In this document: in pieces, positions 1 through 64,000 of the stretch
Layout: each line of letters begins with the position of its first letter
How positions within the stretch are numbered: the first letter of the stretch is position 1
From: Rhodoferax aquaticus
GTDB taxonomy: Bacteria > Pseudomonadota > Gammaproteobacteria > Burkholderiales > Burkholderiaceae_C
Assembly: GCF_006974105.1 (NCBI RefSeq)
Contig: NZ_CP036282.1
Location: 4,650,001-4,714,000 of the forward strand
DNA: 64,000 bases
Direction: 5' to 3'
Translations under genes and position numbers: made by a program
The notes under the pieces: model-generated
Told to the model about the DNA's origin: nothing
The model's input: the letters and a program-made list of their open reading frames with translations, nothing else
Database searches by the model: none

Positions 1-649
1 CCAAGATCCAGTTCACCTGGGCGGCGATGGGGTCTACGGCGAAGGTGGCGTCAAACAGGGCGCTGCCTACCGTGAAGCCCCAAGCGCCTGCAGCTTGCAT
101 GGCTTCAATGCGCTCTAGCCGGTCTATGCTGCCTGCGGCAATGACGGGAATGTTGACGGCCTGCACCACGCGGCGGGTGAGTTCGGGCACGTTGCCGTCG
201 AAGCGGTAGGCCAGCAAGTCCAGGCCGTGCACACCTTCGATAGCGGCTAGGGCTTGGGCGTCGGCCACGATCTCGTCAATGCTGCCTACCAAGCGCGTGG
301 GGTGGCCCACGGTGTGGCCCGCAAACGGAAAGTAGCGAATGCCCGTGCCGCGCAGCAGCGCTGCGGCCTCGGCGGCATGGCGCCCGCCCAGCACATAGTC
401 CACCCCCAATTCCACCGCCGCTTGGATGGACGCCAGCTCTGTTTCGCGCGTGCTGCTCACCACCTCCAGCATGACGGTGCGGCCGTCGTCGTGGATGGCC
501 TGGGTGAGCGTGGCCAAGTCTTCCATCGGCAGGCCAATGTCTTTGAAACCCACACAGTCCAAGCGGCAGCCGCGCAGGCCTTGGTACACGGCGTGGGCGT
601 CTGCCACAGTGCGGTCGCTATGGGTGAGCATGAGGATGAAGCGGCTCAT
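1..649 (-). CDS. HisA/TIM-barrel-like protein, 3' end cut by window
   Basis: The minus-strand frame is open from the ATG at 649 to the window edge (about 216 residues visible). It starts MSRFILMLTHSDRTV and has alternating hydrophobic strands plus a late VIAAGSIDR...GFTVGSALF segment, like the phosphate-binding loops of HisA/HisF-type (beta-alpha)8 barrels. AAGGAC lies 7-12 bases before the ATG. It is third in a leftward operon after the DUF1537 kinase and PdxA-like dehydrogenase, so a role on a phosphorylated three- or four-carbon sugar acid is plausible. It is not histidine biosynthesis by context: no his gene is nearby. The exact reaction cannot be read from the sequence. Confidence 0.7.
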   Translation of the reverse strand, partial: MSRFILMLTHSDRTVADAHAVYQGLRGCRLDCVGFKDIGLPMEDLATLTQAIHDDGRTVMLEVVSSTRETELASIQAAVELGVDYVLGGRHAAEAAALLRGTGIRYFPFAGHTVGHPTRLVGSIDEIVADAQALAAIEGVHGLDLLAYRFDGNVPELTRRVVQAVNIPVIAAGSIDRLERIEAMQAAGAWGFTVGSALFDATFAVDPIAAQVNWIL

Positions 650-693
650 GGGGTGTCCTTTTTTTCAAATAAGTGATGAATGAATGAGCGCGC

Positions 694-1686
694 TTACCGC
701 GCTGCCGCGCCTTGGCTGAGCTGCACGGCAGCGCGCAGGGCGGTCTTAAGGCTGCTGGCATCGGCAATGCCCTGGCCCGCAATGTCAAACGCGGTGCCGT
801 GGTCTGGGCTGGTGCGCACAAAGGGCAGGCCTGCGGTGACGTTGACGCCGTCTTCCACGCCCAAGAGCTTGATGGGAATCAGCCCTTGGTCGTGGTACTG
901 GGCCACCACGATGTCGTAGCGCCCCCGGCGGGCTTGCATGAACACGGTGTCACCCGGGTGGGGGCCGCTGGCGTCTACGCCCATGGCTCGGGCCTGGGCA
1001 ATGGCGGGCGCAATGATCTGCAAATCTTCGCTGCCAAACAGGCCGCCTTCGCCTGCATGGGGGTTGAGCCCTGCCACCGCGATGCGCGGTTGGGCCATGC
1101 CCATGGCTTGCAGGCTGCGGTGGGCCAGCAAGATGATGCGCAACTCGCGCTCCACCGTGAGCAGCTCTAGGGCTTGGCGCATGGCGCAGTGCACCGTGAC
1201 CAGTATGGTGCGCAGCTGGGGGTTGACCAGCATCATGGCGGTGTCGGTGCTGCCGGTGCGCTCGGCCAGCATTTCGGTGTGGCCCGGGTAAGGCACCCCT
1301 GCAGCGGCCAGCGCCTCTTTGTGGATGGGCGCGGTGCAGATGGCCGCCACCTCGCCCCGCAGCGCCATGCCAATGGCGCAGTCAATGGCCTCAAAAGCCG
1401 CTTGGCCCGCCAGCGCGCTCACCTGCCCCATGGGGAGGTCATCCGGCAGCTCGCCCACATCCAGCACGTCCACCACGCCCGCAGCGGTGCGGTGCTGCGC
1501 AGCGTGGGTGATGCGGCGCACTTGCAAGCCAGGCGCGAAACGCTGTGCTGCGCGCTCCAGCGTAGCTGCGTGCCCCACCACAAAGGCGGAGCAGACCGGG
1601 TTGATCGCGGGGTCGGCAAAAGCCTTAACCACAATTTCGGGGCCAATGCCAGCGGCATCGCCCAAGGTCACTGCGACGGTTGTCAT
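694..1686 (-). CDS. pdxA2: PdxA-like 4-phospho-D-threonate/erythronate dehydrogenase
   Basis: 330 residues, the usual PdxA length. The N-terminus TVAVTLGDAAGIGPEIVVKA and the later GHTEMLAERTG and YHDQGLIPIKLLG segments are PdxA-family signatures, including metal-binding His residues. NAD-dependent PdxA enzymes oxidise 4-phosphohydroxy-L-threonine in vitamin B6 synthesis. The PdxA2 branch instead oxidises 4-phospho-D-threonate or -erythronate to dihydroxyacetone phosphate and CO2, working with a DUF1537 kinase. Here the start overlaps the kinase stop (ATGA, 1683-1686), which favours the catabolic role. The frame stays open upstream to 2169, but the Met with GAAAGGACAGGT before it at 1686 matches the family start. 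Confidence 0.88.
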   Translation of the reverse strand: MTTVAVTLGDAAGIGPEIVVKAFADPAINPVCSAFVVGHAATLERAAQRFAPGLQVRRITHAAQHRTAAGVVDVLDVGELPDDLPMGQVSALAGQAAFEAIDCAIGMALRGEVAAICTAPIHKEALAAAGVPYPGHTEMLAERTGSTDTAMMLVNPQLRTILVTVHCAMRQALELLTVERELRIILLAHRSLQAMGMAQPRIAVAGLNPHAGEGGLFGSEDLQIIAPAIAQARAMGVDASGPHPGDTVFMQARRGRYDIVVAQYHDQGLIPIKLLGVEDGVNVTAGLPFVRTSPDHGTAFDIAGQGIADASSLKTALRAAVQLSQGAAAR

Positions 1687-2765
1687 ACCTGTCCTTTCAT
1701 CAATGCTTGGGCACAGCGCACCAAGGTGTGGGAGTCGCCAAAGCCACCGGCTTTGGAAATAAGGGGGACCCACTGGTTCGCCACCTGCATCAGGCACAGG
1801 GGCACGCCGGGTTCTAGGTCTTGCAGCACGCGCAGCTGCGTGGCGCCCAGCGCCTGCGCCAAGGCTTTGGCGGTTTCGCCGCCAGTCACCACCACGCCGT
1901 CGCACTGGCCACTCTGAATGGCCTGCGCCAGTTGGGCTACCAAGGCCTGCGTGGCTGTCAATGGGTCGCTGCGCACCAGGCGGGTCAGCAACAGTGGCAC
2001 GGTTGGGCAGGCTAAAGCCAATGTGGCGGCCTGCGCGTGCGATACGGGGTTCACACTGCCCACCAACACCCACGGGGCTGCACTGACACGCCACGGGCTG
2101 GGAGCCACTGGCTGCGCGGGGGCCAGCGCCTGCGCCAAGGCCCGCACAATGCCGGTAGAGCCAGCCCACAGCAGGCCGGCATCCCCCACAAATTGCCGAG
2201 CGGCGTGTTGCAGTTCTTCGTCGGTAGCAATGTCTAACGCCACGGCGGTGTGGCCTGCGGCAAAGGCCGCCTGCGCTTCGCCAACCGTGGCAACGAGGTG
2301 CAGCGCAATACCCACTGGGGCAAAGTAGCCCAGCAAGCCACTGTGCCGCACGGGGTTGTGCGGGTCTTGGCCAAAGGCGGAGCGGTGCACCGGTGTGCCG
2401 TGCAGCAGCACTTCACCGTGCTGCATGGTGCGCCCTGCCGCCGGAAAAGAGGGCACCACCAGCATGCGCGGCTTGCCGCTGTGCGTCCATGCGCTGGCGC
2501 ACTCTGCGGCAAAAGGGCCGCGCAAGGTGGAGTCAAACTGTTTGACCAACACGGGCGCTGTGGCCCACTGCTTAGCCCACGCCGCCACGCGCTGGGCAGC
2601 CACCTCAGGAGCACACAGGCGGCTGTCGGTGTCGGCGCTGAGCACTGGCAGGGTGGGGTCATAGGCCTCGCCCATGGCCACTGCGGTGGGCCAGCCCCGC
2701 TGGGCAAAGGCGGCCACACCGTCGGTGGCGCTGGTGAAATCGTCGGTGATGATTCGTATCTGCAT
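1683..2765 (-). CDS. Four-carbon acid sugar kinase (DUF1537 family)
   Basis: 360 residues, somewhat short against the roughly 420 common in the family. DUF1537 landmarks appear in order: DDFTSATDG near the N-terminus, KQFDSTLRG, the PSFPAAGR segment, a VLVGSVNPVSHAQ segment opening the nucleotide domain, VVTGGETAKAL and C-terminal SKAGGFGD. The family phosphorylates D-threonate, D-erythronate or 2-oxo-tetronates at the 4-OH using ATP. Coupling to the PdxA-like gene fits a pathway acid -> 4-phosphate -> dihydroxyacetone phosphate. The start at 2765 (MQIRIITDDFTS) is set by homology; longer frames run into the divergent promoter region. The substrate is not determined. Confidence 0.88.
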   Translation of the reverse strand: MQIRIITDDFTSATDGVAAFAQRGWPTAVAMGEAYDPTLPVLSADTDSRLCAPEVAAQRVAAWAKQWATAPVLVKQFDSTLRGPFAAECASAWTHSGKPRMLVVPSFPAAGRTMQHGEVLLHGTPVHRSAFGQDPHNPVRHSGLLGYFAPVGIALHLVATVGEAQAAFAAGHTAVALDIATDEELQHAARQFVGDAGLLWAGSTGIVRALAQALAPAQPVAPSPWRVSAAPWVLVGSVNPVSHAQAATLALACPTVPLLLTRLVRSDPLTATQALVAQLAQAIQSGQCDGVVVTGGETAKALAQALGATQLRVLQDLEPGVPLCLMQVANQWVPLISKAGGFGDSHTLVRCAQALMKGQV

Positions 2766-2787
2766 GCCGCCAGTGTGCGGGCCTCGG

Positions 2788-2830
2788 CCCACCAATACCC
2801 ACCAAAACGGCTGCAAATTTACCCACCAAA
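2788..2830. promoter_or_regulatory. Probable MocR operator, direct repeats
   Basis: In the 90-bp region between the divergent kinase and MocR genes, TACCCACCAAA occurs at 2796-2806 and again at 2820-2830, 24 bp apart. A third core CCCACCAA sits at 2788-2795. MocR regulators such as GabR and PdxR are known to bind paired direct repeats of this kind in divergent promoters, so this is a good candidate site for the regulator at 2856-4355. The repeats are seen; the binding is inferred. Confidence 0.6.
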
Positions 2831-2855
2831 CAGCGTGCAAGGGCATACTCGCGCC

Positions 2856-4355
2856 ATGGACCCTCGCCTTCCCATTGCCCTGCAGCTGGACCCCAGCCAA
2901 GCGCAGCTGCACCAGCTGCTGGCGCAATTGAGCCGTGCCATCCGCAGTGGTGCGCTGCCTACCCATTGGCGCATGCCGCCCAGCCGCGCGCTGGCGGAGC
3001 AAGCGCAGCTGGGGCGCGACACGGTGGTGCAAGCCTATGCCGAGCTATGCGCCCAAGGCCTGCTACAGGCCCGAGGCCGCAAGGGTACTTTTGTGGCGCC
3101 ACTGCCCAGTCACACCTTAGGCATTGAGCCCAACACTGCCCCCACACCGCACCTTGCCCGGCGCTTGGCGGCCGCTGCGCCCGCAACCGTCGCCCCCGGG
3201 CTGGATTGGCGCTTGGGCCAAGCCTGTACGGTGGGCCTACCACTGCGCGTGTGGCGCGCGGCCTGCAAAGAGGCGGGGCGCACCCTGCCGCCTGCAGGCT
3301 ATGGCGACCCCATGGGCGACCTGGGTTTGCGCCACGAAATTGCCACCTGGCTGCAGCGCAAGCGCGGGGCTGCCGTGTCGCCCGCGCAAATTGTGGTTAC
3401 CCAAGGCGCGGGCCAAGCCATTGAGCTGCTAGCCCAGCTACTCCTGCGCCCCGGCGATGTGTGCGCCGTAGAAAACCCCGGCTACCTGCGCGCGGCCCAG
3501 GCATTTGCCGCACAAGGCGCACAGGTGGTGCCCTTGCCAGTGGACGCACATGGCGCACAGGTGCAAGCGGTGTTTGAAGGCAACACACCACCTGCGTTGC
3601 TGCATGTCACCCCTGCCCACCATTACCCCTTGGGTGTGCCGCTAGCCGCCCACAGGCGGGCCCAGCTGCTGCACCTGGCACAGCGCCACGGCACCATGGT
3701 GCTAGAGAACGAGTACGACCATGAGTTTGCGTTTGCCAGCGAGCACAGCTTGCCGCTGTTGGCGCAAGCACCCGAGCAAGTGATTTTGGTGAGCACCTTT
3801 GCCAAGGCCATCAGCCCCGCGCTGCGCTTGGGCTTTGTGGTGGCACCAGCGGCCATTGCTGCACGCTTGGGCGACTTGGTGGAGTCACAACGCCGCCATT
3901 GCTCCTGGCCCGTGCAGCGCTCAGTGGCCTGGCTCTTGGCCAGCGGTGAGCTAGAGCGCCATTTACGCCGTCTGCAACGCCACTTTGCGGCCTTGCGCGC
4001 CTTGGTGCGCACACAAGTGCAAGCGCTACAGACGCATGGCTTGCACCTACAAGGCGACGCAGGAGGCCTGCATGTGCTGCTGCAAATGCCCACCCCTGCC
4101 GCCAGCCGCCAACTAGAAGACGCGCTGCGCGCCAGCGGCGTGCAGCTCTACCCCTTGAGCAGCTTCACCCACGCCCCCAGCCCCCACCACGGCGTGCTAC
4201 TGGGCTATGGGCATATGCGGGAGGCTGATTTGGATTTGGCGCTTGGACACTTGGTGCGGTGTGTGGCCGCTCTAGTTAAGCCCTACGTTCCTAGTTGTTG
4301 GCCTGCGCTTGGGCAGCTACCTTTAAGCACCTGTGATGGGGCGCAGAAGCGCTAG
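2856..4355 (+). CDS. MocR/PdxR-type regulator (GntR wHTH + aminotransferase fold)
   Basis: 499 residues. The N-terminal GntR winged helix covers about residues 10-80 (LSRAIRSGALPTHWRMPPSR ... VVQAYAELCAQG). A fold-type I aminotransferase domain fills the rest, with GDPMGDLGLRHEIATWL, LENEYDHEF and STFAKAISPALRLGF, where K317 is the expected pyridoxal-phosphate Schiff-base lysine. MocR proteins sense a ligand through PLP and activate or repress an adjacent operon. Divergence from the sugar-acid operon and direct repeats in between suggest it controls that operon and itself. The frame is open far upstream, but the Met at 2856 begins the winged helix. The last 25 or so residues look like an unconserved tail. 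Confidence 0.88.
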   Translation: MDPRLPIALQLDPSQAQLHQLLAQLSRAIRSGALPTHWRMPPSRALAEQAQLGRDTVVQAYAELCAQGLLQARGRKGTFVAPLPSHTLGIEPNTAPTPHLARRLAAAAPATVAPGLDWRLGQACTVGLPLRVWRAACKEAGRTLPPAGYGDPMGDLGLRHEIATWLQRKRGAAVSPAQIVVTQGAGQAIELLAQLLLRPGDVCAVENPGYLRAAQAFAAQGAQVVPLPVDAHGAQVQAVFEGNTPPALLHVTPAHHYPLGVPLAAHRRAQLLHLAQRHGTMVLENEYDHEFAFASEHSLPLLAQAPEQVILVSTFAKAISPALRLGFVVAPAAIAARLGDLVESQRRHCSWPVQRSVAWLLASGELERHLRRLQRHFAALRALVRTQVQALQTHGLHLQGDAGGLHVLLQMPTPAASRQLEDALRASGVQLYPLSSFTHAPSPHHGVLLGYGHMREADLDLALGHLVRCVAALVKPYVPSCWPALGQLPLSTCDGAQKR

Positions 4356-4381
4356 ATTCAGTCAGCGGCAATTGATCAATC

Positions 4382-4525
4382 TATTCATAAGTATTGTTTT
4401 TTTATAGAATTTTGCTATTTTTATGAATAAATTGACATTGCAAACGCCCGCGGCAAAGTCGGGGAAATCGCTATAAAAAATTCATAGATTTGCATAAATT
4501 GATAAATTAAGTAACATCTATGAAT
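4382..4525. promoter_or_regulatory. AT-rich hipBA promoter with two inverted-repeat pairs
   Basis: The AT-rich 168-bp gap before the antitoxin gene contains TATTCATAA (4382-4390) with its inverse TTATGAATA (4421-4429), and ATTCATAGAT (4480-4489) with its exact inverse ATCTATGAAT (4516-4525), which covers the start codon at 4524. All four share a TTCATA core. HipB-type antitoxins repress their own operon through inverted repeats, so this is the likely autoregulatory site. No convincing -35/-10 pair was identified. Confidence 0.5.
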
Positions 4526-5633
4526 GCCAAAGCAAAATATCAGCGCTTCCGACTACCCGCAGGCGGTTATCCAACAGATTCAACTGTTGGCACAAAACAT
4601 TGTGGTCGCGCGCAAACGCCGCAAAGAAACCCAAGCCCAATGGGCCCAGCGGCTTGGGGTGTCGCAGCCCACCATGGCGCGCATTGAAAAAGGCGACCCA
4701 TCCGTCGCCATGGCGTCCTACGTGATGTGTGTGTGGTTGATCAACCCAAGCGCATCCATAGCCAATCTCATTGCCCCGCAACATGACGCCATTGCCCTAG
4801 AGCGCGAGGTCGCCAAGGTGCGGCCGCGTGCCCGTGTACAAAACGTATCGAAATCGCTCCCTAGTACGCCAGCAGATACAGAAGTCGCACGCGCAAAAGA
4901 GGCAGATAACCCCGTGAAGAGAGCAGACAGCCATACCAAGATGCGGCAAAGCTTACAAGAGCAACAGAGCCTTGCTAGCGCTGCTGAAAAGCTAGGCTTA
5001 GGGTCTCGTGGTGCACTGGAAAAGTTCAAAGAGCAACAGAGCCTTGCCAGCGCCGCTGAAAAGCTAGGCTTAGGGTCTCGTGGTGCACTGGAAAAGTTCA
5101 AAGAGCAACAGAGCCTTGCCAGCGCCGCTGAAAAGCTAGGTTTAGGGACTCGTGGTGCACTGGAAAAGCTCCAAGAGCAACAGCGCCTTGCCAGCGCTGC
5201 TGAAAAGCTAGGCTTAGGGTCTCGTGGTGCACTGGAAGAGTTCAAAGAGCAACAGCGCCTTGCCAGCGCCGCTGAAAAGCTAGGTTTAGGGTCTCGTGGT
5301 GCACTGGAAAAGCTCCAAGAGCAACAGCGCCTTGCCAGCGCTGCTGAAAAGCTAGGCTTAGGGTCTCGTGGTGCACTGGAAGAGTTCAAAGAGCAACGGC
5401 GCCTTGCCAGCGCCGCTGAAAAGCTAGGTTTAGGGTCTCGTGGTGCACTGGAAGAGTTCAAAGAGCAACAGCGCCTTGCCAGCGCTGCTGAAAAGCTAGG
5501 CTTAGGGTCTCGTGGTGCACTGGAAGAGTTCAAAGAGCAACAGCGCCTTGCCAGCGCCGCTGAAAGCTCTGTTCGTACCGCCACCGGTCTGGCTGCGTTG
5601 ATAGCAAAAGTACCAGGATCTCGCAAGCTATGA
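4524..5633 (+). CDS. HipB-like antitoxin with tandem-repeat C-terminus
   Basis: 369 residues, several times the length of ordinary HipB (about 90). Residues 25-75 form an XRE/Cro-type helix-turn-helix (RRKETQAQWAQRLGVSQPTM ... IEKGDPSVAM). Residues 76-145 are a charged linker. From residue 146 there are eight perfect-length 24-residue repeats, consensus EQQRLASAAEKLGLGSRGAL followed by EEFK or EKLQ, then a ninth that stops after ten residues and a 22-residue tail ending VPGSRKL. It overlaps the HipA toxin gene by ATGA (5630-5633), so translation is coupled. Role: DNA-binding antitoxin and autorepressor. The function of the repeats is unknown; a toxin-binding or oligomerising scaffold is one possibility. 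Confidence 0.85.
   Translation: MPKQNISASDYPQAVIQQIQLLAQNIVVARKRRKETQAQWAQRLGVSQPTMARIEKGDPSVAMASYVMCVWLINPSASIANLIAPQHDAIALEREVAKVRPRARVQNVSKSLPSTPADTEVARAKEADNPVKRADSHTKMRQSLQEQQSLASAAEKLGLGSRGALEKFKEQQSLASAAEKLGLGSRGALEKFKEQQSLASAAEKLGLGTRGALEKLQEQQRLASAAEKLGLGSRGALEEFKEQQRLASAAEKLGLGSRGALEKLQEQQRLASAAEKLGLGSRGALEEFKEQRRLASAAEKLGLGSRGALEEFKEQQRLASAAEKLGLGSRGALEEFKEQQRLASAAESSVRTATGLAALIAKVPGSRKL
4959..5564 (+). repeat. 72-bp in-frame coding tandem repeat (8 copies plus part)
   Basis: Eight complete 72-bp units run 4959-5534, and a ninth begins at 5535 and loses similarity after about 30 bases. Units differ by only a few bases, mostly CAGAGC/CAGCGC, GCTGCT/GCCGCT, and the last four codons, which alternate between AAGCTCCAA and GAGTTCAAA types. 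Because the period is a multiple of three, gain or loss of units keeps the frame. The opposite strand is also open for the same reason, giving a long false ORF. Confidence 0.95.
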
Positions 5634-6895
5634 AAGACCCTGCGCTGGGCGTTGACCCTATCACCTACCAACCGCAAGACCAACTGTATGTCTGGGCGCT
5701 GGTGGACCCGAGCAACCCTGTGTTGGTAGGGGAACTTAGCCTGTCGCGATTGCTTGCTGACTGTGCCATGTTCACTTATGCGCCGGCATGGTGGCACTTT
5801 GCTTTGAGCGAAGACCTGCCGATCATTGCGGGGCAAACTTACAGCGCGGGTGAGCGTGGTAGTGCACCCGGCGCGCTGGACGACGCCCGACCAGACCGCT
5901 GGGGCGAACGCATCATTCGCCATGTGGACCGCCCAGCGCGCTTGTCGATTTTGGAGATGCTGCTGTTTGCGGGCGATGACCGCTTTGGCGCGCTAGGGGT
6001 TTCTGTGTCGGCACAGCGCTACCTACCGCGCAAGCTGGGGCCCTATCCGCAGCTGAACCAGCTGGCGGAGCTTGCCCAAGCCGTTGAAGACGTTCAGCTG
6101 CAAGCCCCTATTGCCCCCGACATGCAGCGCCTGCTGCAACCCGGCGCCAGCCTAGGCGGTGCACACCCCAAGGCCCTGCTGCACACGGCAGACGGCCCGT
6201 GTGTGGTGAAGCTCAGCGAACTGGATGACCCGGTAGACACACCGCTGATTGAACACGCCACCATGACCTTGGCCGCCCTGGCGGGTATCACCGTGGCGCG
6301 CACCGGCACGCTGCCCTTGGCGCCGCGCTACGGCAAAGCACGCCATGCGCTCACGATCCAACGGTTTGACCGCCAAGAGAACTTGCGCCTGCACTGCGTG
6401 TCTGCCAACACCGTGCTGCGCGCTGCCAGCTTGCCTGAGAGCTATGCCGCGCTGGCCACGGTGGTGTTGCGCCTGGCACACCCAGACCACCAAGTGCGCA
6501 TGCGCGAAGAGTTGTTCCAGCGCATGGTGTTCAACATCTTGATGGACAACACCGACGACCATGAGCGCAACCACGCCCTGCGCCTAGAGTTTGATGGCTA
6601 CTACGCGCTGTCTCCGGCGTATGACGTGGTGCCTAGCTTGCAAAATTTGGGCTACCAGGCGCTCATCGTCGGCGCGTCTGGCGCAGAGTCCACGCTGGAG
6701 AATGCGCTGTCCCAACTCAGCGAGTTCAGCATTAAAAAGCCGCGCGCCGTTGAGCTGATCCGCCAAGTAGCCCGCACGGTGGACCAGTGGCCGCAGCACT
6801 TTGCACAACATGGCGTGTGCCCAGCCGATATGGAGCGCCTGCAGGCCAGCATTGACCGTGACGCCTTGCGCTTGCAGCGCAAGGCGTACTGCTAG
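5630..6895 (+). CDS. hipA: HipA-family toxin kinase
   Basis: 421 residues, normal for HipA. Landmarks: GASLGGAHPK at 172-181 (the Gly-rich loop containing the autophosphorylation Ser region), K194 in CVVKLSE as likely ATP lysine, FNILMDNTDDHERNH at 301-315 as the catalytic loop, and LSPAYDVVP around 328-335 carrying the metal-binding Asp. HipA kinases phosphorylate translation targets (glutamyl-tRNA synthetase in E. coli) and cause dormancy; they are held inactive by HipB. All key residues are present, so the toxin looks active. Start chosen by the ATGA overlap with the antitoxin stop. Confidence 0.9.
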   Translation: MKDPALGVDPITYQPQDQLYVWALVDPSNPVLVGELSLSRLLADCAMFTYAPAWWHFALSEDLPIIAGQTYSAGERGSAPGALDDARPDRWGERIIRHVDRPARLSILEMLLFAGDDRFGALGVSVSAQRYLPRKLGPYPQLNQLAELAQAVEDVQLQAPIAPDMQRLLQPGASLGGAHPKALLHTADGPCVVKLSELDDPVDTPLIEHATMTLAALAGITVARTGTLPLAPRYGKARHALTIQRFDRQENLRLHCVSANTVLRAASLPESYAALATVVLRLAHPDHQVRMREELFQRMVFNILMDNTDDHERNHALRLEFDGYYALSPAYDVVPSLQNLGYQALIVGASGAESTLENALSQLSEFSIKKPRAVELIRQVARTVDQWPQHFAQHGVCPADMERLQASIDRDALRLQRKAYC

Positions 6896-7005
6896 TGGGC
6901 GCATTGGCTACCTGCCACCCCCCCTGAACCCGGGCTGTAACCACCGCAGGCCCGAGGTGTGAATAATGGCGGCCTGTCAAACACGTGCCACAAGCACCCG
7001 CTTCA

Positions 7006-8457
7006 ATGAAAAATCTATCCGATATCGGTTTGGTAGGCCTCGCCGTCATGGGCGAAAACCTGATCCTCAACATGGCCAGCAAGGGCTACACCGTCACCGC
7101 TTACAACCGCTCGGTAGACAAGGTAGACAACTTCTTGGCAGGCCGCGCGCAGGGCAAAACCATTCGCGGCGCGCACTCCATCGAAGAGTTAGTAGCCTCC
7201 CTGGCCAAGCCGCGCAAGATCATGCTGATGGTCAAAGCAGGGAAACCGGTGGACGACTTTATTGAGCAACTCATCCCCCACTTAGAACCCGGCGACATCA
7301 TCATGGACGGGGGCAACACCCACTTCCCCGATACAAACCGCCGCACCAAATACCTGGAAAGCAAAGGGCTGCTGTTCATCGGCACCGGTGTGTCTGGCGG
7401 CGAAGAGGGCGCGCTGATTGGCCCGTCCATCATGCCCGGCGGCTCGCCCAAGGCCTGGCCGTTTGTGAAAGAGATTTTCCAAAACATCGCCGCCAAGGTG
7501 GACGACGGCAGCCCCTGCTGCGACTGGGTAGGCGAAAACGGTGCCGGCCATTTTGTGAAGATGGTGCACAACGGCATTGAGTACGGCGACATGCAGCTCA
7601 TCTGCGAGGCCTACCACATCCTCAAAGAGTATGTGGGCCTGAACGCCGACGAGTTGCACCAGGTGTTCAAAGAGTGGAACGAAGGCGAGCTCGACAGCTA
7701 CCTGATCGAAATCACCCGCGACATCTTGGGCTACCGCGAAAACGGCGAGCCGCTGGTGGAGAAGATTTTGGACACCGCGGGCCAAAAGGGCACCGGCAAA
7801 TGGACCGGTGTGATCGCGCTGGACTTGGGCATTCCGCTGACCTTGATTTCAGAAGCCGTATTTGCCCGCTGCCTGTCTTCGCAAAAAGACGAGCGCGTGT
7901 TGGCGTCCACCATTTTGAGCGGCCCCACGCCCAAGTTTGAGGGTGACAAGCAAGCCTTTATCACCGATGTGCGCCACGCTTTGTTGGCCTCCAAAATCAT
8001 CTCCTACGCGCAAGGCTACTTGCTCATGCGCGAGGCGGCCAAAGAGTACGGCTGGAACCTCAACTACGGCGGTATTGCGCTCATGTGGCGCGGGGGCTGC
8101 ATCATCCGCTCGGCGTTTTTGGGCAAGATCAAGACGGCATTTGATGCCAACCCCAATCTGCAAAACCTGCTGCTCGACGACTACTTCAAAGACGCGATGC
8201 ACGCAGCCCAAGGCGGCTGGCGGCGTGTGGCGGCCGCTGCCATTGCCAATGGCATTCCAGCGCCGTCCATCACCTCGGCCCTGAGCTACTTTGACGGCTA
8301 CCGCACCGCGCGTCTGCCCGCCAACCTATTGCAAGCCCAGCGTGACTACTTTGGCGCCCATACCTACGAGCGCACTGACAAGCCGCGCGGCGAGTTCTTC
8401 CACACCAACTGGACAGGGCGCGGCGGAAACACCGCATCGACCACCTATACGGTGTAA
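7006..8457 (+). CDS. gnd: 6-phosphogluconate dehydrogenase, decarboxylating
   Basis: 483 residues, the long-form length. The N-terminal Rossmann fold GLVGLAVMGENLILNMASKG, then DGGNTHFPDTNRR, GTGVSGGEEGALIGPSIMPG and KMVHNGIEYGDMQLICEAY are diagnostic. It converts 6-phosphogluconate and NADP+ to ribulose 5-phosphate, CO2 and NADPH in the oxidative pentose phosphate pathway in the cytosol. The C-terminus has the family R..HTNWTG.GG segment. A GTG at 6985 is in frame, but the ATG at 7006 gives the conserved start MKNLSDIGLVG. No clear ribosome-binding site is visible. It stands alone, with no zwf or pgl beside it. Confidence 0.95.
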   Translation: MKNLSDIGLVGLAVMGENLILNMASKGYTVTAYNRSVDKVDNFLAGRAQGKTIRGAHSIEELVASLAKPRKIMLMVKAGKPVDDFIEQLIPHLEPGDIIMDGGNTHFPDTNRRTKYLESKGLLFIGTGVSGGEEGALIGPSIMPGGSPKAWPFVKEIFQNIAAKVDDGSPCCDWVGENGAGHFVKMVHNGIEYGDMQLICEAYHILKEYVGLNADELHQVFKEWNEGELDSYLIEITRDILGYRENGEPLVEKILDTAGQKGTGKWTGVIALDLGIPLTLISEAVFARCLSSQKDERVLASTILSGPTPKFEGDKQAFITDVRHALLASKIISYAQGYLLMREAAKEYGWNLNYGGIALMWRGGCIIRSAFLGKIKTAFDANPNLQNLLLDDYFKDAMHAAQGGWRRVAAAAIANGIPAPSITSALSYFDGYRTARLPANLLQAQRDYFGAHTYERTDKPRGEFFHTNWTGRGGNTASTTYTV

Positions 8458-8499
8458 GGTTAGGGTTCTTGCATTTTTGCCATTTAAGAGCACCACACC

Positions 8500-9117
8500 A
8501 TGCCACGCCAAAAGCCTTTTTCGATGATCCGCGAGTTCCATCTTGCGGACTGGTTCACCCTGTGCAACGCGTTTTGCGGCGTGGGTGCGCTGTTCTCGGT
8601 GATGAGCTATTTGCAAACCAAAGAGGTGATGCACCTGTGGTTTGCGTGTGGCCTGATCCCCTTTGCGCTCTTGTTTGATGTGCTGGACGGGCGCATTGCC
8701 CGCTGGCGCAACCAAAGCTCGGCGCTGGGGCGCGAGTTGGACTCTTTGGCCGACATCATCTCGTTTGGTGTGGCGCCCGCCGTCATTGCCTACGGCTGCG
8801 GCATGCAGGGCTTGTATGACCGCATCGTGCTGGTGTTTTTTGTGGCCTGCGGCGTCTCACGCTTGGCGCGCTACAACATCACCGCCGAAGAACTGTCCCA
8901 AGGCAGCGACAAGGTGAAGTACTTTGAAGGCACACCCATCCCCACCTCGCTGGTGCTGGTCGGCGTGCTGGCCTGGGCCACCGCTGCGAACGCCATCGGC
9001 GACAACATGTGGTTTGGCGTAGTCCACATCGCCGGCTTCCAGCTCCATCCCTTGGTGCTGATGTTCGCCGTCTCCGGCTCACTGATGATCAGCCGGATTC
9101 GGATTCCTAAGATTTGA
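8500..9117 (+). CDS. pssA: CDP-diacylglycerol-serine O-phosphatidyltransferase
   Basis: 205 residues with several membrane spans. The CDP-alcohol phosphatidyltransferase signature is intact: DVLDGRIARW followed by ALGRELDSLADIISFG, giving the D-x2-D-G-x2-A-R ... G-x3-D-x3-D pattern. It joins serine to CDP-diacylglycerol to make phosphatidylserine, the precursor of phosphatidylethanolamine, at the inner membrane. It is of the small membrane-embedded type, not the large E. coli type. The ATG at 8500 is taken; a second ATG at 8524 (MIREFHLADW) is possible. The 42-base gap after gnd holds nothing obvious. Confidence 0.9.
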   Translation: MPRQKPFSMIREFHLADWFTLCNAFCGVGALFSVMSYLQTKEVMHLWFACGLIPFALLFDVLDGRIARWRNQSSALGRELDSLADIISFGVAPAVIAYGCGMQGLYDRIVLVFFVACGVSRLARYNITAEELSQGSDKVKYFEGTPIPTSLVLVGVLAWATAANAIGDNMWFGVVHIAGFQLHPLVLMFAVSGSLMISRIRIPKI

Positions 9118-9153
9118 GGATGGCCGCGATTGAAGTGGCCGCCCAGCGCTTCT

Positions 9154-9366
9154 TTATGTAGACGCCGGGCCCTTGCCCTTTCGCATGGTCTCCACCAGCC
9201 CCATCATCCAGCACATCGGGCAGCCGCGCAGCAAGACCACAGCACCAACCAGCGCCACTCCTGACAGCACCATGCCGTAAGGGTTGAAAAACAAGGCAAA
9301 CACCAGCAGGGCCAGGGCGGCGGCGCCACGCAGGAGGTGCACGGTGATGGAAGAGCTGCAATACAT
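9154..9366 (-). CDS. Small membrane protein with GCPMC motif
   Basis: 70 residues: two hydrophobic segments (about 12-30 and 32-48), then RGCPMCWMMGLVETM and a basic tail. The G-x-C-P-x-C motif is shared with the other small protein at 9940-10152. The ATG follows the sigma-factor stop by one base (TGATATG), so it is translated as the last gene of the sigma operon. It resembles the DUF2892/YgaP-type transmembrane proteins. A thiol-based membrane role is inferred from the CxxC-like pair and from the divergent thioredoxin and CcdA-like genes. It could be a redox sensor acting on the sigma factor, but that is not shown. Confidence 0.72.
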   Translation of the reverse strand: MYCSSSITVHLLRGAAALALLVFALFFNPYGMVLSGVALVGAVVLLRGCPMCWMMGLVETMRKGKGPAST

Positions 9367-9367
9367 A

Positions 9368-9937
9368 TCAATCCTTCACATTGTGTAGAGGCTCAGGCGC
9401 CCCGTCTTTGAGCCAGTAGCCACTGGCCAAGAGCTGCTCGCGCACTTGGGTGCGGGCTCGATGCAAACGGCTTTTTACAGCCTCTAGGCTCAGGCCCAAT
9501 TGGGCCGCAACTTCAGGTGCGGTGAGCTCGTGCACATCGCGCAACAAGAGCACCTCTCGGTAGGGCGGAGTGAGGCGCTCCATGGCACGGGCTAGGTCCA
9601 GCCTCAGGTCAGTGGGCACAAGGGCTGCCTGGGGAAGGTCGTGCTCCAGCACCTCGTCCAAGGGCTCGGTGCCTCGCGCCGTGCGATACAGGCGGTAGCA
9701 CTCGCGCTCTACGATGCGAAAGATCCAGGTAGTAAACGTCGCAGCGCAGCGCAAAAGACCCACCTTACGGTACAGCTGCCACAGCGCGATTTGCACTGCG
9801 TCCTCTGCGTCTTCGGTGGTAGAGCATGTGCGCCGGGCAAAGCGTTTGAGGTCAGGCTGGCAAACGGTCAGCAGCTCGGAGATAGCCCCCGAGTCGCCCT
9901 GCCGGGCCGCTTCTATCAGGTGCGCTTGGGCTCGCAT
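9368..9937 (-). CDS. ECF-subfamily RNA polymerase sigma factor
   Basis: 189 residues. Region 2 (roughly residues 20-90) includes TTEDAEDAVQIALWQLYRK and TFTTWIFRIVERECYRLYR. Region 4 (about 125-175) has the LTPPYREVLLLRDVHELT and APEVAAQLGLSLEAVKSRLH helix-turn-helix. The start at 9937 lies just after the TAA of the upstream small gene. Extracytoplasmic-function sigma factors direct polymerase to stress promoters and are usually held by an anti-sigma factor. No classical anti-sigma gene is present here; the two small Cys-motif membrane proteins that bracket it are candidates. A matching pair of ECF-type promoters lies upstream at 10188-10301. Confidence 0.92.
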   Translation of the reverse strand: MRAQAHLIEAARQGDSGAISELLTVCQPDLKRFARRTCSTTEDAEDAVQIALWQLYRKVGLLRCAATFTTWIFRIVERECYRLYRTARGTEPLDEVLEHDLPQAALVPTDLRLDLARAMERLTPPYREVLLLRDVHELTAPEVAAQLGLSLEAVKSRLHRARTQVREQLLASGYWLKDGAPEPLHNVKD

Positions 9938-9939
9938 AG

Positions 9940-10152
9940 TTATTGGTCCAGGTAACGACGCCCCACCATGGCACATGCGGGACAAAAGCCGACGAATGCC
10001 GTCAGCACCAAAGTGGCTGCACTGGCCAATGCTACCCACATCACCACACCCGCCGGGGTGAGGCCACTGGCAACCGCCGCGACGATGGCTGCGCCAGCCA
10101 AAACACGGGTAGCACGCTCCCACGTGGGGAGATTACGCTTTAAAAAGAACAT
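9940..10152 (-). CDS. DUF2892/YgaP-like small membrane protein with GFCPAC motif
   Basis: 70 residues: LPTWERATRVLAGAAIVAAV, typical of DUF2892 N-termini, a second hydrophobic stretch, then VGFCPACAMVGRRYLDQ. AGGA lies about eight bases before the ATG. It is the first gene of the leftward operon with the ECF sigma factor, two bases before the sigma start. Two membrane spans with a Cys pair near a membrane boundary are seen. A role in thiol or sulfur-related redox sensing is inferred from context only. Confidence 0.78.
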   Translation of the reverse strand: MFFLKRNLPTWERATRVLAGAAIVAAVASGLTPAGVVMWVALASAATLVLTAFVGFCPACAMVGRRYLDQ

Positions 10153-10187
10153 GGTGAATTCCTGCTTTCAAGTTGATGACGCTTACC

Positions 10188-10301
10188 TAGAGGCGGCAAA
10201 TCAAGCAATGGATTCACACATCTCGAAAAAACTGCAAAAAAAACTTGGTTCGCAAAAAGTTTGCCTGGCGCGAACCCTTTTGCGCAGCTGCCGCCTCTAG
10301 G
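10188..10301. promoter_or_regulatory. Mirror-image pair of ECF-type promoters
   Basis: On the plus strand GAACCC (10272-10277) is followed after 16 bases by CCTCTA (10294-10299). On the minus strand GAATCC (10215-10210) is followed after exactly 16 bases by CCTCTA (10193-10188). Both -10 elements lie inside a perfect 13-bp inverted repeat (TGCCGCCTCTAGG, 10289-10301, and its inverse at 10186-10198). The spacing and GAAC-type -35 fit ECF sigma promoters. Expected starts are near 10306 (rightward) and 10181 (leftward), before the thioredoxin-like gene and the sigma operon. Confidence 0.7.
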
Positions 10302-10408
10302 TCATGGAGAGCGCGTGGCAATTGCCCAGGCGCTCCCAAACCCACCTTGTCTTAGTTCATAGAGAGCGAAGCAAGTGCCTTTTCAACTCGTTTACGGATT
10401 TACACACG

Positions 10409-10834
10409 ATGTCATTCACTACTGCCACTTCAACCACCCGCCGTGCTTTCAACGTCTTGGCGCTGACCGCTTCCGTGATGTTTGCTGGGCTTGCTGCAGG
10501 TGCCGCCACTGCTGGCGAGATCGTTCCCGCCAATATGGAGGCTTACAAAGTCGCCGCCACGGCCAAGAAGCCCATCATCATGCATGTGCACGCCACATGG
10601 TGCCCTTACTGTGCCAAGCAAAACCCCGTTATTGAACAGCTGATGAAAGAGCCCGAGTTCAAAGACGTGGTGGTGTTCAAGATCGACTTTGATGCCGACA
10701 AAGCTTTGGTGGAACAACTCGGCGTCAAGATGCAGTCCACCTTGATTGCTGCCAAAGGTCCGCTTGAGATTGACCGTGTCACCGGCATTACCGACAAAGA
10801 GCAAATTCGCCAGTTCATCCGCAAGGCCCTGTAA
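10409..10834 (+). CDS. Exported thioredoxin-fold protein (CPYC)
   Basis: 141 residues. The N-terminus has a TTRRAFNVLALTASVMFAG stretch ending GAATAGEI, a Sec or possibly Tat signal with cleavage expected near residue 35. The mature part is a short thioredoxin fold with MHVHATWCPYCAKQNPVIEQ, a CxxC active site. It probably reduces or oxidises periplasmic disulfides. The ATG at 10304 is upstream in frame, but the predicted ECF transcript begins about there, and the ATG at 10409 begins the signal peptide. The CcdA-like electron-transfer protein follows 26 bases later, so the two likely form a thiol-relay operon. Confidence 0.85.
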   Translation: MSFTTATSTTRRAFNVLALTASVMFAGLAAGAATAGEIVPANMEAYKVAATAKKPIIMHVHATWCPYCAKQNPVIEQLMKEPEFKDVVVFKIDFDADKALVEQLGVKMQSTLIAAKGPLEIDRVTGITDKEQIRQFIRKAL

Positions 10835-10860
10835 TTGGCTCTGCGCGTAGGCACAGCACC

Positions 10861-11577
10861 ATGATTACCTTGTTCTTTAGCTTCATTGCAGGCGCTTTGT
10901 CTACCTTGTCACCTTGCGTGCTGCCCATCGTGCCCATCCTCATGTCCAGCGCGCTGCAAACCGCACGGCTGGGGCCAGCTGCCTTACTTGCGGGGGTGGC
11001 GCTGTCGTACACCGTGGTCGGCACGCTACTGGCCTTGTTTGGCACCAGCTTAGGCCTAGACACCAGCCATGTACGCATGGCCAGTGCCGTGCTCATGCTG
11101 CTGTTTGGCGCTACGTTTTTGGTGCCCGCCATGCAACGCGGCTTTGTGCGCTTGGTAGCGCCTTTGACCGACGGCGCCAACAACAAGCTTGCGGGGTTTC
11201 GGGGCGACAGTGTGCTGGGCCAAGGCTTGCTCGGCGTCATGCTGGGCTTGGTGTGGTCGCCGTGTGTGGGCCCCACCTTGGGAGCAGCAGTCACCATGGC
11301 CGCTGGCGGGCATTCGGCCGGACAAGCCTTGGTCACCATGTTCGCGTTTGGAGTGGGGGCTGCCGTTCCCATGGGTCTGCTGGCCTACGGCTCACGCGCT
11401 GCCATCGGCGACAAACGCAAAACCATGGCCGCTGTGGGACAGCGCGGCAAGCAAATGATGGGCGTGGGACTGCTGCTGGTCGGTGGCTTGGTGCTTACCG
11501 GCGGGGACAAGGGGCTTGAATCCGTGCTAACCAGCCATATGCCGATGTGGCTCATTGACCTGACAACACGCTACTAA
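10861..11577 (+). CDS. CcdA/DsbD-type transmembrane thiol electron carrier
   Basis: 238 residues with six hydrophobic segments. The paired Cys motifs TLSPCVLPIVP (about residues 15-25) and WSPCVGPTLG (about 135-144) are the membrane-embedded thiols that carry electrons from cytoplasmic thioredoxin to the periplasm in CcdA and the DsbD core. It lacks the periplasmic DsbD domains, so the thioredoxin-like protein just upstream may be its partner. The ATG at 10861 begins at the first membrane span. Likely transcribed from the rightward ECF promoter near 10294. Confidence 0.88.
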   Translation: MITLFFSFIAGALSTLSPCVLPIVPILMSSALQTARLGPAALLAGVALSYTVVGTLLALFGTSLGLDTSHVRMASAVLMLLFGATFLVPAMQRGFVRLVAPLTDGANNKLAGFRGDSVLGQGLLGVMLGLVWSPCVGPTLGAAVTMAAGGHSAGQALVTMFAFGVGAAVPMGLLAYGSRAAIGDKRKTMAAVGQRGKQMMGVGLLLVGGLVLTGGDKGLESVLTSHMPMWLIDLTTRY

Positions 11578-11653
11578 GGGCTGCCCGCATCACGGGCTTG
11601 TCCTCCATCGACATCACCAGCCCCATGCAACAGCTGCAGGGGACTGGCAAGCG

Positions 11654-12073
11654 TCAGGCTGTGGCGACCTCGCGCTCCGCCAACTTCACCAACGCATCCA
11701 GCACCTCATCAAAGTCGCTGGTAATGGCTGCGCCTATGTGCTCGGCACCAGGGCCGGTGACGCGGGCGCTGTAGACGATGGACAAGAGGCCTGGGTCTTG
11801 GGGCACGATGCGGTGCTCCACTGTGACACTGATGTCGCCCAGCACGGTCTCGTCGGTAAACGCTAAGCCTTCTTCCACATGGGTCAACCGGGTGGTGAGT
11901 GCGTCCTGACCGCTGGGCGTCATGCTGAAGCTGTTGCCAACGGCAAAGGGGCCGACCAGGGTCGCTTGCTCGACTCCGGGGTTCCAGGTGGACCAACGGT
12001 TGACGTCAGACCACAGGGCCCAGACGGTAGCGCGGGAAGCCGTGGTGGTAGTTTTGAATTCGCGGAAAAACAT
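11654..12073 (-). CDS. SRPBCC-fold (polyketide cyclase/START-like) protein
   Basis: 139 residues. The start FREFKTTTTASRATVWALWS, then DVNRWSTWNPGVE, is typical of SRPBCC small-ligand-binding folds, which form a deep hydrophobic pocket. No catalytic residue can be assigned. It lies downstream of an aldehyde dehydrogenase on the same strand, separated by 85 bases that contain a strong dyad (12116-12141). Ligand and role are unknown. The gene converges with the CcdA-like gene; the 76-base gap has a small GCCCG/CGGGC hairpin near 11583-11597 but no T-run. Confidence 0.75.
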   Translation of the reverse strand: MFFREFKTTTTASRATVWALWSDVNRWSTWNPGVEQATLVGPFAVGNSFSMTPSGQDALTTRLTHVEEGLAFTDETVLGDISVTVEHRIVPQDPGLLSIVYSARVTGPGAEHIGAAITSDFDEVLDALVKLAEREVATA

Positions 12074-12107
12074 GGATAGCTCCTTGGGTTGGTATGACGA
12101 GAAGTCT

Positions 12108-12141
12108 AAAAACCCCCTACTGACAACGTAGTGTCAGTAGG
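12108..12141 (-). terminator. Dyad CCTACTGACA-N6-TGTCAGTAGG: terminator or operator
   Basis: Perfect 10-bp arms at 12116-12125 and 12132-12141 with a 6-base loop. Read on the minus strand it begins 18 bases after the aldehyde dehydrogenase stop, and the stem is followed by GGGTTTTTAG, so it can act as an intrinsic terminator, although the T-run is short. The same dyad lies 43-68 bases before the SRPBCC start and has the symmetry of a TetR-type operator, so an operator role is a real alternative. Confidence 0.5.
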
Positions 12142-12158
12142 CTGGAGCAGCAGTCGGG

Positions 12159-13598
12159 CTACAAGAACTTAAACGCCGACTTCATGGCTTTGCGCACCAA
12201 CCCAGGCACCTCGCCAGCGGCAAACAGCGTGGCCACAAACGAGAACTGGGTACGCACCACGCCACGCTCGTGGCTGAAGGCCTTGAATCCGTAGTGGCCG
12301 TGTGCGTTGCCAATGCCGGAGTTGTTGATGCCGCCAAACGGCAGGTTGCCGTGCAAGAACTGCATGAGCGCATGGTTCACACAGGCACCGCCCGACACGG
12401 TGTGGGTGAGCACCTTGTCAATGGTGGCATTGTTGCGGCTGTACACATACAAGGCCAGCGGCTTTTGCCCGGCGTTGATGTTGCCGATCACCTCGTTGAT
12501 GTCTTGGTAGCTGATGATGGGCAACACAGGGCCAAAAATCTCTTCTTCCAAGATGCGTGCCTTGGGCCCCACTTGGTCCAGCAAGGTGGGCTGGATAAAG
12601 CAGTCGGCCTCGTTGGTGCCGCCACCAATGAGCGCGCGTGCGCCGTGGGCGCTGGCATCGTCCAACAAGCCCTTCACACGGCTGGTGTGGCGGGCATTAA
12701 CAATGTGGGCCAGGTGCGGGCTGGCTTGTTGCTCGGCCAAGCTGGTGCCATAGGCTTTTTGGAGTTGCGCGCGGCAGTGTTCCACCCAGGCGTCTTTGAC
12801 CGATGCATGCACATACACATAGTCCGGCGCAATGCAGGTCTGGCCGGAATTGGCAAATTTGGCCCACATGACGTTGGTAGCAGCTAGCTGCAGGTCAGCC
12901 GTCTCGTCAATGATGGTGGGGCTCTTGCCGCCCAGCTCCAGCGTGACGCTGCTCAGGTGCTTGGCAGCTGCGCCCATGACGTACTTGCCAATCATCGGGC
13001 TGCCGGTGAAGAAGATGTGGTCAAACGGCAGTGCCAGCAGGGCCTGCGACACATCGGCCTCGCCTTCAAAAATGGCCACCTCGTCTTCGGTGAACACCTC
13101 GCGCACGACCTTGCAGATCAAGGCGGAAAGATGGGGCGTCAACTCCGACGGCTTGACGATGGCGGTATTGCCCGCAGCGATGGCTGACACCAAAGGCCCC
13201 AAGGTGAGGTTGACCGGGTAGTTGAACGGCCCAATGATCAGGCAGCGCCCGCGCGGCGTGTATTGCACATAGCTGCGCATGCCCATGGTGAGCATGGTGG
13301 GCCACACGCGCTTGGGCTTCATCCATTTTTTGAGGTTGCGGATGGCGTCATTCGCTTCCACGCACACGGGCAAAATTTCTGCCAAGTCCACCTCGCCCTG
13401 CGGCTTTTTGAAGTCCGCATAGGCGGCGTCATACCAAGCTTGGGTGTTGGCAATGACGGCATCGCGCAGCTTGCGGATCTTGGCAATGCGCTCTTGGGCG
13501 CTAGAGCCGCGCAAACGCAAGGCCGTAGCAGCCTGCCGTTCAAAAACCGCTTGCATGCGCGCGGGGTCAGCCGCCGCTGCGGGGGAAATGATGGCCAT
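12159..13598 (-). CDS. Aldehyde dehydrogenase, coniferyl-aldehyde/ALDH3-like
   Basis: 479 residues. Landmarks: IIGPFNYPVNLTLGPLVSAI (substrate/cofactor entrance), FFTGSPMIGKYVM, LELGGKSPTII with the general-base Glu, and FANSGQTCIAPDYVYV with the catalytic Cys. The C-terminal SHERGVVRTQ and hydrophobic tail match class 3-like aldehyde and coniferyl-aldehyde dehydrogenases. It oxidises an aromatic or fatty aldehyde to the acid with NAD(P)+. The start at 13598 has GAGGAGACTCC in front and MAIISPAAAA as N-terminus. The 266-base gap upstream holds a degenerate copy of the hairpin repeat near 13813-13847 and presumably the promoter. The substrate is not determined. Confidence 0.88.
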   Translation of the reverse strand: MAIISPAAAADPARMQAVFERQAATALRLRGSSAQERIAKIRKLRDAVIANTQAWYDAAYADFKKPQGEVDLAEILPVCVEANDAIRNLKKWMKPKRVWPTMLTMGMRSYVQYTPRGRCLIIGPFNYPVNLTLGPLVSAIAAGNTAIVKPSELTPHLSALICKVVREVFTEDEVAIFEGEADVSQALLALPFDHIFFTGSPMIGKYVMGAAAKHLSSVTLELGGKSPTIIDETADLQLAATNVMWAKFANSGQTCIAPDYVYVHASVKDAWVEHCRAQLQKAYGTSLAEQQASPHLAHIVNARHTSRVKGLLDDASAHGARALIGGGTNEADCFIQPTLLDQVGPKARILEEEIFGPVLPIISYQDINEVIGNINAGQKPLALYVYSRNNATIDKVLTHTVSGGACVNHALMQFLHGNLPFGGINNSGIGNAHGHYGFKAFSHERGVVRTQFSFVATLFAAGEVPGLVRKAMKSAFKFL

Positions 13599-13812
13599 GG
13601 AGTCTCCTCGTTGTTGTGTGTGTTTGCCACTGTAGCGCGGCGCTACCTTGATCAGGCCGCGCGGTACAGCCGCAAAGTATGAGCACATTGCGCCAAACGC
13701 CAAGTCCTGCGGGCGACAAGCCCCCACCCGTGGGCCGAGGATGCTTGGCCTTTGCGCCCACAGTCTGGCAGCGCTTTGTTGCCTCGGCCAGAGAGAGTTT
13801 TGAGTAAAACAG

Positions 13813-13847
13813 GCGGTCTGCGCCGTAGATACTGCGCAAGCAGCTAT
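13813..13847 (-). repeat. Degenerate copy of the ATAGCTGCTTGCGC hairpin repeat
   Basis: On the minus strand ATAGCTGCTTGCGC is followed by a diverged right half beginning AGTATCTACGGCGCAGACC. It lies between the aldehyde dehydrogenase and benE genes, downstream of neither strong terminator nor gene start. Assignment rests on the identical left arm and on GCGCA at the expected place in the right arm. Confidence 0.55.
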
Positions 13848-13864
13848 ATAAACCGTAGCAAACC

Positions 13865-15082
13865 TTAGGCGTGCACAGCCTTGCGGCGGCCGTACACCGT
13901 CATCGCCACCCCGGCAACCAGCCCCCAGAATGCCGCGCCCAGCCCCAAGAGTGTGACGCCAGAGGCGGTGACCAAGAAGGTCAGCAAGGCACTGTCGCGC
14001 TCCTTCTCATCCGCCATGGCGGTGGACAAGCCGTTCAAGATGGCTCCAAACAAAGCCAGCCCCGCTACACAGGCCACCAGTGCTTTGGGCAAGGCGGTGA
14101 ACAAGGCCACCAAGGTGCCGCCAAAGGCGCCAATCAGCAGGTAGAAGAACCCGCACGCCATGCCTGCGATGTAGCGTTTGGCCGGGTTGTGGTGCGCCTC
14201 AGGGCCGGTGCAAATGGCAGCGGTGATGGCGGCTAAGTTGACGGCGTGCGCCCCAAACGGTGCCAGCACCAAAGACACCAAGCCATTGCTGGTGACCAGC
14301 GGGTTGGCGGGCGTGGTGTAGCCCGCAGCCCGCATGACCGCCACGCCCGGCACAAACTGCCCGGTCAGCGTGACCGCCGCCAGCGGCAGGCCCACGCCCA
14401 GCGCGGCTGACCAGGTGAACACCGGCGTGGTCCACACGGGTTGGGCCCATTGCAAGCTGACCTGCGCGTGCGACAAATCGCCCTGCGCCCAAGCCACCAA
14501 CACGCCCAGCGCCAGCACACCTGGAATGGCGTAGCGCGGCGACCAGCGGCGCAGCACCAGCCACGCGGCACACATGCTGCCCGCCAAGAGCGGCACGCGC
14601 CCCACCGAGGCAAAGGCTTCAGTGCCAAAGCGCAACAAAATGCCCGCCAACATGGCCCCCGCAATGGACTTAGGTAACAGCTCCATCACCCGGCCAAACC
14701 AGCCAGTCACACCAAACAGCAGCACCACCAGCGCGCTGACGATGTAAGCCCCCACCGCTTGCTCAAACGGCACGCCCGCCAAAGCGCCAACCAACATGGC
14801 CGCGCCTGGCGTAGACCAGGCCGTGATCACTGGCGCGCGGTAGTACCAACTCAAGGCCAGCGCCGTCACACCCGCCCCGGTAGAAATGGCCCACACCCAC
14901 GACGACACGATGGCGGGCGACCAATGCGCGCTGTCGGCCACCTGAAACGCCAGCACCAGCGGCCCGGCGTAGGACACCGCCACCGCAATCAGGCCCGCGA
15001 CTACGGCTGAGAGCGACATATCGGCCCACACGCTGGTCTGGGGTGGCGGGGTGTCAGAGGGGATGGGTACGGTGGAGGTCAT
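13865..15082 (-). CDS. BenE-family benzoate/H+ symporter-like transporter
   Basis: 405 residues, almost wholly hydrophobic with about 11-12 membrane spans. The family pattern includes ITAWSTPGAAMLV, KSIAGAMLAGILLRFG and AAITAAICTGPEAHHNPAKRYIAG. BenE proteins import benzoate with protons, but most homologues have unproven substrates. The start at 15082 follows MTSTVPIPS; upstream in-frame Mets fall in the promoter. It is divergent from a MocR regulator with repeats between them, so the regulator probably controls it. Confidence 0.85.
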   Translation of the reverse strand: MTSTVPIPSDTPPPQTSVWADMSLSAVVAGLIAVAVSYAGPLVLAFQVADSAHWSPAIVSSWVWAISTGAGVTALALSWYYRAPVITAWSTPGAAMLVGALAGVPFEQAVGAYIVSALVVLLFGVTGWFGRVMELLPKSIAGAMLAGILLRFGTEAFASVGRVPLLAGSMCAAWLVLRRWSPRYAIPGVLALGVLVAWAQGDLSHAQVSLQWAQPVWTTPVFTWSAALGVGLPLAAVTLTGQFVPGVAVMRAAGYTTPANPLVTSNGLVSLVLAPFGAHAVNLAAITAAICTGPEAHHNPAKRYIAGMACGFFYLLIGAFGGTLVALFTALPKALVACVAGLALFGAILNGLSTAMADEKERDSALLTFLVTASGVTLLGLGAAFWGLVAGVAMTVYGRRKAVHA

Positions 15083-15131
15083 GCAGAGGTCCTGGGTAGT
15101 CACAAGCCCTGCATGGTAGAAAATGCGCGGC

Positions 15132-15173
15132 AGGTTTAACAGATACACAAATACCTTTTGTTAGGTATAACAG
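15132..15173. promoter_or_regulatory. Probable MocR operator between benE and its regulator
   Basis: AGGTTTAACAG (15132-15142) and AGGTATAACAG (15163-15173) are direct repeats with one mismatch, 31 bp apart (about three helical turns). ATACCT at 15151-15156 is an inverted half-site between them. Two direct plus one inverted half-site is the layout reported for several MocR regulators. The repeats are seen; binding is inferred. Confidence 0.55.
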
Positions 15174-15207
15174 TTGGCCGATTTGCCTTTTCAACCCCGA
15201 CCGCTCC

Positions 15208-16659
15208 ATGTCCACCCCACCGCGCCCTCTGTACCAAAGCTTGGCCCAACGCCTGCAAGACGCCATGGCCAGCGGTGCCTTGGCCGTGGGCGCGCGGTTG
15301 CCCTCGGTACGCCAGTTGGCGCAGCAGCACAGCGTGAGCTTGGTCACTGCCTTGCATGTGTACCGCCACTTAGAGGCGTTAGGGCTGGTGGTGGCCAAAC
15401 CCAAGTCGGGCTACTTTGTGGCACCACCGGCACGGCCGGCCACCATCGCCAAGCTCCACGCGCTCGCCGCGCCCTTGCCTACCGCCCAGTACGTGGGCCG
15501 CAACCACGACATCACCCACATCACCTATTTGGCGCGCGCGCATGGCCGCTTGCGGCTGGACATTGCCACCGGCCCGCCCTCGGTCTACCCCACGCCGGTG
15601 TTACAGCGGCTCATGACGCGCATCAGCCGCCAGCACCCCGAGCTGCTCACCCAGTACGGCACTGGCACGGGCTGGCCTGCGCTGCAAAGTGAGCTGGCCC
15701 GCCGCGCGCTGGCCGCTGGCTGCGAGCTGCGCCCCCACGAGCTGCTCATCACCCACGGCAGCACCGAGGCGCTGAACCTGGCACTGCGCGCCTGCACCCA
15801 GCCCGGCGACACGGTGGTGGTGGAGTCGCCCACTTACTTTGGGCTGCTGCAAATTTTGGAAAGCCTGCAACTGCGCGCTTTGGAGCTGCCTACCGATGCC
15901 GTGACCGGGCTGGACTTGGACGCGCTTGAACTTGCCACCAGCACGCCGGGTGCGGTGCAGGCGGTGGTGGTCACGCCCAATTTTCAAAACCCCTTGGGCA
16001 GCCTCATGCCAGACGCCCACAAGGCGCGCTTGGTGGCGCTCATGGCCGAGCGCAACATCGCGTTGATTGAAGACGATGTGTTTGGCGACCTGCACTACCA
16101 CGCGCTAGACCGCCGCCCGCGCTGCGCCAAGGCCTGGGATGCAGCGGGTGACGCAGGCACCGTCATGCTGTGTGGCTCGGCCACCAAGACGCTGGCACCA
16201 GGCATGCGCATCGGCTGGCTGGCCGCCGGACGCTGGCGCACCAAGGTCGAGATGCTCAAGTTCACCAGCTCCATTGCCACGCCCGAGCTGCCGCAGGCCG
16301 CCATTGCCGCCTTCCTGCAAACCGGCGGCTATGAACGCTACCTGCGCCGCCTGCGCCAGACGTACCTGAGCCAAACCCACCGCATGGTGCAAGCCGTGCG
16401 CCAGCACTTCCCACCGGGCACCCAGTGCGACATGCCCCAAGGCGGCCATCTGCTCTGGGTGCAACTGCCCGATGGTCGCAATGCCCGCACCCTGTTTGAC
16501 CTGGCCCTGCAAGAGTCCATAGGCATAGCGCCGGGCCTGATGTTCTCCACCACCGACCGCTACCAACACTGCCTGCGCCTGAACGCCGGTTACCCCTGGA
16601 GCGACGCGGTAGACAACAGCCTGCAACGCCTAGGCGCCTTGGCCCACGGGCTGGCGTAG
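15208..16659 (+). CDS. MocR-type regulator (GntR wHTH + aminotransferase fold)
   Basis: 483 residues. Winged helix at about 8-75 (PLYQSLAQRLQDAMASGALA ... RLPSVRQLAQQHSVSLVTA), linker, then a fold-type I aminotransferase domain with TQYGTGTGWPALQSELAR, VTPNFQNPLGS, EDDVFGDLHY and CGSATKTLAPGMRIGW; K327 is the expected PLP lysine. As it resembles a catalytic aminotransferase closely, weak enzymatic activity cannot be excluded. Divergent from the BenE-like transporter, which is the likely target. Followed by the 267-bp repeat array. Confidence 0.87.
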   Translation: MSTPPRPLYQSLAQRLQDAMASGALAVGARLPSVRQLAQQHSVSLVTALHVYRHLEALGLVVAKPKSGYFVAPPARPATIAKLHALAAPLPTAQYVGRNHDITHITYLARAHGRLRLDIATGPPSVYPTPVLQRLMTRISRQHPELLTQYGTGTGWPALQSELARRALAAGCELRPHELLITHGSTEALNLALRACTQPGDTVVVESPTYFGLLQILESLQLRALELPTDAVTGLDLDALELATSTPGAVQAVVVTPNFQNPLGSLMPDAHKARLVALMAERNIALIEDDVFGDLHYHALDRRPRCAKAWDAAGDAGTVMLCGSATKTLAPGMRIGWLAAGRWRTKVEMLKFTSSIATPELPQAAIAAFLQTGGYERYLRRLRQTYLSQTHRMVQAVRQHFPPGTQCDMPQGGHLLWVQLPDGRNARTLFDLALQESIGIAPGLMFSTTDRYQHCLRLNAGYPWSDAVDNSLQRLGALAHGLA

Positions 16660-16699
16660 GTGGCTGGGGCGCTTGGTTTTTGAACACCCACTCCTTTTG

Positions 16700-17592
16700 A
16701 ACACCCACTCCCCCAACCCCTCGCCCCGTCGGCGAGGGGAGTCTTGAACTGCCAATTTGGGTTTTGGTCGCCGGACGCGCGTCTACAGGGGTGGCGCTGC
16801 CGACGTTGTGGTTTGCCACGGCGCATGCGATGCGGTTGTAGATATTTCATGCACCTAGGCTTGCCAACGCTGGCGGCGAAGCGCGCCAGTGGGGGCGTGC
16901 ACACCCATCCGAGGCCCTACAACCGCATGCACTGGCCGTGGTGGACCACCCCTGTTGGCTACGGTGCTTTGGTAGCCCTGTTGCCGGAGAAAAACCATCC
17001 AATCGGCAGTTCAGGACTCCCCTCGCCGACGGGGCGAGGGGTTGGGGGAGTGGGTGTTAAACGATCAAGCCAGTAAGCCAACTCTTCAACAGCGAGTGCA
17101 AACCGTTGCAAATTCATGCACTTTGGCCTGCCAACGCTGGCGGCGAAGCGCGCCAGTGGGGGCGTGCACACCCATCCGAGGCCCTACAACCGCATGCACT
17201 GGCCGTGGTGGACCACCCCTGTTGGCTACGGTGCTTTGGTAGCCCTGTTGCCGGAGAAAAACCATCCAATCGGCAGTTCAGGACTCCCCTCGCCGACGGG
17301 GCGAGGGGTTGGGGGAGTGGGTGTTAAACGATCAAGCCAGTAAGCCAACTCTTCAACAGCGAGTGCAAACCGTTGCAAATTCATGCACTTTGGCCTGCCA
17401 ACGCTGGCGGCGAAGCGCGCCAGTGGGGGCGTACACACCCATCCGAGGCCCTACAACCGCATGCACTGGCCGTGGTGCACCACCCCTGTTGGCTACGGTG
17501 CTTGGGTAGCCCTGTTGCCGGGGAAAACCATCCAATCGGCAGTTCAGGACTCCCCTCGCCGACGGGGCGAGGGGCTGGGGGAGTGGGTGTTA
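16700..17592. repeat. Tandem 267-bp non-coding array with four GC-rich palindromic elements
   Basis: The 965-base gap between the MocR and thioesterase genes is repetitive. A 54-bp element with a perfect CCCCTCGCC...GGCGAGGGG-type palindrome occurs at 17005-17058, 17272-17325 and 17538-17591, and once inverted at 16700-16753. Between them lies a unit beginning TGCCAACGCTGGCGGCGAAG at 16862, 17129 and 17396, so the period is exactly 267 bp for the first two intervals. Each unit also has a CTGGCG...CGCCAG hairpin. Identical short ORFs arise in every unit on both strands, have no start signals and look spurious. Confidence 0.9.
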
Positions 17593-17624
17593 ATCAACCA
17601 AGCCAGCGGGGATGTGTACACCCA

Positions 17625-18080
17625 TCATGGACGCTCCAGCGCGCTCAGCACCTGGGCGGGCATGCGCCTGGGCTTGAGGGTGTCGGCATGCACACAGCCA
17701 ACCCGAACTTGGCCGCTCACCAACACGGTGTCGCCCCGCAGCGCCTGTTGCTCCAGCAGCATGGAGGCCTGGCCACGCTCCACCATGCGCACGCTGACGG
17801 TGAGCAAGTCGTCCAAGCGCGCGGCGGCCAAGTAGCGCAGCGTGACATCAGCCACCACAAAAATCGCCCCTGTGGCATCGCGCAGGACTTGCTGCTCCAC
17901 CCCCAGCGCGCGCAGCCACTCGGTGCGGGCGCGTTCAAAAAACTTCAGGTAATTGGCATAGAACACCACGCCGCCGGCGTCGGTGTCTTCCCAGTACACA
18001 CGAACGGGCATGGCGTAGCCCGCGGCACCGGTGAGGGGCGTTGACACAGGGTCTTGGGGGGTAGGTGATAGAGGGCGCAT
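17625..18080 (-). CDS. YbgC-like acyl-CoA thioesterase
   Basis: 151 residues. The 4-hydroxybenzoyl-CoA thioesterase hot-dog signature VYWEDTDAGGVVFYANYLKF is intact, with the catalytic Asp. E. coli YbgC hydrolyses short acyl-CoA and sits with tol-pal; here there is no tol gene, so the specific substrate is open. The ATG at 18080 is used; a TTG at 18113 is further upstream in frame. Divergent from EF-G. Confidence 0.85.
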   Translation of the reverse strand: MRPLSPTPQDPVSTPLTGAAGYAMPVRVYWEDTDAGGVVFYANYLKFFERARTEWLRALGVEQQVLRDATGAIFVVADVTLRYLAAARLDDLLTVSVRMVERGQASMLLEQQALRGDTVLVSGQVRVGCVHADTLKPRRMPAQVLSALERP

Positions 18081-18256
18081 GGAGGTGAAATGCAGGAGCA
18101 AATGGGGGCACAAGAAGTCGTGAGCAATTGTCCGCTAAGCCCACATATTTTTGTAACAAGCGTAGGATAGGATGCTTCGCGCACCACCAGCTGCACCCTT
18201 GAGATGGCGCGCGTCGTCCTCATCTCTGTGTGCAGTTTACCCACCAAGGATTCACC

Positions 18257-20356
18257 ATGGCACGCCATACCCCCATCGAACGCTACCGCAACATCGGTAT
18301 TTCGGCCCACATTGACGCGGGCAAAACGACCACGACCGAGCGCATTCTTTTTTACACCGGGGTGAACCACAAAATTGGTGAGGTGCATGACGGCGCGGCC
18401 ACCATGGACTGGATGGAGCAAGAGCAAGAGCGCGGCATCACCATCACCTCAGCCGCCACCACCTGCTTTTGGAAAGGCATGGCGGGCAACTTCCCTGAGC
18501 ACCGCATCAACATCATTGACACCCCCGGCCACGTGGACTTCACGATTGAAGTGGAGCGCTCCATGCGCGTGCTGGACGGTGCAGTCATGGTGTACGACGC
18601 TGTGGGCGGCGTGCAGCCGCAGTCGGAAACCGTGTGGCGTCAAGCCAATAAATACAAGGTGCCACGCCTGGCCTTTGTGAACAAAATGGACCGCACCGGG
18701 GCCGACTTTTTGCGCGTGCGCGAGATGATGATCTTGCGCCTCAAGGCCAACCCCGTGGCCATTCAAATCCCGATTGGCGCGGAAGACAAGTTCCAAGGCA
18801 TTGTGGACTTGGTCAAGATGAAGTCCATTATTTGGGACGAAGACAAGGGCGTGACCTTTGTCTACGGTGACATTCCCGCCGACCTGGCCGATGTGTGCGC
18901 CGAGTACCGCGAAAAGCTGGTCGAAGCCGCCGCCGAAGCGTCGGAAGAGCTGATGAACAAATACCTGGAGGGCGAAGCGCTCACCGAAGAAGAAATCAAG
19001 GCCGCAATCCGCAAACGCACGCTGGCGGGTGAAATCCAGCCCATGTTGTGTGGCTCAGCGTTTAAGAACAAAGGCGTGCAAGCCATGCTGGACGCGGTCA
19101 TTGAATACATGCCCGCACCCACCGACATTCCGCCCGTGAGCGGTGTGGATGAGGACGACCACCCCGTGGTGCGCCAAGCAGACGACAGCGAAAAGTTCTC
19201 CGCCTTGGCTTTCAAACTGATGACCGACCCCTTTGTGGGCCAGCTGACCTTTGTGCGCGTGTACTCCGGCGTTTTGCTCAAGGGCGACACGGTGTACAAC
19301 CCCATTCGCGGCAAAAAGGAGCGCATTGGCCGCATCGTGCAAATGCATGCCAACAACCGCGAAGAGGTGTCTGAAATCCGCGCGGGCGACATTGCCGCTT
19401 GCGTGGGCCTCAAAGACGTGACCACGGGCGAAACCTTGTGCGATCCAGGTGCCATCGTGATGCTGGAGCGCATGGTCTTCCCCGAGCCCGTGATCACCCA
19501 AGCGGTAGAGCCCAAGACCAAGGCCGACCAAGAAAAAATGGGCATTGCCCTGCAGCGCTTGGCGCAAGAGGACCCGTCGTTCCGCGTGAAGACCGACGAA
19601 GAGTCAGGCCAAACACTGATCGCCGGAATGGGTGAGCTGCATTTGGAAATCATCGTGGACCGCATGAAGCGCGAGTTTGGCGTGGAAGCCAATGTGGGCA
19701 AGCCCCAAGTGGCTTACCGCGAAACCATACGCAAAACGGTGGAAGACGCTGAAGGCAAATTCGTGCGCCAGTCTGGCGGTAAGGGCCAGTACGGCCATGT
19801 GGTGCTGAAAATTGAACCCAATGAAGCGGGCAAAGGCGTGGAATTTGTTGACGCCATCAAGGGTGGCGTGGTGCCGCGCGAGTTCATCCCTGCGGTAGAA
19901 AAAGGCATCAACGAAGCCGTGACCCAAGGCGTGATGGCGGGCTACCCGGTGGTGGACGTGAAGGTCACGCTGCACTTTGGCTCGTACCACGATGTGGACT
20001 CCAACGAGCTGGCGTTCAAGATGGCCGCAATCTTTGGTTTCAAAGAAGGCTGCCGCAAAGCGAACCCGGTGATTCTGGAGCCCATGATGGCGGTTGAAGT
20101 GGAAACGCCCGAAGACTACGCCGGCAACGTGATGGGCGACCTGTCCTCCCGCCGCGGCATGGTGCAAGGCATGGACGACATGGTGGGCGGCGGCAAAGCC
20201 ATCAAGGCCGAAGTGCCCTTGTCAGAGATGTTTGGCTACTCCACCACCTTGCGTTCGATGTCCCAAGGTCGTGCCACCTACACCATGGAATTCAAGCACT
20301 ACGCCGAAGCCCCACGCAACGTGTCCGAAGCCATCATGGCGGCGCGTTCGAAGTAA
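18257..20356 (+). CDS. fusA: Translation elongation factor G
   Basis: 699 residues, standard EF-G length. G-domain motifs [31 protein letters not shown] and [12 protein letters not shown] are present, followed by domains II-V with [26 protein letters not shown] and the C-terminal [12 protein letters not shown] segment. It drives ribosome translocation with GTP and acts in ribosome recycling. It is not in an rpsL-rpsG-fusA-tuf operon, so it may be a second EF-G copy of the kind common in Burkholderiales. AAGGA precedes the ATG at 18257; a longer in-frame start at 18230 lacks support. A strong terminator follows. Confidence 0.96.
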
Positions 20357-20382
20357 GCAAAAACTGCCGCTAAGCAGCTCCT

Positions 20383-20416
20383 AAAAGCCCACACGCTTCA
20401 TGCGTGTGGGCTTTTT
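20383..20416 (+). terminator. Intrinsic terminator after EF-G
   Basis: Perfect stem AAAAGCCCACACGC / GCGTGTGGGCTTTT with a 5-base loop (TTCAT) and a run of five T, starting 27 bases after the EF-G stop. With A-runs on the other side it may serve the convergent HD-hydrolase gene as well. Confidence 0.92.
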
Positions 20417-20425
20417 GCATGGGGG

Positions 20426-20986
20426 CTAGCACTTCGCCTTTGTCTCCTGGTCCAACAGCGCTCGAATTTGGGCAAACAGGGGCGATGTGGCGGTGTGCTT
20501 TTTGCCGTATTCGAGGTTGAAGGCGTAGTCAAAGTCGGCGGGGTTAGCGCCTTGGTTGTGCTGGAGTATGGTTTCTAGTTTGTCCAAGGCTTTCACAGCT
20601 TGGGCTTCGGGGCTGGTGGCGTTTTCGTAGTCATCCCACAGCGCCAAGAATTCGGCTTGCAGTTGTGTGGGCAAGGCGCGCATGAGGTGCTGCAAGTCTT
20701 GGCGCTCGCGGGCTGACTTGTCGGGCATGCTGGCCTGCAGAGGCGCGGGCACGTCGCCGTTAATGGCCTCACCCAAGTCGTGCAGCACGCACATCTTCAA
20801 GACCTTTTGGAAATCAAGCGTGGGCAGCGCATCTTGAAACACCATGGCCATGAGGCACAGACGCCAAGTGTGTTCCGGCGTGCTTTCTTGGCGCCCCTGC
20901 GCGGTGTAGGCGTTGCGCAGCACGTCTTTGAGTTGCTCGGCCTCGCGCAAAAACGCCAGTCGGTTTTGAAGATCGTTTGGGGTCAT
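20426..20986 (-). CDS. HD-domain hydrolase (5'-deoxynucleotidase-like)
   Basis: 186 residues. HD-superfamily residues appear as STPEHTWRLCLMAM, then CVLHDLGEAINGD with the central His-Asp, and later KALDKLETILQH. This arrangement fits the HD_3/YfbR-like group that hydrolyses nucleotide monophosphates with a divalent metal. The start overlaps the AraC gene stop by ATGA (20983-20986), so the two are co-translated. Substrate not known. Confidence 0.85.
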   Translation of the reverse strand: MTPNDLQNRLAFLREAEQLKDVLRNAYTAQGRQESTPEHTWRLCLMAMVFQDALPTLDFQKVLKMCVLHDLGEAINGDVPAPLQASMPDKSARERQDLQHLMRALPTQLQAEFLALWDDYENATSPEAQAVKALDKLETILQHNQGANPADFDYAFNLEYGKKHTATSPLFAQIRALLDQETKAKC

Positions 20987-21843
20987 GGTGGTGTACGGCG
21001 GGTGGGTGTTTGGGCAAAAAAGCGACCGGGTGATTCGCCAAAGCTGCGACGAAACATCGCAATGAAGTTGCTGGGGCTTGCGTAGCCCAAGGCATCGGCC
21101 ACGTCAGCCACGCTGCGGCCTTGGGCGAGCAATTCCAGCGCATGGGTGAGGCCGGCTTGCTGGCGCCACTGGGCAAAGCTGCTGCCCGTTTGCGTCACAC
21201 ACAAGCGGCTCAAAGTGCGGGGCGACATGCCTGCCCATTGCGCCCACTGCTCTAAGGTGCGGGCATCGCCTGGGTTTTTGAGCACGGCGTTGGCAACGCG
21301 CAGCAAGCGCCTATCTGTGGGCATGGGTAAATGCAAGGGCTGGTGCGGCGTGTTGCGCAGCTCATCCAATAGCACCGCCGTCATGCGGTCTTGCTCCGGG
21401 CTCAAGTGCTCGGTGCCCGCCCACATCACGCAGCGCTGCACCAGTGCACGCAAGAGCTCGCTCACACCGATCACACAGGGCGTGGTGGGCAGCACTTGGC
21501 TGGCATGCGGGGCTATGAGCACGCCCCAGCCGCTAAGCACCCCTGTAATGCTGACCCAATGCGGCACGCCAGGCGGAATCCACCCTGCGCGGTGGGGCGG
21601 CAACATCCACGAACCATGGGCGCTGCGCACATGCACCAAGCCGCTTTCCACACAAAACAGCTGCCCGCGCACATGGCTGTGCCAGTCGTGCTCGCGGTTG
21701 TCCAAGGGGAAGTCGCTGTCGGGCTCGTGGTCGCCCACGAAGGCAATCACGGCTGGACCGTCGGCGCGCTCGCTGTCCTCCACCAACTGGGCTTCTGCCG
21801 GGGTGTAGGGAGGCTCAGACGAAGTGGGATGTGCGTGCGCCAT
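20983..21843 (-). CDS. AraC-family regulator with N-terminal cupin
   Basis: 286 residues. The N-terminal half is cupin-like with HDWHSHVRGQLFCVESGLVH and PPHRAGWIPPGVPHWVSI. The C-terminal two helix-turn-helices include EQWAQWAGMSPRTLSRL and SVADVADALGYASPSNFIAM. This group often controls a divergent efflux pump; the DHA2 exporter at 21938 is divergent here. Twelve-base direct repeats lie between them. The ATG at 21843 opens the frame. Confidence 0.9.
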   Translation of the reverse strand: MAHAHPTSSEPPYTPAEAQLVEDSERADGPAVIAFVGDHEPDSDFPLDNREHDWHSHVRGQLFCVESGLVHVRSAHGSWMLPPHRAGWIPPGVPHWVSITGVLSGWGVLIAPHASQVLPTTPCVIGVSELLRALVQRCVMWAGTEHLSPEQDRMTAVLLDELRNTPHQPLHLPMPTDRRLLRVANAVLKNPGDARTLEQWAQWAGMSPRTLSRLCVTQTGSSFAQWRQQAGLTHALELLAQGRSVADVADALGYASPSNFIAMFRRSFGESPGRFFAQTPTRRTPP

Positions 21844-21863
21844 GACCTGTTTTCAGTATTTTT

Positions 21864-21925
21864 TGTCCAAACAACGTTATCTCATTTTTCCAGTGCGGAT
21901 CAACACTGCATTGTGTTCAAACAAC
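21864..21925. promoter_or_regulatory. Direct repeats in AraC-exporter intergenic region
   Basis: TGTCCAAACAAC (21864-21875) and TGTTCAAACAAC (21914-21925) are direct repeats with one mismatch, 50 bp apart, about five turns. AraC proteins bind direct half-sites of about this size. The second copy is just before the ribosome site of the exporter, which would fit repression or looping. Confidence 0.45.
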
Positions 21926-21937
21926 AGGAGTGATTTC

Positions 21938-23368
21938 GTGAGTTCTACCACTGTGGCGCACAGCGCGCCGTCTTTAATTTATCCCCACGTTGCGCCGTGG
22001 GTGGCCGTGGCCATCGCCTGCATTGCCTCCTTTATGGTGGTGATGGACGGCGCCATTGTGAATGTGGCGCTTCCGGCCATGCGCGCCGACCTGCATTTGT
22101 CTGCCGTGGCCACGCAATGGGTGATAGATGCCTACCTGCTCGCCCTGGGCGGCTTCATGTTGTTGGCCGCCAGAGCCAGCGACTTGTTCGGTCGTAAAGC
22201 CGTGTTGCAAACGGGTCTGGCCGTGTTTACTTTGGCCAGCTTAGGCGGCGGCATCGCTACAAGCGGCGCCGCGCTCTTGCTAGCGCGGGCGGTGCAGGGT
22301 TTGGGCGCATCGGCTCTGGCCACGTCGACCTTGGCGGTCATCGTCGCGGTGTACCCCGGCGGGCGCCAACGGGCGCAAGCTATTTCTTGGTGGGCAGCCA
22401 CCAGCTCGATTGGCTCCGCCATGGGTGTGGTGCTAGGCGGCTGGCTGACCAGCCAAGCCGGTTGGCGATGGGTGATGTATGTGAACGTGCCCGTTGGCGT
22501 GGCGCTCATGGCCGGCATTGCTTTGAGCCTGGCGCCTGCCGCCATTCGCAGCCCCAAACCCAGCCTGGACTTGCCCGGCGCGGTGGGCATCACACTGGGC
22601 ATGGGCACCTTGCTGTTTGCAATTTCGCAGGCTGCGCACCTAGGGTGGACCTCTGCCACCGTGTTGGGCTGCTTGCTGGCGGCGGCGGTGCTGCTGAACT
22701 GGTTTGTGGGCGTGGAAATGCGCGCAGCGCAGCCCTTGGTGCGCATGGACATCTTCAAAGTGCACAACGTGCGGGTGGGCAATGTGCTGGTGATGTGCAT
22801 GGGCGTTGCCATGACCGCCACCACGTTTTTAAGCTCAGTGGTGCTGCAGGGCGTGGTGGGCTATAGCGCGCTGGACGCGGGCCTGGCGATCTTGCCCCTG
22901 GGTGTGACCTTTGCGGCGGCGGCTGTGATGTCACGCATCTGGATGGACCGTGGTGTGAAGCGCTTGCCCCTGTACGGCGGCTTGATCTGCGCGGCGGGTG
23001 CCAGCTGGATGGCGGTGTTGCCACTGGCACCTGGTTTCGTGGCGGACATCTTGGGCCCCATGGTGCTCATGGGCTTGGGGCTGGGATTGATGGTCATGAC
23101 CGTGACCCACACGGCGATAGATGGCGTACCCGCCAAAGACGCGGGCCTGGCCTCCGGCCTGTTCAACACCGCCAGACAACTGGGCGCAGCATTTGGCGTC
23201 GCTATCTTGTCGACCCTGGCCCACAGTGTGACCGCACACAGCCCCTTGCAAACAGAACTTCTTGCGCAACTACAAGGCTTTCAAGCCGCGTTTGGGGCCA
23301 CGGCGGGCTTTGTCGCGCTAGCTGGCTTGTTGTCTTTGCTGCTACACACCCCGCAGAAAGCTGATTGA
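21938..23368 (+). CDS. MFS exporter, DHA2 (14-span) family
   Basis: 476 residues, about 14 membrane spans. Motif regions FMVVMDGAIVNVALPAM (motif D1), ARASDLFGRKAVLQTG (motif A) and LGGWLTSQAGWRWVMYVNVP (motif C-like) match EmrB/QacA drug-proton antiporters. The start is a GTG at 21938 with ACAGGAG seven bases earlier; an upstream ATG at 21824 would overlap the AraC gene. Substrate unknown; likely regulated by the divergent AraC protein. Confidence 0.9.
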   Translation: MSSTTVAHSAPSLIYPHVAPWVAVAIACIASFMVVMDGAIVNVALPAMRADLHLSAVATQWVIDAYLLALGGFMLLAARASDLFGRKAVLQTGLAVFTLASLGGGIATSGAALLLARAVQGLGASALATSTLAVIVAVYPGGRQRAQAISWWAATSSIGSAMGVVLGGWLTSQAGWRWVMYVNVPVGVALMAGIALSLAPAAIRSPKPSLDLPGAVGITLGMGTLLFAISQAAHLGWTSATVLGCLLAAAVLLNWFVGVEMRAAQPLVRMDIFKVHNVRVGNVLVMCMGVAMTATTFLSSVVLQGVVGYSALDAGLAILPLGVTFAAAAVMSRIWMDRGVKRLPLYGGLICAAGASWMAVLPLAPGFVADILGPMVLMGLGLGLMVMTVTHTAIDGVPAKDAGLASGLFNTARQLGAAFGVAILSTLAHSVTAHSPLQTELLAQLQGFQAAFGATAGFVALAGLLSLLLHTPQKAD

Positions 23369-23390
23369 AATAGGCCCGGACCCCGCATAG

Positions 23391-23430
23391 AAAAAGCGCA
23401 GACAGCTACAACAAACATAGCTGTCTGCGC
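23391..23430 (-). terminator. Intrinsic terminator for the LysR gene
   Basis: Arms GCGCAGACAGCTA (23396-23408) and TAGCTGTCTGCGC (23418-23430) pair perfectly over 13 bp. On the minus strand the stem is followed by TTTTT, 15 bases beyond the LysR stop. It overlaps a copy of the dispersed hairpin repeat. Confidence 0.8.
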
Positions 23431-23450
23431 ATATTACATGGGCGCTAGCA
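23417..23450 (+). repeat. Dispersed hairpin repeat, variant copy
   Basis: ATAGCTGTCTGCGC followed by ATATTACATGGGCGCTAGCA. It matches the family pattern of ATAGCTGC left arm, CCATGGGCGC core and a right arm, with a changed left arm that now pairs with the neighbouring sequence to form a terminator. Confidence 0.7.
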
Positions 23451-24407
23451 CCCGTTTTGCTTGGCTTGCTCAGCGGCATGGGCCTCTGCCAAGCACGACA
23501 AAAACGCCCGTGTCACCCGCGATGCCTGGGGCGAGCGCCGCACAATGCCGAAGAAGCTGCAGGCGTAGTTCAACACGGCTGGGTTCAAGGCCCGCATTTG
23601 CCCTGTGCGCACAAAAGCTTCTGCGTAATGGTCGGGCAAAAAACCCAGGTACTGGCCCGACAAAATCAGCGTAGCAATGGACTCTTGGTCGTAGCCCGTG
23701 GCTTTGCGTGGCAGGCGCACTTGTTGGCTCAAGTCCATATTGGGCGAGTGGTAGCCCAGCCCCGCGAAATGGTGGGCGCGCAGGTCGTCCCAGCCCATGG
23801 CCGCAGCCTTGGCTTTGGCTTTTGCACCAAACAGCGCGTGCTGGGCACCGCAGTACAGCAGCATGGTCTCGTCAAACAAGGGCTCGTAAATCAGCGTTTC
23901 CGAGCTGCGGTGGCCCGGGATGACGCCCACTTGGAACTGCCCGTCGATCACGCCGCGCTCAATGGTGTTGATGGGCGCCACATGCAGGTGCAAACCCACA
24001 TCCGGTGCCAGTGCCGCAAACTTGGCAATGGCGTCGCCAATATGCGCGGCTGGGTTGCTGGCGGTTTTGTCAAACACGGCAATATGCAACTCGCCCCCCA
24101 TGCGGCGGTGGATCTCGTCCACACTGGCACGAAAGGCATCGGCCCCGGCGAGCAAACGCAAGGTCTCGCGGTAAATCTGCTCGCCCTCGGTGGTCAGTGA
24201 AAACCCAGCACGCCCACGGCGGCACAAGGTCAAGCCCAAGCGGGTCTCCAAGTCTTTGACATGGCGGCTCACCGTAGAGGTGCCGATATTGAGCTCCAGC
24301 TCCGCCGCCGCCATGCCGCCGCACTCCACCACGCTTTTGAACACGCGCAAGAGGCGTATGTCCATATCGCTCAACTGGCCTAAGGCGGCTCGGCTTTTTA
24401 CTTGCAT
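23445..24407 (-). CDS. LysR-family transcriptional regulator
   Basis: 320 residues. The N-terminal helix-turn-helix reads MDIRLLRVFKSVVECGGMAA, AELELNIGTSTVSRHVKDLE, then ETRLGLTLCRRGRAGFSLT; the rest is a periplasmic-binding-like ligand domain. It is divergent from the aminotransferase at 24500, with 92 AT-rich bases between, so it probably controls the aminotransferase-dehydrogenase pair. The Met at 24407 is used; MDIRLLRVF (about 24365) is an alternative. Confidence 0.9.
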   Translation of the reverse strand: MQVKSRAALGQLSDMDIRLLRVFKSVVECGGMAAAELELNIGTSTVSRHVKDLETRLGLTLCRRGRAGFSLTTEGEQIYRETLRLLAGADAFRASVDEIHRRMGGELHIAVFDKTASNPAAHIGDAIAKFAALAPDVGLHLHVAPINTIERGVIDGQFQVGVIPGHRSSETLIYEPLFDETMLLYCGAQHALFGAKAKAKAAAMGWDDLRAHHFAGLGYHSPNMDLSQQVRLPRKATGYDQESIATLILSGQYLGFLPDHYAEAFVRTGQMRALNPAVLNYACSFFGIVRRSPQASRVTRAFLSCLAEAHAAEQAKQNGC

Positions 24408-24499
24408 AAACTAGCAACCAAATATTGATACATAAACATTTATAAGAGTAACAGATGGCATAACAATGCTGCGAAAACCACCATTACTGGAGCCACCCC

Positions 24500-25849
24500 A
24501 TGAACATGAATGACGCAGCCCCCTTGGCCGCCCCCCGCACCGACGCCGCTTGGCTGGATGCCCATTGGATGCCCTACACCGGCAACCGCGACTTCAAAGC
24601 CAACCCGCGCATCATGGTGGGCGCCAAAGGCTGCTACTACACCGACCAACACGGCAAGCAAATCTTTGACGGTCTATCAGGCCTGTGGTGCAGCGGCTTA
24701 GGCCACGGCCGCCAAGAGTTGGTGGATGCGGTCACCCGCCAGATGGCCACCTTGGACTACTCCCCGGCGTTTCAGTTTGGCCACCCCTTGTCGTTCGAGC
24801 TGGCCAACAAGCTCAAGGAACTCACCCCTGCTGGGCTGGACTATGTGTTCTTCACCGGCTCGGGTTCGGAGTCTGCCGACACCTCTTTGAAAATGGCACG
24901 CGCTTACTGGCGCGCCAAAGGCCAAGCCAGCAAGACCTTGCTGATTGGCCGCGAAAAAGGCTACCACGGCGTGAACTTTGGTGGCATTTCGGTAGGCGGT
25001 TTGGTGGCCAACCGCAAGATGTTTGGCCAAGGCATTCAGGCCGACCACTTGCCCCACACCATGCTGGCCAGCAATGCCTTCACACGCGGCATGGCCGACA
25101 AAGGTGCTGACTTGGCCGACGACTTGCTGCGCCTGATTGCCCTGCACGACGCCAGCAACATCGCCGCCGTGATTGTGGAACCCATGTCAGGCTCAGCCGG
25201 CGTGATCATCCCGCCCAAGGGCTACTTGCAACGCCTGCGCGACATCTGCACTGCCAACAACATCTTGCTGATATTTGACGAAGTGATCACCGGCTTTGGC
25301 CGCATGGGCGCTTGGACAGGTGCTGAGGCCTTTGGCGTGACCCCGGACATCATGAACGTGGCCAAGCAAATCACCAACGGTGCCCAACCCTTGGGCGCTG
25401 TGCTGGCCAAGAAGGACATTTACGACACCTTCATGGCGCAAGGCGGCCCCAACTACATGCTGGAGTTTGCCCACGGCTACACCTACTCCGCACACCCCAT
25501 GGCCTGCGCCGTGGGTCTTGCCACGCTGGACATCTTGCAGCGCGAAAACATGGTCGACAAAGTCAAGGCCTTGGCGCCCTACTTTGAAAACGCCGTGCAC
25601 AGCCTCAAAGGCAGCAAGCATGTGACCGACATCCGCAACTACGGGCTGGCAGCAGGCTTCACCATTGACGCAGTGCCCGGCGAACCCGCGCGCCGCCCCT
25701 ACGAAATCGCCATGGCCATGCTGCAAAAAGGCTTCTACGTGCGCTACGGCGGTGACACCATCCAGCTGGCACCGCCATTTATCTCGACCCCCGCGCAGAT
25801 CGACAGCTTGGTCAACGCCTTGGGCGAAACCTTCAACCAAACGGCCTGA
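24500..25849 (+). CDS. Omega-amino acid (beta-alanine):pyruvate aminotransferase
   Basis: 449 residues, class III aminotransferase. Signature pieces are DGLSGLWCSGLGHGRQELVD, FFTGSGSESADTSLKMAR, LIFDEVITGFGRMG with the cofactor Asp, and NVAKQITNGAQPLGA with K289 as the PLP lysine. N-terminal HWMPYTGNRDFKANPR is typical of beta-alanine:pyruvate transaminases. It would move the amino group of beta-alanine to pyruvate, giving malonate semialdehyde and alanine; the dehydrogenase that follows can make acetyl-CoA from it. Some homologues prefer other omega-amines. Confidence 0.87.
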   Translation: MNMNDAAPLAAPRTDAAWLDAHWMPYTGNRDFKANPRIMVGAKGCYYTDQHGKQIFDGLSGLWCSGLGHGRQELVDAVTRQMATLDYSPAFQFGHPLSFELANKLKELTPAGLDYVFFTGSGSESADTSLKMARAYWRAKGQASKTLLIGREKGYHGVNFGGISVGGLVANRKMFGQGIQADHLPHTMLASNAFTRGMADKGADLADDLLRLIALHDASNIAAVIVEPMSGSAGVIIPPKGYLQRLRDICTANNILLIFDEVITGFGRMGAWTGAEAFGVTPDIMNVAKQITNGAQPLGAVLAKKDIYDTFMAQGGPNYMLEFAHGYTYSAHPMACAVGLATLDILQRENMVDKVKALAPYFENAVHSLKGSKHVTDIRNYGLAAGFTIDAVPGEPARRPYEIAMAMLQKGFYVRYGGDTIQLAPPFISTPAQIDSLVNALGETFNQTA

Positions 25850-25888
25850 CACCCTGCCACGCGGCAATTCTGATTCACTCCTCTTTTT

Positions 25889-25924
25889 ATAGCTGCTTGC
25901 GCTTATTCCATGGGCGCAAGCAGC
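25889..25924 (+). repeat. Dispersed hairpin repeat, canonical copy
   Basis: The clearest copy in the window: ATAGCTGCTTGCGC, TTATTCCATGG, GCGCAAGCAGC, with perfect 11-bp arms (25892-25902 and 25914-25924). It sits between the aminotransferase and dehydrogenase of one operon, so it may affect mRNA processing or stability there. Confidence 0.85.
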
Positions 25925-25946
25925 CCATTTGGCACTTAAACAACCC

Positions 25947-27452
25947 ATGTCTCAACTCCCTACAGTCGGCCACCTCATCGGCGGCAAGATCATCACCACC
26001 GGCGAACGCGCGCAAGACGTCTTCAACCCCGCCACCGGCAAAGCCGAGAAGCGCGTGCTGCTGGCCCCCAAAGCCACGGTAGAAGAAGCCATTGCCAACG
26101 CGCAAGCTGCCTTCCCGGCCTGGCGCAACACGCCTCCGCTCAAACGCGCCCGCGTGATGGGCAACCTCAAAGTCTTGCTGGAAAAGCACGCTGACGAACT
26201 CTGCGCCCTGATCACCGCCGAACACGGCAAGGTGCTCTCTGATGCCTTGGGCGAACTGCAACGCGGCATTGAAAACGTGGAGTACGCGTCTTATGCGCCT
26301 GAGCTGCTCAAAGGCGAGCACAGCAAAAACGTGGGCCCCGCCATCGACAGCTGGTCCGAGTTCCAGGCGCTGGGCGTCACCGCCGGCATCACCCCCTTCA
26401 ACTTCCCGGCCATGGTGCCGCTGTGGATGTGGCCCATGGCTGTGGCCTGCGGCAACACCTTCATCCTGAAACCGTCGGAGCGCGACCCCAGCTCCACCCT
26501 GCGTGTGGCCGAACTGGCGCTCGAAGCCGGCCTGCCACCCGGCGTGCTCAACGTGGTCAACGGCGACAAGGAAGCCGTGGACACGCTGCTCACCGACCCG
26601 CGCGTCAAGGCCGTGAGCTTTGTGGGCTCTACCCCGATTGCTGAGTACATCTACGCCGAAGGCTGCAAGCACGGCAAGCGCGTGCAGGCTTTGGGCGGCG
26701 CCAAGAACCACGCGGTGGTCATGCCCGACGCCGATGTAGCCAACGCCGTGAGTGCGCTCATGGGCGCGGCCTATGGCTCCTGCGGCGAGCGCTGCATGGC
26801 CATTCCGCTGGTGGTGGCCGTGGGTGATGCCACCGCCGACGCGGTGATTGAAGGCCTGAAGGCCGAGATCGCCAAGATGAAGGTCGGCCCCGGCACCGCC
26901 CCCGGCATGGACATGGGCCCGCTGGTCACCAAGCCGCATTTTGAAAAGGTCAAGGGCTATGTGGACCAGGGCGTAAAAGAAGGCGCCACCTTGGTGGTAG
27001 ACGGCCGTGGCCTGAAAGTGGCCGGCCATGAAGAAGGCTACTACCTCGGCCCCTGCCTGTTTGACAACGTCAAACCCGGCATGGTGATCTACCAAGAAGA
27101 GATCTTCGGCCCCGTCCTGGGCGTGGTGCGCGTCAAAACCTTGCAAGAGGCCATGGACATGATCGACGCCCACGAATACGGCAACGGCACCTGCATCTTC
27201 ACCCGCGACGGAGAAGCCGCCCGCTACTTCACCGACAACATCTTGGTTGGCATGGTGGGTGTGAACGTGCCCTTGCCCGTGCCCGTGGCCTACCACTCTT
27301 TTGGCGGCTGGAAGCGCAGCCTGTTCGGCGACCTACACGCCTACGGCCCCGACGCCGTGCGCTTCTACACCAAGCGCAAGACCATCACCCAACGCTGGCC
27401 GAGTGCTGGTGTGCGCGAAGGGGCGGTGTTTAGCTTTCCGAGTACCAAGTAA
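25947..27452 (+). CDS. mmsA: CoA-acylating methylmalonate/malonate-semialdehyde dehydrogenase
   Basis: 501 residues, the usual MmsA/IolA length. TPFNFPAMVPLWMWPMAVAC, LGGAKNHAVVMPDAD (where the usual general-base Glu is replaced, a hallmark of this family) and GSCGERCMAI with the catalytic Cys are present. It converts malonate or methylmalonate semialdehyde with CoA and NAD+ to acetyl- or propionyl-CoA and CO2. It follows the aminotransferase by 97 bases. A TTG at 25929 is in frame but the ATG at 25947 gives the family start MSQLPTVGHLIGG. A strong terminator follows. Confidence 0.93.
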   Translation: MSQLPTVGHLIGGKIITTGERAQDVFNPATGKAEKRVLLAPKATVEEAIANAQAAFPAWRNTPPLKRARVMGNLKVLLEKHADELCALITAEHGKVLSDALGELQRGIENVEYASYAPELLKGEHSKNVGPAIDSWSEFQALGVTAGITPFNFPAMVPLWMWPMAVACGNTFILKPSERDPSSTLRVAELALEAGLPPGVLNVVNGDKEAVDTLLTDPRVKAVSFVGSTPIAEYIYAEGCKHGKRVQALGGAKNHAVVMPDADVANAVSALMGAAYGSCGERCMAIPLVVAVGDATADAVIEGLKAEIAKMKVGPGTAPGMDMGPLVTKPHFEKVKGYVDQGVKEGATLVVDGRGLKVAGHEEGYYLGPCLFDNVKPGMVIYQEEIFGPVLGVVRVKTLQEAMDMIDAHEYGNGTCIFTRDGEAARYFTDNILVGMVGVNVPLPVPVAYHSFGGWKRSLFGDLHAYGPDAVRFYTKRKTITQRWPSAGVREGAVFSFPSTK

Positions 27453-27476
27453 GCCGACGCTGTTTGGTCGCCATCC

Positions 27477-27504
27477 AAGCCGGGCCTTTAGCCCGGCTTT
27501 TTTG
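27477..27504 (+). terminator. Intrinsic terminator after mmsA
   Basis: AAGCCGGGC / GCCCGGCTT stem (27477-27485 and 27491-27499), 5-base loop and a T-run, 25 bases after the stop. Confidence 0.92.
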
Positions 27505-27590
27505 TATCTGAACATGTAGTAACCGGCTAACACCCAAGCCGCTTTGAGCCGCCCAACAATGGAACTCCCAACTACAACGAGGAGACCACG

Positions 27591-28172
27591 ATGGCTGCTA
27601 AAAAGATTTTGATGATTTGCGGTGACTACTGCGAGGACTACGAGACCATGGTGCCGTTTCAGGCGCTGCTGGCTGTGGGCCATACCGTGCATGCGGTGTG
27701 CCCGGACAAAAAGGCGGGCGACCACATCAAAACCGCCATCCACGACTTTGAAGGCGCGCAAACCTACAGCGAAAAGCCCGGCCACAACTTTGTGCTGAAC
27801 GCCAGTTTTGCGGAGGTGCAAGCGACCCAGTATGACGCGCTGGTTTTGCCGGGCGGACGTGGCCCGGAGTACTTGCGCACCTACCCTGCCGTGGTGGCCA
27901 TGGTGCGGCATTTTTTTGACACCAACAAGCCGGTCGCCGCCATTTGCCATGCCGCACAGCTCTTGGCCGGGGCCAAGGTTTTGAAAGAGCGCACCTGCTC
28001 AGCCTACCCCGCCTGCCGGGCTGAGGTGGAGTTGGCTGGCGGCATTTATGCCGACATTGCCGTGGACAGTGCGGTCACTGAGGGCAACTTGGTATCAGCC
28101 CCCGCGTGGCCAGCGCACCCGGCGTGGATTGCGCAATTCTTGGTGCTACTGGGTACGCGTATTCAGCATTGA
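27591..28172 (+). CDS. DJ-1/PfpI superfamily protein
   Basis: 193 residues. KKILMICGDYCEDYETMVPF at the N-terminus, LVLPGGRGPEYLR and AICHAAQLL with the nucleophilic-elbow Cys fit the DJ-1/PfpI class I glutamine-amidotransferase-like fold. Members act as proteases, deglycases or chaperones, so the reaction cannot be named. ACGAGGAG lies before the ATG. The 138 bases upstream show the end of the mmsA terminator and no clear promoter. Confidence 0.88.
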   Translation: MAAKKILMICGDYCEDYETMVPFQALLAVGHTVHAVCPDKKAGDHIKTAIHDFEGAQTYSEKPGHNFVLNASFAEVQATQYDALVLPGGRGPEYLRTYPAVVAMVRHFFDTNKPVAAICHAAQLLAGAKVLKERTCSAYPACRAEVELAGGIYADIAVDSAVTEGNLVSAPAWPAHPAWIAQFLVLLGTRIQH

Positions 28173-28233
28173 CAGCGCTAATGCGGCGGGACAATATGGC
28201 CCGTTGCCTAAGGGGTGTTCATGGGGAGTTGTC

Positions 28234-28614
28234 ATGTGCCAAGTGTTCATCAGTGCTGACCCACATTTGTACGAAAGCCGTGCCCGCTCTGTGCGTTTGC
28301 ACGGGGTGGCCACGAGCATCAAACTGGAAAACCTGTTTTGGCAGGTGCTGTTAGAGATTGCCCAGCGCGATGGCATGAGCGTGCCCCAGCTGTGCACCAA
28401 GCTATATGACGAGCTGGTGCAAGACCGCGGCGAGGTAGACAACTTTGCGTCTTTTTTGCGGGTGTGCTGCGGTCGCTACATGGCGCTGCAACTCTCAGGC
28501 GGAATTCCGCAAGATGCCAGCATTCCTATTAGCAGCCTCAACGCGCGAAGGGTGCTGGAAACTGAGGGGCGCGCCGGGCAATGCCTAACGCAGGCAAGGC
28601 GCACTGCGGCTTAG
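28234..28614 (+). CDS. Ribbon-helix-helix domain protein (RHH_4 type)
   Basis: 126 residues. Residues 15-85 read RSVRLHGVATSIKLENLFWQ and on to FASFLRVCCGRYM, the pattern of the RHH_4 family of small dimeric DNA-binding proteins, often single-gene regulators. The C-terminal 40 residues look disordered. There is no toxin gene alongside, so antitoxin function is not supported. It converges with the hypothetical gene at 28637. Confidence 0.72.
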   Translation: MCQVFISADPHLYESRARSVRLHGVATSIKLENLFWQVLLEIAQRDGMSVPQLCTKLYDELVQDRGEVDNFASFLRVCCGRYMALQLSGGIPQDASIPISSLNARRVLETEGRAGQCLTQARRTAA

Positions 28615-28636
28615 TACTGGCCGCCGTGTACCGCGC

Positions 28637-29266
28637 TCAATGCGCGTTTTGTATGCGGGCGAGTTGCCCCAGTTCGCGCGCTTCGTTACTTGCAAAGAAC
28701 TCTGGGTTTTGTTCGGTCCAGTTGCAATACAACAAGCGCACGGTGGACTCATCGACCGAGGCATCCATTCTGACCATGGCCGCAATGTGGTGGCTACCAA
28801 ACACGTCTTGCGTGTACAAGCGTTCAATGGCAATGGCCCCCGGCATAGCCGGCAAGTTGGCGTGGCGAACTTCTGACCAGCGTGCCGCCGCCGCCGGGGC
28901 TTGCGCGCCTTGGGCATGGGGCAGTTCTACGCGGTACTGGACTTGCAGGCCCTTGGCCGCCACTGCGACCAAATTACCGAATTCGTCCTTGCCTACAGCC
29001 AGCACATCCGCAGGCATGCCCAGGCTCTCCAAGCAGTAGCTCACATCGAAGGCTTGCGCCAAGGCATCTGGAAAAAAGCTCCACACGCAGCCATCCGGCC
29101 CTATCGTGAAGGCCTCTTCACGACCGTATCGGTTGTCTACCAAACAGGTTTGGCGCCACAAAGGCTGCGCTGTTGCTGCGGGCGTGGCCTGGGCCGGGAC
29201 GGCAGAACGCGAGGCTTTTTCACTACGCGCTGCAGCGCGTGGAGCGGTTTGGGTGTGTGACAGCAT
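28637..29266 (-). CDS. Hypothetical protein, no recognised family
   Basis: 209 residues. The first 35 are Ala-rich and low-complexity (TAPRAAARSEKASRSAVPAQ). After that comes a strand-rich domain with LVDNRYGREEAFTIGPDGCVWSFFPD and MPADVLAVGKDEFGNLVAVA, no signal peptide and no membrane span. The pattern of short DG/GxxE turns suggests beta-structure. AAGGAC before the ATG at 29266 decides the start over the ATG at 29284. It is divergent from the winged-helix/TPR regulator at 29472 across 206 AT-richer bases, so joint control is possible. I do not recognise a function. Confidence 0.6.
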   Translation of the reverse strand: MLSHTQTAPRAAARSEKASRSAVPAQATPAATAQPLWRQTCLVDNRYGREEAFTIGPDGCVWSFFPDALAQAFDVSYCLESLGMPADVLAVGKDEFGNLVAVAAKGLQVQYRVELPHAQGAQAPAAAARWSEVRHANLPAMPGAIAIERLYTQDVFGSHHIAAMVRMDASVDESTVRLLYCNWTEQNPEFFASNEARELGQLARIQNAH

Positions 29267-29471
29267 CGTTAGTCCTTGTGCCATTGGCCACTAGGGGGCC
29301 ATTTGTCAAAAATATGACATGCAGTTTCGTCGTACACGCGACAAAAGTCCCAAAGAAAACCTGAAAATTCCTGAAAAATGCATGCTGACATGCCAAAATC
29401 CGCCCCTGAGTTCTAAGGAACTACATTTTTTTACACACTGAACCCGGTGTATCGCGAAAGTTTTCTCTTAG

Positions 29472-31061
29472 GTGCCTTCTTCTCCCCTTACTGACAGTGT
29501 GTTTGGTGCGTTTGTGCTGCAACGCCACGAAAGGCGCTTGCTGTGCAATGACAAAGCGGTGAGTTTGGGCGCGCGCGCTTTTGATGTACTGTCTGCCCTG
29601 GTTGACAACGCTGGCAAGTTGGTGACCAAGCAGCAGCTGTTGGACGCCGTATGGCCTGGCGTTGCGGTCGAAGAAAACAATTTGCAGGTGCACGTGTCTA
29701 CGCTGCGGCGTTTGCTGGGCAACGAGACGATTGCAACCGTATCCGGGCGGGGCTATCGCTTTACGGCCCGAATTTCATCGGTCACGCCAGCGGCGGCTCC
29801 TGTGGAGGGGGCCGTAGAAGCCCCTAAGCCTGCAGGCGTGCATGGACAACGCCGCGCCCAAGACCTGATGGCCCACAGGCGCACCGTTGCGGTGCTGCCC
29901 TTTGTGAATTTGAATGGCGATGCAGACCAAGAGTATTTCTCGGATGGTTTGGCCGAGGACATCATCGCCCAATTGACCCGTTCACCGTGGTTGTTGGTGG
30001 TGTCACGCAATTCCTCGTTTACCTACCGGGGTAGCAGCCTCGGCAATGCACAGATTGGCTTGGCCTTGGGTGCGCGCTATTTGGTACAGGGCAGTGTGCG
30101 CAAAGCGGGCACCACCTTGCGCATGACGGCCGAATTGGTGGACACCATTACCCAAGAAACGCTATGGTCTGACCGCTACGACCGGCCTTTGGCGGATTTG
30201 TTTGCGCTACAAGACCAGATTTCTGCCCACGTGGTGAGCACCATCGAACCGGTATACCTGCACCGGGAAGAACGCGTGGCCTCCGAAGTGGCGCAGCAAG
30301 ACATGCAGCATTGGGACATGCTCATGCGGGCGCGTTGGCATTTTTGGCGCTCTACCCCCGACCACGTTTTGAAGGCACAAAACCTTTTGCGCCAAGCTTT
30401 GGAGCGCAAACCTGACGATTCGCCCACCCTGTCGCTCATGGCGTTTACCTACTTGGCCCAACTGTGGGGTGGCTGGTCCCAAGACCCCAAAGCCGCGGTA
30501 GGGGAGGCCTACCGCCTGGCCATGATGTCGGTACGCAATGACGACCGTGACGCCTACGCCCACTTTACCTTGGGGACTACGCAGTCACTGTGCGGCCAAA
30601 TGGATGCTGCTATTGGTGAGCTAGAGCGGGCCTTGAGCCTGTACCCCCAATTTGCGGCTGCCGCAGGTGAATTGGGTCGTTTGCTGGCGTTTTCTGCGCG
30701 GCCTGACGAGGCAGAAGAGCTTGTCTTGCAGGCTATAGACTCCAGCCCGCACGACCCCCACTTAAGCCTGTGGGTGCGCACACGCGCCATTGCAAAGTTC
30801 ACCCAAGAGAATTATGTGGACGCATTGCGCTACGCCAAAGAAGCGGTTGCCAAACGCCCCGACTGGTTCTTTAACCATCTGTTGCTGGCCGCTTGCTACG
30901 CCATGCTCAACAACCTGCCGGCTGCACAGGCGAGTTTGAACACTGCGCTCACCAACCGGCCCTACAACTTGGGGGCCTTTCACTTGGGTCATCCCTTTGT
31001 GGAGCCGAAGCACCGGGATAAATTTTTGCACGCACTCAGTTTGGCCGGTTGGCAGCCTTAA
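29472..31061 (+). CDS. Winged-helix (OmpR/CadC-type) regulator with TPR domain
   Basis: 529 residues. Residues 8-100 are an OmpR/PhoB-type DNA-binding winged helix (GARAFDVLSALVDNAGKLVT ... VHVSTLRRLLGNE ... TVSGRGYRFTA). Residues about 138-260 carry AVLPFVNLNGDADQEYFSDG, a TolB-N/adenylyl-cyclase-associated segment seen in this regulator class. The remainder is TPR-like helices. There is no membrane segment, so unlike CadC it is cytosolic. No catalytic cyclase domain is present. The start is a GTG; no downstream Met keeps the winged helix. The flavoprotein gene starts 65 bases downstream and is the likely target. Confidence 0.83.
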   Translation: MPSSPLTDSVFGAFVLQRHERRLLCNDKAVSLGARAFDVLSALVDNAGKLVTKQQLLDAVWPGVAVEENNLQVHVSTLRRLLGNETIATVSGRGYRFTARISSVTPAAAPVEGAVEAPKPAGVHGQRRAQDLMAHRRTVAVLPFVNLNGDADQEYFSDGLAEDIIAQLTRSPWLLVVSRNSSFTYRGSSLGNAQIGLALGARYLVQGSVRKAGTTLRMTAELVDTITQETLWSDRYDRPLADLFALQDQISAHVVSTIEPVYLHREERVASEVAQQDMQHWDMLMRARWHFWRSTPDHVLKAQNLLRQALERKPDDSPTLSLMAFTYLAQLWGGWSQDPKAAVGEAYRLAMMSVRNDDRDAYAHFTLGTTQSLCGQMDAAIGELERALSLYPQFAAAAGELGRLLAFSARPDEAEELVLQAIDSSPHDPHLSLWVRTRAIAKFTQENYVDALRYAKEAVAKRPDWFFNHLLLAACYAMLNNLPAAQASLNTALTNRPYNLGAFHLGHPFVEPKHRDKFLHALSLAGWQP

Positions 31062-31125
31062 ACTTTTCGGGCTTAAAGGAGGCGGTCCTGACCTCCCAAC
31101 CAACCCAAAAAGAGAGAGACCCTGC

Positions 31126-33279
31126 ATGGCCCAAGACCCTACGACACTGCCCAGCAGCAACGCCAAACGCAAAGTTGCCATTCTTGGTGGCGGCATTTCG
31201 GCACTCGCCACCGCGTTCGAACTAAGCAGCCAGCCCCAGTGGCAAGACTCCCTAGACATCACGCTGTACCAAATGGGTTGGCGTTTGGGCGGCAAGTGCG
31301 CCACCGCCCGTGGGCCCAATGACCGTATTGAAGAGCACGGCATCCACGGTTTCTTGGGCAGCTACTACAACGCCTTGCCCATGATGCGCGACTGCTATGC
31401 CGCCCTGGGCCGCGCACCGGGCCAGCCCTTGGCCACTTTTGAAGAGGCGTTTAAGCCCGAGAGTTTTGTCTTGATGTGGGAGTACATCGACGGCAAGATG
31501 ATCCGTTGGCCGTTTACCTCGCCCACCAACAGCTTGTTGCCCAGCGACCCCGCGTCATTGGACAAGCTGCGCTCTGTAGAACATTGGATTGCATCCACCG
31601 CTGCGGTGCTAGAAGGCTTGTTCGACCACCATGAAGCGGCACACGGCGCGCAAGGGCTGTTGGACAAAGCCAAGTGGGCCGTGGGCCGCCAAGTGATCAA
31701 ACACACGCTGAGCAGCATCGAAAAAGCGAAGACCAATCTGCATGAGGAAGAATCCGGCGTCAGCCACGCTTTGGAAAAAGCCTGGGATTGGGTTCGCGAC
31801 ACTGCGGTGGACCTGCTGGACGACAACACCGAGATTCGCCGCCTGCTCATCGTGGGGGAGTACCTGCTGGCCATCATCCGTGGATGCATCAAGGACGAAG
31901 TGGCCACCAAAGGCTTTGACCACTTGGACGATGAGAACTTCAGCGACTGGTTGATCCGCCACGGCGCTTCCGTCATGGTGGCCTCGTCGCCGATGGCGCT
32001 CAACACCGTCAACCTGTCGTACCAATACCCCCAAGGCGACACCGCACGCACTGCGCTCATGGGCGCGGGCTGCTACTTGCACTGGACGATACGCAGCTTT
32101 GCCTATATGGGTGCATTCGCGTGGCTGTTTGAGGCAGGCACGGGCGAGACCATCATTGCGCCTTTGTACGAAGTGCTGCGCAAACGCGGTGTGAAGTTTG
32201 AGTTCTTCCACAAGGTCGAGTCCTTGGGCCTGAGCGCCGACAAAGGCTCGGTGGCCACCATCAACTTTGACGTGCAAGCCACGTTGAAGAACCCGCAGGC
32301 GGTGTACGAGCCGCTGTTCATGGTCAAAGGTCTGCCTTCATGGCCCGCCACGCCCATGTTCGACCAGCTTGTGCAGGGCGACGCACTCAAGGCGGGCAAG
32401 GTGGATTTGGAGTCCTACTGGAATGGCTGGCAGCCTGTCGCCAAACGCCAGTTGGTCGCTGGCCAAGACTTTGACCAAATTGTGTTCGCCATCTCCATAG
32501 GCGCAGTGCCTTACCTGTGCAAAGAGCTGTTGGCGGCCAAGCCTGAGTGGCAAAACATGGTGGACAAAGTCACCACCGTGCAAACGCAAACCATGCAACT
32601 GTGGATGAACCGCAGCACCACCGAACTGGGCTGGGACATCGAGTTCAAAAACCCCCACGACACCGTGATCGGTGCGACCTACCTCAACCCCTTGGACGGC
32701 CAGGTGGACTTCACCCACTTGCTGCCCTGGGAGAGCTGGCCCGCTGACCAAGAACCTAAATCGCTGTGGTACTTCAGCGGTGCCATGGCCGAGTACGAAG
32801 CGCCCCCGCCGTTCACCGACACCGACTACCCAGCGCGCGCCCACGCCCGCGTCAAGGCCCAGTGCATCCAGTACCTGCAAGCCAGCATGGGGCCCCTGCT
32901 GCCCAAGTCCACCACCAACGTGATCAGCCCTCCCGGCGACCCCGTGGGCCTGGACTTTAGCCTGCTACAAGGCTATGACGATGCCAACGCGGGCTTGGGC
33001 GTGCAGCGCTTTAACCAACAATTCTGGCGCGCCAACATCGACCCCACCGAGAGCTATGTGACATCCCCTCCCGGCAGCACAGCCGCGCGTCTCAAAGCCT
33101 GGGGCAGCGGTTTTAGCAACCTCGCCATCGCAGGCGACTGGATCTACACCGGCCTGAACGTAGGGAGCGTAGAAGGTGCCGTCATGGGCGGCAAGCTCGC
33201 CGCCCACGCCATCAGCGGCTACCCTGCCCTGCGCGATATCCCGGGCTATCCCACACCTGAATCGCCCACCGGGGCATGA
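31126..33279 (+). CDS. Large FAD-dependent oxidoreductase, phytoene-desaturase/amine-oxidase-like
   Basis: 717 residues, long for the family (about 450-520). KVAILGGGISALATAFELSS is the FAD dinucleotide-binding motif, followed by QMGWRLGGKCATARG and EEHGIHGFLGSYYN. The C-terminus has SNLAIAGDWIYTGLNVGSVE, the second FAD motif of desaturases and amine oxidases. An insertion at roughly residues 150-280 (helical, charged) explains the length. No carotenoid gene is near, so the substrate is open. AGAGAGAGAC precedes the ATG at 31126. It is followed by a small membrane protein 85 bases on. Confidence 0.8.
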   Translation: MAQDPTTLPSSNAKRKVAILGGGISALATAFELSSQPQWQDSLDITLYQMGWRLGGKCATARGPNDRIEEHGIHGFLGSYYNALPMMRDCYAALGRAPGQPLATFEEAFKPESFVLMWEYIDGKMIRWPFTSPTNSLLPSDPASLDKLRSVEHWIASTAAVLEGLFDHHEAAHGAQGLLDKAKWAVGRQVIKHTLSSIEKAKTNLHEEESGVSHALEKAWDWVRDTAVDLLDDNTEIRRLLIVGEYLLAIIRGCIKDEVATKGFDHLDDENFSDWLIRHGASVMVASSPMALNTVNLSYQYPQGDTARTALMGAGCYLHWTIRSFAYMGAFAWLFEAGTGETIIAPLYEVLRKRGVKFEFFHKVESLGLSADKGSVATINFDVQATLKNPQAVYEPLFMVKGLPSWPATPMFDQLVQGDALKAGKVDLESYWNGWQPVAKRQLVAGQDFDQIVFAISIGAVPYLCKELLAAKPEWQNMVDKVTTVQTQTMQLWMNRSTTELGWDIEFKNPHDTVIGATYLNPLDGQVDFTHLLPWESWPADQEPKSLWYFSGAMAEYEAPPPFTDTDYPARAHARVKAQCIQYLQASMGPLLPKSTTNVISPPGDPVGLDFSLLQGYDDANAGLGVQRFNQQFWRANIDPTESYVTSPPGSTAARLKAWGSGFSNLAIAGDWIYTGLNVGSVEGAVMGGKLAAHAISGYPALRDIPGYPTPESPTGA

Positions 33280-33364
33280 GCCGCGCAATAGATCGATAAA
33301 ACATGGAGCGGTCGCAAATGCATGACGCACACGCTACCGCCCCATCCACCTTGGAGAAAGCACC

Positions 33365-33682
33365 ATGAGCCCACAGGCCTTCGAACTCAAAGACTACCGC
33401 CAACCCGTTGTGACTTCACTGGGCGTGATCCTCGGCTTTATCGTGGGCTTTTTAGGCCAATGGGTGACGGAGCCAGATTTCGCATTGCGCACATGGTCAG
33501 ACTGGGTGGTATTTGTGGGCTGTTTTGTAGGCTCACTGCTGCTGTTCGCTGCGCTGTTTCGCATGCTTCAGCCCAGCGTGCCGCAGGAAGACGCCTTGGC
33601 CCACTACCGTGTCACGCTCAAGATGTACATGGTGGGATTGGGCGCGGCTTTTGGCGGCATCCTCGTTTCAGCCTTTATCTGA
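33365..33682 (+). CDS. Small three-span membrane protein, unknown
   Basis: 105 residues with three hydrophobic segments (about 17-32, 46-66, 88-105). The ATG at 33365 has GGAGAAAGCACC before it, so translation is well supported. No family is recognised. Position after the flavoprotein suggests it anchors it or passes electrons, which is inference. It ends seven bases from the stop of the convergent LysR gene. Confidence 0.7.
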   Translation: MSPQAFELKDYRQPVVTSLGVILGFIVGFLGQWVTEPDFALRTWSDWVVFVGCFVGSLLLFAALFRMLQPSVPQEDALAHYRVTLKMYMVGLGAAFGGILVSAFI

Positions 33683-33689
33683 AGGCTTC

Positions 33690-34583
33690 TCAGGACGCAG
33701 CTTGCCCCTCCCGAAGCAGCCAGTCATGCATTTGGGTAATGCGCTCGCTGCGCGGTTCGTCGGCCCGCCGAGAAATCCACCACGTCTTGCCAGGTACCAC
33801 TGGGTACCCGTCAAGCGCATGCAATCGCCCCTCATCCATCGCTTCTTGGGCAAGCGAACGTGGCAAGAAGGCCAGCCCTAGTCCGCGCTGGGCTGCGTCT
33901 AACAGCAGGCGTTCGTCGTCGTAGATGACTCTTTTGCGAAAGCGGTGCAGATGTTCGCGAAACACATCCGCCGTTGCTTGGCCCGTGAATGCATCTTCCA
34001 TGCAAACCAGCCCCACATGCGCATGGTGCTGATCAACTGCAACGCCTTCCAAGCTCGGTAACAGTGCGGTAGATGCGACCATCACCCAGCTATCAGTCAT
34101 CAGGGGTGACTCCTTGAGTCCACTCTGGGCGAGAGGGCGTTCGCTAATGGAAATGTCCACATCAATCTCATCCACATAGCGGGCTGTAACGTCGGTCGAC
34201 AACAAGGGACATAGACCGGGTAGGTCGGCCATTAGCCGCACCATGCGCGCTTGCAACCAACCATGCATGAGCGGCGCCGGACACACCAACACCACCAAGC
34301 CTTCATCTTGGTAGCTGTTGATACGGCCCATGCCATTGCGCAGTGTGTTGATGGCCCCTTGCACGCTGCTGAGCAAAATTTTGCCAGCCACGGTCAACTC
34401 CACCCCCCGGCCAATGCGCCGAAACACCGGCTGGCCGAGCTGGGCTTCGAGCAACTGAATTTGATGGCTGATCGCACTTTGCGAGAGGGCCAGTTCATCG
34501 GCAGCGCGAGAAAAATTGCCCAAGCGAGCGGCCGCTTCAAAGCCGATCAACAACTTCATGGAGGGAACACGTGGCAGCAACAT
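33690..34583 (-). CDS. LysR-family regulator, GcvA-like
   Basis: 297 residues. The helix-turn-helix reads SMKLLIGFEAAARLGNFSRA then ADELALSQSAISHQIQLLEA, close to the GcvA subgroup; the ligand domain follows. It is divergent from the agmatine deiminase gene, so it likely controls the polyamine operon. The start at 34583 (MLLPRVPSMK) is by homology; 34559 is an alternative. A 14-bp palindrome lies immediately upstream. Confidence 0.9.
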   Translation of the reverse strand: MLLPRVPSMKLLIGFEAAARLGNFSRAADELALSQSAISHQIQLLEAQLGQPVFRRIGRGVELTVAGKILLSSVQGAINTLRNGMGRINSYQDEGLVVLVCPAPLMHGWLQARMVRLMADLPGLCPLLSTDVTARYVDEIDVDISISERPLAQSGLKESPLMTDSWVMVASTALLPSLEGVAVDQHHAHVGLVCMEDAFTGQATADVFREHLHRFRKRVIYDDERLLLDAAQRGLGLAFLPRSLAQEAMDEGRLHALDGYPVVPGKTWWISRRADEPRSERITQMHDWLLREGQAAS

Positions 34584-34590
34584 ATGAAAA

Positions 34591-34604
34591 TTATTGATCA
34601 ATAA
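34591..34604. promoter_or_regulatory. LysR-type palindrome between LysR and aguA
   Basis: TTATTGATCAATAA is a perfect 14-bp palindrome containing a T-N11-A pattern (T34592, A34604), the classical LysR recognition form. It is 8 bases upstream of the LysR start and 74 before the deiminase start. Confidence 0.5.
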
Positions 34605-34677
34605 AGGCAAAAAACTTCGCTTTTATTTGTATCTGATGCTTTTTAGACTCGCAGCACATCAACTTTGGAAGTGCTTT

Positions 34678-35739
34678 ATGCGTCGATTCGATGCCCGTCT
34701 GCAGGGCTACCACATGCCCGCTGAATGGGAACCCATGGCCGCCATGTGGTTGGGCTGGCCAGTGCTACAGGACCGGGAAACCTTGTGGGGTGCGCATTAC
34801 CCGCGGGTTGAACAAGAGTTTGCTTTAGCAGCCCAAACCTTTGCCCGCTACCAACCCTGCAAAGTCACCGCCCACCACTCCAGGGCCGAGCAAGCACGGC
34901 GCCTGTGTGGACCCACGGTAGAAGTGGTCGAAGTGGCGGCTGAGGACAATTGGATCCGCGATTGTGGGCCTGTCTTCCTGCGTGGCAAAGATGGCTCCTT
35001 GCTTGCGGCGGTGTTCCGTTTCAATGCATGGGGCGAAAAGTACCAACCACACGATGGCTGCCAACAGCTGGCGCAAGACATGGCGCGCACCGCAGGGGTA
35101 CGGATCGTCAACTCCGCCATGGTGCTAGAGGGGGGGTCGTTTTACGTGGACGGACAGGGCACGCTGTTAACAACCGAGTCTTGCCTGTTGCACCCCAACC
35201 GCAACCCCCACATGAATCGCCGGGAGATTGAGGAAGAACTAGGCCGCATGCTGGGTGTCCGCAAAGTCATTTGGCTGCCAGGCAACCCTGGCGAAGTAGA
35301 AACCAACGGGCATGTGGACGGCATCGCGTCGTTCATCGGCCAAGGGCGTGTCTTGGTGCAGTCGGCGTCCCCCGACCAGGGCGAGTATTTCCGCGTGATG
35401 CGAGAAAACCGCCGCGCGTTGGCGCTTGCGACCGATGCTGCCGGTCGACACTTCGAGTTTTTGGAACTTCCCTCCCCTATCGTGAGCGAGCGGTTTGGCT
35501 CCGAACGCTATTGCGACTGCTATGCCAACTACGTGCTGCTCAATGGCGCAGTGGTGTCCACCGCTTTCGGCGTGCCTGAGGACGACGCTGCACGCAAAGT
35601 GTTTGCCCAAGCCTTCCCCGGGCGAGCCGTGGAGTTGTTGCCCGTGACCGCCATTTCGATGGGCGGCGGTAGCTTGCACTGCTCGACCCAACAACAACCT
35701 GCCTGCATTTCAAGGTCTTCACCCGGAGCGCACCCATGA
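34678..35739 (+). CDS. aguA: Agmatine deiminase, cytoplasmic
   Basis: 353 residues, the usual length. Peptidylarginine-deiminase-fold motifs are intact: EDNWIRDCGPVF, VLEGGSFYVDGQGTLLTTES, NGHVDGIASF and SMGGGSLHCSTQQQP with the nucleophilic Cys at about 335. It hydrolyses agmatine to N-carbamoylputrescine and ammonia. GGAAG lies before the ATG at 34678; longer frames reach into the promoter. Stop overlaps the start of the next gene by ATGA, so it is coupled to the amidase that uses its product. No signal peptide. Confidence 0.94.
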   Translation: MRRFDARLQGYHMPAEWEPMAAMWLGWPVLQDRETLWGAHYPRVEQEFALAAQTFARYQPCKVTAHHSRAEQARRLCGPTVEVVEVAAEDNWIRDCGPVFLRGKDGSLLAAVFRFNAWGEKYQPHDGCQQLAQDMARTAGVRIVNSAMVLEGGSFYVDGQGTLLTTESCLLHPNRNPHMNRREIEEELGRMLGVRKVIWLPGNPGEVETNGHVDGIASFIGQGRVLVQSASPDQGEYFRVMRENRRALALATDAAGRHFEFLELPSPIVSERFGSERYCDCYANYVLLNGAVVSTAFGVPEDDAARKVFAQAFPGRAVELLPVTAISMGGGSLHCSTQQQPACISRSSPGAHP

Positions 35740-36641
35740 CCCGAAAACTAACGGTTGCCGCCGTCCAAATGGCCTCTGGAAGCTGGAACCTACAAGACAA
35801 CATGGCGCGAGCCGAGCGGCTGATCCGAGAGGCTGCTAGCGGTGGTGCACAGCTGGTGCTTTGCCCGGAGTTGTTCATGTCGCCGTACTTTTGCATCGAC
35901 CAAAACGGCCAGCACTTGGCGCTGGCTGAGCCGTTTGAAGGCCACACGGGCATTGCACATTTTGCCCGCCTCGCGGCTGAGCTCAAAGTGGTGATCCCCA
36001 TTGGCTTCTTCGAGCGCGCAGGGAACGTGGCCTACAACAGTGTGGCCGTGGCCGACGCGGACGGGCGGGTACTTGGGCGTTACCGCAAAACCCACATTCC
36101 CGACGGAACCGGCTACACAGAAAAGTTTTACTTTGCACCCGGTGACACCGGCTTTAAGGTGTGGGACACCCAGGTTGGGCGCATCGGCATCGGCATTTGC
36201 TGGGACCAGTGGTTTCCCGAGACCGCACGCAGCTTGGCGCTGATGGGCGCAGAGGTCTTGTGCTTTCCCACCATCATCGGCTCCGAGCCCTGGGACCCCG
36301 CCTATGACTCTAGCGGCCACTGGCAGCGCACTATGCAGGGCCACGCAGCCGCCAATATGGTGCCGGTGGTAGCGGCCAACCGCATTGGTACGGAGACGGG
36401 GCTGGGCAATGGCAACGCACAGCAAGCGCCGCTCACCAGCACCTTCTATGGCAGCAGCTTCATCACCGACCACACGGGCGCCAAGCTGCAGGAAGCAGGG
36501 CGGACGGAAGAAGCCATATTGATCCAGACACTGGACCTTGATGCCATGCGCGCCGACCGCCAAAGCTGGGGATTTTTCCGTGACCGGCGACCTGCCATGT
36601 ACCGCACGCTGCTAACCAGCGATGGCGTGCTCGCTTGCTGA
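35736..36641 (+). CDS. aguB: N-carbamoylputrescine amidase
   Basis: 301 residues, nitrilase superfamily. The Glu-Lys-Cys triad is visible in LVLCPELFMSPYF, YRKTHIPDGTGYTEKFYF and GIGICWDQWFPE. The family hallmark SEPWDPAYDSSGHWQRTMQG is present. It cleaves N-carbamoylputrescine to putrescine, CO2 and ammonia, completing the agmatine route to putrescine. It overlaps aguA by four bases. 30 bases separate it from the binding-protein gene. Confidence 0.95.
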   Translation: MTRKLTVAAVQMASGSWNLQDNMARAERLIREAASGGAQLVLCPELFMSPYFCIDQNGQHLALAEPFEGHTGIAHFARLAAELKVVIPIGFFERAGNVAYNSVAVADADGRVLGRYRKTHIPDGTGYTEKFYFAPGDTGFKVWDTQVGRIGIGICWDQWFPETARSLALMGAEVLCFPTIIGSEPWDPAYDSSGHWQRTMQGHAAANMVPVVAANRIGTETGLGNGNAQQAPLTSTFYGSSFITDHTGAKLQEAGRTEEAILIQTLDLDAMRADRQSWGFFRDRRPAMYRTLLTSDGVLAC

Positions 36642-36671
36642 CGCCGTGGTTTTGACACAAAGGAATTTTTC

Positions 36672-37829
36672 ATGCAACTCTCCCCCATTCTGTGCATAGG
36701 GGCAATGGCCGCCCTGCTGAGCGCCTGCTCACCTGCACCCGCACCATCGTCCACCACCGTGGCACCCATGGATACGGCCGCACCGCCTCTAGCCTTAGAC
36801 GCAGAGAAGGTGCTGAACATCTACAACTGGCCCGACTACATACCGCCAGAAACGATTGCAGCTTTCGAGAAGGAGACTGGCATCAAGGTCAATTACGACA
36901 CCTACGAAAGCAACGAGGCCATGCACGCCAAGGTCGCTGCAGGCAACACGGGCTATGACATTGCGGTCACAGGGAACGTGTTTGCCAAGCAGCAAGTTGC
37001 AGGGGGCATCATGCAAGCCTTGGAAACTGGCAAGTTGACCCGGTACGGAAACTTGGACAAGCACCTGATGGCCAAGCTGGCACTGGATGACCCGGGCAAT
37101 CGCCATTTGATCCCATGGGCATGGGGTTTCACAACGGTGGGCATCAACACAAGCAAAGCCCAAAAAGCCCTAGGCGGCTTGCCCATGCCAGAGAACGCGT
37201 GGGACCTTGTCTTCAACCCCGTCTACACCCGCAAGCTCAAGGCTTGCGGCATTGCCTTTCAAGACTCTTCGACCGACGTGATCCCGCTGGCGCTACACCA
37301 TGTCGGGAAGAACCCCAGCTCAGCCGATGCAGCGGATTTACAGGCCGCAACGGACATGCTGGCCAAAGTACGCCCCGACATACGGATGTTTTCGAGCGGC
37401 ATGATTGACGACCTGGCCAGCGGCAAAGCGTGCGTCGCGATCGGTTGGTCCAGCGAAATCAATATGGCGGCTTCCAGAATCAAAGAGAACGGCTCCAACG
37501 ATGTCATCGAGGCACTGATTCCCCGAACCGGTGGCATTTTTTTCTATGACGCCATGGGCATTCTTAAAGAAGCCAAGCATGTGAAAAACGCAATGGCTTT
37601 TGTGGACTTCTATCTGCGCCCAGAGTACGCTGCGGCCATGACCAATGGGTTTAACTACCCTACGGGCAACACCGCGGCCGCAGCGTTGCTCACACCCGAT
37701 GTGCAGCAGAACAGGAGCATCAATATGAGCGAAGAAGCAATCAAACGACTCATTTTCACTGGCGCGCTCAGCGCGGAAGCGCGCAGCAGCATGCAGCAAG
37801 CCTTCGTAGCTTTCAAGAAAGCTAAGTGA
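36672..37829 (+). CDS. PotF/PotD-like polyamine-binding lipoprotein
   Basis: 385 residues. The signal ends in a lipobox LLSAC, so it is a lipoprotein tethered on the periplasmic face. LNIYNWPDYIPPETIAAFEK and YDIAVTGNVFAKQQVAGG are characteristic of spermidine/putrescine-binding proteins; PRTGGIFFYDAMGILK is also family-like. AAAGGA precedes the ATG. No ATP-binding or permease gene for a transporter follows, so it must use a transporter elsewhere or serve as a sensor. It lies between cytoplasmic and exported deiminases, which points to agmatine or putrescine as ligand. Confidence 0.9.
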   Translation: MQLSPILCIGAMAALLSACSPAPAPSSTTVAPMDTAAPPLALDAEKVLNIYNWPDYIPPETIAAFEKETGIKVNYDTYESNEAMHAKVAAGNTGYDIAVTGNVFAKQQVAGGIMQALETGKLTRYGNLDKHLMAKLALDDPGNRHLIPWAWGFTTVGINTSKAQKALGGLPMPENAWDLVFNPVYTRKLKACGIAFQDSSTDVIPLALHHVGKNPSSADAADLQAATDMLAKVRPDIRMFSSGMIDDLASGKACVAIGWSSEINMAASRIKENGSNDVIEALIPRTGGIFFYDAMGILKEAKHVKNAMAFVDFYLRPEYAAAMTNGFNYPTGNTAAAALLTPDVQQNRSINMSEEAIKRLIFTGALSAEARSSMQQAFVAFKKAK

Positions 37830-37834
37830 CAAAA

Positions 37835-38938
37835 ATGCTCAACCGCCGCAGAACACTCCAATCGCTCGCAGGTTTATCCATGGCCATGACGCAGGCGCTG
37901 CCGAGCTTGGCGAACACGCCCGCCACAGCCGCTTGGCGAATGCCCGACGAAGGAGAGCCGCACGCGCGAACGTGGATGGCCTTTGGTGCGCAACTTGACA
38001 TTTGGGGTGCAGAGCTGTTGCCCGTTGTACAACAAGACTTGGCCAACATCGCCATGGCGATTGCCCGATTCGAGCCCGTGTCAATGCTGGTGCGCCCCAG
38101 CGATATGGCTAAGGCGACCTCCCTGTTGAAGGGATCGCGCGTCGAACTGGTCGAACAAATGGTGGATGACTTCTGGATGCGCGACTCAGGGCCCGTATTC
38201 GTGACCAACGCGCAAGGCAAGAAGGCGGCAGTCGACTTCAATTTCAATGGCTGGGGCAAGAAGCAGAAGCACACACACGACGCCAAGGTAGCCGCCTTCG
38301 TTGCAGGCCGAGCAGGCGCGCAACGCATGCGCACCAGCTTGGTCCTAGAAGGGGGCGGCATCGAGGTAGATGGACACGGCACGGCCATCATCACCGAGAG
38401 CTGCGTGCTCAATGCCAACCGCAACCCTGGCGTTTCAAAAGCCGCCTGCGAGGCTGAACTCAAGCGCCTTCTGGGGCTGGAAAAGATTCTCTGGTTACCG
38501 GGCATCAAGGGGAAAGACATCACCGACGGCCACACCGATTTCTACGCACGCTTTGCATCCCCAGGCGTGGTTCTCGCGGGCTATGACCCAGACCCAGACT
38601 CCTACGACCATGCGGTGACTACGCGGCATTTAGCCATGCTGCGCGAGATGACAGACGCGCGAGGCAAGCCACTGGAAGTGGTCGTGATGGAAGCGCCCAC
38701 AACCGTGCGTGAACACTACGCGGGCAAGGACTTCGCAGCGGGCTACATCAACTTCTACGTGTGCAATGGCGCGGTCATTGCACCCCAATTTGGTGACCGC
38801 GCTGCCGATGCCAACGCGCGCGACACGCTCAAAGACCTCTTTCCTACGCGCGAGGTCGTGCAGCTCAACGTCGACGGCGTCGCCGCTGGGGGTGGTGGAA
38901 TCCATTGCACGACGCAGCAGGAACCGGCCGTGGCGTGA
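37835..38938 (+). CDS. Exported agmatine-deiminase-family protein
   Basis: 367 residues. N-terminus MLNRRRTLQSLAGLSMAMTQ then ALPSLANTPA is a signal peptide, with a twin-arginine-like RRRTLQS. The deiminase fold follows with DDFWMRDSGPVF, VLEGGGIEVDGHGTAIITES, DGHTDFYARF and GGGIHCTTQQEPAV with the catalytic Cys near 358; all active-site elements are kept. It would deiminate agmatine or a related guanidine outside the cytoplasm. A GTG at 37826 overlaps the previous stop (GTGA) and is an alternative start. A second, diverged paralogue of aguA in the same locus is unusual. Confidence 0.87.
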   Translation: MLNRRRTLQSLAGLSMAMTQALPSLANTPATAAWRMPDEGEPHARTWMAFGAQLDIWGAELLPVVQQDLANIAMAIARFEPVSMLVRPSDMAKATSLLKGSRVELVEQMVDDFWMRDSGPVFVTNAQGKKAAVDFNFNGWGKKQKHTHDAKVAAFVAGRAGAQRMRTSLVLEGGGIEVDGHGTAIITESCVLNANRNPGVSKAACEAELKRLLGLEKILWLPGIKGKDITDGHTDFYARFASPGVVLAGYDPDPDSYDHAVTTRHLAMLREMTDARGKPLEVVVMEAPTTVREHYAGKDFAAGYINFYVCNGAVIAPQFGDRAADANARDTLKDLFPTREVVQLNVDGVAAGGGGIHCTTQQEPAVA

Positions 38939-38978
38939 GCCCTAGGAGCGTGCAGGCTGAACGTTCCAAGCAAATCAC

Positions 38979-39008
38979 AAAAGGGGATGCCATTGCATCC
39001 CCTTTTTT
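38979..39008 (+). terminator. Intrinsic terminator ending the polyamine operon
   Basis: AAAAGGGGATGC / GCATCCCCTTTT stem with a 4-base loop (CATT) and T-run, 41 bases after the stop of the exported deiminase. Confidence 0.92.
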
Positions 39009-39020
39009 GCTTCTTATTTG

Positions 39021-39056
39021 ATAGCTGCTTGGGCAATACCCATGGGCGCAATAGCC
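39021..39056 (+). repeat. Dispersed hairpin repeat, variant copy
   Basis: ATAGCTGCTTGGGCAATACC followed by CATGGGCGCAATAGCC. It keeps the left arm and the CCATGGGCGCA core but the right arm has drifted. It lies between the polyamine terminator and the alanine dehydrogenase promoter region, about 130 bases before that gene. Confidence 0.7.
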
Positions 39057-39187
39057 ACTTTTTGCCATGTTTGTGCCCGAAAGGCATTAGCCAATCGAAT
39101 ACTGCCGCTGACGCACTGATCTCTGTTTTCATTCCTGTGGGTCAGGAACACACTGCGCATTCCTACAACACCAAAACAGGAGACACC

Positions 39188-40303
39188 ATGCGTATCGGAC
39201 TACCCAAAGAGATCAAGAACCATGAATACCGCGTAGGGCTCACGCCTGCGAGCGTGCGCGAGCTAGTCGCCCACGGGCACCAGGTGCTGGTGCAGGCCGG
39301 GGCGGGGGCCGCCATCGGTTTGGCGGATGCACAGTACCAAGCGGCGGGCGCGCAGATCGTGGCCGATGCAGCCACTGTGTTTGCCCAGGCAGACATGGTG
39401 GTCAAGGTCAAAGAGCCGCAGCCCCAAGAGTGCGCCATGCTGCGCCCCGGGCAAATTCTGTACACCTATTTGCACCTGGCACCCGACCCCGAGCAAACGG
39501 CGGCCTTGGTCAAATCTGGGGCCATTTGCATTGCCTACGAAACCATTACCGGCCCCGGTGGCGGGCTTCCCCTCTTGGCCCCTATGAGCGAAGTGGCGGG
39601 CCGCATGGCGGTGCAGGCGGCTGCGGCGCACCTTGAAAAGTCCAAGGGTGGCATGGGCGTGCTCCTCGGCGGTGTACCCGGCGTGCCAGCAGGCCATGTG
39701 GTGATTTTGGGCGGCGGCGTGGTGGGCACGCACGCCTTGCAGGTGGCTGTGGGCATGGGTGCCAAGGTGACCGTGCTGGACAAAAACGTAGACCGCCTTC
39801 GCCAGTTGGATTTGGTGTTTGGCAACCGCATCCACACGCTGTACTCCAGCGCCCAAAGTGTGGAAGACGCAGTGCTAGATGCCGAGGTGGTGATTGGCGG
39901 GGTACTCATTCCCGGTGCTGCTGCGCCCAAGTTGGTAACCCGCAGCATGGTCGCGCGCATGAAGCCGGGCGCTGTGGTGGTAGACGTGGCGATTGACCAA
40001 GGCGGCTGCTTTGAAACCTCACACGCGACCACCCATGCAGACCCCACGTTTGTGGTGGACGGCGTGGTGCACTACTGCGTGGCCAACATGCCGGGCGCCG
40101 TGGCCCGCACCTCCACCTTTGCCCTGAACAATGCCACCATCGCGCATGCCGTGGCTTTGGCAGACAAGGGCTGGAAGCGCGCGCTGCAAGACAACCCCCA
40201 CCTGAAAAACGGCCTCAACGTGGCCGAGGGCAAAGTTACCTACGAAGCGGTTGCCCATGCGCTGGGCTTGGGCTATGTGAGTGCAGACTCCGTGCTGGCC
40301 TAA
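39188..40303 (+). CDS. ald: Alanine dehydrogenase
   Basis: 371 residues, standard length. [40 protein letters not shown], the NAD-binding [20 protein letters not shown] and [20 protein letters not shown] are family signatures. It interconverts L-alanine and pyruvate/ammonia with NAD. CAGGAGACACC precedes the ATG at 39188. An LrpA-type regulator, common beside ald, is not present. The 249-base gap before it holds a terminator and a hairpin repeat and then only AT-neutral sequence. Confidence 0.94.
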
Positions 40304-40341
40304 GCCCGCACCAGACCGCGTTTAGGCGCGGCTGGCCGTGC

Positions 40342-41196
40342 TTACAAACCCACGCTAGCAACGTGTGCGTCCAGCCACATCTTTAGCGTGTCGAACACGG
40401 GCGTTGCGTCTTGCTCGTTGAAAATCTCGTGGTAAAGCTTGTCAAAGCACACCGTCTGCACCAGTGACTTAGGCGCCGCAGCCGCAAAGGCGCGGCTGCC
40501 TGCTGGGTTGACCAAGCGGTCATCGCCTGCGTACATGAGCAGGGTAGGCACCTTCCAGTGCTTGGCCATGGCCACCGTCTTGGGCCCCGTGTCCGCAATG
40601 TAGCGGGCCAAGCGCGCCGATATGCGGTCGTGGACCCAGTGGTCTTTTTTGTAGGCACTCACCACGGCCGGGTCGTGCGAGAGGTACTGCGGCTTCACGC
40701 CATTGCCCACGCGCAAATTAGGCGCAATGCGCGGCAACACCGCCAAGAGCAGCTTTTGAAACGCACTCAAGCCCGGGTCAAACGCGGGAGACGACAAGAC
40801 CAAGGCGTCGATGGGGCGCATGCGCAGCGCCACAAACTGGGCGGCTACCAAGCCGCCCAAGCTGTGTCCCAACAAAATCAAAGGCGTGTTGCGGGGCATG
40901 CGGCCACGGGTGGTGGCCACCACATCGGCCAAGTCGCTAATGAGGCGCTTTTTGTCTGGCAAGCCGCCACGCACACCGGCAGACTCGCCATGGCCGTAGT
41001 GGTCATGGGCGCGCACGGCAAAACCCCAGCTATTGAGTTTGCGCGCCACATGGTTGTAGCGCCCGCCATGCTCCCCCAGGCCGTGGACGATGAGTACCAC
41101 GCCCCGCATAGGAACATCGTCATCCAAGGGCCAGTCTTGCACCGCGACGTGGTCGCCGGTGCTGGCAATCAGTGCAGAGAGGGTGGAATCGGTCAT
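40342..41196 (-). CDS. Alpha/beta hydrolase, monoacylglycerol-lipase/lysophospholipase-like
   Basis: 284 residues. [20 protein letters not shown], the nucleophile elbow [24 protein letters not shown] with the Asp, and LYHEIFNE with the His form a complete triad matching the YbgC-unrelated PldB/monoacylglycerol-lipase group. It likely cleaves monoacylglycerols or lysophospholipids in the cytosol or at the membrane. It starts 21 bases downstream of the M20 peptidase stop on the same strand. Confidence 0.85.
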
Positions 41197-41217
41197 GGCG
41201 TGGGGCGCTCGGTAGGT

Positions 41218-42678
41218 TTAGGGGCAGGCCGCGATGACGTGCGCAACCGCGGCGGTCAACTTCTTGGCGTAGGGTACATGCAAAAACTCGTTGGGGCCAT
41301 GGGCGTTGCTCTTAGGGCCGAGCACGCCACACACCATCATCTGCGCCTTGGGAAAGCCCTTGGACAACATGTTCATCAGCGGAATGGTGCCACCTTGACC
41401 AATGTAGCCGCAAGATGCGCCAAAGTGGGCTTGTGATGCGCCATTGAGCGCCGCCTCAAACCAAGGTGCGGTGCTGGGTGCATTCCAGCCGGTATTGCCC
41501 GCTGCGTTTTCAAATGTCACCTTGGCTTGGTAGGGTGCATTGTCTTCAAGCAGCGCTTTGAGTTCTTGCACCGCACCTGCGGCCTCCACCAGGGGTGGCA
41601 AACGCAGGCTGATCTTGAACGCGGTGTAGGGGCGCAGCACGTTGCCCGCATTCTTCAAGTCCGGCATGCCGTCCACACCGGTCACGCTCAAGGTGGGGCG
41701 CCATGTGCGGTTTAACAGCGCTTGCAGCGGATCTGTCGTGGTGGGCAAGGCGAACTGGGTGGCACCACCGCAGTCGTAGTGCGCCCAGGGGAAGCGCTTG
41801 TACAGCTCTTCACCCAAAATGGCCGCCGTGGCTTGGGCTTGTTGCAAGCGGTCGGCGGGCACTTCGCAGTGGAAGCTGGCGGGCAGCAAACGCCCGGTGG
41901 CACTGTCTTCCAAACGGTCCAAGACCTGGCGCATGATGCGAAAGCTCGATGGCACCAAGCCACTGGCGTCGCCGGAGTGCACGCCTTCGGTCAAAATTTC
42001 TACGCGCAACACACCTGTGGCCTGGCCACGCAAGCTGCTGGTGAGCCAGAGTTGGTCGTAGTTGCCAGCGCCAGAGTCCAGGCACACCACCAAACTCACA
42101 TCGCCCAAACGGGGCTTGAGCGCATCGACATAGGGCAGCAAGTCGTAAGAGCCGCTTTCTTCGCAGGTTTCGATCAGCCCCACGATGCGGGGGTGCGGCA
42201 CGTTTTGGCTCTTGAGCGACTGAATGGCCGCAATGGCGGCATAGGCGGCGTAACCATCGTCTGCACCGCCCCGGCCGTACAAGCGGCCGTCTTCGTACTT
42301 GGGTGTCCATGGCCCCAAATCGCTGCGCCAGCCTGAAAACTCGGGCTGCTTGTCCAAGTGGCCATACATCAGCACGGTTTGGGTGGAGTCCACCTTGGTG
42401 GCGGGCACTTCAAAAAACAAAACCGGCGTGCGCCCTTCGATCTGAATCACTTCCAGCGTCAAGCCGCTAACCTTTTGCGCCTCAATCCACGCGGCGGTGG
42501 AGCGCACCACGGTGTTCAGGTAGCCATGGGCTGCCCAGTCGGCGTCAAACATGGGGGACTTGGCAGGCACTTGGATGTATTCCTCCAAGCGGTGAACAAT
42601 GTCGCTGTCCCACTTCTGGCTCACCTGGTCCAGGGTGGCTTGGTCATTCAGCGCATGGGCGGGAATTCGTGCGTTCAT
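41218..42678 (-). CDS. M20-family metallopeptidase/dipeptidase
   Basis: 486 residues. Metal ligands sit in TVLMYGHLDKQPEF, LYGRGGADDGYAAY, GLIETCEESGSYDL and near the C-terminus in SNAHGPNEFLHV; a lid domain with VHSGDASGLVPSSF is between. This is the M20 carnosinase/PepV-like group that splits dipeptides with two zinc ions. The ATG at 42678 begins MNARIPAHALND; the frame is open further upstream without a better start. The true substrate is unknown. Confidence 0.87.
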   Translation of the reverse strand: MNARIPAHALNDQATLDQVSQKWDSDIVHRLEEYIQVPAKSPMFDADWAAHGYLNTVVRSTAAWIEAQKVSGLTLEVIQIEGRTPVLFFEVPATKVDSTQTVLMYGHLDKQPEFSGWRSDLGPWTPKYEDGRLYGRGGADDGYAAYAAIAAIQSLKSQNVPHPRIVGLIETCEESGSYDLLPYVDALKPRLGDVSLVVCLDSGAGNYDQLWLTSSLRGQATGVLRVEILTEGVHSGDASGLVPSSFRIMRQVLDRLEDSATGRLLPASFHCEVPADRLQQAQATAAILGEELYKRFPWAHYDCGGATQFALPTTTDPLQALLNRTWRPTLSVTGVDGMPDLKNAGNVLRPYTAFKISLRLPPLVEAAGAVQELKALLEDNAPYQAKVTFENAAGNTGWNAPSTAPWFEAALNGASQAHFGASCGYIGQGGTIPLMNMLSKGFPKAQMMVCGVLGPKSNAHGPNEFLHVPYAKKLTAAVAHVIAACP

Positions 42679-42763
42679 TGTGTTTGTCCTTTTGTAGCCA
42701 AAAGCAAAATCCTGCATCATGCCACTGGGCGGGCTAGTTCCGCAGTGGCGCAGGGCCGACTTG

Positions 42764-43615
42764 TTAAGAAATCGTTGACGCGGGTTTGCGGTAAGCCTGC
42801 ATCCAGGCCAAGCCTGCTTGCGTGGCCCCATTGTGCGCCCCTAGGCGTGGCCTGTATTCACACCCTACCCAGCCGCGGTAAGCCAAGCGATCCAGCTCCG
42901 CCAACACAAAAGGGTAGTTCAGCTCGCCTTGGTCCGGCTCTTGGCGCATGGGCACGGAGGCAATTTGAACATGGCCCACGCGCCCCGTGGGCACATAGCT
43001 GCGCAGCTTGGTGGTGACGTCACCTTCCATGATTTGGCAGTGGTACAGGTCCATCTGCACGTGCAGATTAGCTGCCCCCACCTCAGCCAAGATGGCGTGG
43101 GCTTGGTCCTGGCGGGTCAGGTAGTAGCCGGGCATGTCGCGGGTGTTGATGGGCTCAATCAACAGCTGCACACCGTGAGCAGCGGCCTGCGCACAGGCCC
43201 AGCGCAAATTACTGCGATACGTGGCGTGCACCGCAGCCAAGTCAGCCGCATGGGCACTGGGCACCACGCCTGCCAGCACATGCAATTGGGTGCACTGCAG
43301 CGCTTGGGCGTATTCCAATGCCAAGCGCACGGTCGTTTGAAACTCAGCCTCGCGCCCTGGTACACAGGCCAAGCCACGCGCGCCCGCGTCCCACGCGGCT
43401 TGGTTGGCTGCGCTATCGGGCCCTGCTACCGGTGCGTTGAACAGCACCTGCACCAAGCCGTTGTCGGCCAAGCGCTGGGCAATGTCTTGTGGGGCGTGGC
43501 CGTACGGAAAGAAATACTCCACACCGGCAAACCCGTCTCGGGCCGCAGCGGCAAAGCGGTCCAAAAAGGGCAGCTCGGTGTACAGAAACGACAGATTGGC
43601 GCAAAACCGGGGCAT
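42764..43615 (-). CDS. Hydroxypyruvate isomerase (or 2-oxo-tetronate isomerase)
   Basis: 283 residues, AP-endonuclease-2/xylose-isomerase-like TIM barrel. MPRFCANLSFLYTELPFLDR, FAGVEYFFPYGH, LLIEPINTRDMPGYYL and LHVQMDLYHCQIMEGD match the Hyi/OtnI family with its metal-binding Glu, Asp and His. Hyi converts hydroxypyruvate to tartronate semialdehyde; OtnI acts on 2-oxo-tetronates. No glyoxylate carboligase or tartronate reductase is adjacent, so the two cannot be separated here. It lies between metW and the M20 peptidase, in the same direction. Confidence 0.87.
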   Translation of the reverse strand: MPRFCANLSFLYTELPFLDRFAAAARDGFAGVEYFFPYGHAPQDIAQRLADNGLVQVLFNAPVAGPDSAANQAAWDAGARGLACVPGREAEFQTTVRLALEYAQALQCTQLHVLAGVVPSAHAADLAAVHATYRSNLRWACAQAAAHGVQLLIEPINTRDMPGYYLTRQDQAHAILAEVGAANLHVQMDLYHCQIMEGDVTTKLRSYVPTGRVGHVQIASVPMRQEPDQGELNYPFVLAELDRLAYRGWVGCEYRPRLGAHNGATQAGLAWMQAYRKPASTIS

Positions 43616-43641
43616 GGTGCGTACAGGCTCTGCAGCGCGCT

Positions 43642-44223
43642 TTAGCGCGCCAGTTGGTACACCGAGGTGCCTGCCCGCAAATTGGGCGCAAAGCGCACGG
43701 TGCGGCCGTTTTGCACACCAAAGCTATCGACCACTTTGAGGCCATTTTTCTGGGCCAGCACGGCCAAATCGGCATGGGTGCCCACGCGGATATTGGGTGT
43801 GTCGTACCACTGGTAAGGCAAGCGGCGGGTCACCGGCATGCGGCCTTTGAGCACGCTCAAGCGGTTGGGCCAATGCGCAAAGTTGGGAAAAGCCACAATG
43901 CCCATCCGCCCCACCCGCACGGTTTCGCGCAGCATGACTTCGGCATTGCGCAAGTGTTGCAGGGTGTCGATTTGCAGCACCACGTCAAAGCTGGCGTCGT
44001 CGAACATGGCCAAGCCTTCATCCAAATTGAGTTGGATCACGTTGACACCGCGCTTGACGCAGGCCAGCACATTGGCATCGGCAATCTCTACGCCATAGCC
44101 CGTGCAGCCACGGGTGCGCTGCAGGTGGTCCAGCATGGCGCCGTCGCCGCAACCCAGGTCTAGCACCCGCGCGCCGTGTGGCACCAGTTCGGCCAGCGCA
44201 TGCATGATGGAGGAATCGCTCAT
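43642..44223 (-). CDS. metW: Methionine biosynthesis protein MetW
   Basis: 193 residues, a short class I methyltransferase fold with [17 protein letters not shown] for SAM binding, [14 protein letters not shown] and a [20 protein letters not shown] segment typical of MetW. In Proteobacteria MetW partners MetX and increases its acetyl/succinyltransferase function. Start overlaps the metX stop by ATGA (44220-44223), so it is co-translated. Confidence 0.95.
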
Positions 44224-45368
44224 GCTGTGACCTCCAGACTGCGATGAACACTATCAAAATAAGAGCTGACTACGCCCATATAACGGGCGTCATCGAGCAA
44301 AAAGGCATCGTGGCCGTGGGGCGCATCGATCTCGGCGTAACTCACGTCGCGCTTGTTGTCCAAGAGCGCTTTCACCATCTCGCGGCTGCGCTTGGGGCTA
44401 AAGCGCCAGTCGGTGGTGAAGCTCACCAGCAAAAACTTGCATGTGGCCCGCGCCAAGGCTTGGCTCAAGCTTCCGCCATAGGTGCGGGCCGGGTCAAAGT
44501 AGTCCAGCGCACGGGTGATGAGCAAATAGGTGTTCGCGTCAAAGTACTCGGCAAACTTGTCGCCTTGGTAGCGCAGGTAACTTTCAATCTGGAACTCCAC
44601 ATCCTGCGTGGAATACAGATAAGACCCCAACTCGCCTTTTTTCAGCGCGGTTTTAAGTTGCCGGCCAAACTTTTCGTTCATCACGTCATCACTTAAGTAG
44701 GTGATGTGGCCAATCATGCGGGCAATGCGCAGGCCGCGTTTGGGAATGGTGCCGTGCTCGTAAAAGTGCCCGCCATGAAAGTCGGGGTCGGTCACGATGG
44801 CGCGGCGGGCCACTTCGTTAAACGCAATGTTTTCTGCCGTGAGGTTGGGCGCGCTGGCCACCACTACAGCGTGCTTCACGCGGTCGGGGTATTGCAAGGT
44901 CCAGCTCAAGGCTTGCATGCCGCCCAAGGAGCCGCCCATCACCGCGGCCAAGGTTTGAATGCCCAGCACATCCAACAAGCGGGCCTGGGCGTTGACCCAG
45001 TCTTCCACGGTCACCACCGGAAAGTCTGCGCCGTACACCTTGCCGGTGTCGGGGTTGGTGTGCATGGGGCCGGTGGACCCAAAGCATGAGCCCAGGTTGT
45101 TCACGCCAATCACAAAAAAACGGTTGGTATCCAAGGACTTGCCTGGCCCAATCATGTTGTCCCACCAGCCCTGGCTTTTGGCTTGCCCCTCGTACACGCC
45201 CGCCACATGGTGCGAGGCATTGAGGGCGTGGCAAATCAACACAGCGTTGGACTTGTCGGCATTGAGCGTGCCGTAGGTCTCGTAGCTCAGGTGGTAGGCG
45301 CCCAGTGACGCACCGCTTTGCAAAGGCAAGCGGTCGGCAAAGTGCATGGTCTGTGGCGTAGCGTTCAT
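44220..45368 (-). CDS. metX: Homoserine O-acyltransferase
   Basis: 382 residues, alpha/beta hydrolase fold. [56 protein letters not shown] with nucleophilic Ser, and [12 protein letters not shown] with the catalytic His are MetX marks. It acylates homoserine (acetyl or succinyl) for methionine synthesis. The ATG at 45368 is used; a TTG six bases upstream is less likely. A SAM-II riboswitch and terminator in the leader mean high SAM should stop transcription. Confidence 0.94.
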
Positions 45369-45375
45369 GTGCAAA

Positions 45376-45423
45376 ACAAAAAACCCGGCGTTGCTAACTT
45401 ATCGCTAAGGGCAAGGCCGGGTT
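45376..45423 (-). terminator. Leader terminator of metX
   Basis: On the minus strand AACCCGGC (from 45423) pairs with GCCGGGTT (to 45382), enclosing nested TTGC/GCAA and CTTA/TAAG stems, and runs into six T. It lies between the riboswitch and the metX start, so it is the likely regulated attenuator. Confidence 0.82.
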
Positions 45424-45427
45424 GGCT

Positions 45428-45481
45428 GGCGTCTTTAGCTGAACTTATTAAGCGCCCGCAAGCTGTAGCAAATCGGCGCGC
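45428..45481 (-). promoter_or_regulatory. SAM-II (SAM-alpha) riboswitch in metX leader
   Basis: Minus strand, in order: CGCGCCGATTTG, CTACAGCTTGC, GGGCGCTTAATAAG, TTCAGCTAAAG. This matches the SAM-II pattern of a short P1 helix (GCGCC with GGCGC), a conserved GAUUU, CUUGC, and the UAAUAA...AGCUAAAG 3' segment. Its position just before metX is the classic one. A -10 hexamer TATACT (45491-45486) is about 7 bases before the expected transcript start near 45479. The pseudoknot pairing was not fully resolved. Confidence 0.82.
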
Positions 45482-45565
45482 TCAAAGTATAGCAAGCTCC
45501 ACTTGCGTATGGCCATTCGCGAACACCGGTCATTGGGTGTCCACAAAAGCCCGGGGCGCGCAATC

Positions 45566-45611
45566 ATTCCATAAACCGGAATAGTGAATTCACAACACAG
45601 GATATTCCTGT
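45566..45611 (+). promoter_or_regulatory. Candidate LysR box and palindrome before the GST operon
   Basis: ATTCC-N7-GGAAT (45566-45570, 45578-45582) has the LysR T-N11-A form (T45568, A45580). ACAGGA-TAT-TCCTGT (45597-45611) is a second perfect dyad. Both lie in the region upstream of the glutathione S-transferase gene and could bind the LysR protein encoded at the end of the same operon. Confidence 0.45.
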
Positions 45612-45698
45612 TTTTGGGCAGCACAAATACAGTCTATCCATTCGCTTCAATTCGCGCGAATGCCTGTTCAAACCCATGACCAACCCAAGGAAACACCC

Positions 45699-46319
45699 AT
45701 GTCCATCAAGCTCCACCGCCATCCACTGTCCGGTCACTCGCACCGTGTGCAGCTCGGCTTATCTCTGCTTGGCATTCCCTACGAATTGGTCGAAGTCGAC
45801 CTGATGAAGGGCGCGCACAAAACCCCTGAGTTCATTCAACACAGTCCTTTTGGCCAAGTCCCCGTGCTGGATGACCACGGGACCATGCTGTTCGACTCCA
45901 ACGCCATTTTGGTGTACCTGGCTACGAAATACGACGCTGCCCGCAAGTGGCTGCCAACAGATCCCAAAGGCCAAGCCGATGTGCAGGCATGGCTATCCGT
46001 AGCCGCTGGCCAGTTGGCATATGGCCCCGCTGCGGCACGTCTGATCACCGTGTTTGGCGCCAAGTACAACCCAGAGGAAGTGATTGGCCGCGCGCACCTT
46101 GTATTGAAAGTGATGGAGTCACAGCTTTCAGCGCGCCAATTCCTGGTTGGCAACAGCGCCACTTTGGCCGATATTGCGGCCTACAGCTATGTCTGTGCGG
46201 CCCCAGAAGGTAATGTGGACTTGTCGAGCTATCCCAAGGTACGTGCTTGGTTGACACGCATTGAAGCGCTGCCCGGTTTTGTTGCTTTCCAAAAAACGCC
46301 CGTAGGTCTGGCTGCATAA
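45699..46319 (+). CDS. Glutathione S-transferase
   Basis: 206 residues. N-terminal thioredoxin-fold part with [20 protein letters not shown], then [20 protein letters not shown] for the glutathione-binding cis-Pro and Glu/Ser region, and an all-helical C-terminal domain with [13 protein letters not shown]. It would conjugate glutathione to an electrophile or act as a reductase. CAAGGAAACACCC sets the start at 45699. First gene of a same-strand cluster with the oxidoreductase fusion 31 bases after. Confidence 0.92.
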
Positions 46320-46350
46320 GCCCATCCCACAAAGCGACGCGGAGTTGACT

Positions 46351-48417
46351 ATGCAAATTGCGAACACGGGCCCACAGCATCCCTTCCATGCGGGGGAACA
46401 ATCGGTCCATGACCGCTTAGGTATTCGTGATCGCATGGTGGACCTGGGTCAGCGCGTGATTCGCGACGCCATGCCAGAGCAACACCAGCGCTTCTTTGAA
46501 CAATTGCCGTTCATGCTGGTGGGCTCGGTGGATTCAGCCGGGCGGCCGTGGGCATCCGTGCTGGTTGGACAGCCTGGGTTTGTGCAGGCTAGCGACGCAA
46601 AACACTTGCGCTTCAAAGCCCGCCCAGTGACGGGAGACCCGTTGAACGAAGGGTTGACGGCGGACGCGCAACTTGGCTTCTTAGGTATAGAACTGCACAC
46701 GCGACGACGCAACCGTGTCAATGGTCACGTGCTTGCCTCAGATACGCATGGCTTCAGTATTGAAGTAGATCAGTCCGTGGGCAATTGCCCTCAGTACATT
46801 CAAGGGCGCGAATTTCAGTGGGTGCGTGAAGCGACGGACCTCACGCCACGTGCCACCGAAGCGTTAGAGGCTTTGGACGCCAAGGCACAGACCTTGATCG
46901 CCCGCTCTGACACACTGTTCGTGGCCACCCATGCCCCGCGCACGCAAGGCCTTAGCGATAGCCAAACTGGGCGGGGAGCAGACGTCTCTCACCGCGGAGG
47001 TAGACCCGGTTTCGTCAAGATAGAGGACGAGCGCACCCTGCTCGTTCCGGACTTCACAGGCAACTTCTTTTTCATGACCTTGGGCAACTTGCAGTTGAAC
47101 CCACGCGCTGGCATTGTGTTCATAGACTTTGAGACGGGTGACCTGCTCATGCTCACCGGTACCGCTGAAGTCGTATGGAGCGGCGACGAACTAAAGGCTT
47201 TTGCGGGGGCCGAGCGCGCATGGCGCTTTCACGTGGAGTCAGGGTGGCGCTTTACTGACGCATTGCCCTTGCGCTGGTCCTTCCGGGAGCTCTCGCCCAA
47301 CTCAGTCCTCACAGGCACTTGGGCCGAGGCCCAGGCAAAAGACAAAGCACAAGCCCTGGCGCAAACATGGCGCCCCTATCGCGTAAGTCGCATCGTGCAA
47401 GAAAGCGCTGTGATTCGGTCGTTCCATCTCACGCCCGCTGACGGCCATGCGGCACCCACGTTTCAGGCAGGCCAGCATTTGCCGATCCGTCTGAAAGCAG
47501 CCTCAGGTGAGTACCTGCATCGCACGTACACCATCTCTAATTCCCCCAGCGAATCCCTCCTGCGAATCAGCGTCAAGCGCGAAGGGCTAGCCTCGGGCCA
47601 GTTGCATGACCGAGTTCAAGAAGGCGATCTCATCGAAGCATTGGGCCCTAGGGGCCAGTTCACGATTCAGGACAAACTGCGGCGCCCTGCGGTCTTGATT
47701 GGCGCAGGGGTTGGCATTACGCCGATGGTGGCGTTTGCACGCCATCTCGTCATTGAAGGTTTTCGCAACCGCCGCACCCGGCCCCTGCATGTCATCCAAG
47801 TGGCTCGCGATGCAGCACATCGCGCTTTCGGCAAAGAGTTGCTCGGGCTGGTAGCAGACGCCAAGGGCGCCATGGCCTTGCACACGGTGCTGAGCGCACC
47901 GCAAGGCGCACCGACCGGTGCCCACATAGGCCCACTCACCATCGATTTACTGAAGTCGATGCTTCCCTTTGACGACCATGAATTTTTTCTCTGCGGGCCC
48001 TCTGGCTTTATGCAGGGTTTGTACGATGGCTTGCGTGACTTAGGCGTACGTGATGAGCGCATCCAAGCCGAGGCTTTTGGCCCATCGGCCTTGAAGCGCC
48101 GCGCGGATGCAAGCGCTCAACGCCCCTCACCGCCGCTGCCACCGGCACAACAAGCGAGCGTGCATTTCAAGCGCACAGGTGACGCAGCGCAATGGACTCC
48201 TGGCCACGGCACGCTGTTGGAGTTTGCCGAAGGAAAAGGCTTGAACCCACCGTTCTCGTGCCGAGCCGGGCACTGCGGATCGTGTGCCACGCGCATGACA
48301 TCTGGCGTCGTGACCTACGCAGAGCCTCCCGCATGGCGACCCGGCGCCGGAGAGGTACTTTTATGCTGTGCCAAGCCTGCTTCAGGCAGCGAGCTTGCTA
48401 TTGAGCTGGAACTGTAG
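46351..48417 (+). CDS. PNPOx-like / ferredoxin-NADP reductase / 2Fe-2S ferredoxin fusion
   Basis: 688 residues in three parts. Residues about 30-330 are a pyridoxamine-phosphate-oxidase-like flavin-binding domain ([40 protein letters not shown]). Residues about 340-580 are an FAD/NAD ferredoxin-reductase module ([52 protein letters not shown]). The last 85 hold a plant-type 2Fe-2S centre, [15 protein letters not shown] plus LLCCAKP. This is an electron chain NAD(P)H -> FAD -> FeS -> flavin in one protein. GGAG and an ATG at 46351 set the start. Substrate unknown. Confidence 0.87.
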
Positions 48418-48583
48418 GCCTACGCAAACCACACTCCGAACTGCCCCATGTTTCCATTGCCATTCTTTTCAGAAATCCCCTATGGGCTTGGCGAAGACAC
48501 CGCTTGGCTCGGGCGAGACGTCATGCGTGACTTGCAAAAGCTACGCCACCATCAACCGACTAAACCCCAGCCAGGAACCTGCC

Positions 48584-49072
48584 ATGAGCAATTCATCACC
48601 CCAACCCGCACCACGCCCACCTTTGCCACCTTTCACCCGCGAGACCGCGGCGCAGAAGGTGCGGCTTGCAGAGGACGCCTGGAACACGCGTGACCCCCAG
48701 CGCGTTGCCCTGGCCTATACCGTCGACACGCAATGGCGCAACCGGGCTGAGTTTCCGGTGGGGCGCCAAGAGGTTCAAGCGCTGCTCGAACGCAAGTGGG
48801 CTCGCGAACTGGACTACCGCCTGATCAAAGAGCTTTGGGCCTTTGATGAGCATCGTATTTCAGTTCGATTTGCTTACGAATGGCGCGACGACGCAGGGAA
48901 CTGGTTTCGCTCCTATGGCAATGAGAACTGGGAATTCGACGCGCTTGGGTTCATGCACAAGCGCTTTGCCAGCATTAACGACAAGCCTATCGCCGAGACT
49001 GAGCGAAAGTTCCACTGGCCCCAGGGACGCAGGCCCGACGACCACGCAAGCCTGAGCGATTTAGGCTTATGA
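48584..49072 (+). CDS. DUF1348 (NTF2-like) protein
   Basis: 162 residues. [40 protein letters not shown] and [20 protein letters not shown] are strong DUF1348 features. The NTF2-like fold is a cone-shaped pocket, with no catalytic assignment. GGAACCTGCC sets the ATG at 48584. The gap from 48418 to 48583 (166 bases) has no clear gene. It lies within the GST-oxidoreductase cluster. Confidence 0.88.
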
Positions 49073-49088
49073 ACCAGGAGACATTCCC

Positions 49089-50537
49089 ATGACCACCAAC
49101 TCCATCGTTGAGACAGACGTTGCCATCATTGGTGCTGGCACGGCCGGCATGTCGGCCTACCGCGCCGCACTTGAACACACACCACGGGTCTTGTTGATTG
49201 AGAGCGGTGTCTACGGCACAACCTGCGCACGCGTGGGCTGCATGCCCAGCAAACTGCTGATTGCCGCCGCCGACGCGGCACACATGATGGCGATAGCACC
49301 ACAGTTCGGCGTATCGGCGTCTGGCGTCAACGTGGACGGGCGCGCGGTGATGGCGCGGGTGCGCAGCGAGCGCGACCGTTTTGTGGGCTTCGTCGTCGAC
49401 ACCGTGGAGCATTGGCCAGCTGAGCACCGCATGCTGGGGCATGCCCGGTTTATAGACCAGCACACTCTGCAGGTCGGAGATACCCAAGTCCGTGCGCAAC
49501 GCATCGTCATCGCAACAGGGTCGCGACCTGCTGTTCCTGAGGCATGGCGACAGGCCTTGGGGGAGCGGCTGATCATCAATGACGACGTGTTCGACTGGCA
49601 AGATCTGCCACGCTCTGTGGCCGTTGTGGGCACGGGCGTTATCGGCTTGGAACTCGCACAAGCGCTACACCGCTTAGGCGTTCGCGTGCGCCTGTATGGG
49701 CGCAGCGAGCGGGTTGGCCCCCTCACAGACCCCGAATTGCAAGCACTGTCGCTAGAGGTGTTCACACACGAGTTGCCACTGAGTGTCAACCTTGCCCACA
49801 TTGAGCCCCGACGCGAAGGCGACCGTGTCATCGTGCGTACCAGCAACCGCGCGGGCGATGTCCACGAAGAGGCATTCGATTGGCTGCTCGCTGCCACCGG
49901 ACGCACGCCCAATGTCGACCAACTTGGCTTGGAGAACACCGGCATGCCGCGCGACGCCCGGGGAATACCTATACACGACCGCCACACAGCGCAGGTCGCC
50001 GGTCTGCCTATTTTCGTAGCGGGAGATGTCAACGAAGACCGTCCCCTATTGCACGAGGCTGCTGACGAGGGGCGCATTGCAGGTGGCAATGCAGGGCTCT
50101 ATCCGGATGCGCGCTTGCGTCCTCGGCGCGCTCCCTTGGCGGTCGTCTTCAGCGAACCGCAAATCGCGCTTGCAGGCGCCAGCCATGCGGAGTTGCGCTC
50201 TGCGGGCATTGATTTTGAAGTCGGGCGCGTGTCCTTCTCAGACCAAGGCCGCAGCCGCGTGATGGGCCGCAACCAAGGCGCTTTGCATGTCTATGGGGAG
50301 GTGGGGACGGGTCGCTTCCTTGGCGCAGAAATGCTAGGGCCCGCGGCAGAGCACTTAGGGCACTTGCTTGCCTGGTCTGTGCAGCGCGGTGATACGGTGC
50401 AGCAAATGCTTGACAGCCCGTTCTACCACCCGGTGGTAGAGGAGGGACTGCGCACCGCACTGCGGCAATTGCAGACTGCTTTGCGCTTGCCGCGCCCGAG
50501 TGACGAAGAATGCTTGGATTGCGGCCCCAAGTTTTGA
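49089..50537 (+). CDS. Dihydrolipoamide-dehydrogenase-like flavoprotein
   Basis: 482 residues. ETDVAIIGAGTAGMSAYRAA binds FAD, GTTCARVGCMPSKLL is the redox-active disulfide (CxxxxC), VVGTGVIGLELAQALHRLG is the NAD site and the C-terminal dimer domain ends FYHPVVEEGLRTAL with the His-Glu pair. The active-site setting matches lipoamide dehydrogenases, but no 2-oxo-acid dehydrogenase is near, so it may reduce another disulfide, for example glutathione- or mercury-related. It follows DUF1348 by 16 bases. Confidence 0.87.
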   Translation: MTTNSIVETDVAIIGAGTAGMSAYRAALEHTPRVLLIESGVYGTTCARVGCMPSKLLIAAADAAHMMAIAPQFGVSASGVNVDGRAVMARVRSERDRFVGFVVDTVEHWPAEHRMLGHARFIDQHTLQVGDTQVRAQRIVIATGSRPAVPEAWRQALGERLIINDDVFDWQDLPRSVAVVGTGVIGLELAQALHRLGVRVRLYGRSERVGPLTDPELQALSLEVFTHELPLSVNLAHIEPRREGDRVIVRTSNRAGDVHEEAFDWLLAATGRTPNVDQLGLENTGMPRDARGIPIHDRHTAQVAGLPIFVAGDVNEDRPLLHEAADEGRIAGGNAGLYPDARLRPRRAPLAVVFSEPQIALAGASHAELRSAGIDFEVGRVSFSDQGRSRVMGRNQGALHVYGEVGTGRFLGAEMLGPAAEHLGHLLAWSVQRGDTVQQMLDSPFYHPVVEEGLRTALRQLQTALRLPRPSDEECLDCGPKF

Positions 50538-50694
50538 CATGAGCTTGGGGGTCCGTCACGGCAGCATCACGCCCATGGGCAATGACTACTTGCCCCACGC
50601 CTGAGTGGCTGGCAAATGGGGCAACTGGATTGAGATCCTGCAAACATGACTGTCGCCAGTAAACTCAATTCACTACGCCACCCAATGGAACTTT

Positions 50695-51594
50695 ATGGAC
50701 CGTTTTCACCTGATCAACGTCTTCGTCGCTGTGGTGGACACCAATGGATTCGCAGGGGCCGCCCGCAAACTCAGTATGTCGCCACCGGCAGTGACCCGGG
50801 CTATCAACGAGTTAGAGCAGCACCTGGGCCTGCGGCTACTCACGCGCACCACCCGCACCGTTCGGGTCACAGATGCAGGTGAACGCTATGTGCAAGACTG
50901 TAGGCGCATCTTGGCCGACATGCTGGAAGCCGATGAATCCGTCAGTGGCATGCATGCGTCGCCCAGAGGGCGCTTGACCATTTCAGCCCCCGTGTTGTTT
51001 GGTGGGCTCTACGTGACCCCGGTGATCACCGAATACCTGGCCCGCTACCCTGACGTCAGCGCGTCATGCTTGTTTCTAGACCGCATCGTCAACCTCGTGG
51101 ATGAGGGGGTGGACGTTGCCGTGCGAATTGGTGAGCTACCCGACTCCTCCATGCAAGCCATTCGGGTGGGACAGGTCAGGCGCGTGATATGCGCATCACC
51201 CGACTACCTTGCCAAGCACGGCATACCACTTGTCCCCGACGACCTGCACGCACACACCATCGTCTCGTCCAGCAGCGTGACGCCAAACCCTGTGTGGAAG
51301 CTGGTGGAAAACGGTGACATCAAAAGCGTTCACTTGGAGGCGCGAATGACAACATCCACCAACGACTCCGCATTGGCCGCAGCAGCAGCCGGCTTTGGCC
51401 TGACGCGCCTGCTCTCCTACCAAGTGGCCGAACACTTTCGCAACGGGACGCTCAAAACCGTGCTGACTGAATTCGAGCCCGCCGCATTGCCCGTGCATGT
51501 GGTGCACAGAGAAGGTAGGCATGCACCTCAGCGCGTACGTGCATTCATTGACCTGGCCGTAGAGCGCTTGCGCGCCGACCCTCGGCTGAACTAG
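50695..51594 (+). CDS. LysR-family regulator
   Basis: 299 residues. MDRFHLINVFVAVVDTNGFA and GAARKLSMSPPAVTRAINEL form the helix-turn-helix. The ligand domain has VDVAVRIGELPDSS. It is the last gene of the rightward GST-oxidoreductase cluster, 157 bases after the flavoprotein gene, so it may be separately transcribed. Effector unknown. Confidence 0.92.
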   Translation: MDRFHLINVFVAVVDTNGFAGAARKLSMSPPAVTRAINELEQHLGLRLLTRTTRTVRVTDAGERYVQDCRRILADMLEADESVSGMHASPRGRLTISAPVLFGGLYVTPVITEYLARYPDVSASCLFLDRIVNLVDEGVDVAVRIGELPDSSMQAIRVGQVRRVICASPDYLAKHGIPLVPDDLHAHTIVSSSSVTPNPVWKLVENGDIKSVHLEARMTTSTNDSALAAAAAGFGLTRLLSYQVAEHFRNGTLKTVLTEFEPAALPVHVVHREGRHAPQRVRAFIDLAVERLRADPRLN

Positions 51595-51670
51595 ACGCCA
51601 CGACAAACATAGAGCCCTTGCGCCCCGATTTACCCTGCTCCTATTCACAACCCAGAAAGAGAGTCTGCCC

Positions 51671-51970
51671 ATGGCCGCCTACATCTACGGCAACATTGAA
51701 ATCCACGACCCCGCGCTGTACGAAACCTACCGCGCCCAGGTGCCCGCCATGATCGCAGCGCACGGCGGGCGCTACTTGGTGCGTGGCGGCGCGGTGGAGG
51801 TGCTAGAAGGCGAGGGCAAAGCCCTGCGGCAAGTGATTCTGGAATTCCCCACCATGGCCCAGCTCAAAGCCTTTTACTTCTCCCCCGAATACACCGCCGC
51901 CAAAGCCATACGCCAGCGCGCAGCAACGGGTACCTTGGTGGCAATTGAGGGGGTGTTGCCTGCGGTGTGA
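51671..51970 (+). CDS. DUF1330 protein
   Basis: 99 residues. YIYGNIEIHDPALYETYRAQ, AAHGGRYLVRGGAVEVLEG and LEFPTMAQLKAFYFSPEY make it a clear dimeric alpha-beta-barrel DUF1330 member. Function is unknown; the fold resembles small monooxygenases. GAAAGAGAG precedes the ATG. Independent of neighbours as far as can be seen. Confidence 0.9.
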   Translation: MAAYIYGNIEIHDPALYETYRAQVPAMIAAHGGRYLVRGGAVEVLEGEGKALRQVILEFPTMAQLKAFYFSPEYTAAKAIRQRAATGTLVAIEGVLPAV

Positions 51971-52061
51971 TTTGAGTTACTTGGTTGAACCATGACAAAT
52001 GCATGACGCAATGACTCACAAAATGCAGAATCCCTACTGCTCGCCCAGACTAAGGACACAC

Positions 52062-52739
52062 ATGCGCAGTTTCTTGCTTTCAATGCTTTTTGGCTTGCTC
52101 ACCGGCACAAGTAATGCCCAACCCTATGGGCACTACGATCCTGTCCAACTGCTCAAAATCACTGAAACACCTTCGGGAAAGCGATACAGTATCAAAGGCG
52201 AGTATCTTGATCAAATGCTGAACGATCTGTCAGCGCATGCGAAGAACTACCCACCAAAGTTTGATACTCCAGAGGACCAAAAGCGCGCGATTCAGGACGT
52301 GAAGACTTTTTCGGGCATGCTGGATATTGTGACCAGCGGCCCCACTCCGAACCAAGAGCTTCTTGTTCGCGCCGGTCAACTCAACAGCCTCGGACACAAT
52401 CTCGATATTGAGGGGGCTGCCGCCAAAGCCAATGCCAATTTTCAAAAGCTATTGGCTGCATCACCGGCTGATCCGCGAGGCAACTATTTGTACGGATCCT
52501 TCTTAGCGGGAATTGGAAAACCCAAGGAGGCGCTTACGTTCTTGGACAAGGCTTTGGCCCTTGGTGTTGCTGATTCTGCTTACGCTCTAGGAATGACACA
52601 TCTGGCACTTGGTGACAAGACACAGGCTTTGAAAAACTTTGAGAACTACCAGCTTAGAAATCCCAACGACCCAAGCATCAATCAACTCATTGATGCCATT
52701 CGCAATGGAAAGCTTGAGTTGAAAGCAACGCCCAGTTGA
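52062..52739 (+). CDS. Exported TPR-like protein, unknown
   Basis: 225 residues. MRSFLLSMLFGLLTGTSNAQ is a Sec signal with cleavage near residue 20. The mature part has three helical-hairpin repeats around 120-215 (PADPRGNYLYGSFLAGIGKP, KEALTFLDKALALGV, LGDKTQALKNFENYQLRN) like TPR. TAAGGACACAC sets the ATG. Codon use is visibly more AT-rich than flanking genes, suggesting more recent acquisition or low expression. No partner gene is adjacent. Confidence 0.72.
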   Translation: MRSFLLSMLFGLLTGTSNAQPYGHYDPVQLLKITETPSGKRYSIKGEYLDQMLNDLSAHAKNYPPKFDTPEDQKRAIQDVKTFSGMLDIVTSGPTPNQELLVRAGQLNSLGHNLDIEGAAAKANANFQKLLAASPADPRGNYLYGSFLAGIGKPKEALTFLDKALALGVADSAYALGMTHLALGDKTQALKNFENYQLRNPNDPSINQLIDAIRNGKLELKATPS

Positions 52740-52785
52740 TGACTAGGGGGCACAGAGGTAGGTCTCGATATACGCCACCTTAGCC

Positions 52786-53238
52786 CTAACTATTCGCCCG
52801 CCTTTTCAGCCAGCGCATCAGTCCCCCCAACAGCGGCAGTTTCTCGTACAACTCTTCGGCCGCGTCCCAGTAGTCGCGGTGCATCGTGATGCGGCCGCTG
52901 CTGTCTAGGTGCAGGTGGGAGCCGCCTAGGATGCACTGGTCTTCGCCTTGTTTGAAGTTCTTGAAGCGAAAGCGAAACTCCCAGGTCAAGAAGCATTGCG
53001 TGCCGTCGACCACGCGGTCTTTCACTACAAAGTGGGGCTGCTCCAAGCTCTCGTACATGTGGGCAAAGATGCCTTTCACCGCCTCTAGGCCGTGCACGTG
53101 GTTGAAGGGGTCTTTGAAGCTGGCGTTGGGGGCGTAGATGTCGCCCAGCGCCTGCACGCTTTGGGGGCTCAAAGTTTCAAAGGCGTGGACGATGGCGGCC
53201 ACGGCGGTGCGCATATCGCTGGAAGTGTCAATGGTCAT
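52786..53238 (-). CDS. NTF2-like/SnoaL-fold protein
   Basis: 150 residues. IYAPNASFKDPFNHVHGLEA and GSHLHLDSSGRITMHRDYWD give the NTF2-like fold with a nuclear-transport-factor-2 pattern. It is the last gene of the cluster led by the COG2907 flavoprotein. In related loci of other Proteobacteria an NTF2-like gene occurs at this place. The start at 53238 is set by homology (MTIDTSSDMR). Confidence 0.82.
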   Translation of the reverse strand: MTIDTSSDMRTAVAAIVHAFETLSPQSVQALGDIYAPNASFKDPFNHVHGLEAVKGIFAHMYESLEQPHFVVKDRVVDGTQCFLTWEFRFRFKNFKQGEDQCILGGSHLHLDSSGRITMHRDYWDAAEELYEKLPLLGGLMRWLKRRANS

Positions 53239-53288
53239 GTCAGAGGGCGCGGGTTTAGGGTGTGAGGCATGGCAAGCGGTTCTCAAGG

Positions 53289-54098
53289 TCACGCTGCCTC
53301 AGGCGGGCTGACCCTGCGCATCAGCGCAAAGAACACGGGGTTGGGCAGGCAGCGCAGCACCTTGAGCCACAGCGTGAATCGCTTGGGGAAGTGGATTTCA
53401 AACGCGCCGCGTGCCCAGCCTTTCACAATCGCCTGTGCGGCTTGCGCGGGGGTGAGCAGGGCGGGCATGGTGAACTCGTTTTGCGCCGTCAGCGGCGTGT
53501 CGACAAAGCCTGGGTTGACCAGTGACACGTCCACGCCTTGCGGGTGCAGATCCAGGTACAGCGTTTCGGCCAAGTTGATGAGTGCGGCTTTGGTCGGGCC
53601 ATAGGCCAAGCTCTTGGGCAGGCCCCGGTAGCCCGCCACGCTGGCCATGAGGCTGATGTGGCCGCGCTGGGCCACGCCGCCCAGTGAATTGGCCTTGGCC
53701 TGCTTTAGCAGCAAAGGCGTCACAGCATCTAGCACCCGCATGGCGCCTAAGTAGTTCACGTCGTTGTGGCGCAGCACGTCGGCCAGGTCGATGGCATTGG
53801 CCCGCATCTCGCGGTAGTGGCCCGCGCAGTACACCACCCAGTCCAGCCCGCCTTGCGCGTGCACTTGCGCCGCAGCGGCTTGCACTGAGGCGGTGTCGGT
53901 CACATCCAGCGCCAGCGCTTGGCTGCCGGGGTGCTCGCTCACAAAGGCGTCCAGCCCCTGTGCGCTGCGTGCCGAAACGATGACCTTGGCCCCCAGCGCA
54001 TGCAGCTGCGAGGCGGTGGCCCGGCCTATGCCGGTGGACGCGCCGATAAGCCAGACGGTACGCCCGGCCCATTGGGTGATGCGGGTGTTTAGCGACAT
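53289..54098 (-). CDS. Short-chain dehydrogenase/reductase
   Basis: 269 residues, classical SDR. TVWLIGASTGIGRATASQLH binds the cofactor, VYCAGHYRE is the NAG-like site, and SLMASVAGYRGLPKSLAYGP then TKAAL carry the Ser-Tyr-Lys triad. The C-terminus has a hydrophobic LWLKVLRCLPNPVFFALM segment that may touch the membrane. AAAGG before the ATG at 54098 outweighs the ATG at 54125. Separated from the DUF3833 gene by 112 bases holding a hairpin repeat. Role in lipid modification inferred from the locus. Confidence 0.9.
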   Translation of the reverse strand: MSLNTRITQWAGRTVWLIGASTGIGRATASQLHALGAKVIVSARSAQGLDAFVSEHPGSQALALDVTDTASVQAAAAQVHAQGGLDWVVYCAGHYREMRANAIDLADVLRHNDVNYLGAMRVLDAVTPLLLKQAKANSLGGVAQRGHISLMASVAGYRGLPKSLAYGPTKAALINLAETLYLDLHPQGVDVSLVNPGFVDTPLTAQNEFTMPALLTPAQAAQAIVKGWARGAFEIHFPKRFTLWLKVLRCLPNPVFFALMRRVSPPEAA

Positions 54099-54170
54099 AG
54101 TGGCCTTTGAGTGGGCTGTGGCCATGGCGCGGCAGCGCTTAGGGGGTGTGCGCTGCTAGCTAGCAAATCG

Positions 54171-54205
54171 ATAGCTGCTTGCGCTGATGGGATAAGGGCT
54201 AGCGG
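54171..54205 (+). repeat. Dispersed hairpin repeat, variant copy
   Basis: ATAGCTGCTTGCGC followed by TGATGGGATAAGGGCTAGCGGC. Left arm intact, right arm changed. It splits the lipid-modification cluster between the DUF3833 and SDR genes. Confidence 0.65.
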
Positions 54206-54210
54206 CATAT

Positions 54211-54813
54211 TTATCTCTTGTGAAACGACAGTGTGACTTCGCCCAAGTGCACACCCCACTTGCGCATGGCGGCCTTGTTAAGCATGACCTTGTCGCTCAT
54301 GAGGTACATCCAGTCATCAAACTGCACGTTCCACACGGTGCCATCCACCGGCAGCGCCAAGGTGTAGGACCAGCGAAAGGCGTTGCCGCTTTGCTGGCCT
54401 TCGGCGGTGCCCACCACGTCGTCAGCCACCCCGGTGAAGCGGCCATTGGCGTGCCGCGTCAAGCGCCACACGCGGCGCTGGGTCGTGCCGTCGGAGTAGG
54501 TGAACAGCTCGTCCAGCGTGCCTTGGTCACCCACCCAGGTGCACTTCATCACCACCGTAAAGCGCTTGACAACTTGGCCTGAGCGGTCGGTGAACACACC
54601 ATAGGCATCCAGCGTGCCGTTGAAGTACTCGCTGAGTTCAAGCACCGGCGTTTCTTTGGCGTAGTCCGTCACTTGCGGGGTGCTGCAGCCAGTGAGCAAG
54701 CCGCCCGCCAGCAGCACCGCCAAGCTGCCCCTGCGCAGCCAGCTGCTGCTACGCCTGGCACGTGGGCTTGGTGCGGTAGCAGCCAAGTGTGAAGCGATAG
54801 AAATATCAGTCAT
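54211..54813 (-). CDS. DUF3833 lipoprotein
   Basis: 200 residues. The lipobox is LLAGGLLTGC (Cys near residue 43), so it is a lipoprotein, although the n-region before it is long (about 30 residues). The mature part has ELSEYFNGTLDAYGVFTDRS, FTYSDGTTQRRVWRLTRHAN and YLMSDKVMLNKAAMRKWGVH, all strong DUF3833 features. Such proteins accompany Cfa-like methyltransferases and DUF1365 in other bacteria; their job is unknown. Start at 54813 is decided by homology; the frame remains open upstream. Confidence 0.88.
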   Translation of the reverse strand: MTDISIASHLAATAPSPRARRSSSWLRRGSLAVLLAGGLLTGCSTPQVTDYAKETPVLELSEYFNGTLDAYGVFTDRSGQVVKRFTVVMKCTWVGDQGTLDELFTYSDGTTQRRVWRLTRHANGRFTGVADDVVGTAEGQQSGNAFRWSYTLALPVDGTVWNVQFDDWMYLMSDKVMLNKAAMRKWGVHLGEVTLSFHKR

Positions 54814-54821
54814 GGTGGTTC

Positions 54822-56195
54822 TCAGGTAGGGGTGGACGAAGCAATGCGGGCATGCGGCAATGCCTCCCGCTTGAGCAATAAGCAGGCAAGGGCCGCAAAG
54901 GCAATGCCTTTGAGGACGAGTGGCAAAACGCAATAAGCCAGACTGAGCATGTGCAGCGCATGGGGTTCGCGCGCGCCGGGGGTGTAGCCCAAGAGGCCCA
55001 AGAGTGGCAGCGCCAGCCCCGCAGCCAAGGCCAGATTGAGCTTGGTGGCAAAGTTCCACCAGCCCATGTACACGCCCTCGCCACGGCCTTGGTGGCCCGC
55101 GTCGCCAATCACACCGGCCAAGAGGGCACCGGGCAGCGCCAGGTCGCTCCCCAGCGCCGTGCCCGAGAGCACGCACACCAGCGCAAACCACGCCACGTCG
55201 CCCGCGCCCAGGAGGCCAGCGCCTGCAAAACTCAGCACGGAGAGCACCATGCCCAAACCCCACGACCGCACCAGCCCCCAGCGCCGCACCGCGCGCATCC
55301 ACAGCGGCAGCGACGCAGCCCCGCTCACAAAATACAGCGCCAAGCAGGCCGACTGCCAAGCGGCATCCGCCTGCAAACGGTCTTGGATAAAGAACAGCAC
55401 CAAGGTGGCAGGCACCGCGCTGGCAATGCCATTGGGCACATACACCGCCATCAAGCGCACAAAGGCAGGCACACGCCACGCGTGCCACAGGCTCAGCGGT
55501 TGATCGGCGGGGCCAGCAGCGGTATCGGCAACTGGCGCTGGGCGCTCAGGTCGCAGTGCATAGCTCCACGCCCAGCACGCCAGCGCCAAACCGACCACAA
55601 ACACCCACAGCATGGCAGGCAAACCCAGCGCACCGGGAATCACCGCAGCCAGCACCACGCCCACCAGCCCCATGCCTTCACGCCAGGCCACGATGTGGCT
55701 GCGCCGCACAGCATCGCCCCCCAGCATGGCACCCCAAGAATGGTGCGCAACGGTCAGTGCGCTGTAGCCCAGGTAGGTGAGCAGCAAGCTGCCCAAGGCC
55801 CACCACAGCAGCGCATCGCTCTCGCGCACGGCCGGTGTGAACAGCGCACAAAACCCCACCGCTAACAGCAAGGCTGCCCAGCGGCCCATGGCCTGCACCG
55901 CCCCGAGCGAACGGGCGTAGAGATGGTCGCACCAGCGCCCCAAGAGCGGGTCTAGCAGTGCGTCAAAAATGCGGGCGGCCAAAAGCACTGCGCCCAGGGC
56001 CGCCAAGGACACGCCCCACTGCGTGGCGTACAGATTGGGCATGAGCACGTACAGCGGCAGGGCACAAAACGCCAGCGGAAAACCCAAGAGCCCGTAACGC
56101 ACACCGTCTGCCACGCGCAGGGCAGCGCTTGCTGGCGCGACCCCACCCTGCGGTGCAGGCGTGTCTGCGATAGACGGTGTGGCGTGCGCTTGCAT
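54822..56195 (-). CDS. MFS transporter, GPH/MelB-like
   Basis: 457 residues with 12 membrane spans. ARIFDALLDPLLGRWCDHLY and SYALTVAHHSW-like segments (LTYLGYSALTVAHHSWGAML) match the glycoside-pentoside-hexuronide/cation symporter family. Homologues sit in the same gene cluster in other Proteobacteria, where the substrate is unproven; lipid or small-molecule transport is possible. The Met at 56195 is chosen over 56318. Eight bases separate it from the DUF3833 gene. Confidence 0.85.
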   Translation of the reverse strand: MQAHATPSIADTPAPQGGVAPASAALRVADGVRYGLLGFPLAFCALPLYVLMPNLYATQWGVSLAALGAVLLAARIFDALLDPLLGRWCDHLYARSLGAVQAMGRWAALLLAVGFCALFTPAVRESDALLWWALGSLLLTYLGYSALTVAHHSWGAMLGGDAVRRSHIVAWREGMGLVGVVLAAVIPGALGLPAMLWVFVVGLALACWAWSYALRPERPAPVADTAAGPADQPLSLWHAWRVPAFVRLMAVYVPNGIASAVPATLVLFFIQDRLQADAAWQSACLALYFVSGAASLPLWMRAVRRWGLVRSWGLGMVLSVLSFAGAGLLGAGDVAWFALVCVLSGTALGSDLALPGALLAGVIGDAGHQGRGEGVYMGWWNFATKLNLALAAGLALPLLGLLGYTPGAREPHALHMLSLAYCVLPLVLKGIAFAALACLLLKREALPHARIASSTPT

Positions 56196-56220
56196 GGTGC
56201 TTATGCCGTGGTGCTGTGTC

Positions 56221-56844
56221 TCAAGGACGCGCCGCTGACGCTTTGGCCAACAAGGCCAAGCGCATAGCAGGCTCTGAGGTTTGGGGTGAGAGCCAGATGC
56301 CAAAGAACACGCGCGCAAACTCAGGGTCGGCCACCTCGCCCAAAGGCTTGCCGTTCAATGAAAAGCTGGCGCCCACGCCGGGTTGGTGCACGCCGGTAAT
56401 GCGGTCGCCTGCCTTCACATCGGGGAACACGGCGCGCATTTGCTGCTCCCAGCGCGCTTGCGTTGCTGGGTCAAAGCTGCCTTGGCGGCGCATCTCCACC
56501 AGGGAGCGGCTGGCGATGTCGGCACCGTCAAACGCACGCAGGTAGTTCAGCTCCAGCGCAAAGCCATGGCGCGCATAGGCTCCGGCGTCAAAACCGGGGG
56601 CCACCCACAGGCGTGCGGTGTAGACGTCAAAGCCCCAGAAGGTCATGGTGGCTTGGCCTGCGGCCTGCGCCAGGGGCAAGGCGACGCGCACTTCCTGCGG
56701 CAGGGTATTGGCATAGGCCAGTGGCCCGCCAACACCCGCGAGCGCCATGGCCAACGCAGCAGCGCTCAGGTGCCTTCTGGCATTTTCAAGGCCAAATTGG
56801 CCTCTATCGCCCATGGAATAAGCGCAAGCAGCTATCGTTTTCAT
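56221..56844 (-). CDS. Exported chalcone-isomerase-like protein
   Basis: 207 residues. Signal-like LSAAALAMALAGVGGPLAYA ends near residue 45, and the mature part has FWGFDVYTARLWVAPGFDAG and NGKPLGEVADPEFARVFFGI, typical of the chalcone isomerase-like periplasmic family. It overlaps the Cfa gene by ATGA. The first 12 residues, MKTIAACAYSMG, are the translation of a dispersed hairpin repeat (56808-56835), so the true start may be the Met at 56814 within the repeat. Function unknown; flavonoid chemistry is unlikely. Confidence 0.8.
   Translation of the reverse strand: MKTIAACAYSMGDRGQFGLENARRHLSAAALAMALAGVGGPLAYANTLPQEVRVALPLAQAAGQATMTFWGFDVYTARLWVAPGFDAGAYARHGFALELNYLRAFDGADIASRSLVEMRRQGSFDPATQARWEQQMRAVFPDVKAGDRITGVHQPGVGASFSLNGKPLGEVADPEFARVFFGIWLSPQTSEPAMRLALLAKASAARP
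56808..56835 (-). repeat. Dispersed hairpin repeat left part, inside a gene start
   Basis: On the minus strand ATAGCTGCTTGCGC, TTATTCCATGGGCG, identical to the first 28 bases of the canonical copy at 25889. The right arm is missing. It is in frame at the start of the chalcone-isomerase-like gene and supplies its first residues. Confidence 0.85.
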
Positions 56845-58103
56845 AGTGTAGGCTTTGCCAGCGTGAACTGCACCAGGTTGATGTCGCCAATGTCAAACGC
56901 CGCCTCGCAGTAGGCCAGGTAGAACTGCCAGATGCGGCTAAAGCGCTCGTCAAAGCCCAGTGCCTGCACCTGCGCGTGCTGGGCCATAAACGCATCGCGC
57001 CAGCGGCGCAGGGTTTCGGCGTAGTCAGGGCCAAACTCAAACGCATCCACCACCTCCAGCCCGGCGGCTTGCGCCTGCTTGCGAAACTCGCGGGGGCAGG
57101 GCAAGCAGCCGCCCGGAAAGATGTACTGCTGAATAAAGTCGGTGGACTTGAGGTAGCGCTCAAACAAGTCGTCGGCAATCACAATGCTTTGCACGCAGGC
57201 GCGGCCGCCCGGCTTGAGTAGGCGCGCGACCGTCTGAAAGTACTGGGGCCAGTAGGCTTGGCCCACGGCTTCAATCATTTCGATAGAGCAAATGGCGTCA
57301 AAAGGGGCGTCGCTGATGTCCCGGTAGTCTTGCAAACGCAGGTCCGCCGTGGCTTGGGGGCCGGTGGCCACACCCAAGCCTTGCATGCGCGCATTGGCAT
57401 AGGCCAGCTGCTCGGTGCTCAGCGTCACGCCCACGATGGAGGCGCCAAAGCGGGTGGTGGCTTGCTCGGCCAAGGCCCCCCAGCCGCAGCCGATTTCCAG
57501 CACGCGGTCGCCCGCTTTCACCTGCGCCATCTCCAGCGCGCGCACCACTTTGGCGGTTTGCGCCTCGGGCAAGGGGCGGCTCAAGTCGCCCTGGAACCAG
57601 GCCGACGAATAGTTCATGGTGTCGTCCAGCCACAGGCGGTAAAACGCATTGCCCAAGTCGTAGTGGGCGTGGATGTTTTTGCGGCTGTTGGCGCGGCTGT
57701 TGTGCTTGAGCAGGTGCTTGATGCGGTAGAACAAACGGCCCCACCAGGTGCCGTAGATCATGCTCTCCACCTGCTTGCGGTTGGCGGCAAACACCTTGAG
57801 CAGTTCGGTCAGATCAGGCGTGGTCCAGTCACCCGCGATGTAGCTCTCGGCAAAGCCGATGTCGCCCGACTTCAGGGCTGCGGCAAACACGTTCCAGTTG
57901 TGCAGGGTGATGCTGGCGGCCGGGTGGTCGGGGCTGTGCAAGGTGGTGTGTTGCGGGTGCTCGCCATAGCGGCGCTGGGTGCCGTCGGGCAGCTGCAAGG
58001 TGAGTGCGCCATGGCGCAGGTTTTGCAGCAGGCGCAAGGCGCTGCGCGCGGCGGCCGGGGCGTCGGCAGGCAGGGCGTAGGGGGCGGCAGTGGCGGTGTT
58101 CAT
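56841..58103 (-). CDS. cfa: Cyclopropane-fatty-acid-synthase-like SAM methyltransferase
   Basis: 420 residues. NIHAHYDLGNAFYRLWLDDT and MNYSSAWFQGD, then RVLEIGCGWGALAEQATTRF for SAM, EMIEAVGQAYWPQYF and QQYIFPGGCLPCP match the CFA synthase family. It would add a methyl(ene) group to unsaturated chains of membrane lipids. Membership of this COG2907-DUF1365 cluster suggests furan- or methyl-branched fatty-acid formation, not necessarily cyclopropane. Start at 58103 by homology; 58133 is an alternative. Confidence 0.9.
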   Translation of the reverse strand: MNTATAAPYALPADAPAAARSALRLLQNLRHGALTLQLPDGTQRRYGEHPQHTTLHSPDHPAASITLHNWNVFAAALKSGDIGFAESYIAGDWTTPDLTELLKVFAANRKQVESMIYGTWWGRLFYRIKHLLKHNSRANSRKNIHAHYDLGNAFYRLWLDDTMNYSSAWFQGDLSRPLPEAQTAKVVRALEMAQVKAGDRVLEIGCGWGALAEQATTRFGASIVGVTLSTEQLAYANARMQGLGVATGPQATADLRLQDYRDISDAPFDAICSIEMIEAVGQAYWPQYFQTVARLLKPGGRACVQSIVIADDLFERYLKSTDFIQQYIFPGGCLPCPREFRKQAQAAGLEVVDAFEFGPDYAETLRRWRDAFMAQHAQVQALGFDERFSRIWQFYLAYCEAAFDIGDINLVQFTLAKPTL

Positions 58104-58163
58104 GGTGCGCTCATTCAATAGACGATGGATCAAAAGCTGTAACTTGCAAAGTTGGGGCCATGC

Positions 58164-59021
58164 TTAGCGGGAGACCAGGCTGGCCGGGGGCTGTGGCTTG
58201 CTGAAAAAGGGCACGCCGCTGCGCCACAAACGCAGGGCCTGCAAGTGGATGTGGACCACCACGCCCAAGGTCATGGCCGGGTAGCGCCACAGCGCGCGGC
58301 GAAGGCTGTTGCGCGTGATGGGCTCTAAGGTGCCACTCACACTGGTTTGCAAGAGCACGTCGCTGGCCGCATGGGGGGGTGGGGGAGATTCAGTCGCTTG
58401 CATTGAGGGTGCGTCGCAGTAGTCGATGCGGGCCACGGTTTTGTCTTGGCCTTGGTGGGTGGTGCGCATAAAGCGAAAGCGGTAGTAGCCCTGTACCTGG
58501 CAAAACGGCGAGACGTGAAACACCTTGCGCGCGCGTTGCTCTACGCCCATGCGCGGTGCGTCCAGCAGGTAGCAGTGGCGCTCGCCAAAGGTGTTGTTCA
58601 CCTCCACCACAATGGCGCGCAGTGCGCCGCCTTGGTCCTCGGGCGCACGGTGGCAGTACCAAAAGCTCACCGGCTTGAAGGTGTAGCCCAGCACGCGCGG
58701 GTAGCAGTGCAGCCAGGCTTCGCCCGTGGCGTCAAAAATGCCTTCGCTGTGCAGCAGCGCGTCCAACCACGCAATGGCACCCCCTTGCGCGGGGGTGCGA
58801 CCGTCGCCATGGTCGGTTTCATGAAAGCTCAGCAAGCCGCGCTGGTTGATGCGCCAGCCTTCCTTCTGAGTGGATGACGCCGCAGCGCTCAGTGAGCGCA
58901 GGGGCAGCATCAAAAAGTAGGTGGGGTAGGCAAACGCATTGGCCACAGGGCGCAGCCGGTGGTGGCGCACCTGGCCAAAGCCGATCAAGGCCTGTGGCGC
59001 AGTAGCGGCGGCCACGCTCAT
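58164..59021 (-). CDS. DUF1365 protein
   Basis: 285 residues. IGFGQVRHHRLRPVANAFAY, YPRVLGYTFKPVSFWYCHR and AIVVEVNNTFGERHCYLL define DUF1365. The function is unproven; it always travels with the flavoprotein and Cfa-like genes. Start overlaps the flavoprotein stop by ATGA (59018-59021). A 60-base gap follows before cfa. Confidence 0.92.
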   Translation of the reverse strand: MSVAAATAPQALIGFGQVRHHRLRPVANAFAYPTYFLMLPLRSLSAAASSTQKEGWRINQRGLLSFHETDHGDGRTPAQGGAIAWLDALLHSEGIFDATGEAWLHCYPRVLGYTFKPVSFWYCHRAPEDQGGALRAIVVEVNNTFGERHCYLLDAPRMGVEQRARKVFHVSPFCQVQGYYRFRFMRTTHQGQDKTVARIDYCDAPSMQATESPPPPHAASDVLLQTSVSGTLEPITRNSLRRALWRYPAMTLGVVVHIHLQALRLWRSGVPFFSKPQPPASLVSR

Positions 59022-60349
59022 GCCGCTAACTCCGCGTCTTGCAGCAAGCGCTGGGCCGCTGCCAAGCCTGCTTTGAGTCCATCTTCATGGAAGCCGTAGC
59101 CCATCCACGCGCCGCAGAAGTAGCGGCTGTGCACGCCTTGCAGTGCATGCATGCTTTTCTGGGCTGCCACGGCTGCCAAATCAAACACGGGGTGGGCGTA
59201 ATCAAAGTCACCCAGCACGGTGGCGGGGTCTATCTCGCGCAGGGGGTTGAGCGACACCACCACCGGCGTTTGCCAAGGCAGGGGCTGCAACTGGTTAAGC
59301 AGGTAGTGCAAGCACACCTGGCTGTTTTCTTGGGCGCTGCTGGCGGCGCGCTCGTAGTTCCATGCGGCCCAGGCCACGCGCCGCGTGGGCAGCATGCGGG
59401 TGTCGGTGTGCAGCACGGCACGGTTGTTCTGGTAGCGCACCGCCCCCAAGAGCGCACGCTCTTGCGCGGTGGGGGCTTCCAACATGGCCAAAGCTTGGTC
59501 GGAGTGCGTGGCGATGATGACTTTGTCGAAGTAGGCCGCGCCCGCATCGGTGCTCACGCACACGCCGGTGGCTTTGCCTTCGCTGGCGGTTTGCTGGCTG
59601 ATGCGGCGCACTGGCGTGGCCAGGTGCTTGCGGCCAATGCCCGCCACAATTTTGTCCACATAGTGCTTGGCACCGCCCTGCACCGTCCACCACTGGGGGC
59701 GGTTGCTGATTTGCAGCAAGCCGTGGTTATGGCAAAACCGCACCATGGTGCTGACCGGGAACTGCAGCATTTGCGCCGTGGGGCAGCTCCAGATGCAGGC
59801 CATCATGGGCAAGAAGTACCAGTCGCAAAACGCTTGGCCAAAGCCGTTAGCTTTCAAAAACTCGCCCAAGGGCTGGGCCAGCTCGGCCTCGGTGCCCGCC
59901 ATAGCAATGCGGGTGGTCATGGCGTTAAAGCGCATCAAGTCGCGCAACATGCCCCAAAACTGGGGGCTCACCAGGTTGCTGCGCTGGGCAAAGAGGCTGC
60001 TCAGATTGGAGCCGCTCCACTCCAAAGCCCGCCCGCCACTCTGGGCGGCTTGCACCGAGAACGACATATCCGACTTGGCCGTAGCCACGCCTAGCTGCTC
60101 AAGCAAGGCAATCAAGTGGGGGTAGGTGCGCTCGTTGAACACCAAAAACCCGGTGTCTACACCGTGGGTCATGCGTTCGGCTGCGCGCGGGCCGCTGCCG
60201 CCTTGGGGCAAGGTGACGTCCACCGTGTGGGTGTGGCCACCAAAGTAAGTGCCGGCTTCGTAAAGAGTAATTTCGGCTTTGCCCGAGAGGGCGTGGGCGG
60301 CCGCCAAGCCAGAAATGCCTGAGCCGACGATGGCAACTTTGAGGGTCAA
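59018..60349 (-). CDS. COG2907 FAD-dependent oxidoreductase
   Basis: 443 residues. LKVAIVGSGISGLAAAHALS binds FAD, then EAGTYFGGHTHTVDV, GVDTGFLVFNERTYPHLIAL, the WTVQGGAKHYVDKI segment and C-terminal FCGAWMGYGFHEDGLKAG are marks of the COG2907 amine-oxidase-like group. Related proteins introduce unsaturation in a methylated fatty-acid precursor of furan fatty acids in alphaproteobacteria. First gene of the leftward cluster; divergent from TetR across 115 bases. Confidence 0.9.
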   Translation of the reverse strand: MTLKVAIVGSGISGLAAAHALSGKAEITLYEAGTYFGGHTHTVDVTLPQGGSGPRAAERMTHGVDTGFLVFNERTYPHLIALLEQLGVATAKSDMSFSVQAAQSGGRALEWSGSNLSSLFAQRSNLVSPQFWGMLRDLMRFNAMTTRIAMAGTEAELAQPLGEFLKANGFGQAFCDWYFLPMMACIWSCPTAQMLQFPVSTMVRFCHNHGLLQISNRPQWWTVQGGAKHYVDKIVAGIGRKHLATPVRRISQQTASEGKATGVCVSTDAGAAYFDKVIIATHSDQALAMLEAPTAQERALLGAVRYQNNRAVLHTDTRMLPTRRVAWAAWNYERAASSAQENSQVCLHYLLNQLQPLPWQTPVVVSLNPLREIDPATVLGDFDYAHPVFDLAAVAAQKSMHALQGVHSRYFCGAWMGYGFHEDGLKAGLAAAQRLLQDAELAA

Positions 60350-60392
60350 GCGGCACCCCCGCAGGCGGAAATAGTGGATTTGTACTTTTCAG

Positions 60393-60443
60393 TCATGTTT
60401 GAACTGTACAGTATTTTTTTGCACTTTGCATTCATGTTTAGAC
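60393..60443. promoter_or_regulatory. Candidate TetR operator region
   Basis: Within the divergent gap, TCATGTTTGAAC (60393-60404) and TCATGTTTAGAC (60432-60443) are imperfect direct repeats 39 bp apart, and ACTGTACAGT (60403-60412) is a perfect palindrome overlapping the first. The palindrome is the likelier core for a dimeric TetR protein. Neither is confirmed. Confidence 0.4.
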
Positions 60444-60464
60444 CAATACGGCTACAATCGCTCC

Positions 60465-61085
60465 ATGGTTACCCGCAACGTCATCAAAGTCTCTTTCAAA
60501 GAGCAAATGCTCCAGGCCCGTGAGGAAGCCATCATCCAAACCGTGAATCGGCTACTGGCCGACAAGGGTTTTGACGCGATGACGGTGGACGAAGTGGCGG
60601 CCGATGTGGGCATTGCCAAGGCCAGCCTGTACAAGCATTTCCCCAGCAAAGAGGATCTGGCAGCTGCCGCCATGGTGTCCGTCATGCGGCGCGCACAGGC
60701 GTTTTTAGACGGCTTGCCCGCCCAAGACAGTCCCCAAGACAAGCTACGCGCCGTGGTGGCGTGGACCATGGGCCTCAAACTCGCAGGTGAAATGCCATCG
60801 CTGCCCAGCCAAAACTCTAGCTTGCGCGCCACCCTCATGGCCCACAAAGACTATATGGATGGCCTGATGGATGTGAGCGACCGTCTGGGCGCCTGGATTG
60901 AAGCGGCCCAAGCCAACGGTGCCCTCAACGCCAAGCTGCCTGCCATTGCCGTGCTGTACACCCTGTTTGCCCGCGCCTGCGACCCGGTGTTGGAGTTTTT
61001 GAAAATAGGCGGCCAGCACAGCGATGAAGAAATCATTGCCTTGGTGCTGAGCACCTGTTTTGATGGCTTGAGCGCTCGCGCCTAA
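60465..61085 (+). CDS. TetR-family regulator
   Basis: 206 residues. The helix-turn-helix is in AIIQTVNRLLADKGFDAMTV and DEVAADVGIAKASLYKHFPS; the remaining helices form the ligand domain. The start at 60465 sits next to CGCTCC with no strong ribosome site; an upstream in-frame start at 60399 would cover the operator region. Divergent from the COG2907 cluster, so it is its likely repressor. Its stop overlaps the stop of the convergent GGDEF-EAL gene. Confidence 0.9.
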   Translation: MVTRNVIKVSFKEQMLQAREEAIIQTVNRLLADKGFDAMTVDEVAADVGIAKASLYKHFPSKEDLAAAAMVSVMRRAQAFLDGLPAQDSPQDKLRAVVAWTMGLKLAGEMPSLPSQNSSLRATLMAHKDYMDGLMDVSDRLGAWIEAAQANGALNAKLPAIAVLYTLFARACDPVLEFLKIGGQHSDEEIIALVLSTCFDGLSARA

Positions 61086-63394
61086 GCGGGTACGCAACTG
61101 CGCACGTACGCGTCAAAATCCGACACAGGAATGGGGCGGCTAAACAAGTAACCTTGGTAGTTCATACACCCCTGGGCTTGCAAGAATGCGCGCTGGGTTG
61201 GTGTTTCAACCCCCTCCGCAATGACGTTCAGCCCCAAGTTCTCGGCCAAGGCAATGACCATTTTTGCAATGGCCGCGTCGTTGGGGTCATCCAATATGTC
61301 ACGCACAAAGCTTTGGTCAATCTTGAGCTGCTCCAGCGGAAGGCGCTTCAAGTAAGCGAGTGAAGAGTAGCCCGTGCCAAAGTCATCTAACGAAAAACCC
61401 ACGCCACGTGCCTTGAGCGCCGCCATTTTTGCTATGGCGTCTTCCACGCTGGTGACCAAGAGGCTTTCGGTCAGCTCAAGCTTTAAGCGGTAGGGCTTGG
61501 CCCCCGTGCGGGCCAATACCGCCAAGACCTGCTCCACGAAGTCGCGTTGCTGCAGCTGACGTGCGGTCACGTTCACCGCCACCGATAAGTGCGCCATGTC
61601 CGCCTGTTGGGCCCAGTAGGTCAATTGCCAGCACGCTGTTTCTAGCACCCAATGGCCCAACGCAAGGATTTGCCCTGTTTCTTCTGCCAGCCCAATGAAC
61701 TCCCCGGGTGGCACCAGCCCACGCTCTGGGTGCTGCCAGCGCACCAGGGCCTCCGCGCCAAACACTCGGCCATCCACGTTCACCTGCGGTTGGTAAAACA
61801 ACACAAATTGCCCTTGGGCAAATGCCTCGCGTAAGCCCTGCTCCATGGCCACACGCGCAGTGACGGCCGCTTGCATTTGGGGGTCAAAGAAGCGCAGTGT
61901 GTTGCGCCCTGCGGTTTTGGCCTGGTACATGGCCAGGTCGGCGCGCTTGAGCGGCTCGTCCGTGCTTTCTGCCTGCTCACCAAACAAGGTCACGCCAACG
62001 CTCGGTGTGCTGCGGTGCACCAGCTCACCCAGCACATACTCGTGGTTGAGTGCAGCCAACACCTTGACGCCCACCATTTCTGCAGCGTTGGCGGCTTCTA
62101 AGCGGTCTTCGCTCAAGTCTTCGAGCATGACCACAAATTCGTCGCCGCCTAAGCGCGCCACCGTATCGGCTTCGCGCACGGTGGCGCGCAACCGCAAGGC
62201 CACCTGTTGGAGCAGTGCGTCCCCTTTGTCGTGGCCCTGTGTGTCGTTGAGTGACTTGAAGTTGTCAAGGTCGATGAATAGCAAGGCACCTTTACGGCCA
62301 TTGCGAAGTCCCACCAGCTGCGCCTGTGCAAGGCGGTCCATCAGAAGGCGGCGGTTGGGCAGCTGCGTGAGTGCATCGTAAAACGCCAATTTTGCTATTT
62401 GCGCTTCGCTGGCTTTGCGCTGCGTGATGTCTGTCATGGTGGCCACGTAGTGCGTGAGGCTTCCTTCATCGCCTTTGACTGCCGTGATGATGAGCCAGAC
62501 CGGGTACTCACGCCCACTGATGTGCTGGTCCCAGACCTCACCTTGCCACGTGCCATGGGTACGGACTTGCTGCGCCATTTCTGCATAGAAATAGGCGTTG
62601 TGCCGCCCAGAACCCAATAGGGTGGCAGGCTGCTGGCCCAAGGCTTGTTGGAGGCTGTACCCTGTAATGGCCTCAAACGCGCGATTCACCCGCAAGATGC
62701 GCCATTGGGCGTCGGCCACAAACATGCCCTCTTGCGACTCAAACGCAATCGCCGCGATGCGCAGCTCTTCTTCACGCCGCTGCAAATGCACAACCCCTTC
62801 AAACAGTGCGCCGAATACCAGCACCCCCAGGGGAAACATCACGCTCACAGGCAGCCACAGTTGGGCCAAGAGCGTCCAGCGCAAGGGGGTTGGCAGCACC
62901 AGCAGCAATGCAATGCCCAAGCCCGCCAATGCGCCCCCCAGGCCCAAAAGCCAGCCCAGCGTCCCAAGCCGTGCAACGACTGCAGTCTTGCCGAGCTTGA
63001 ACGCGTATCCCACTACGGTAGCGCCCGCCATAGCCAGCATGCCAGCCTCCATACCGAAGCCGCCCAAGTAAGCTCGGTAGGCCAAAGCGATGGCGGCTGC
63101 TATGGCGGCACTGGGCAGTGGCAGGTAGGCCCCCGCTAAGCCCAACACAACGGTTTTGGCATCGACCAACACACCCTTTTGCAAGGGCAATGGGCTCGAC
63201 ATTGCCAACCATGTGCCAAGGCCAAAGCAAACCCCCAGCAGCGCAAGTTTGTAGGGGCGCATGCGCCGCTGAGGCGCCAGTGTCGCGGTCGATGCATGGG
63301 TCAAGGCGTGAAATATGACCACCAAAAACGCAATCAGCCCGGCGTTGGAGCCCAGCTCGTGCAGAAAATTAGCCAGATCAGGGGTGCTATCCAC
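61082..63394 (-). CDS. Membrane diguanylate cyclase/phosphodiesterase (5TMR-PAS-GGDEF-EAL)
   Basis: 770 residues. Six hydrophobic segments in residues 1-200 include VDAKTVVLGLAGAYLPLPSA and YRAYLGGFGMEAG, a 5TMR-LYT-type sensor. A PAS domain follows (about 210-330, IAFESQEGMFVADAQWRILR), then GGDEF (RLGGDEFVVML, intact) and EAL (AEALVRWQHP, DDFGTGYSSL, intact). Both c-di-GMP synthesis and breakdown may occur. The GTG at 63394 with GGAG upstream is the best start, 17 bases after the stop of the binding-protein gene, so they are probably one operon in which the binding protein could feed the sensor. Confidence 0.9.
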   Translation of the reverse strand: MDSTPDLANFLHELGSNAGLIAFLVVIFHALTHASTATLAPQRRMRPYKLALLGVCFGLGTWLAMSSPLPLQKGVLVDAKTVVLGLAGAYLPLPSAAIAAAIALAYRAYLGGFGMEAGMLAMAGATVVGYAFKLGKTAVVARLGTLGWLLGLGGALAGLGIALLLVLPTPLRWTLLAQLWLPVSVMFPLGVLVFGALFEGVVHLQRREEELRIAAIAFESQEGMFVADAQWRILRVNRAFEAITGYSLQQALGQQPATLLGSGRHNAYFYAEMAQQVRTHGTWQGEVWDQHISGREYPVWLIITAVKGDEGSLTHYVATMTDITQRKASEAQIAKLAFYDALTQLPNRRLLMDRLAQAQLVGLRNGRKGALLFIDLDNFKSLNDTQGHDKGDALLQQVALRLRATVREADTVARLGGDEFVVMLEDLSEDRLEAANAAEMVGVKVLAALNHEYVLGELVHRSTPSVGVTLFGEQAESTDEPLKRADLAMYQAKTAGRNTLRFFDPQMQAAVTARVAMEQGLREAFAQGQFVLFYQPQVNVDGRVFGAEALVRWQHPERGLVPPGEFIGLAEETGQILALGHWVLETACWQLTYWAQQADMAHLSVAVNVTARQLQQRDFVEQVLAVLARTGAKPYRLKLELTESLLVTSVEDAIAKMAALKARGVGFSLDDFGTGYSSLAYLKRLPLEQLKIDQSFVRDILDDPNDAAIAKMVIALAENLGLNVIAEGVETPTQRAFLQAQGCMNYQGYLFSRPIPVSDFDAYVRSCVPA

Positions 63395-63410
63395 AGTGCT
63401 GTTGTCTCCG

Positions 63411-64000
63411 TCAGTTGCCGGGGTACCGAAATTCGCGCTGCGTGTCTTTGCGAATGCGCTCCAAGGTGCCATCGGTACGCATTTTCTTCAGGGTGCTCGT
63501 CAATGGTGCCACCAGTTCAGCGTGTTTAGGCTGCAAGTAGAGAAACAAAGGCGTGGGCTTGCCAATGTCTAGCACCTTGATGGGAGGGGGACGGTTGGGC
63601 AAACTTTCTTGGGCATCCGAGATGACCGAGACATCCGCGCCACAGTAAACCGATAGACGCCCCAAATACATCATCTCTAAGGCGTTGACATTGCCGGTCA
63701 CATCGACCAAGCGCCCAAGAGGGACCAAAGGCCGCAGCAATTGTTCACACATCAGTACGCCTCGCGCATAGCTGACCGTCAACCCCGAGGTGGCCAAGTC
63801 TTCCAACCGGTCGATTTGAACTTTAGGGTTGGTCGCCCACAAGGCCAGCCCTACATCCATCACGGGCTCCCCCACCCGCAACAACTTGGGGTGGCTTTCA
63901 CCAAAGGCGAGGGCCCGGGCGGTGTCACCGTCTATGCGGCCTTTGTCTAGCTCTAGCGTCAACCGTGCCATAGGAAACATTTGAATGTCCATGGCAATGC
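63411..64000 (-). CDS. Periplasmic solute-binding protein family 3-like, 5' end cut
   Basis: The frame is open to the window edge; about 195 C-terminal residues are visible. TARALAFGESHPKLLRVGEP, YLQPKHAELVAPLTSTLKKM and RTDGTLERIRKDTQREFRYP match family 3 periplasmic binding domains (amino-acid-binding type). The true start is outside the window. It is immediately upstream of the membrane GGDEF-EAL gene on the same strand, an arrangement that suggests ligand sensing rather than transport. Confidence 0.8.
   Translation of the reverse strand, partial: IAMDIQMFPMARLTLELDKGRIDGDTARALAFGESHPKLLRVGEPVMDVGLALWATNPKVQIDRLEDLATSGLTVSYARGVLMCEQLLRPLVPLGRLVDVTGNVNALEMMYLGRLSVYCGADVSVISDAQESLPNRPPPIKVLDIGKPTPLFLYLQPKHAELVAPLTSTLKKMRTDGTLERIRKDTQREFRYPGN

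Follow-up and report, generated by a model that had tools for sequence, protein, structure and literature searches.

What does a row of near-identical repeats do inside an antitoxin? The question is raised by a gene pair of Rhodoferax aquaticus (genome of 4.74 Mb, one contig) that lies in the 64,000-nucleotide stretch of DNA analyzed here, which we call the window and to which all R. aquaticus positions refer. There, a hipB-like antitoxin gene at 4524..5633 (+ strand; an ORF of 369 aa) carries a tandem repeat array, flanked by a DNA-binding domain and a C-terminal motif that are both conserved. The answer we lean to, holding the chances to be about even, is that the array is a helical spacer that arose by in-frame duplication and lengthens or stiffens the tether between domain and tail.

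The hipB-hipA Gene Pair

A hipA-like kinase gene lies at 5630..6895 (+ strand; 421 aa), its start overlapping the hipB stop in ATGA. The two genes, antitoxin first, are coupled by this 4-bp overlap as in HipBA modules, and the same overlap occurs in at least 44 of the 64 loci compared below, a lower bound because the longest nearby ORF was taken. The window HipB matches couple_hipB (TIGR03070) at 1.7e-6 (27.9 bits, below the cut-off of 71.65), Pfam HTH_31 at 0.0011 (under the cut-off) and, among PDB sequences, the solved HipB 9u9g at 7.5e-9 over query residues 19-115; by sequence, it belongs with the XRE-type helix-turn-helix antitoxins. The downstream HipA contains both the N-terminal and the kinase domains (Couple_hipA, 1.4e-6, 29.1 bits; HipA_C, 1e-40, 140 bits; both above cut-off) and aligns with solved HipA_C-domain proteins across D-x-H-x-x-N and YD, which we take to be the kinase motifs. 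The matches to 9u9g and HipA_C bear out the first-pass annotation, which had placed a HipB-type protein upstream of a HipA-type kinase gene. In both its domain content and its layout, the pair resembles the HipBA modules of E. coli K-12 and Shewanella oneidensis, in which, according to passages of PMC8262856, an XRE antitoxin gene lies upstream of and overlaps the HipA kinase gene. The locus thus reads as a HipBA-type module with an enlarged antitoxin linker, its neutralization and toxic kinase activity being putative.

Within the window HipB, residues 1-97 (4524..4814, + strand) are strongly conserved in an alignment of 10 relatives and correspond to the XRE-type DNA-binding domain, for which AlphaFold gives a block of pLDDT 73-93 over residues 1-80 and 54-61 over residues 81-100. 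A linker that is hypervariable among the relatives follows at 4815..4958 (+ strand; pLDDT below 50 at residues 100-134) and leads into the array, beyond which the tail motif GLAAL (residues 355-359; 5586..5600, + strand) is invariant from G355 to L359 in the 10 sequences. The protein ends in VPGSRKL: the C-terminal Trp of E. coli-type HipB, described in passages of PMC3376134 and PMC10627512, is absent, and the window family has instead a GLAAL-like motif 6-14 residues before the end. Because the HipB of HipBST, likewise without a C-terminal Trp, is described in the relevant passages of PMC10627512 as a regulator and not an antitoxin, the antitoxin role of the window HipB is a presumed one.

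The best solved relative by sequence, the HipB of Pseudomonas fluorescens 2P24 (PDB 9u9g, 153 aa), is also first in the fold list for the window HipB, though at E 0.2, and its match stops before the array. E. coli HipB has 88 residues and lacks the long linker of predicted tandem helical units, so the earlier figure of about 90 residues for an ordinary HipB holds for E. coli; it does not hold for the repeat-less relatives in the genus, the nine nearest of which (L002, L003, L004 and L039-L044) have 135-156 aa.

The 72-bp Array

Tandem Repeats Finder and unit alignment place eight full 72-bp units of 24 residues at 4959..5534 (+ strand), with starts at 4959, 5031, 5103, 5175, 5247, 5319, 5391 and 5463, followed by a partial ninth unit of ten codons (EQQRLASAAE) at 5535..5564 (+ strand); the program reports 4957-5565, period 72, 8.5 copies, 94% matches, no indels and a score of 1071. 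The eight near-identical, in-frame repeats of the first-pass annotation were thereby recovered, and its count needs correction only by the partial unit. The end of the array lies 65 bases from the hipA start at 5630, in agreement with the distance of under 70 bases given earlier. Nine of the 72 base positions vary among the eight units, three of them synonymous and six replacing. The self-similarity of the window linker is 52 standard deviations above that of shuffled linkers, and the array is therefore not a chance pattern.

Less usual leucine codons are concentrated in the array (4959-5534): of its 34 leucine codons, 16 are TTA or CTA. Outside the array, these two codons account for 3 of 11 leucines in hipB, for 4 of 57 in hipA and, from rounded fractions, for about 9% of the 109 in three neighbor genes. 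Elsewhere in the window, an apparently noncoding 267-bp tandem repeat at 16846-17606 (2.9 copies, 97%) sits 3' of a MocR-like regulator gene at 15208-16659, a name assigned by eye.

A broad, already known family bearing these repeats would have removed the novelty of the array; none was found in the collections searched. The unit gave no repeat family among its matches in Pfam, NCBIfam, PADLOC and PDB sequences; a search of phages returned none, and 21 pattern matches in viral contigs yielded none that could be confirmed. Besides the array, a DNA search of its own genome returned 14 short matches (15-30 bases), none with an E value below 0.4. Against 299 family genomes, the array protein matched its own genome and nine others at E 3.6e-5 to 9.5e-4; by our reading, these nine look compositional, mostly in frames unlike genes, and were rejected. 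Two places on Azospirillum plasmids (32% identity, E 6e-7 and 5e-8) were set aside because each lies on the strand opposite a long annotated gene. The literature, covered mainly at title and abstract level with few subscription journals and including parts of PMC4680722, PMC4803016 and PMC10627512, gave no report of tandem-repeat arrays in HipB.

HipB Relatives and Their Tails

HipB matches at E ≤ 1e-15 occur in 28 of 103 genus genomes, R. aquaticus included. A scan of genome contigs found 62 loci, mostly Comamonadaceae by title (Rhodoferax, Acidovorax, Comamonas, Curvibacter, Hydrogenophaga and others) and a few from neighboring groups. Together with ten genus loci, the window's own among them, these gave 72 extracted proteins, or 64 distinct ones after removal of 8 duplicates; two of the 64 (L090 and L117) are cut by contig ends, and L005-L038 and 13 distant genus loci (L045-L057) lie outside this set. 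An added pass over 42 loci (L121-L149 and L045-L057) produced 16 duplicates, 11 loci at which the protein was not found and 15 new proteins, comprising 3 full family members and 12 distant ones; no arrays were seen in these 15, a few of whose tails are too short for the test.

By tblastn, hipA adjoins hipB in 55 of the 64 loci (among these, L061 ends within hipA at a contig end and L069 lacks an internal stretch); seven have hipB without hipA, and the remaining two are those cut by contig ends. Of the 55 HipBs adjoining hipA, all but L074 (54 proteins) have the motif G[LI][AL][ASD]L at 6-14 residues from the end, and strict GLAAL is present in 49 of the 55 compared with four of the seven without hipA (p 0.056 for an association of tail-motif loss with hipA loss).

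Six family HipBs (L092, L096, L109, L111, L114 and L115) have no hipA detectable in the flank examined; four of them keep the strict GLAAL tail and one has GIAAL. In Paracidovorax oryzae (L116, 3001-3411), approximately the first 97 residues of HipB are fused in frame to approximately the last 45 of HipA, an arrangement suggestive of a deletion through the middle of the module that left only a remnant of hipA. In an uncultured Comamonas (L069, 3681-4637), where hipB bears an array, the adjoining hipA is missing about 60 residues that follow residue 41 in the alignment. The window's upstream regulator and its gnd were looked for in flanks of up to 3 kb at the 63 other loci and neither was found, and the module therefore seems to occupy different chromosomal places.

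Recurrent Arrays at the Linker Site

Tandem repeats occur in 7 of the 64 distinct linkers (L001, in the window; L062, L072, L087, L069, L082 and L104) when self-similarity is required to exceed that of shuffled linkers by more than 5 standard deviations, the next-best linker reaching 2.2. Without the window linker, the case that prompted the analysis, the count is 6 of 63. The seven arrays have units of 24, 24, 32, 32, 25, 12 and 3 residues, and their DNA periods are 72 bp in L001 and L062, 96 bp in L072, 36 bp in L082, 75 bp in L069 (with loose settings only) and 9 bp in L104; in L087, the protein repeats at 32 residues with no DNA-level repeat. The array of Rhodoferax sp. U2-2l (L062) occupies the same site as that of the window, with about 5 copies at 93% and a unit of the SSAADMARLAGTGAAAEMARLAGV type, and proline-free 32-residue tandem units fill this site in the Giesbergeria (L072) and Acidovorax (L087) HipBs. 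Since the other 57 linkers show no array at this threshold, the array is dispensable for the module.

As a control, the repeat test was run on 160-residue tails of further ORFs at these loci, with 15 shuffles per tail against 30-60 per linker; 3 of 128 passed, two being antisense readings of HipB arrays and the third a TYTY run at the L104 locus; without the two antisense readings, the count is 1 of 126. Repeats are thus commoner in HipB linkers than in these control tails, which include spurious ORFs and are unmatched for disorder. The L104 genome (Acidovorax sp. SUPP3334) has both its PIA array in HipB and the TYTYTY run in another ORF of the same locus, and with two simple repeats in one locus it may be slippage-prone or misassembled.

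The comparison with related genomes proposed at the outset, made with one genome per species, found the array absent from the two nearest relatives, the sister L058 (HipA 87% identical) and L059. A protein alignment with L058 shows a gap at the array; in the DNA alignment with the same sister, the insertion is not cleanly placed. L087 likewise has an array-less sister, L073, and arrays at the linker site are gained or lost between close relatives. In a HipA tree of 53 proteins, from which L069 was omitted because of its broken hipA match, the six placed array rows need six changes, all forced by the starred branches, and the tree does not separate gain from loss. Shuffled array labels need 5.8 changes on average, and the arrays are therefore scattered, not clustered, on the tree.

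Profile comparison of five unit sets (all but L082 and L104) shows that the units of L072 and L087 are related (E 6e-15, 0 of 60 shuffles), so that losses or transfer are needed on the tree; L062 and L069 may share one unit, by a weaker sequence match (E 2e-4, 0 of 60 shuffles, probability 47%). The window unit could not be related to those of L062, L072, L087 or L069, and its profile score was reached by 16 of 60 shuffles for L062, 3 of 60 for L072 and 46 of 60 for L087. By this comparison, the five sets comprise no fewer than three separate unit types, and the PIA array of L104 is plainly a different fourth. A common ancestor for all arrays was considered and rejected: the window-unit profile scores at most 3.3 bits on the other linkers, and shuffled linkers (20 shuffles per linker) reach up to 8.0. 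With unlike repeats occupying it in several relatives, the linker site looks like a fast-changing spacer.

In a rival account, neutral expansion, the linker tolerates any in-frame insertion, and the array is a transient outcome of slippage or unequal recombination, its frame kept open for no other reason than the tail motif and the overlapping hipA start that follow it. Linker lengths fit this account, with a median of 47.5 residues and extremes of 23 (L110 and L118) and 258 (the window HipB) at which hipA still adjoins, as does the hipA match, covering most of the gene, that is retained in sisters with and without an array alike (L001/L058 and L087/L073). The excess of repeats over the control tails speaks against it, within the limits of that control. 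We regard neutral expansion as a serious candidate with somewhat less than an even chance of being right.

Predicted Structure and Composition of the Units

Both AlphaFold models show one 19-20-residue helix and a 4-5-residue LGLGS loop per 24-residue period, the helix across the first two units reading RGALEKFKEQQSLASAAEK. Their confidence is modest (pLDDT 69 and 65, pTM 0.28 and 0.17), with packing not confidently predicted, and a Foldseek fold search with these low-confidence models gave no match at E 0.001; for both reasons, we count rigidity of the array as unproven. Of the helix, turn and helix that the first-pass annotation saw in each unit, the helical character reappears in both models and the second helix does not: there is one helix per period, and the unit as first cut runs from the last part of a predicted helix through the loop into the helix that follows. 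With its near-identical predicted helices, the array could serve as a multivalent scaffold, its units self-associating or binding several HipA or other proteins. This seems to us quite unlikely, as no relative of the unit was found, and hence no known partner-binding motif, and the mostly different sequences that other lineages have at the site argue against a specific partner.

The window units carry a net charge of +2.1 per 100 residues, which is close to neutral, and in six arrays (L001, L062, L072, L087, L069 and L082) the net charge per 100 residues departs from neutral by no more than 3. Proline accounts for 0-1% of the array segments in L001, L062, L072 and L087, 5% in L069 and 8% in L082. 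In the pool of 54 nonarray linkers, proline reaches 12% and the net charge +11.5 per 100 residues, a composition from which single linkers deviate (L042 has no proline). In composition, six of the seven arrays are the reverse of ordinary linkers taken together, which counts against neutral expansion. The exception is L104, kept out of both composition groups, whose plain array of proline-rich PIA units suits neutral expansion and is ill-fitting for a helical spacer.

Pooled over five arrays (L001, L062, L072, L087 and L069), there are 47 synonymous and 66 replacing changes between units (60 transitions and 53 transversions), with an omega-like ratio of 0.58-0.62 near the observed transition bias (p about 0.01, becoming 0.056 at a transition bias of 6). 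This shortage of replacing changes suggests mild protein-level constraint on the units and counts against neutral expansion; the window array by itself, with its 3 synonymous and 6 replacing changes, shows no evident constraint, as neutral expansion would have it.

Operator-Like Arms Upstream of hipB

Upstream of hipB are two inverted arms, TTCATAGA on the left at 4481..4488 (+ strand), 43 bases before the start codon, and TCTATGAA on the right at 4517..4524 (+ strand), overlapping the start codon. In the 63 hipB upstreams counted (L069 left out), the left arm occurs within one mismatch at -46 to -40 in 57, compared with 6 of 1260 shuffled sequences, and the right arm within one mismatch in 61. 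Both arms are present at this stringency in 55, spaced by 36 (48 loci) or 35 (7 loci). These conserved inverted arms are a candidate HipB operator. Among array members, L001, L072, L087, L082 and L104 have an arm spacing of 36, and L062 has an exact left arm and a right arm with two mismatches at the same place; with spacing the same in array members, the operator layout is unchanged by the arrays.

The proposal that the units are extra DNA-binding helix-turn-helix motifs finds no support in these data. In its favor, the whole-protein score for Pfam HTH_28 is 40.3, above the cut-off of 25, and neighboring periods in the AlphaFold models have a helix-turn-helix arrangement between them. However, the score is a sum of weak matches of which no single stretch passes, the units are near neutral in charge, and the operator arms and their spacing are the same in array members; we consider this reading highly improbable.

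A Proposed Helical Spacer Between Domain and Tail

Under the helical spacer reading, a 72-bp segment would have been duplicated in frame within the hipB linker to produce a row of helix-loop units, with the copy number probably changing by slippage or recombination. The array would then act as a spacer between the operator-bound dimer and the conserved tail, and a longer or stiffer tether would alter the reach and exposure of that tail and, we infer, its encounter with HipA or with a protease such as Lon. By analogy with E. coli, the conserved tail motif may meet HipA, a protease or both: passages of PMC3376134 describe the last 16 residues of E. coli HipB as unstructured and required for Lon degradation, and placement of the C-terminal Trp of HipB in a HipA pocket (PMC10627512) and of the very C terminus at HipA (PMC8262856) has been proposed in the parts of those papers that treat it. 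In the same passages of PMC3376134, loss of these 16 residues leaves the binding of E. coli HipB to HipA and to the operator unchanged, and a role of the tail in neutralization is therefore not assured. The passages on the HipB tail in these sources contain no treatment of linker length.

Neutral expansion explains nearly as much as the helical spacer and is its close rival. A stronger version of the spacer reading, in which a recurrently reinvented, copy-number-variable spacer shifts the balance of repression, neutralization and turnover with its number of units and so provides a heritable, reversible setting of persistence, strikes us as improbable. The evidence for a tether role is entirely comparative, and it comes from a family in which both ends of HipB are fixed and the middle has been repeatedly filled with different repeats. 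This family is a natural series of tether variants, one that would let the effects of tether length and stiffness on neutralization, repression and antitoxin stability be studied directly.
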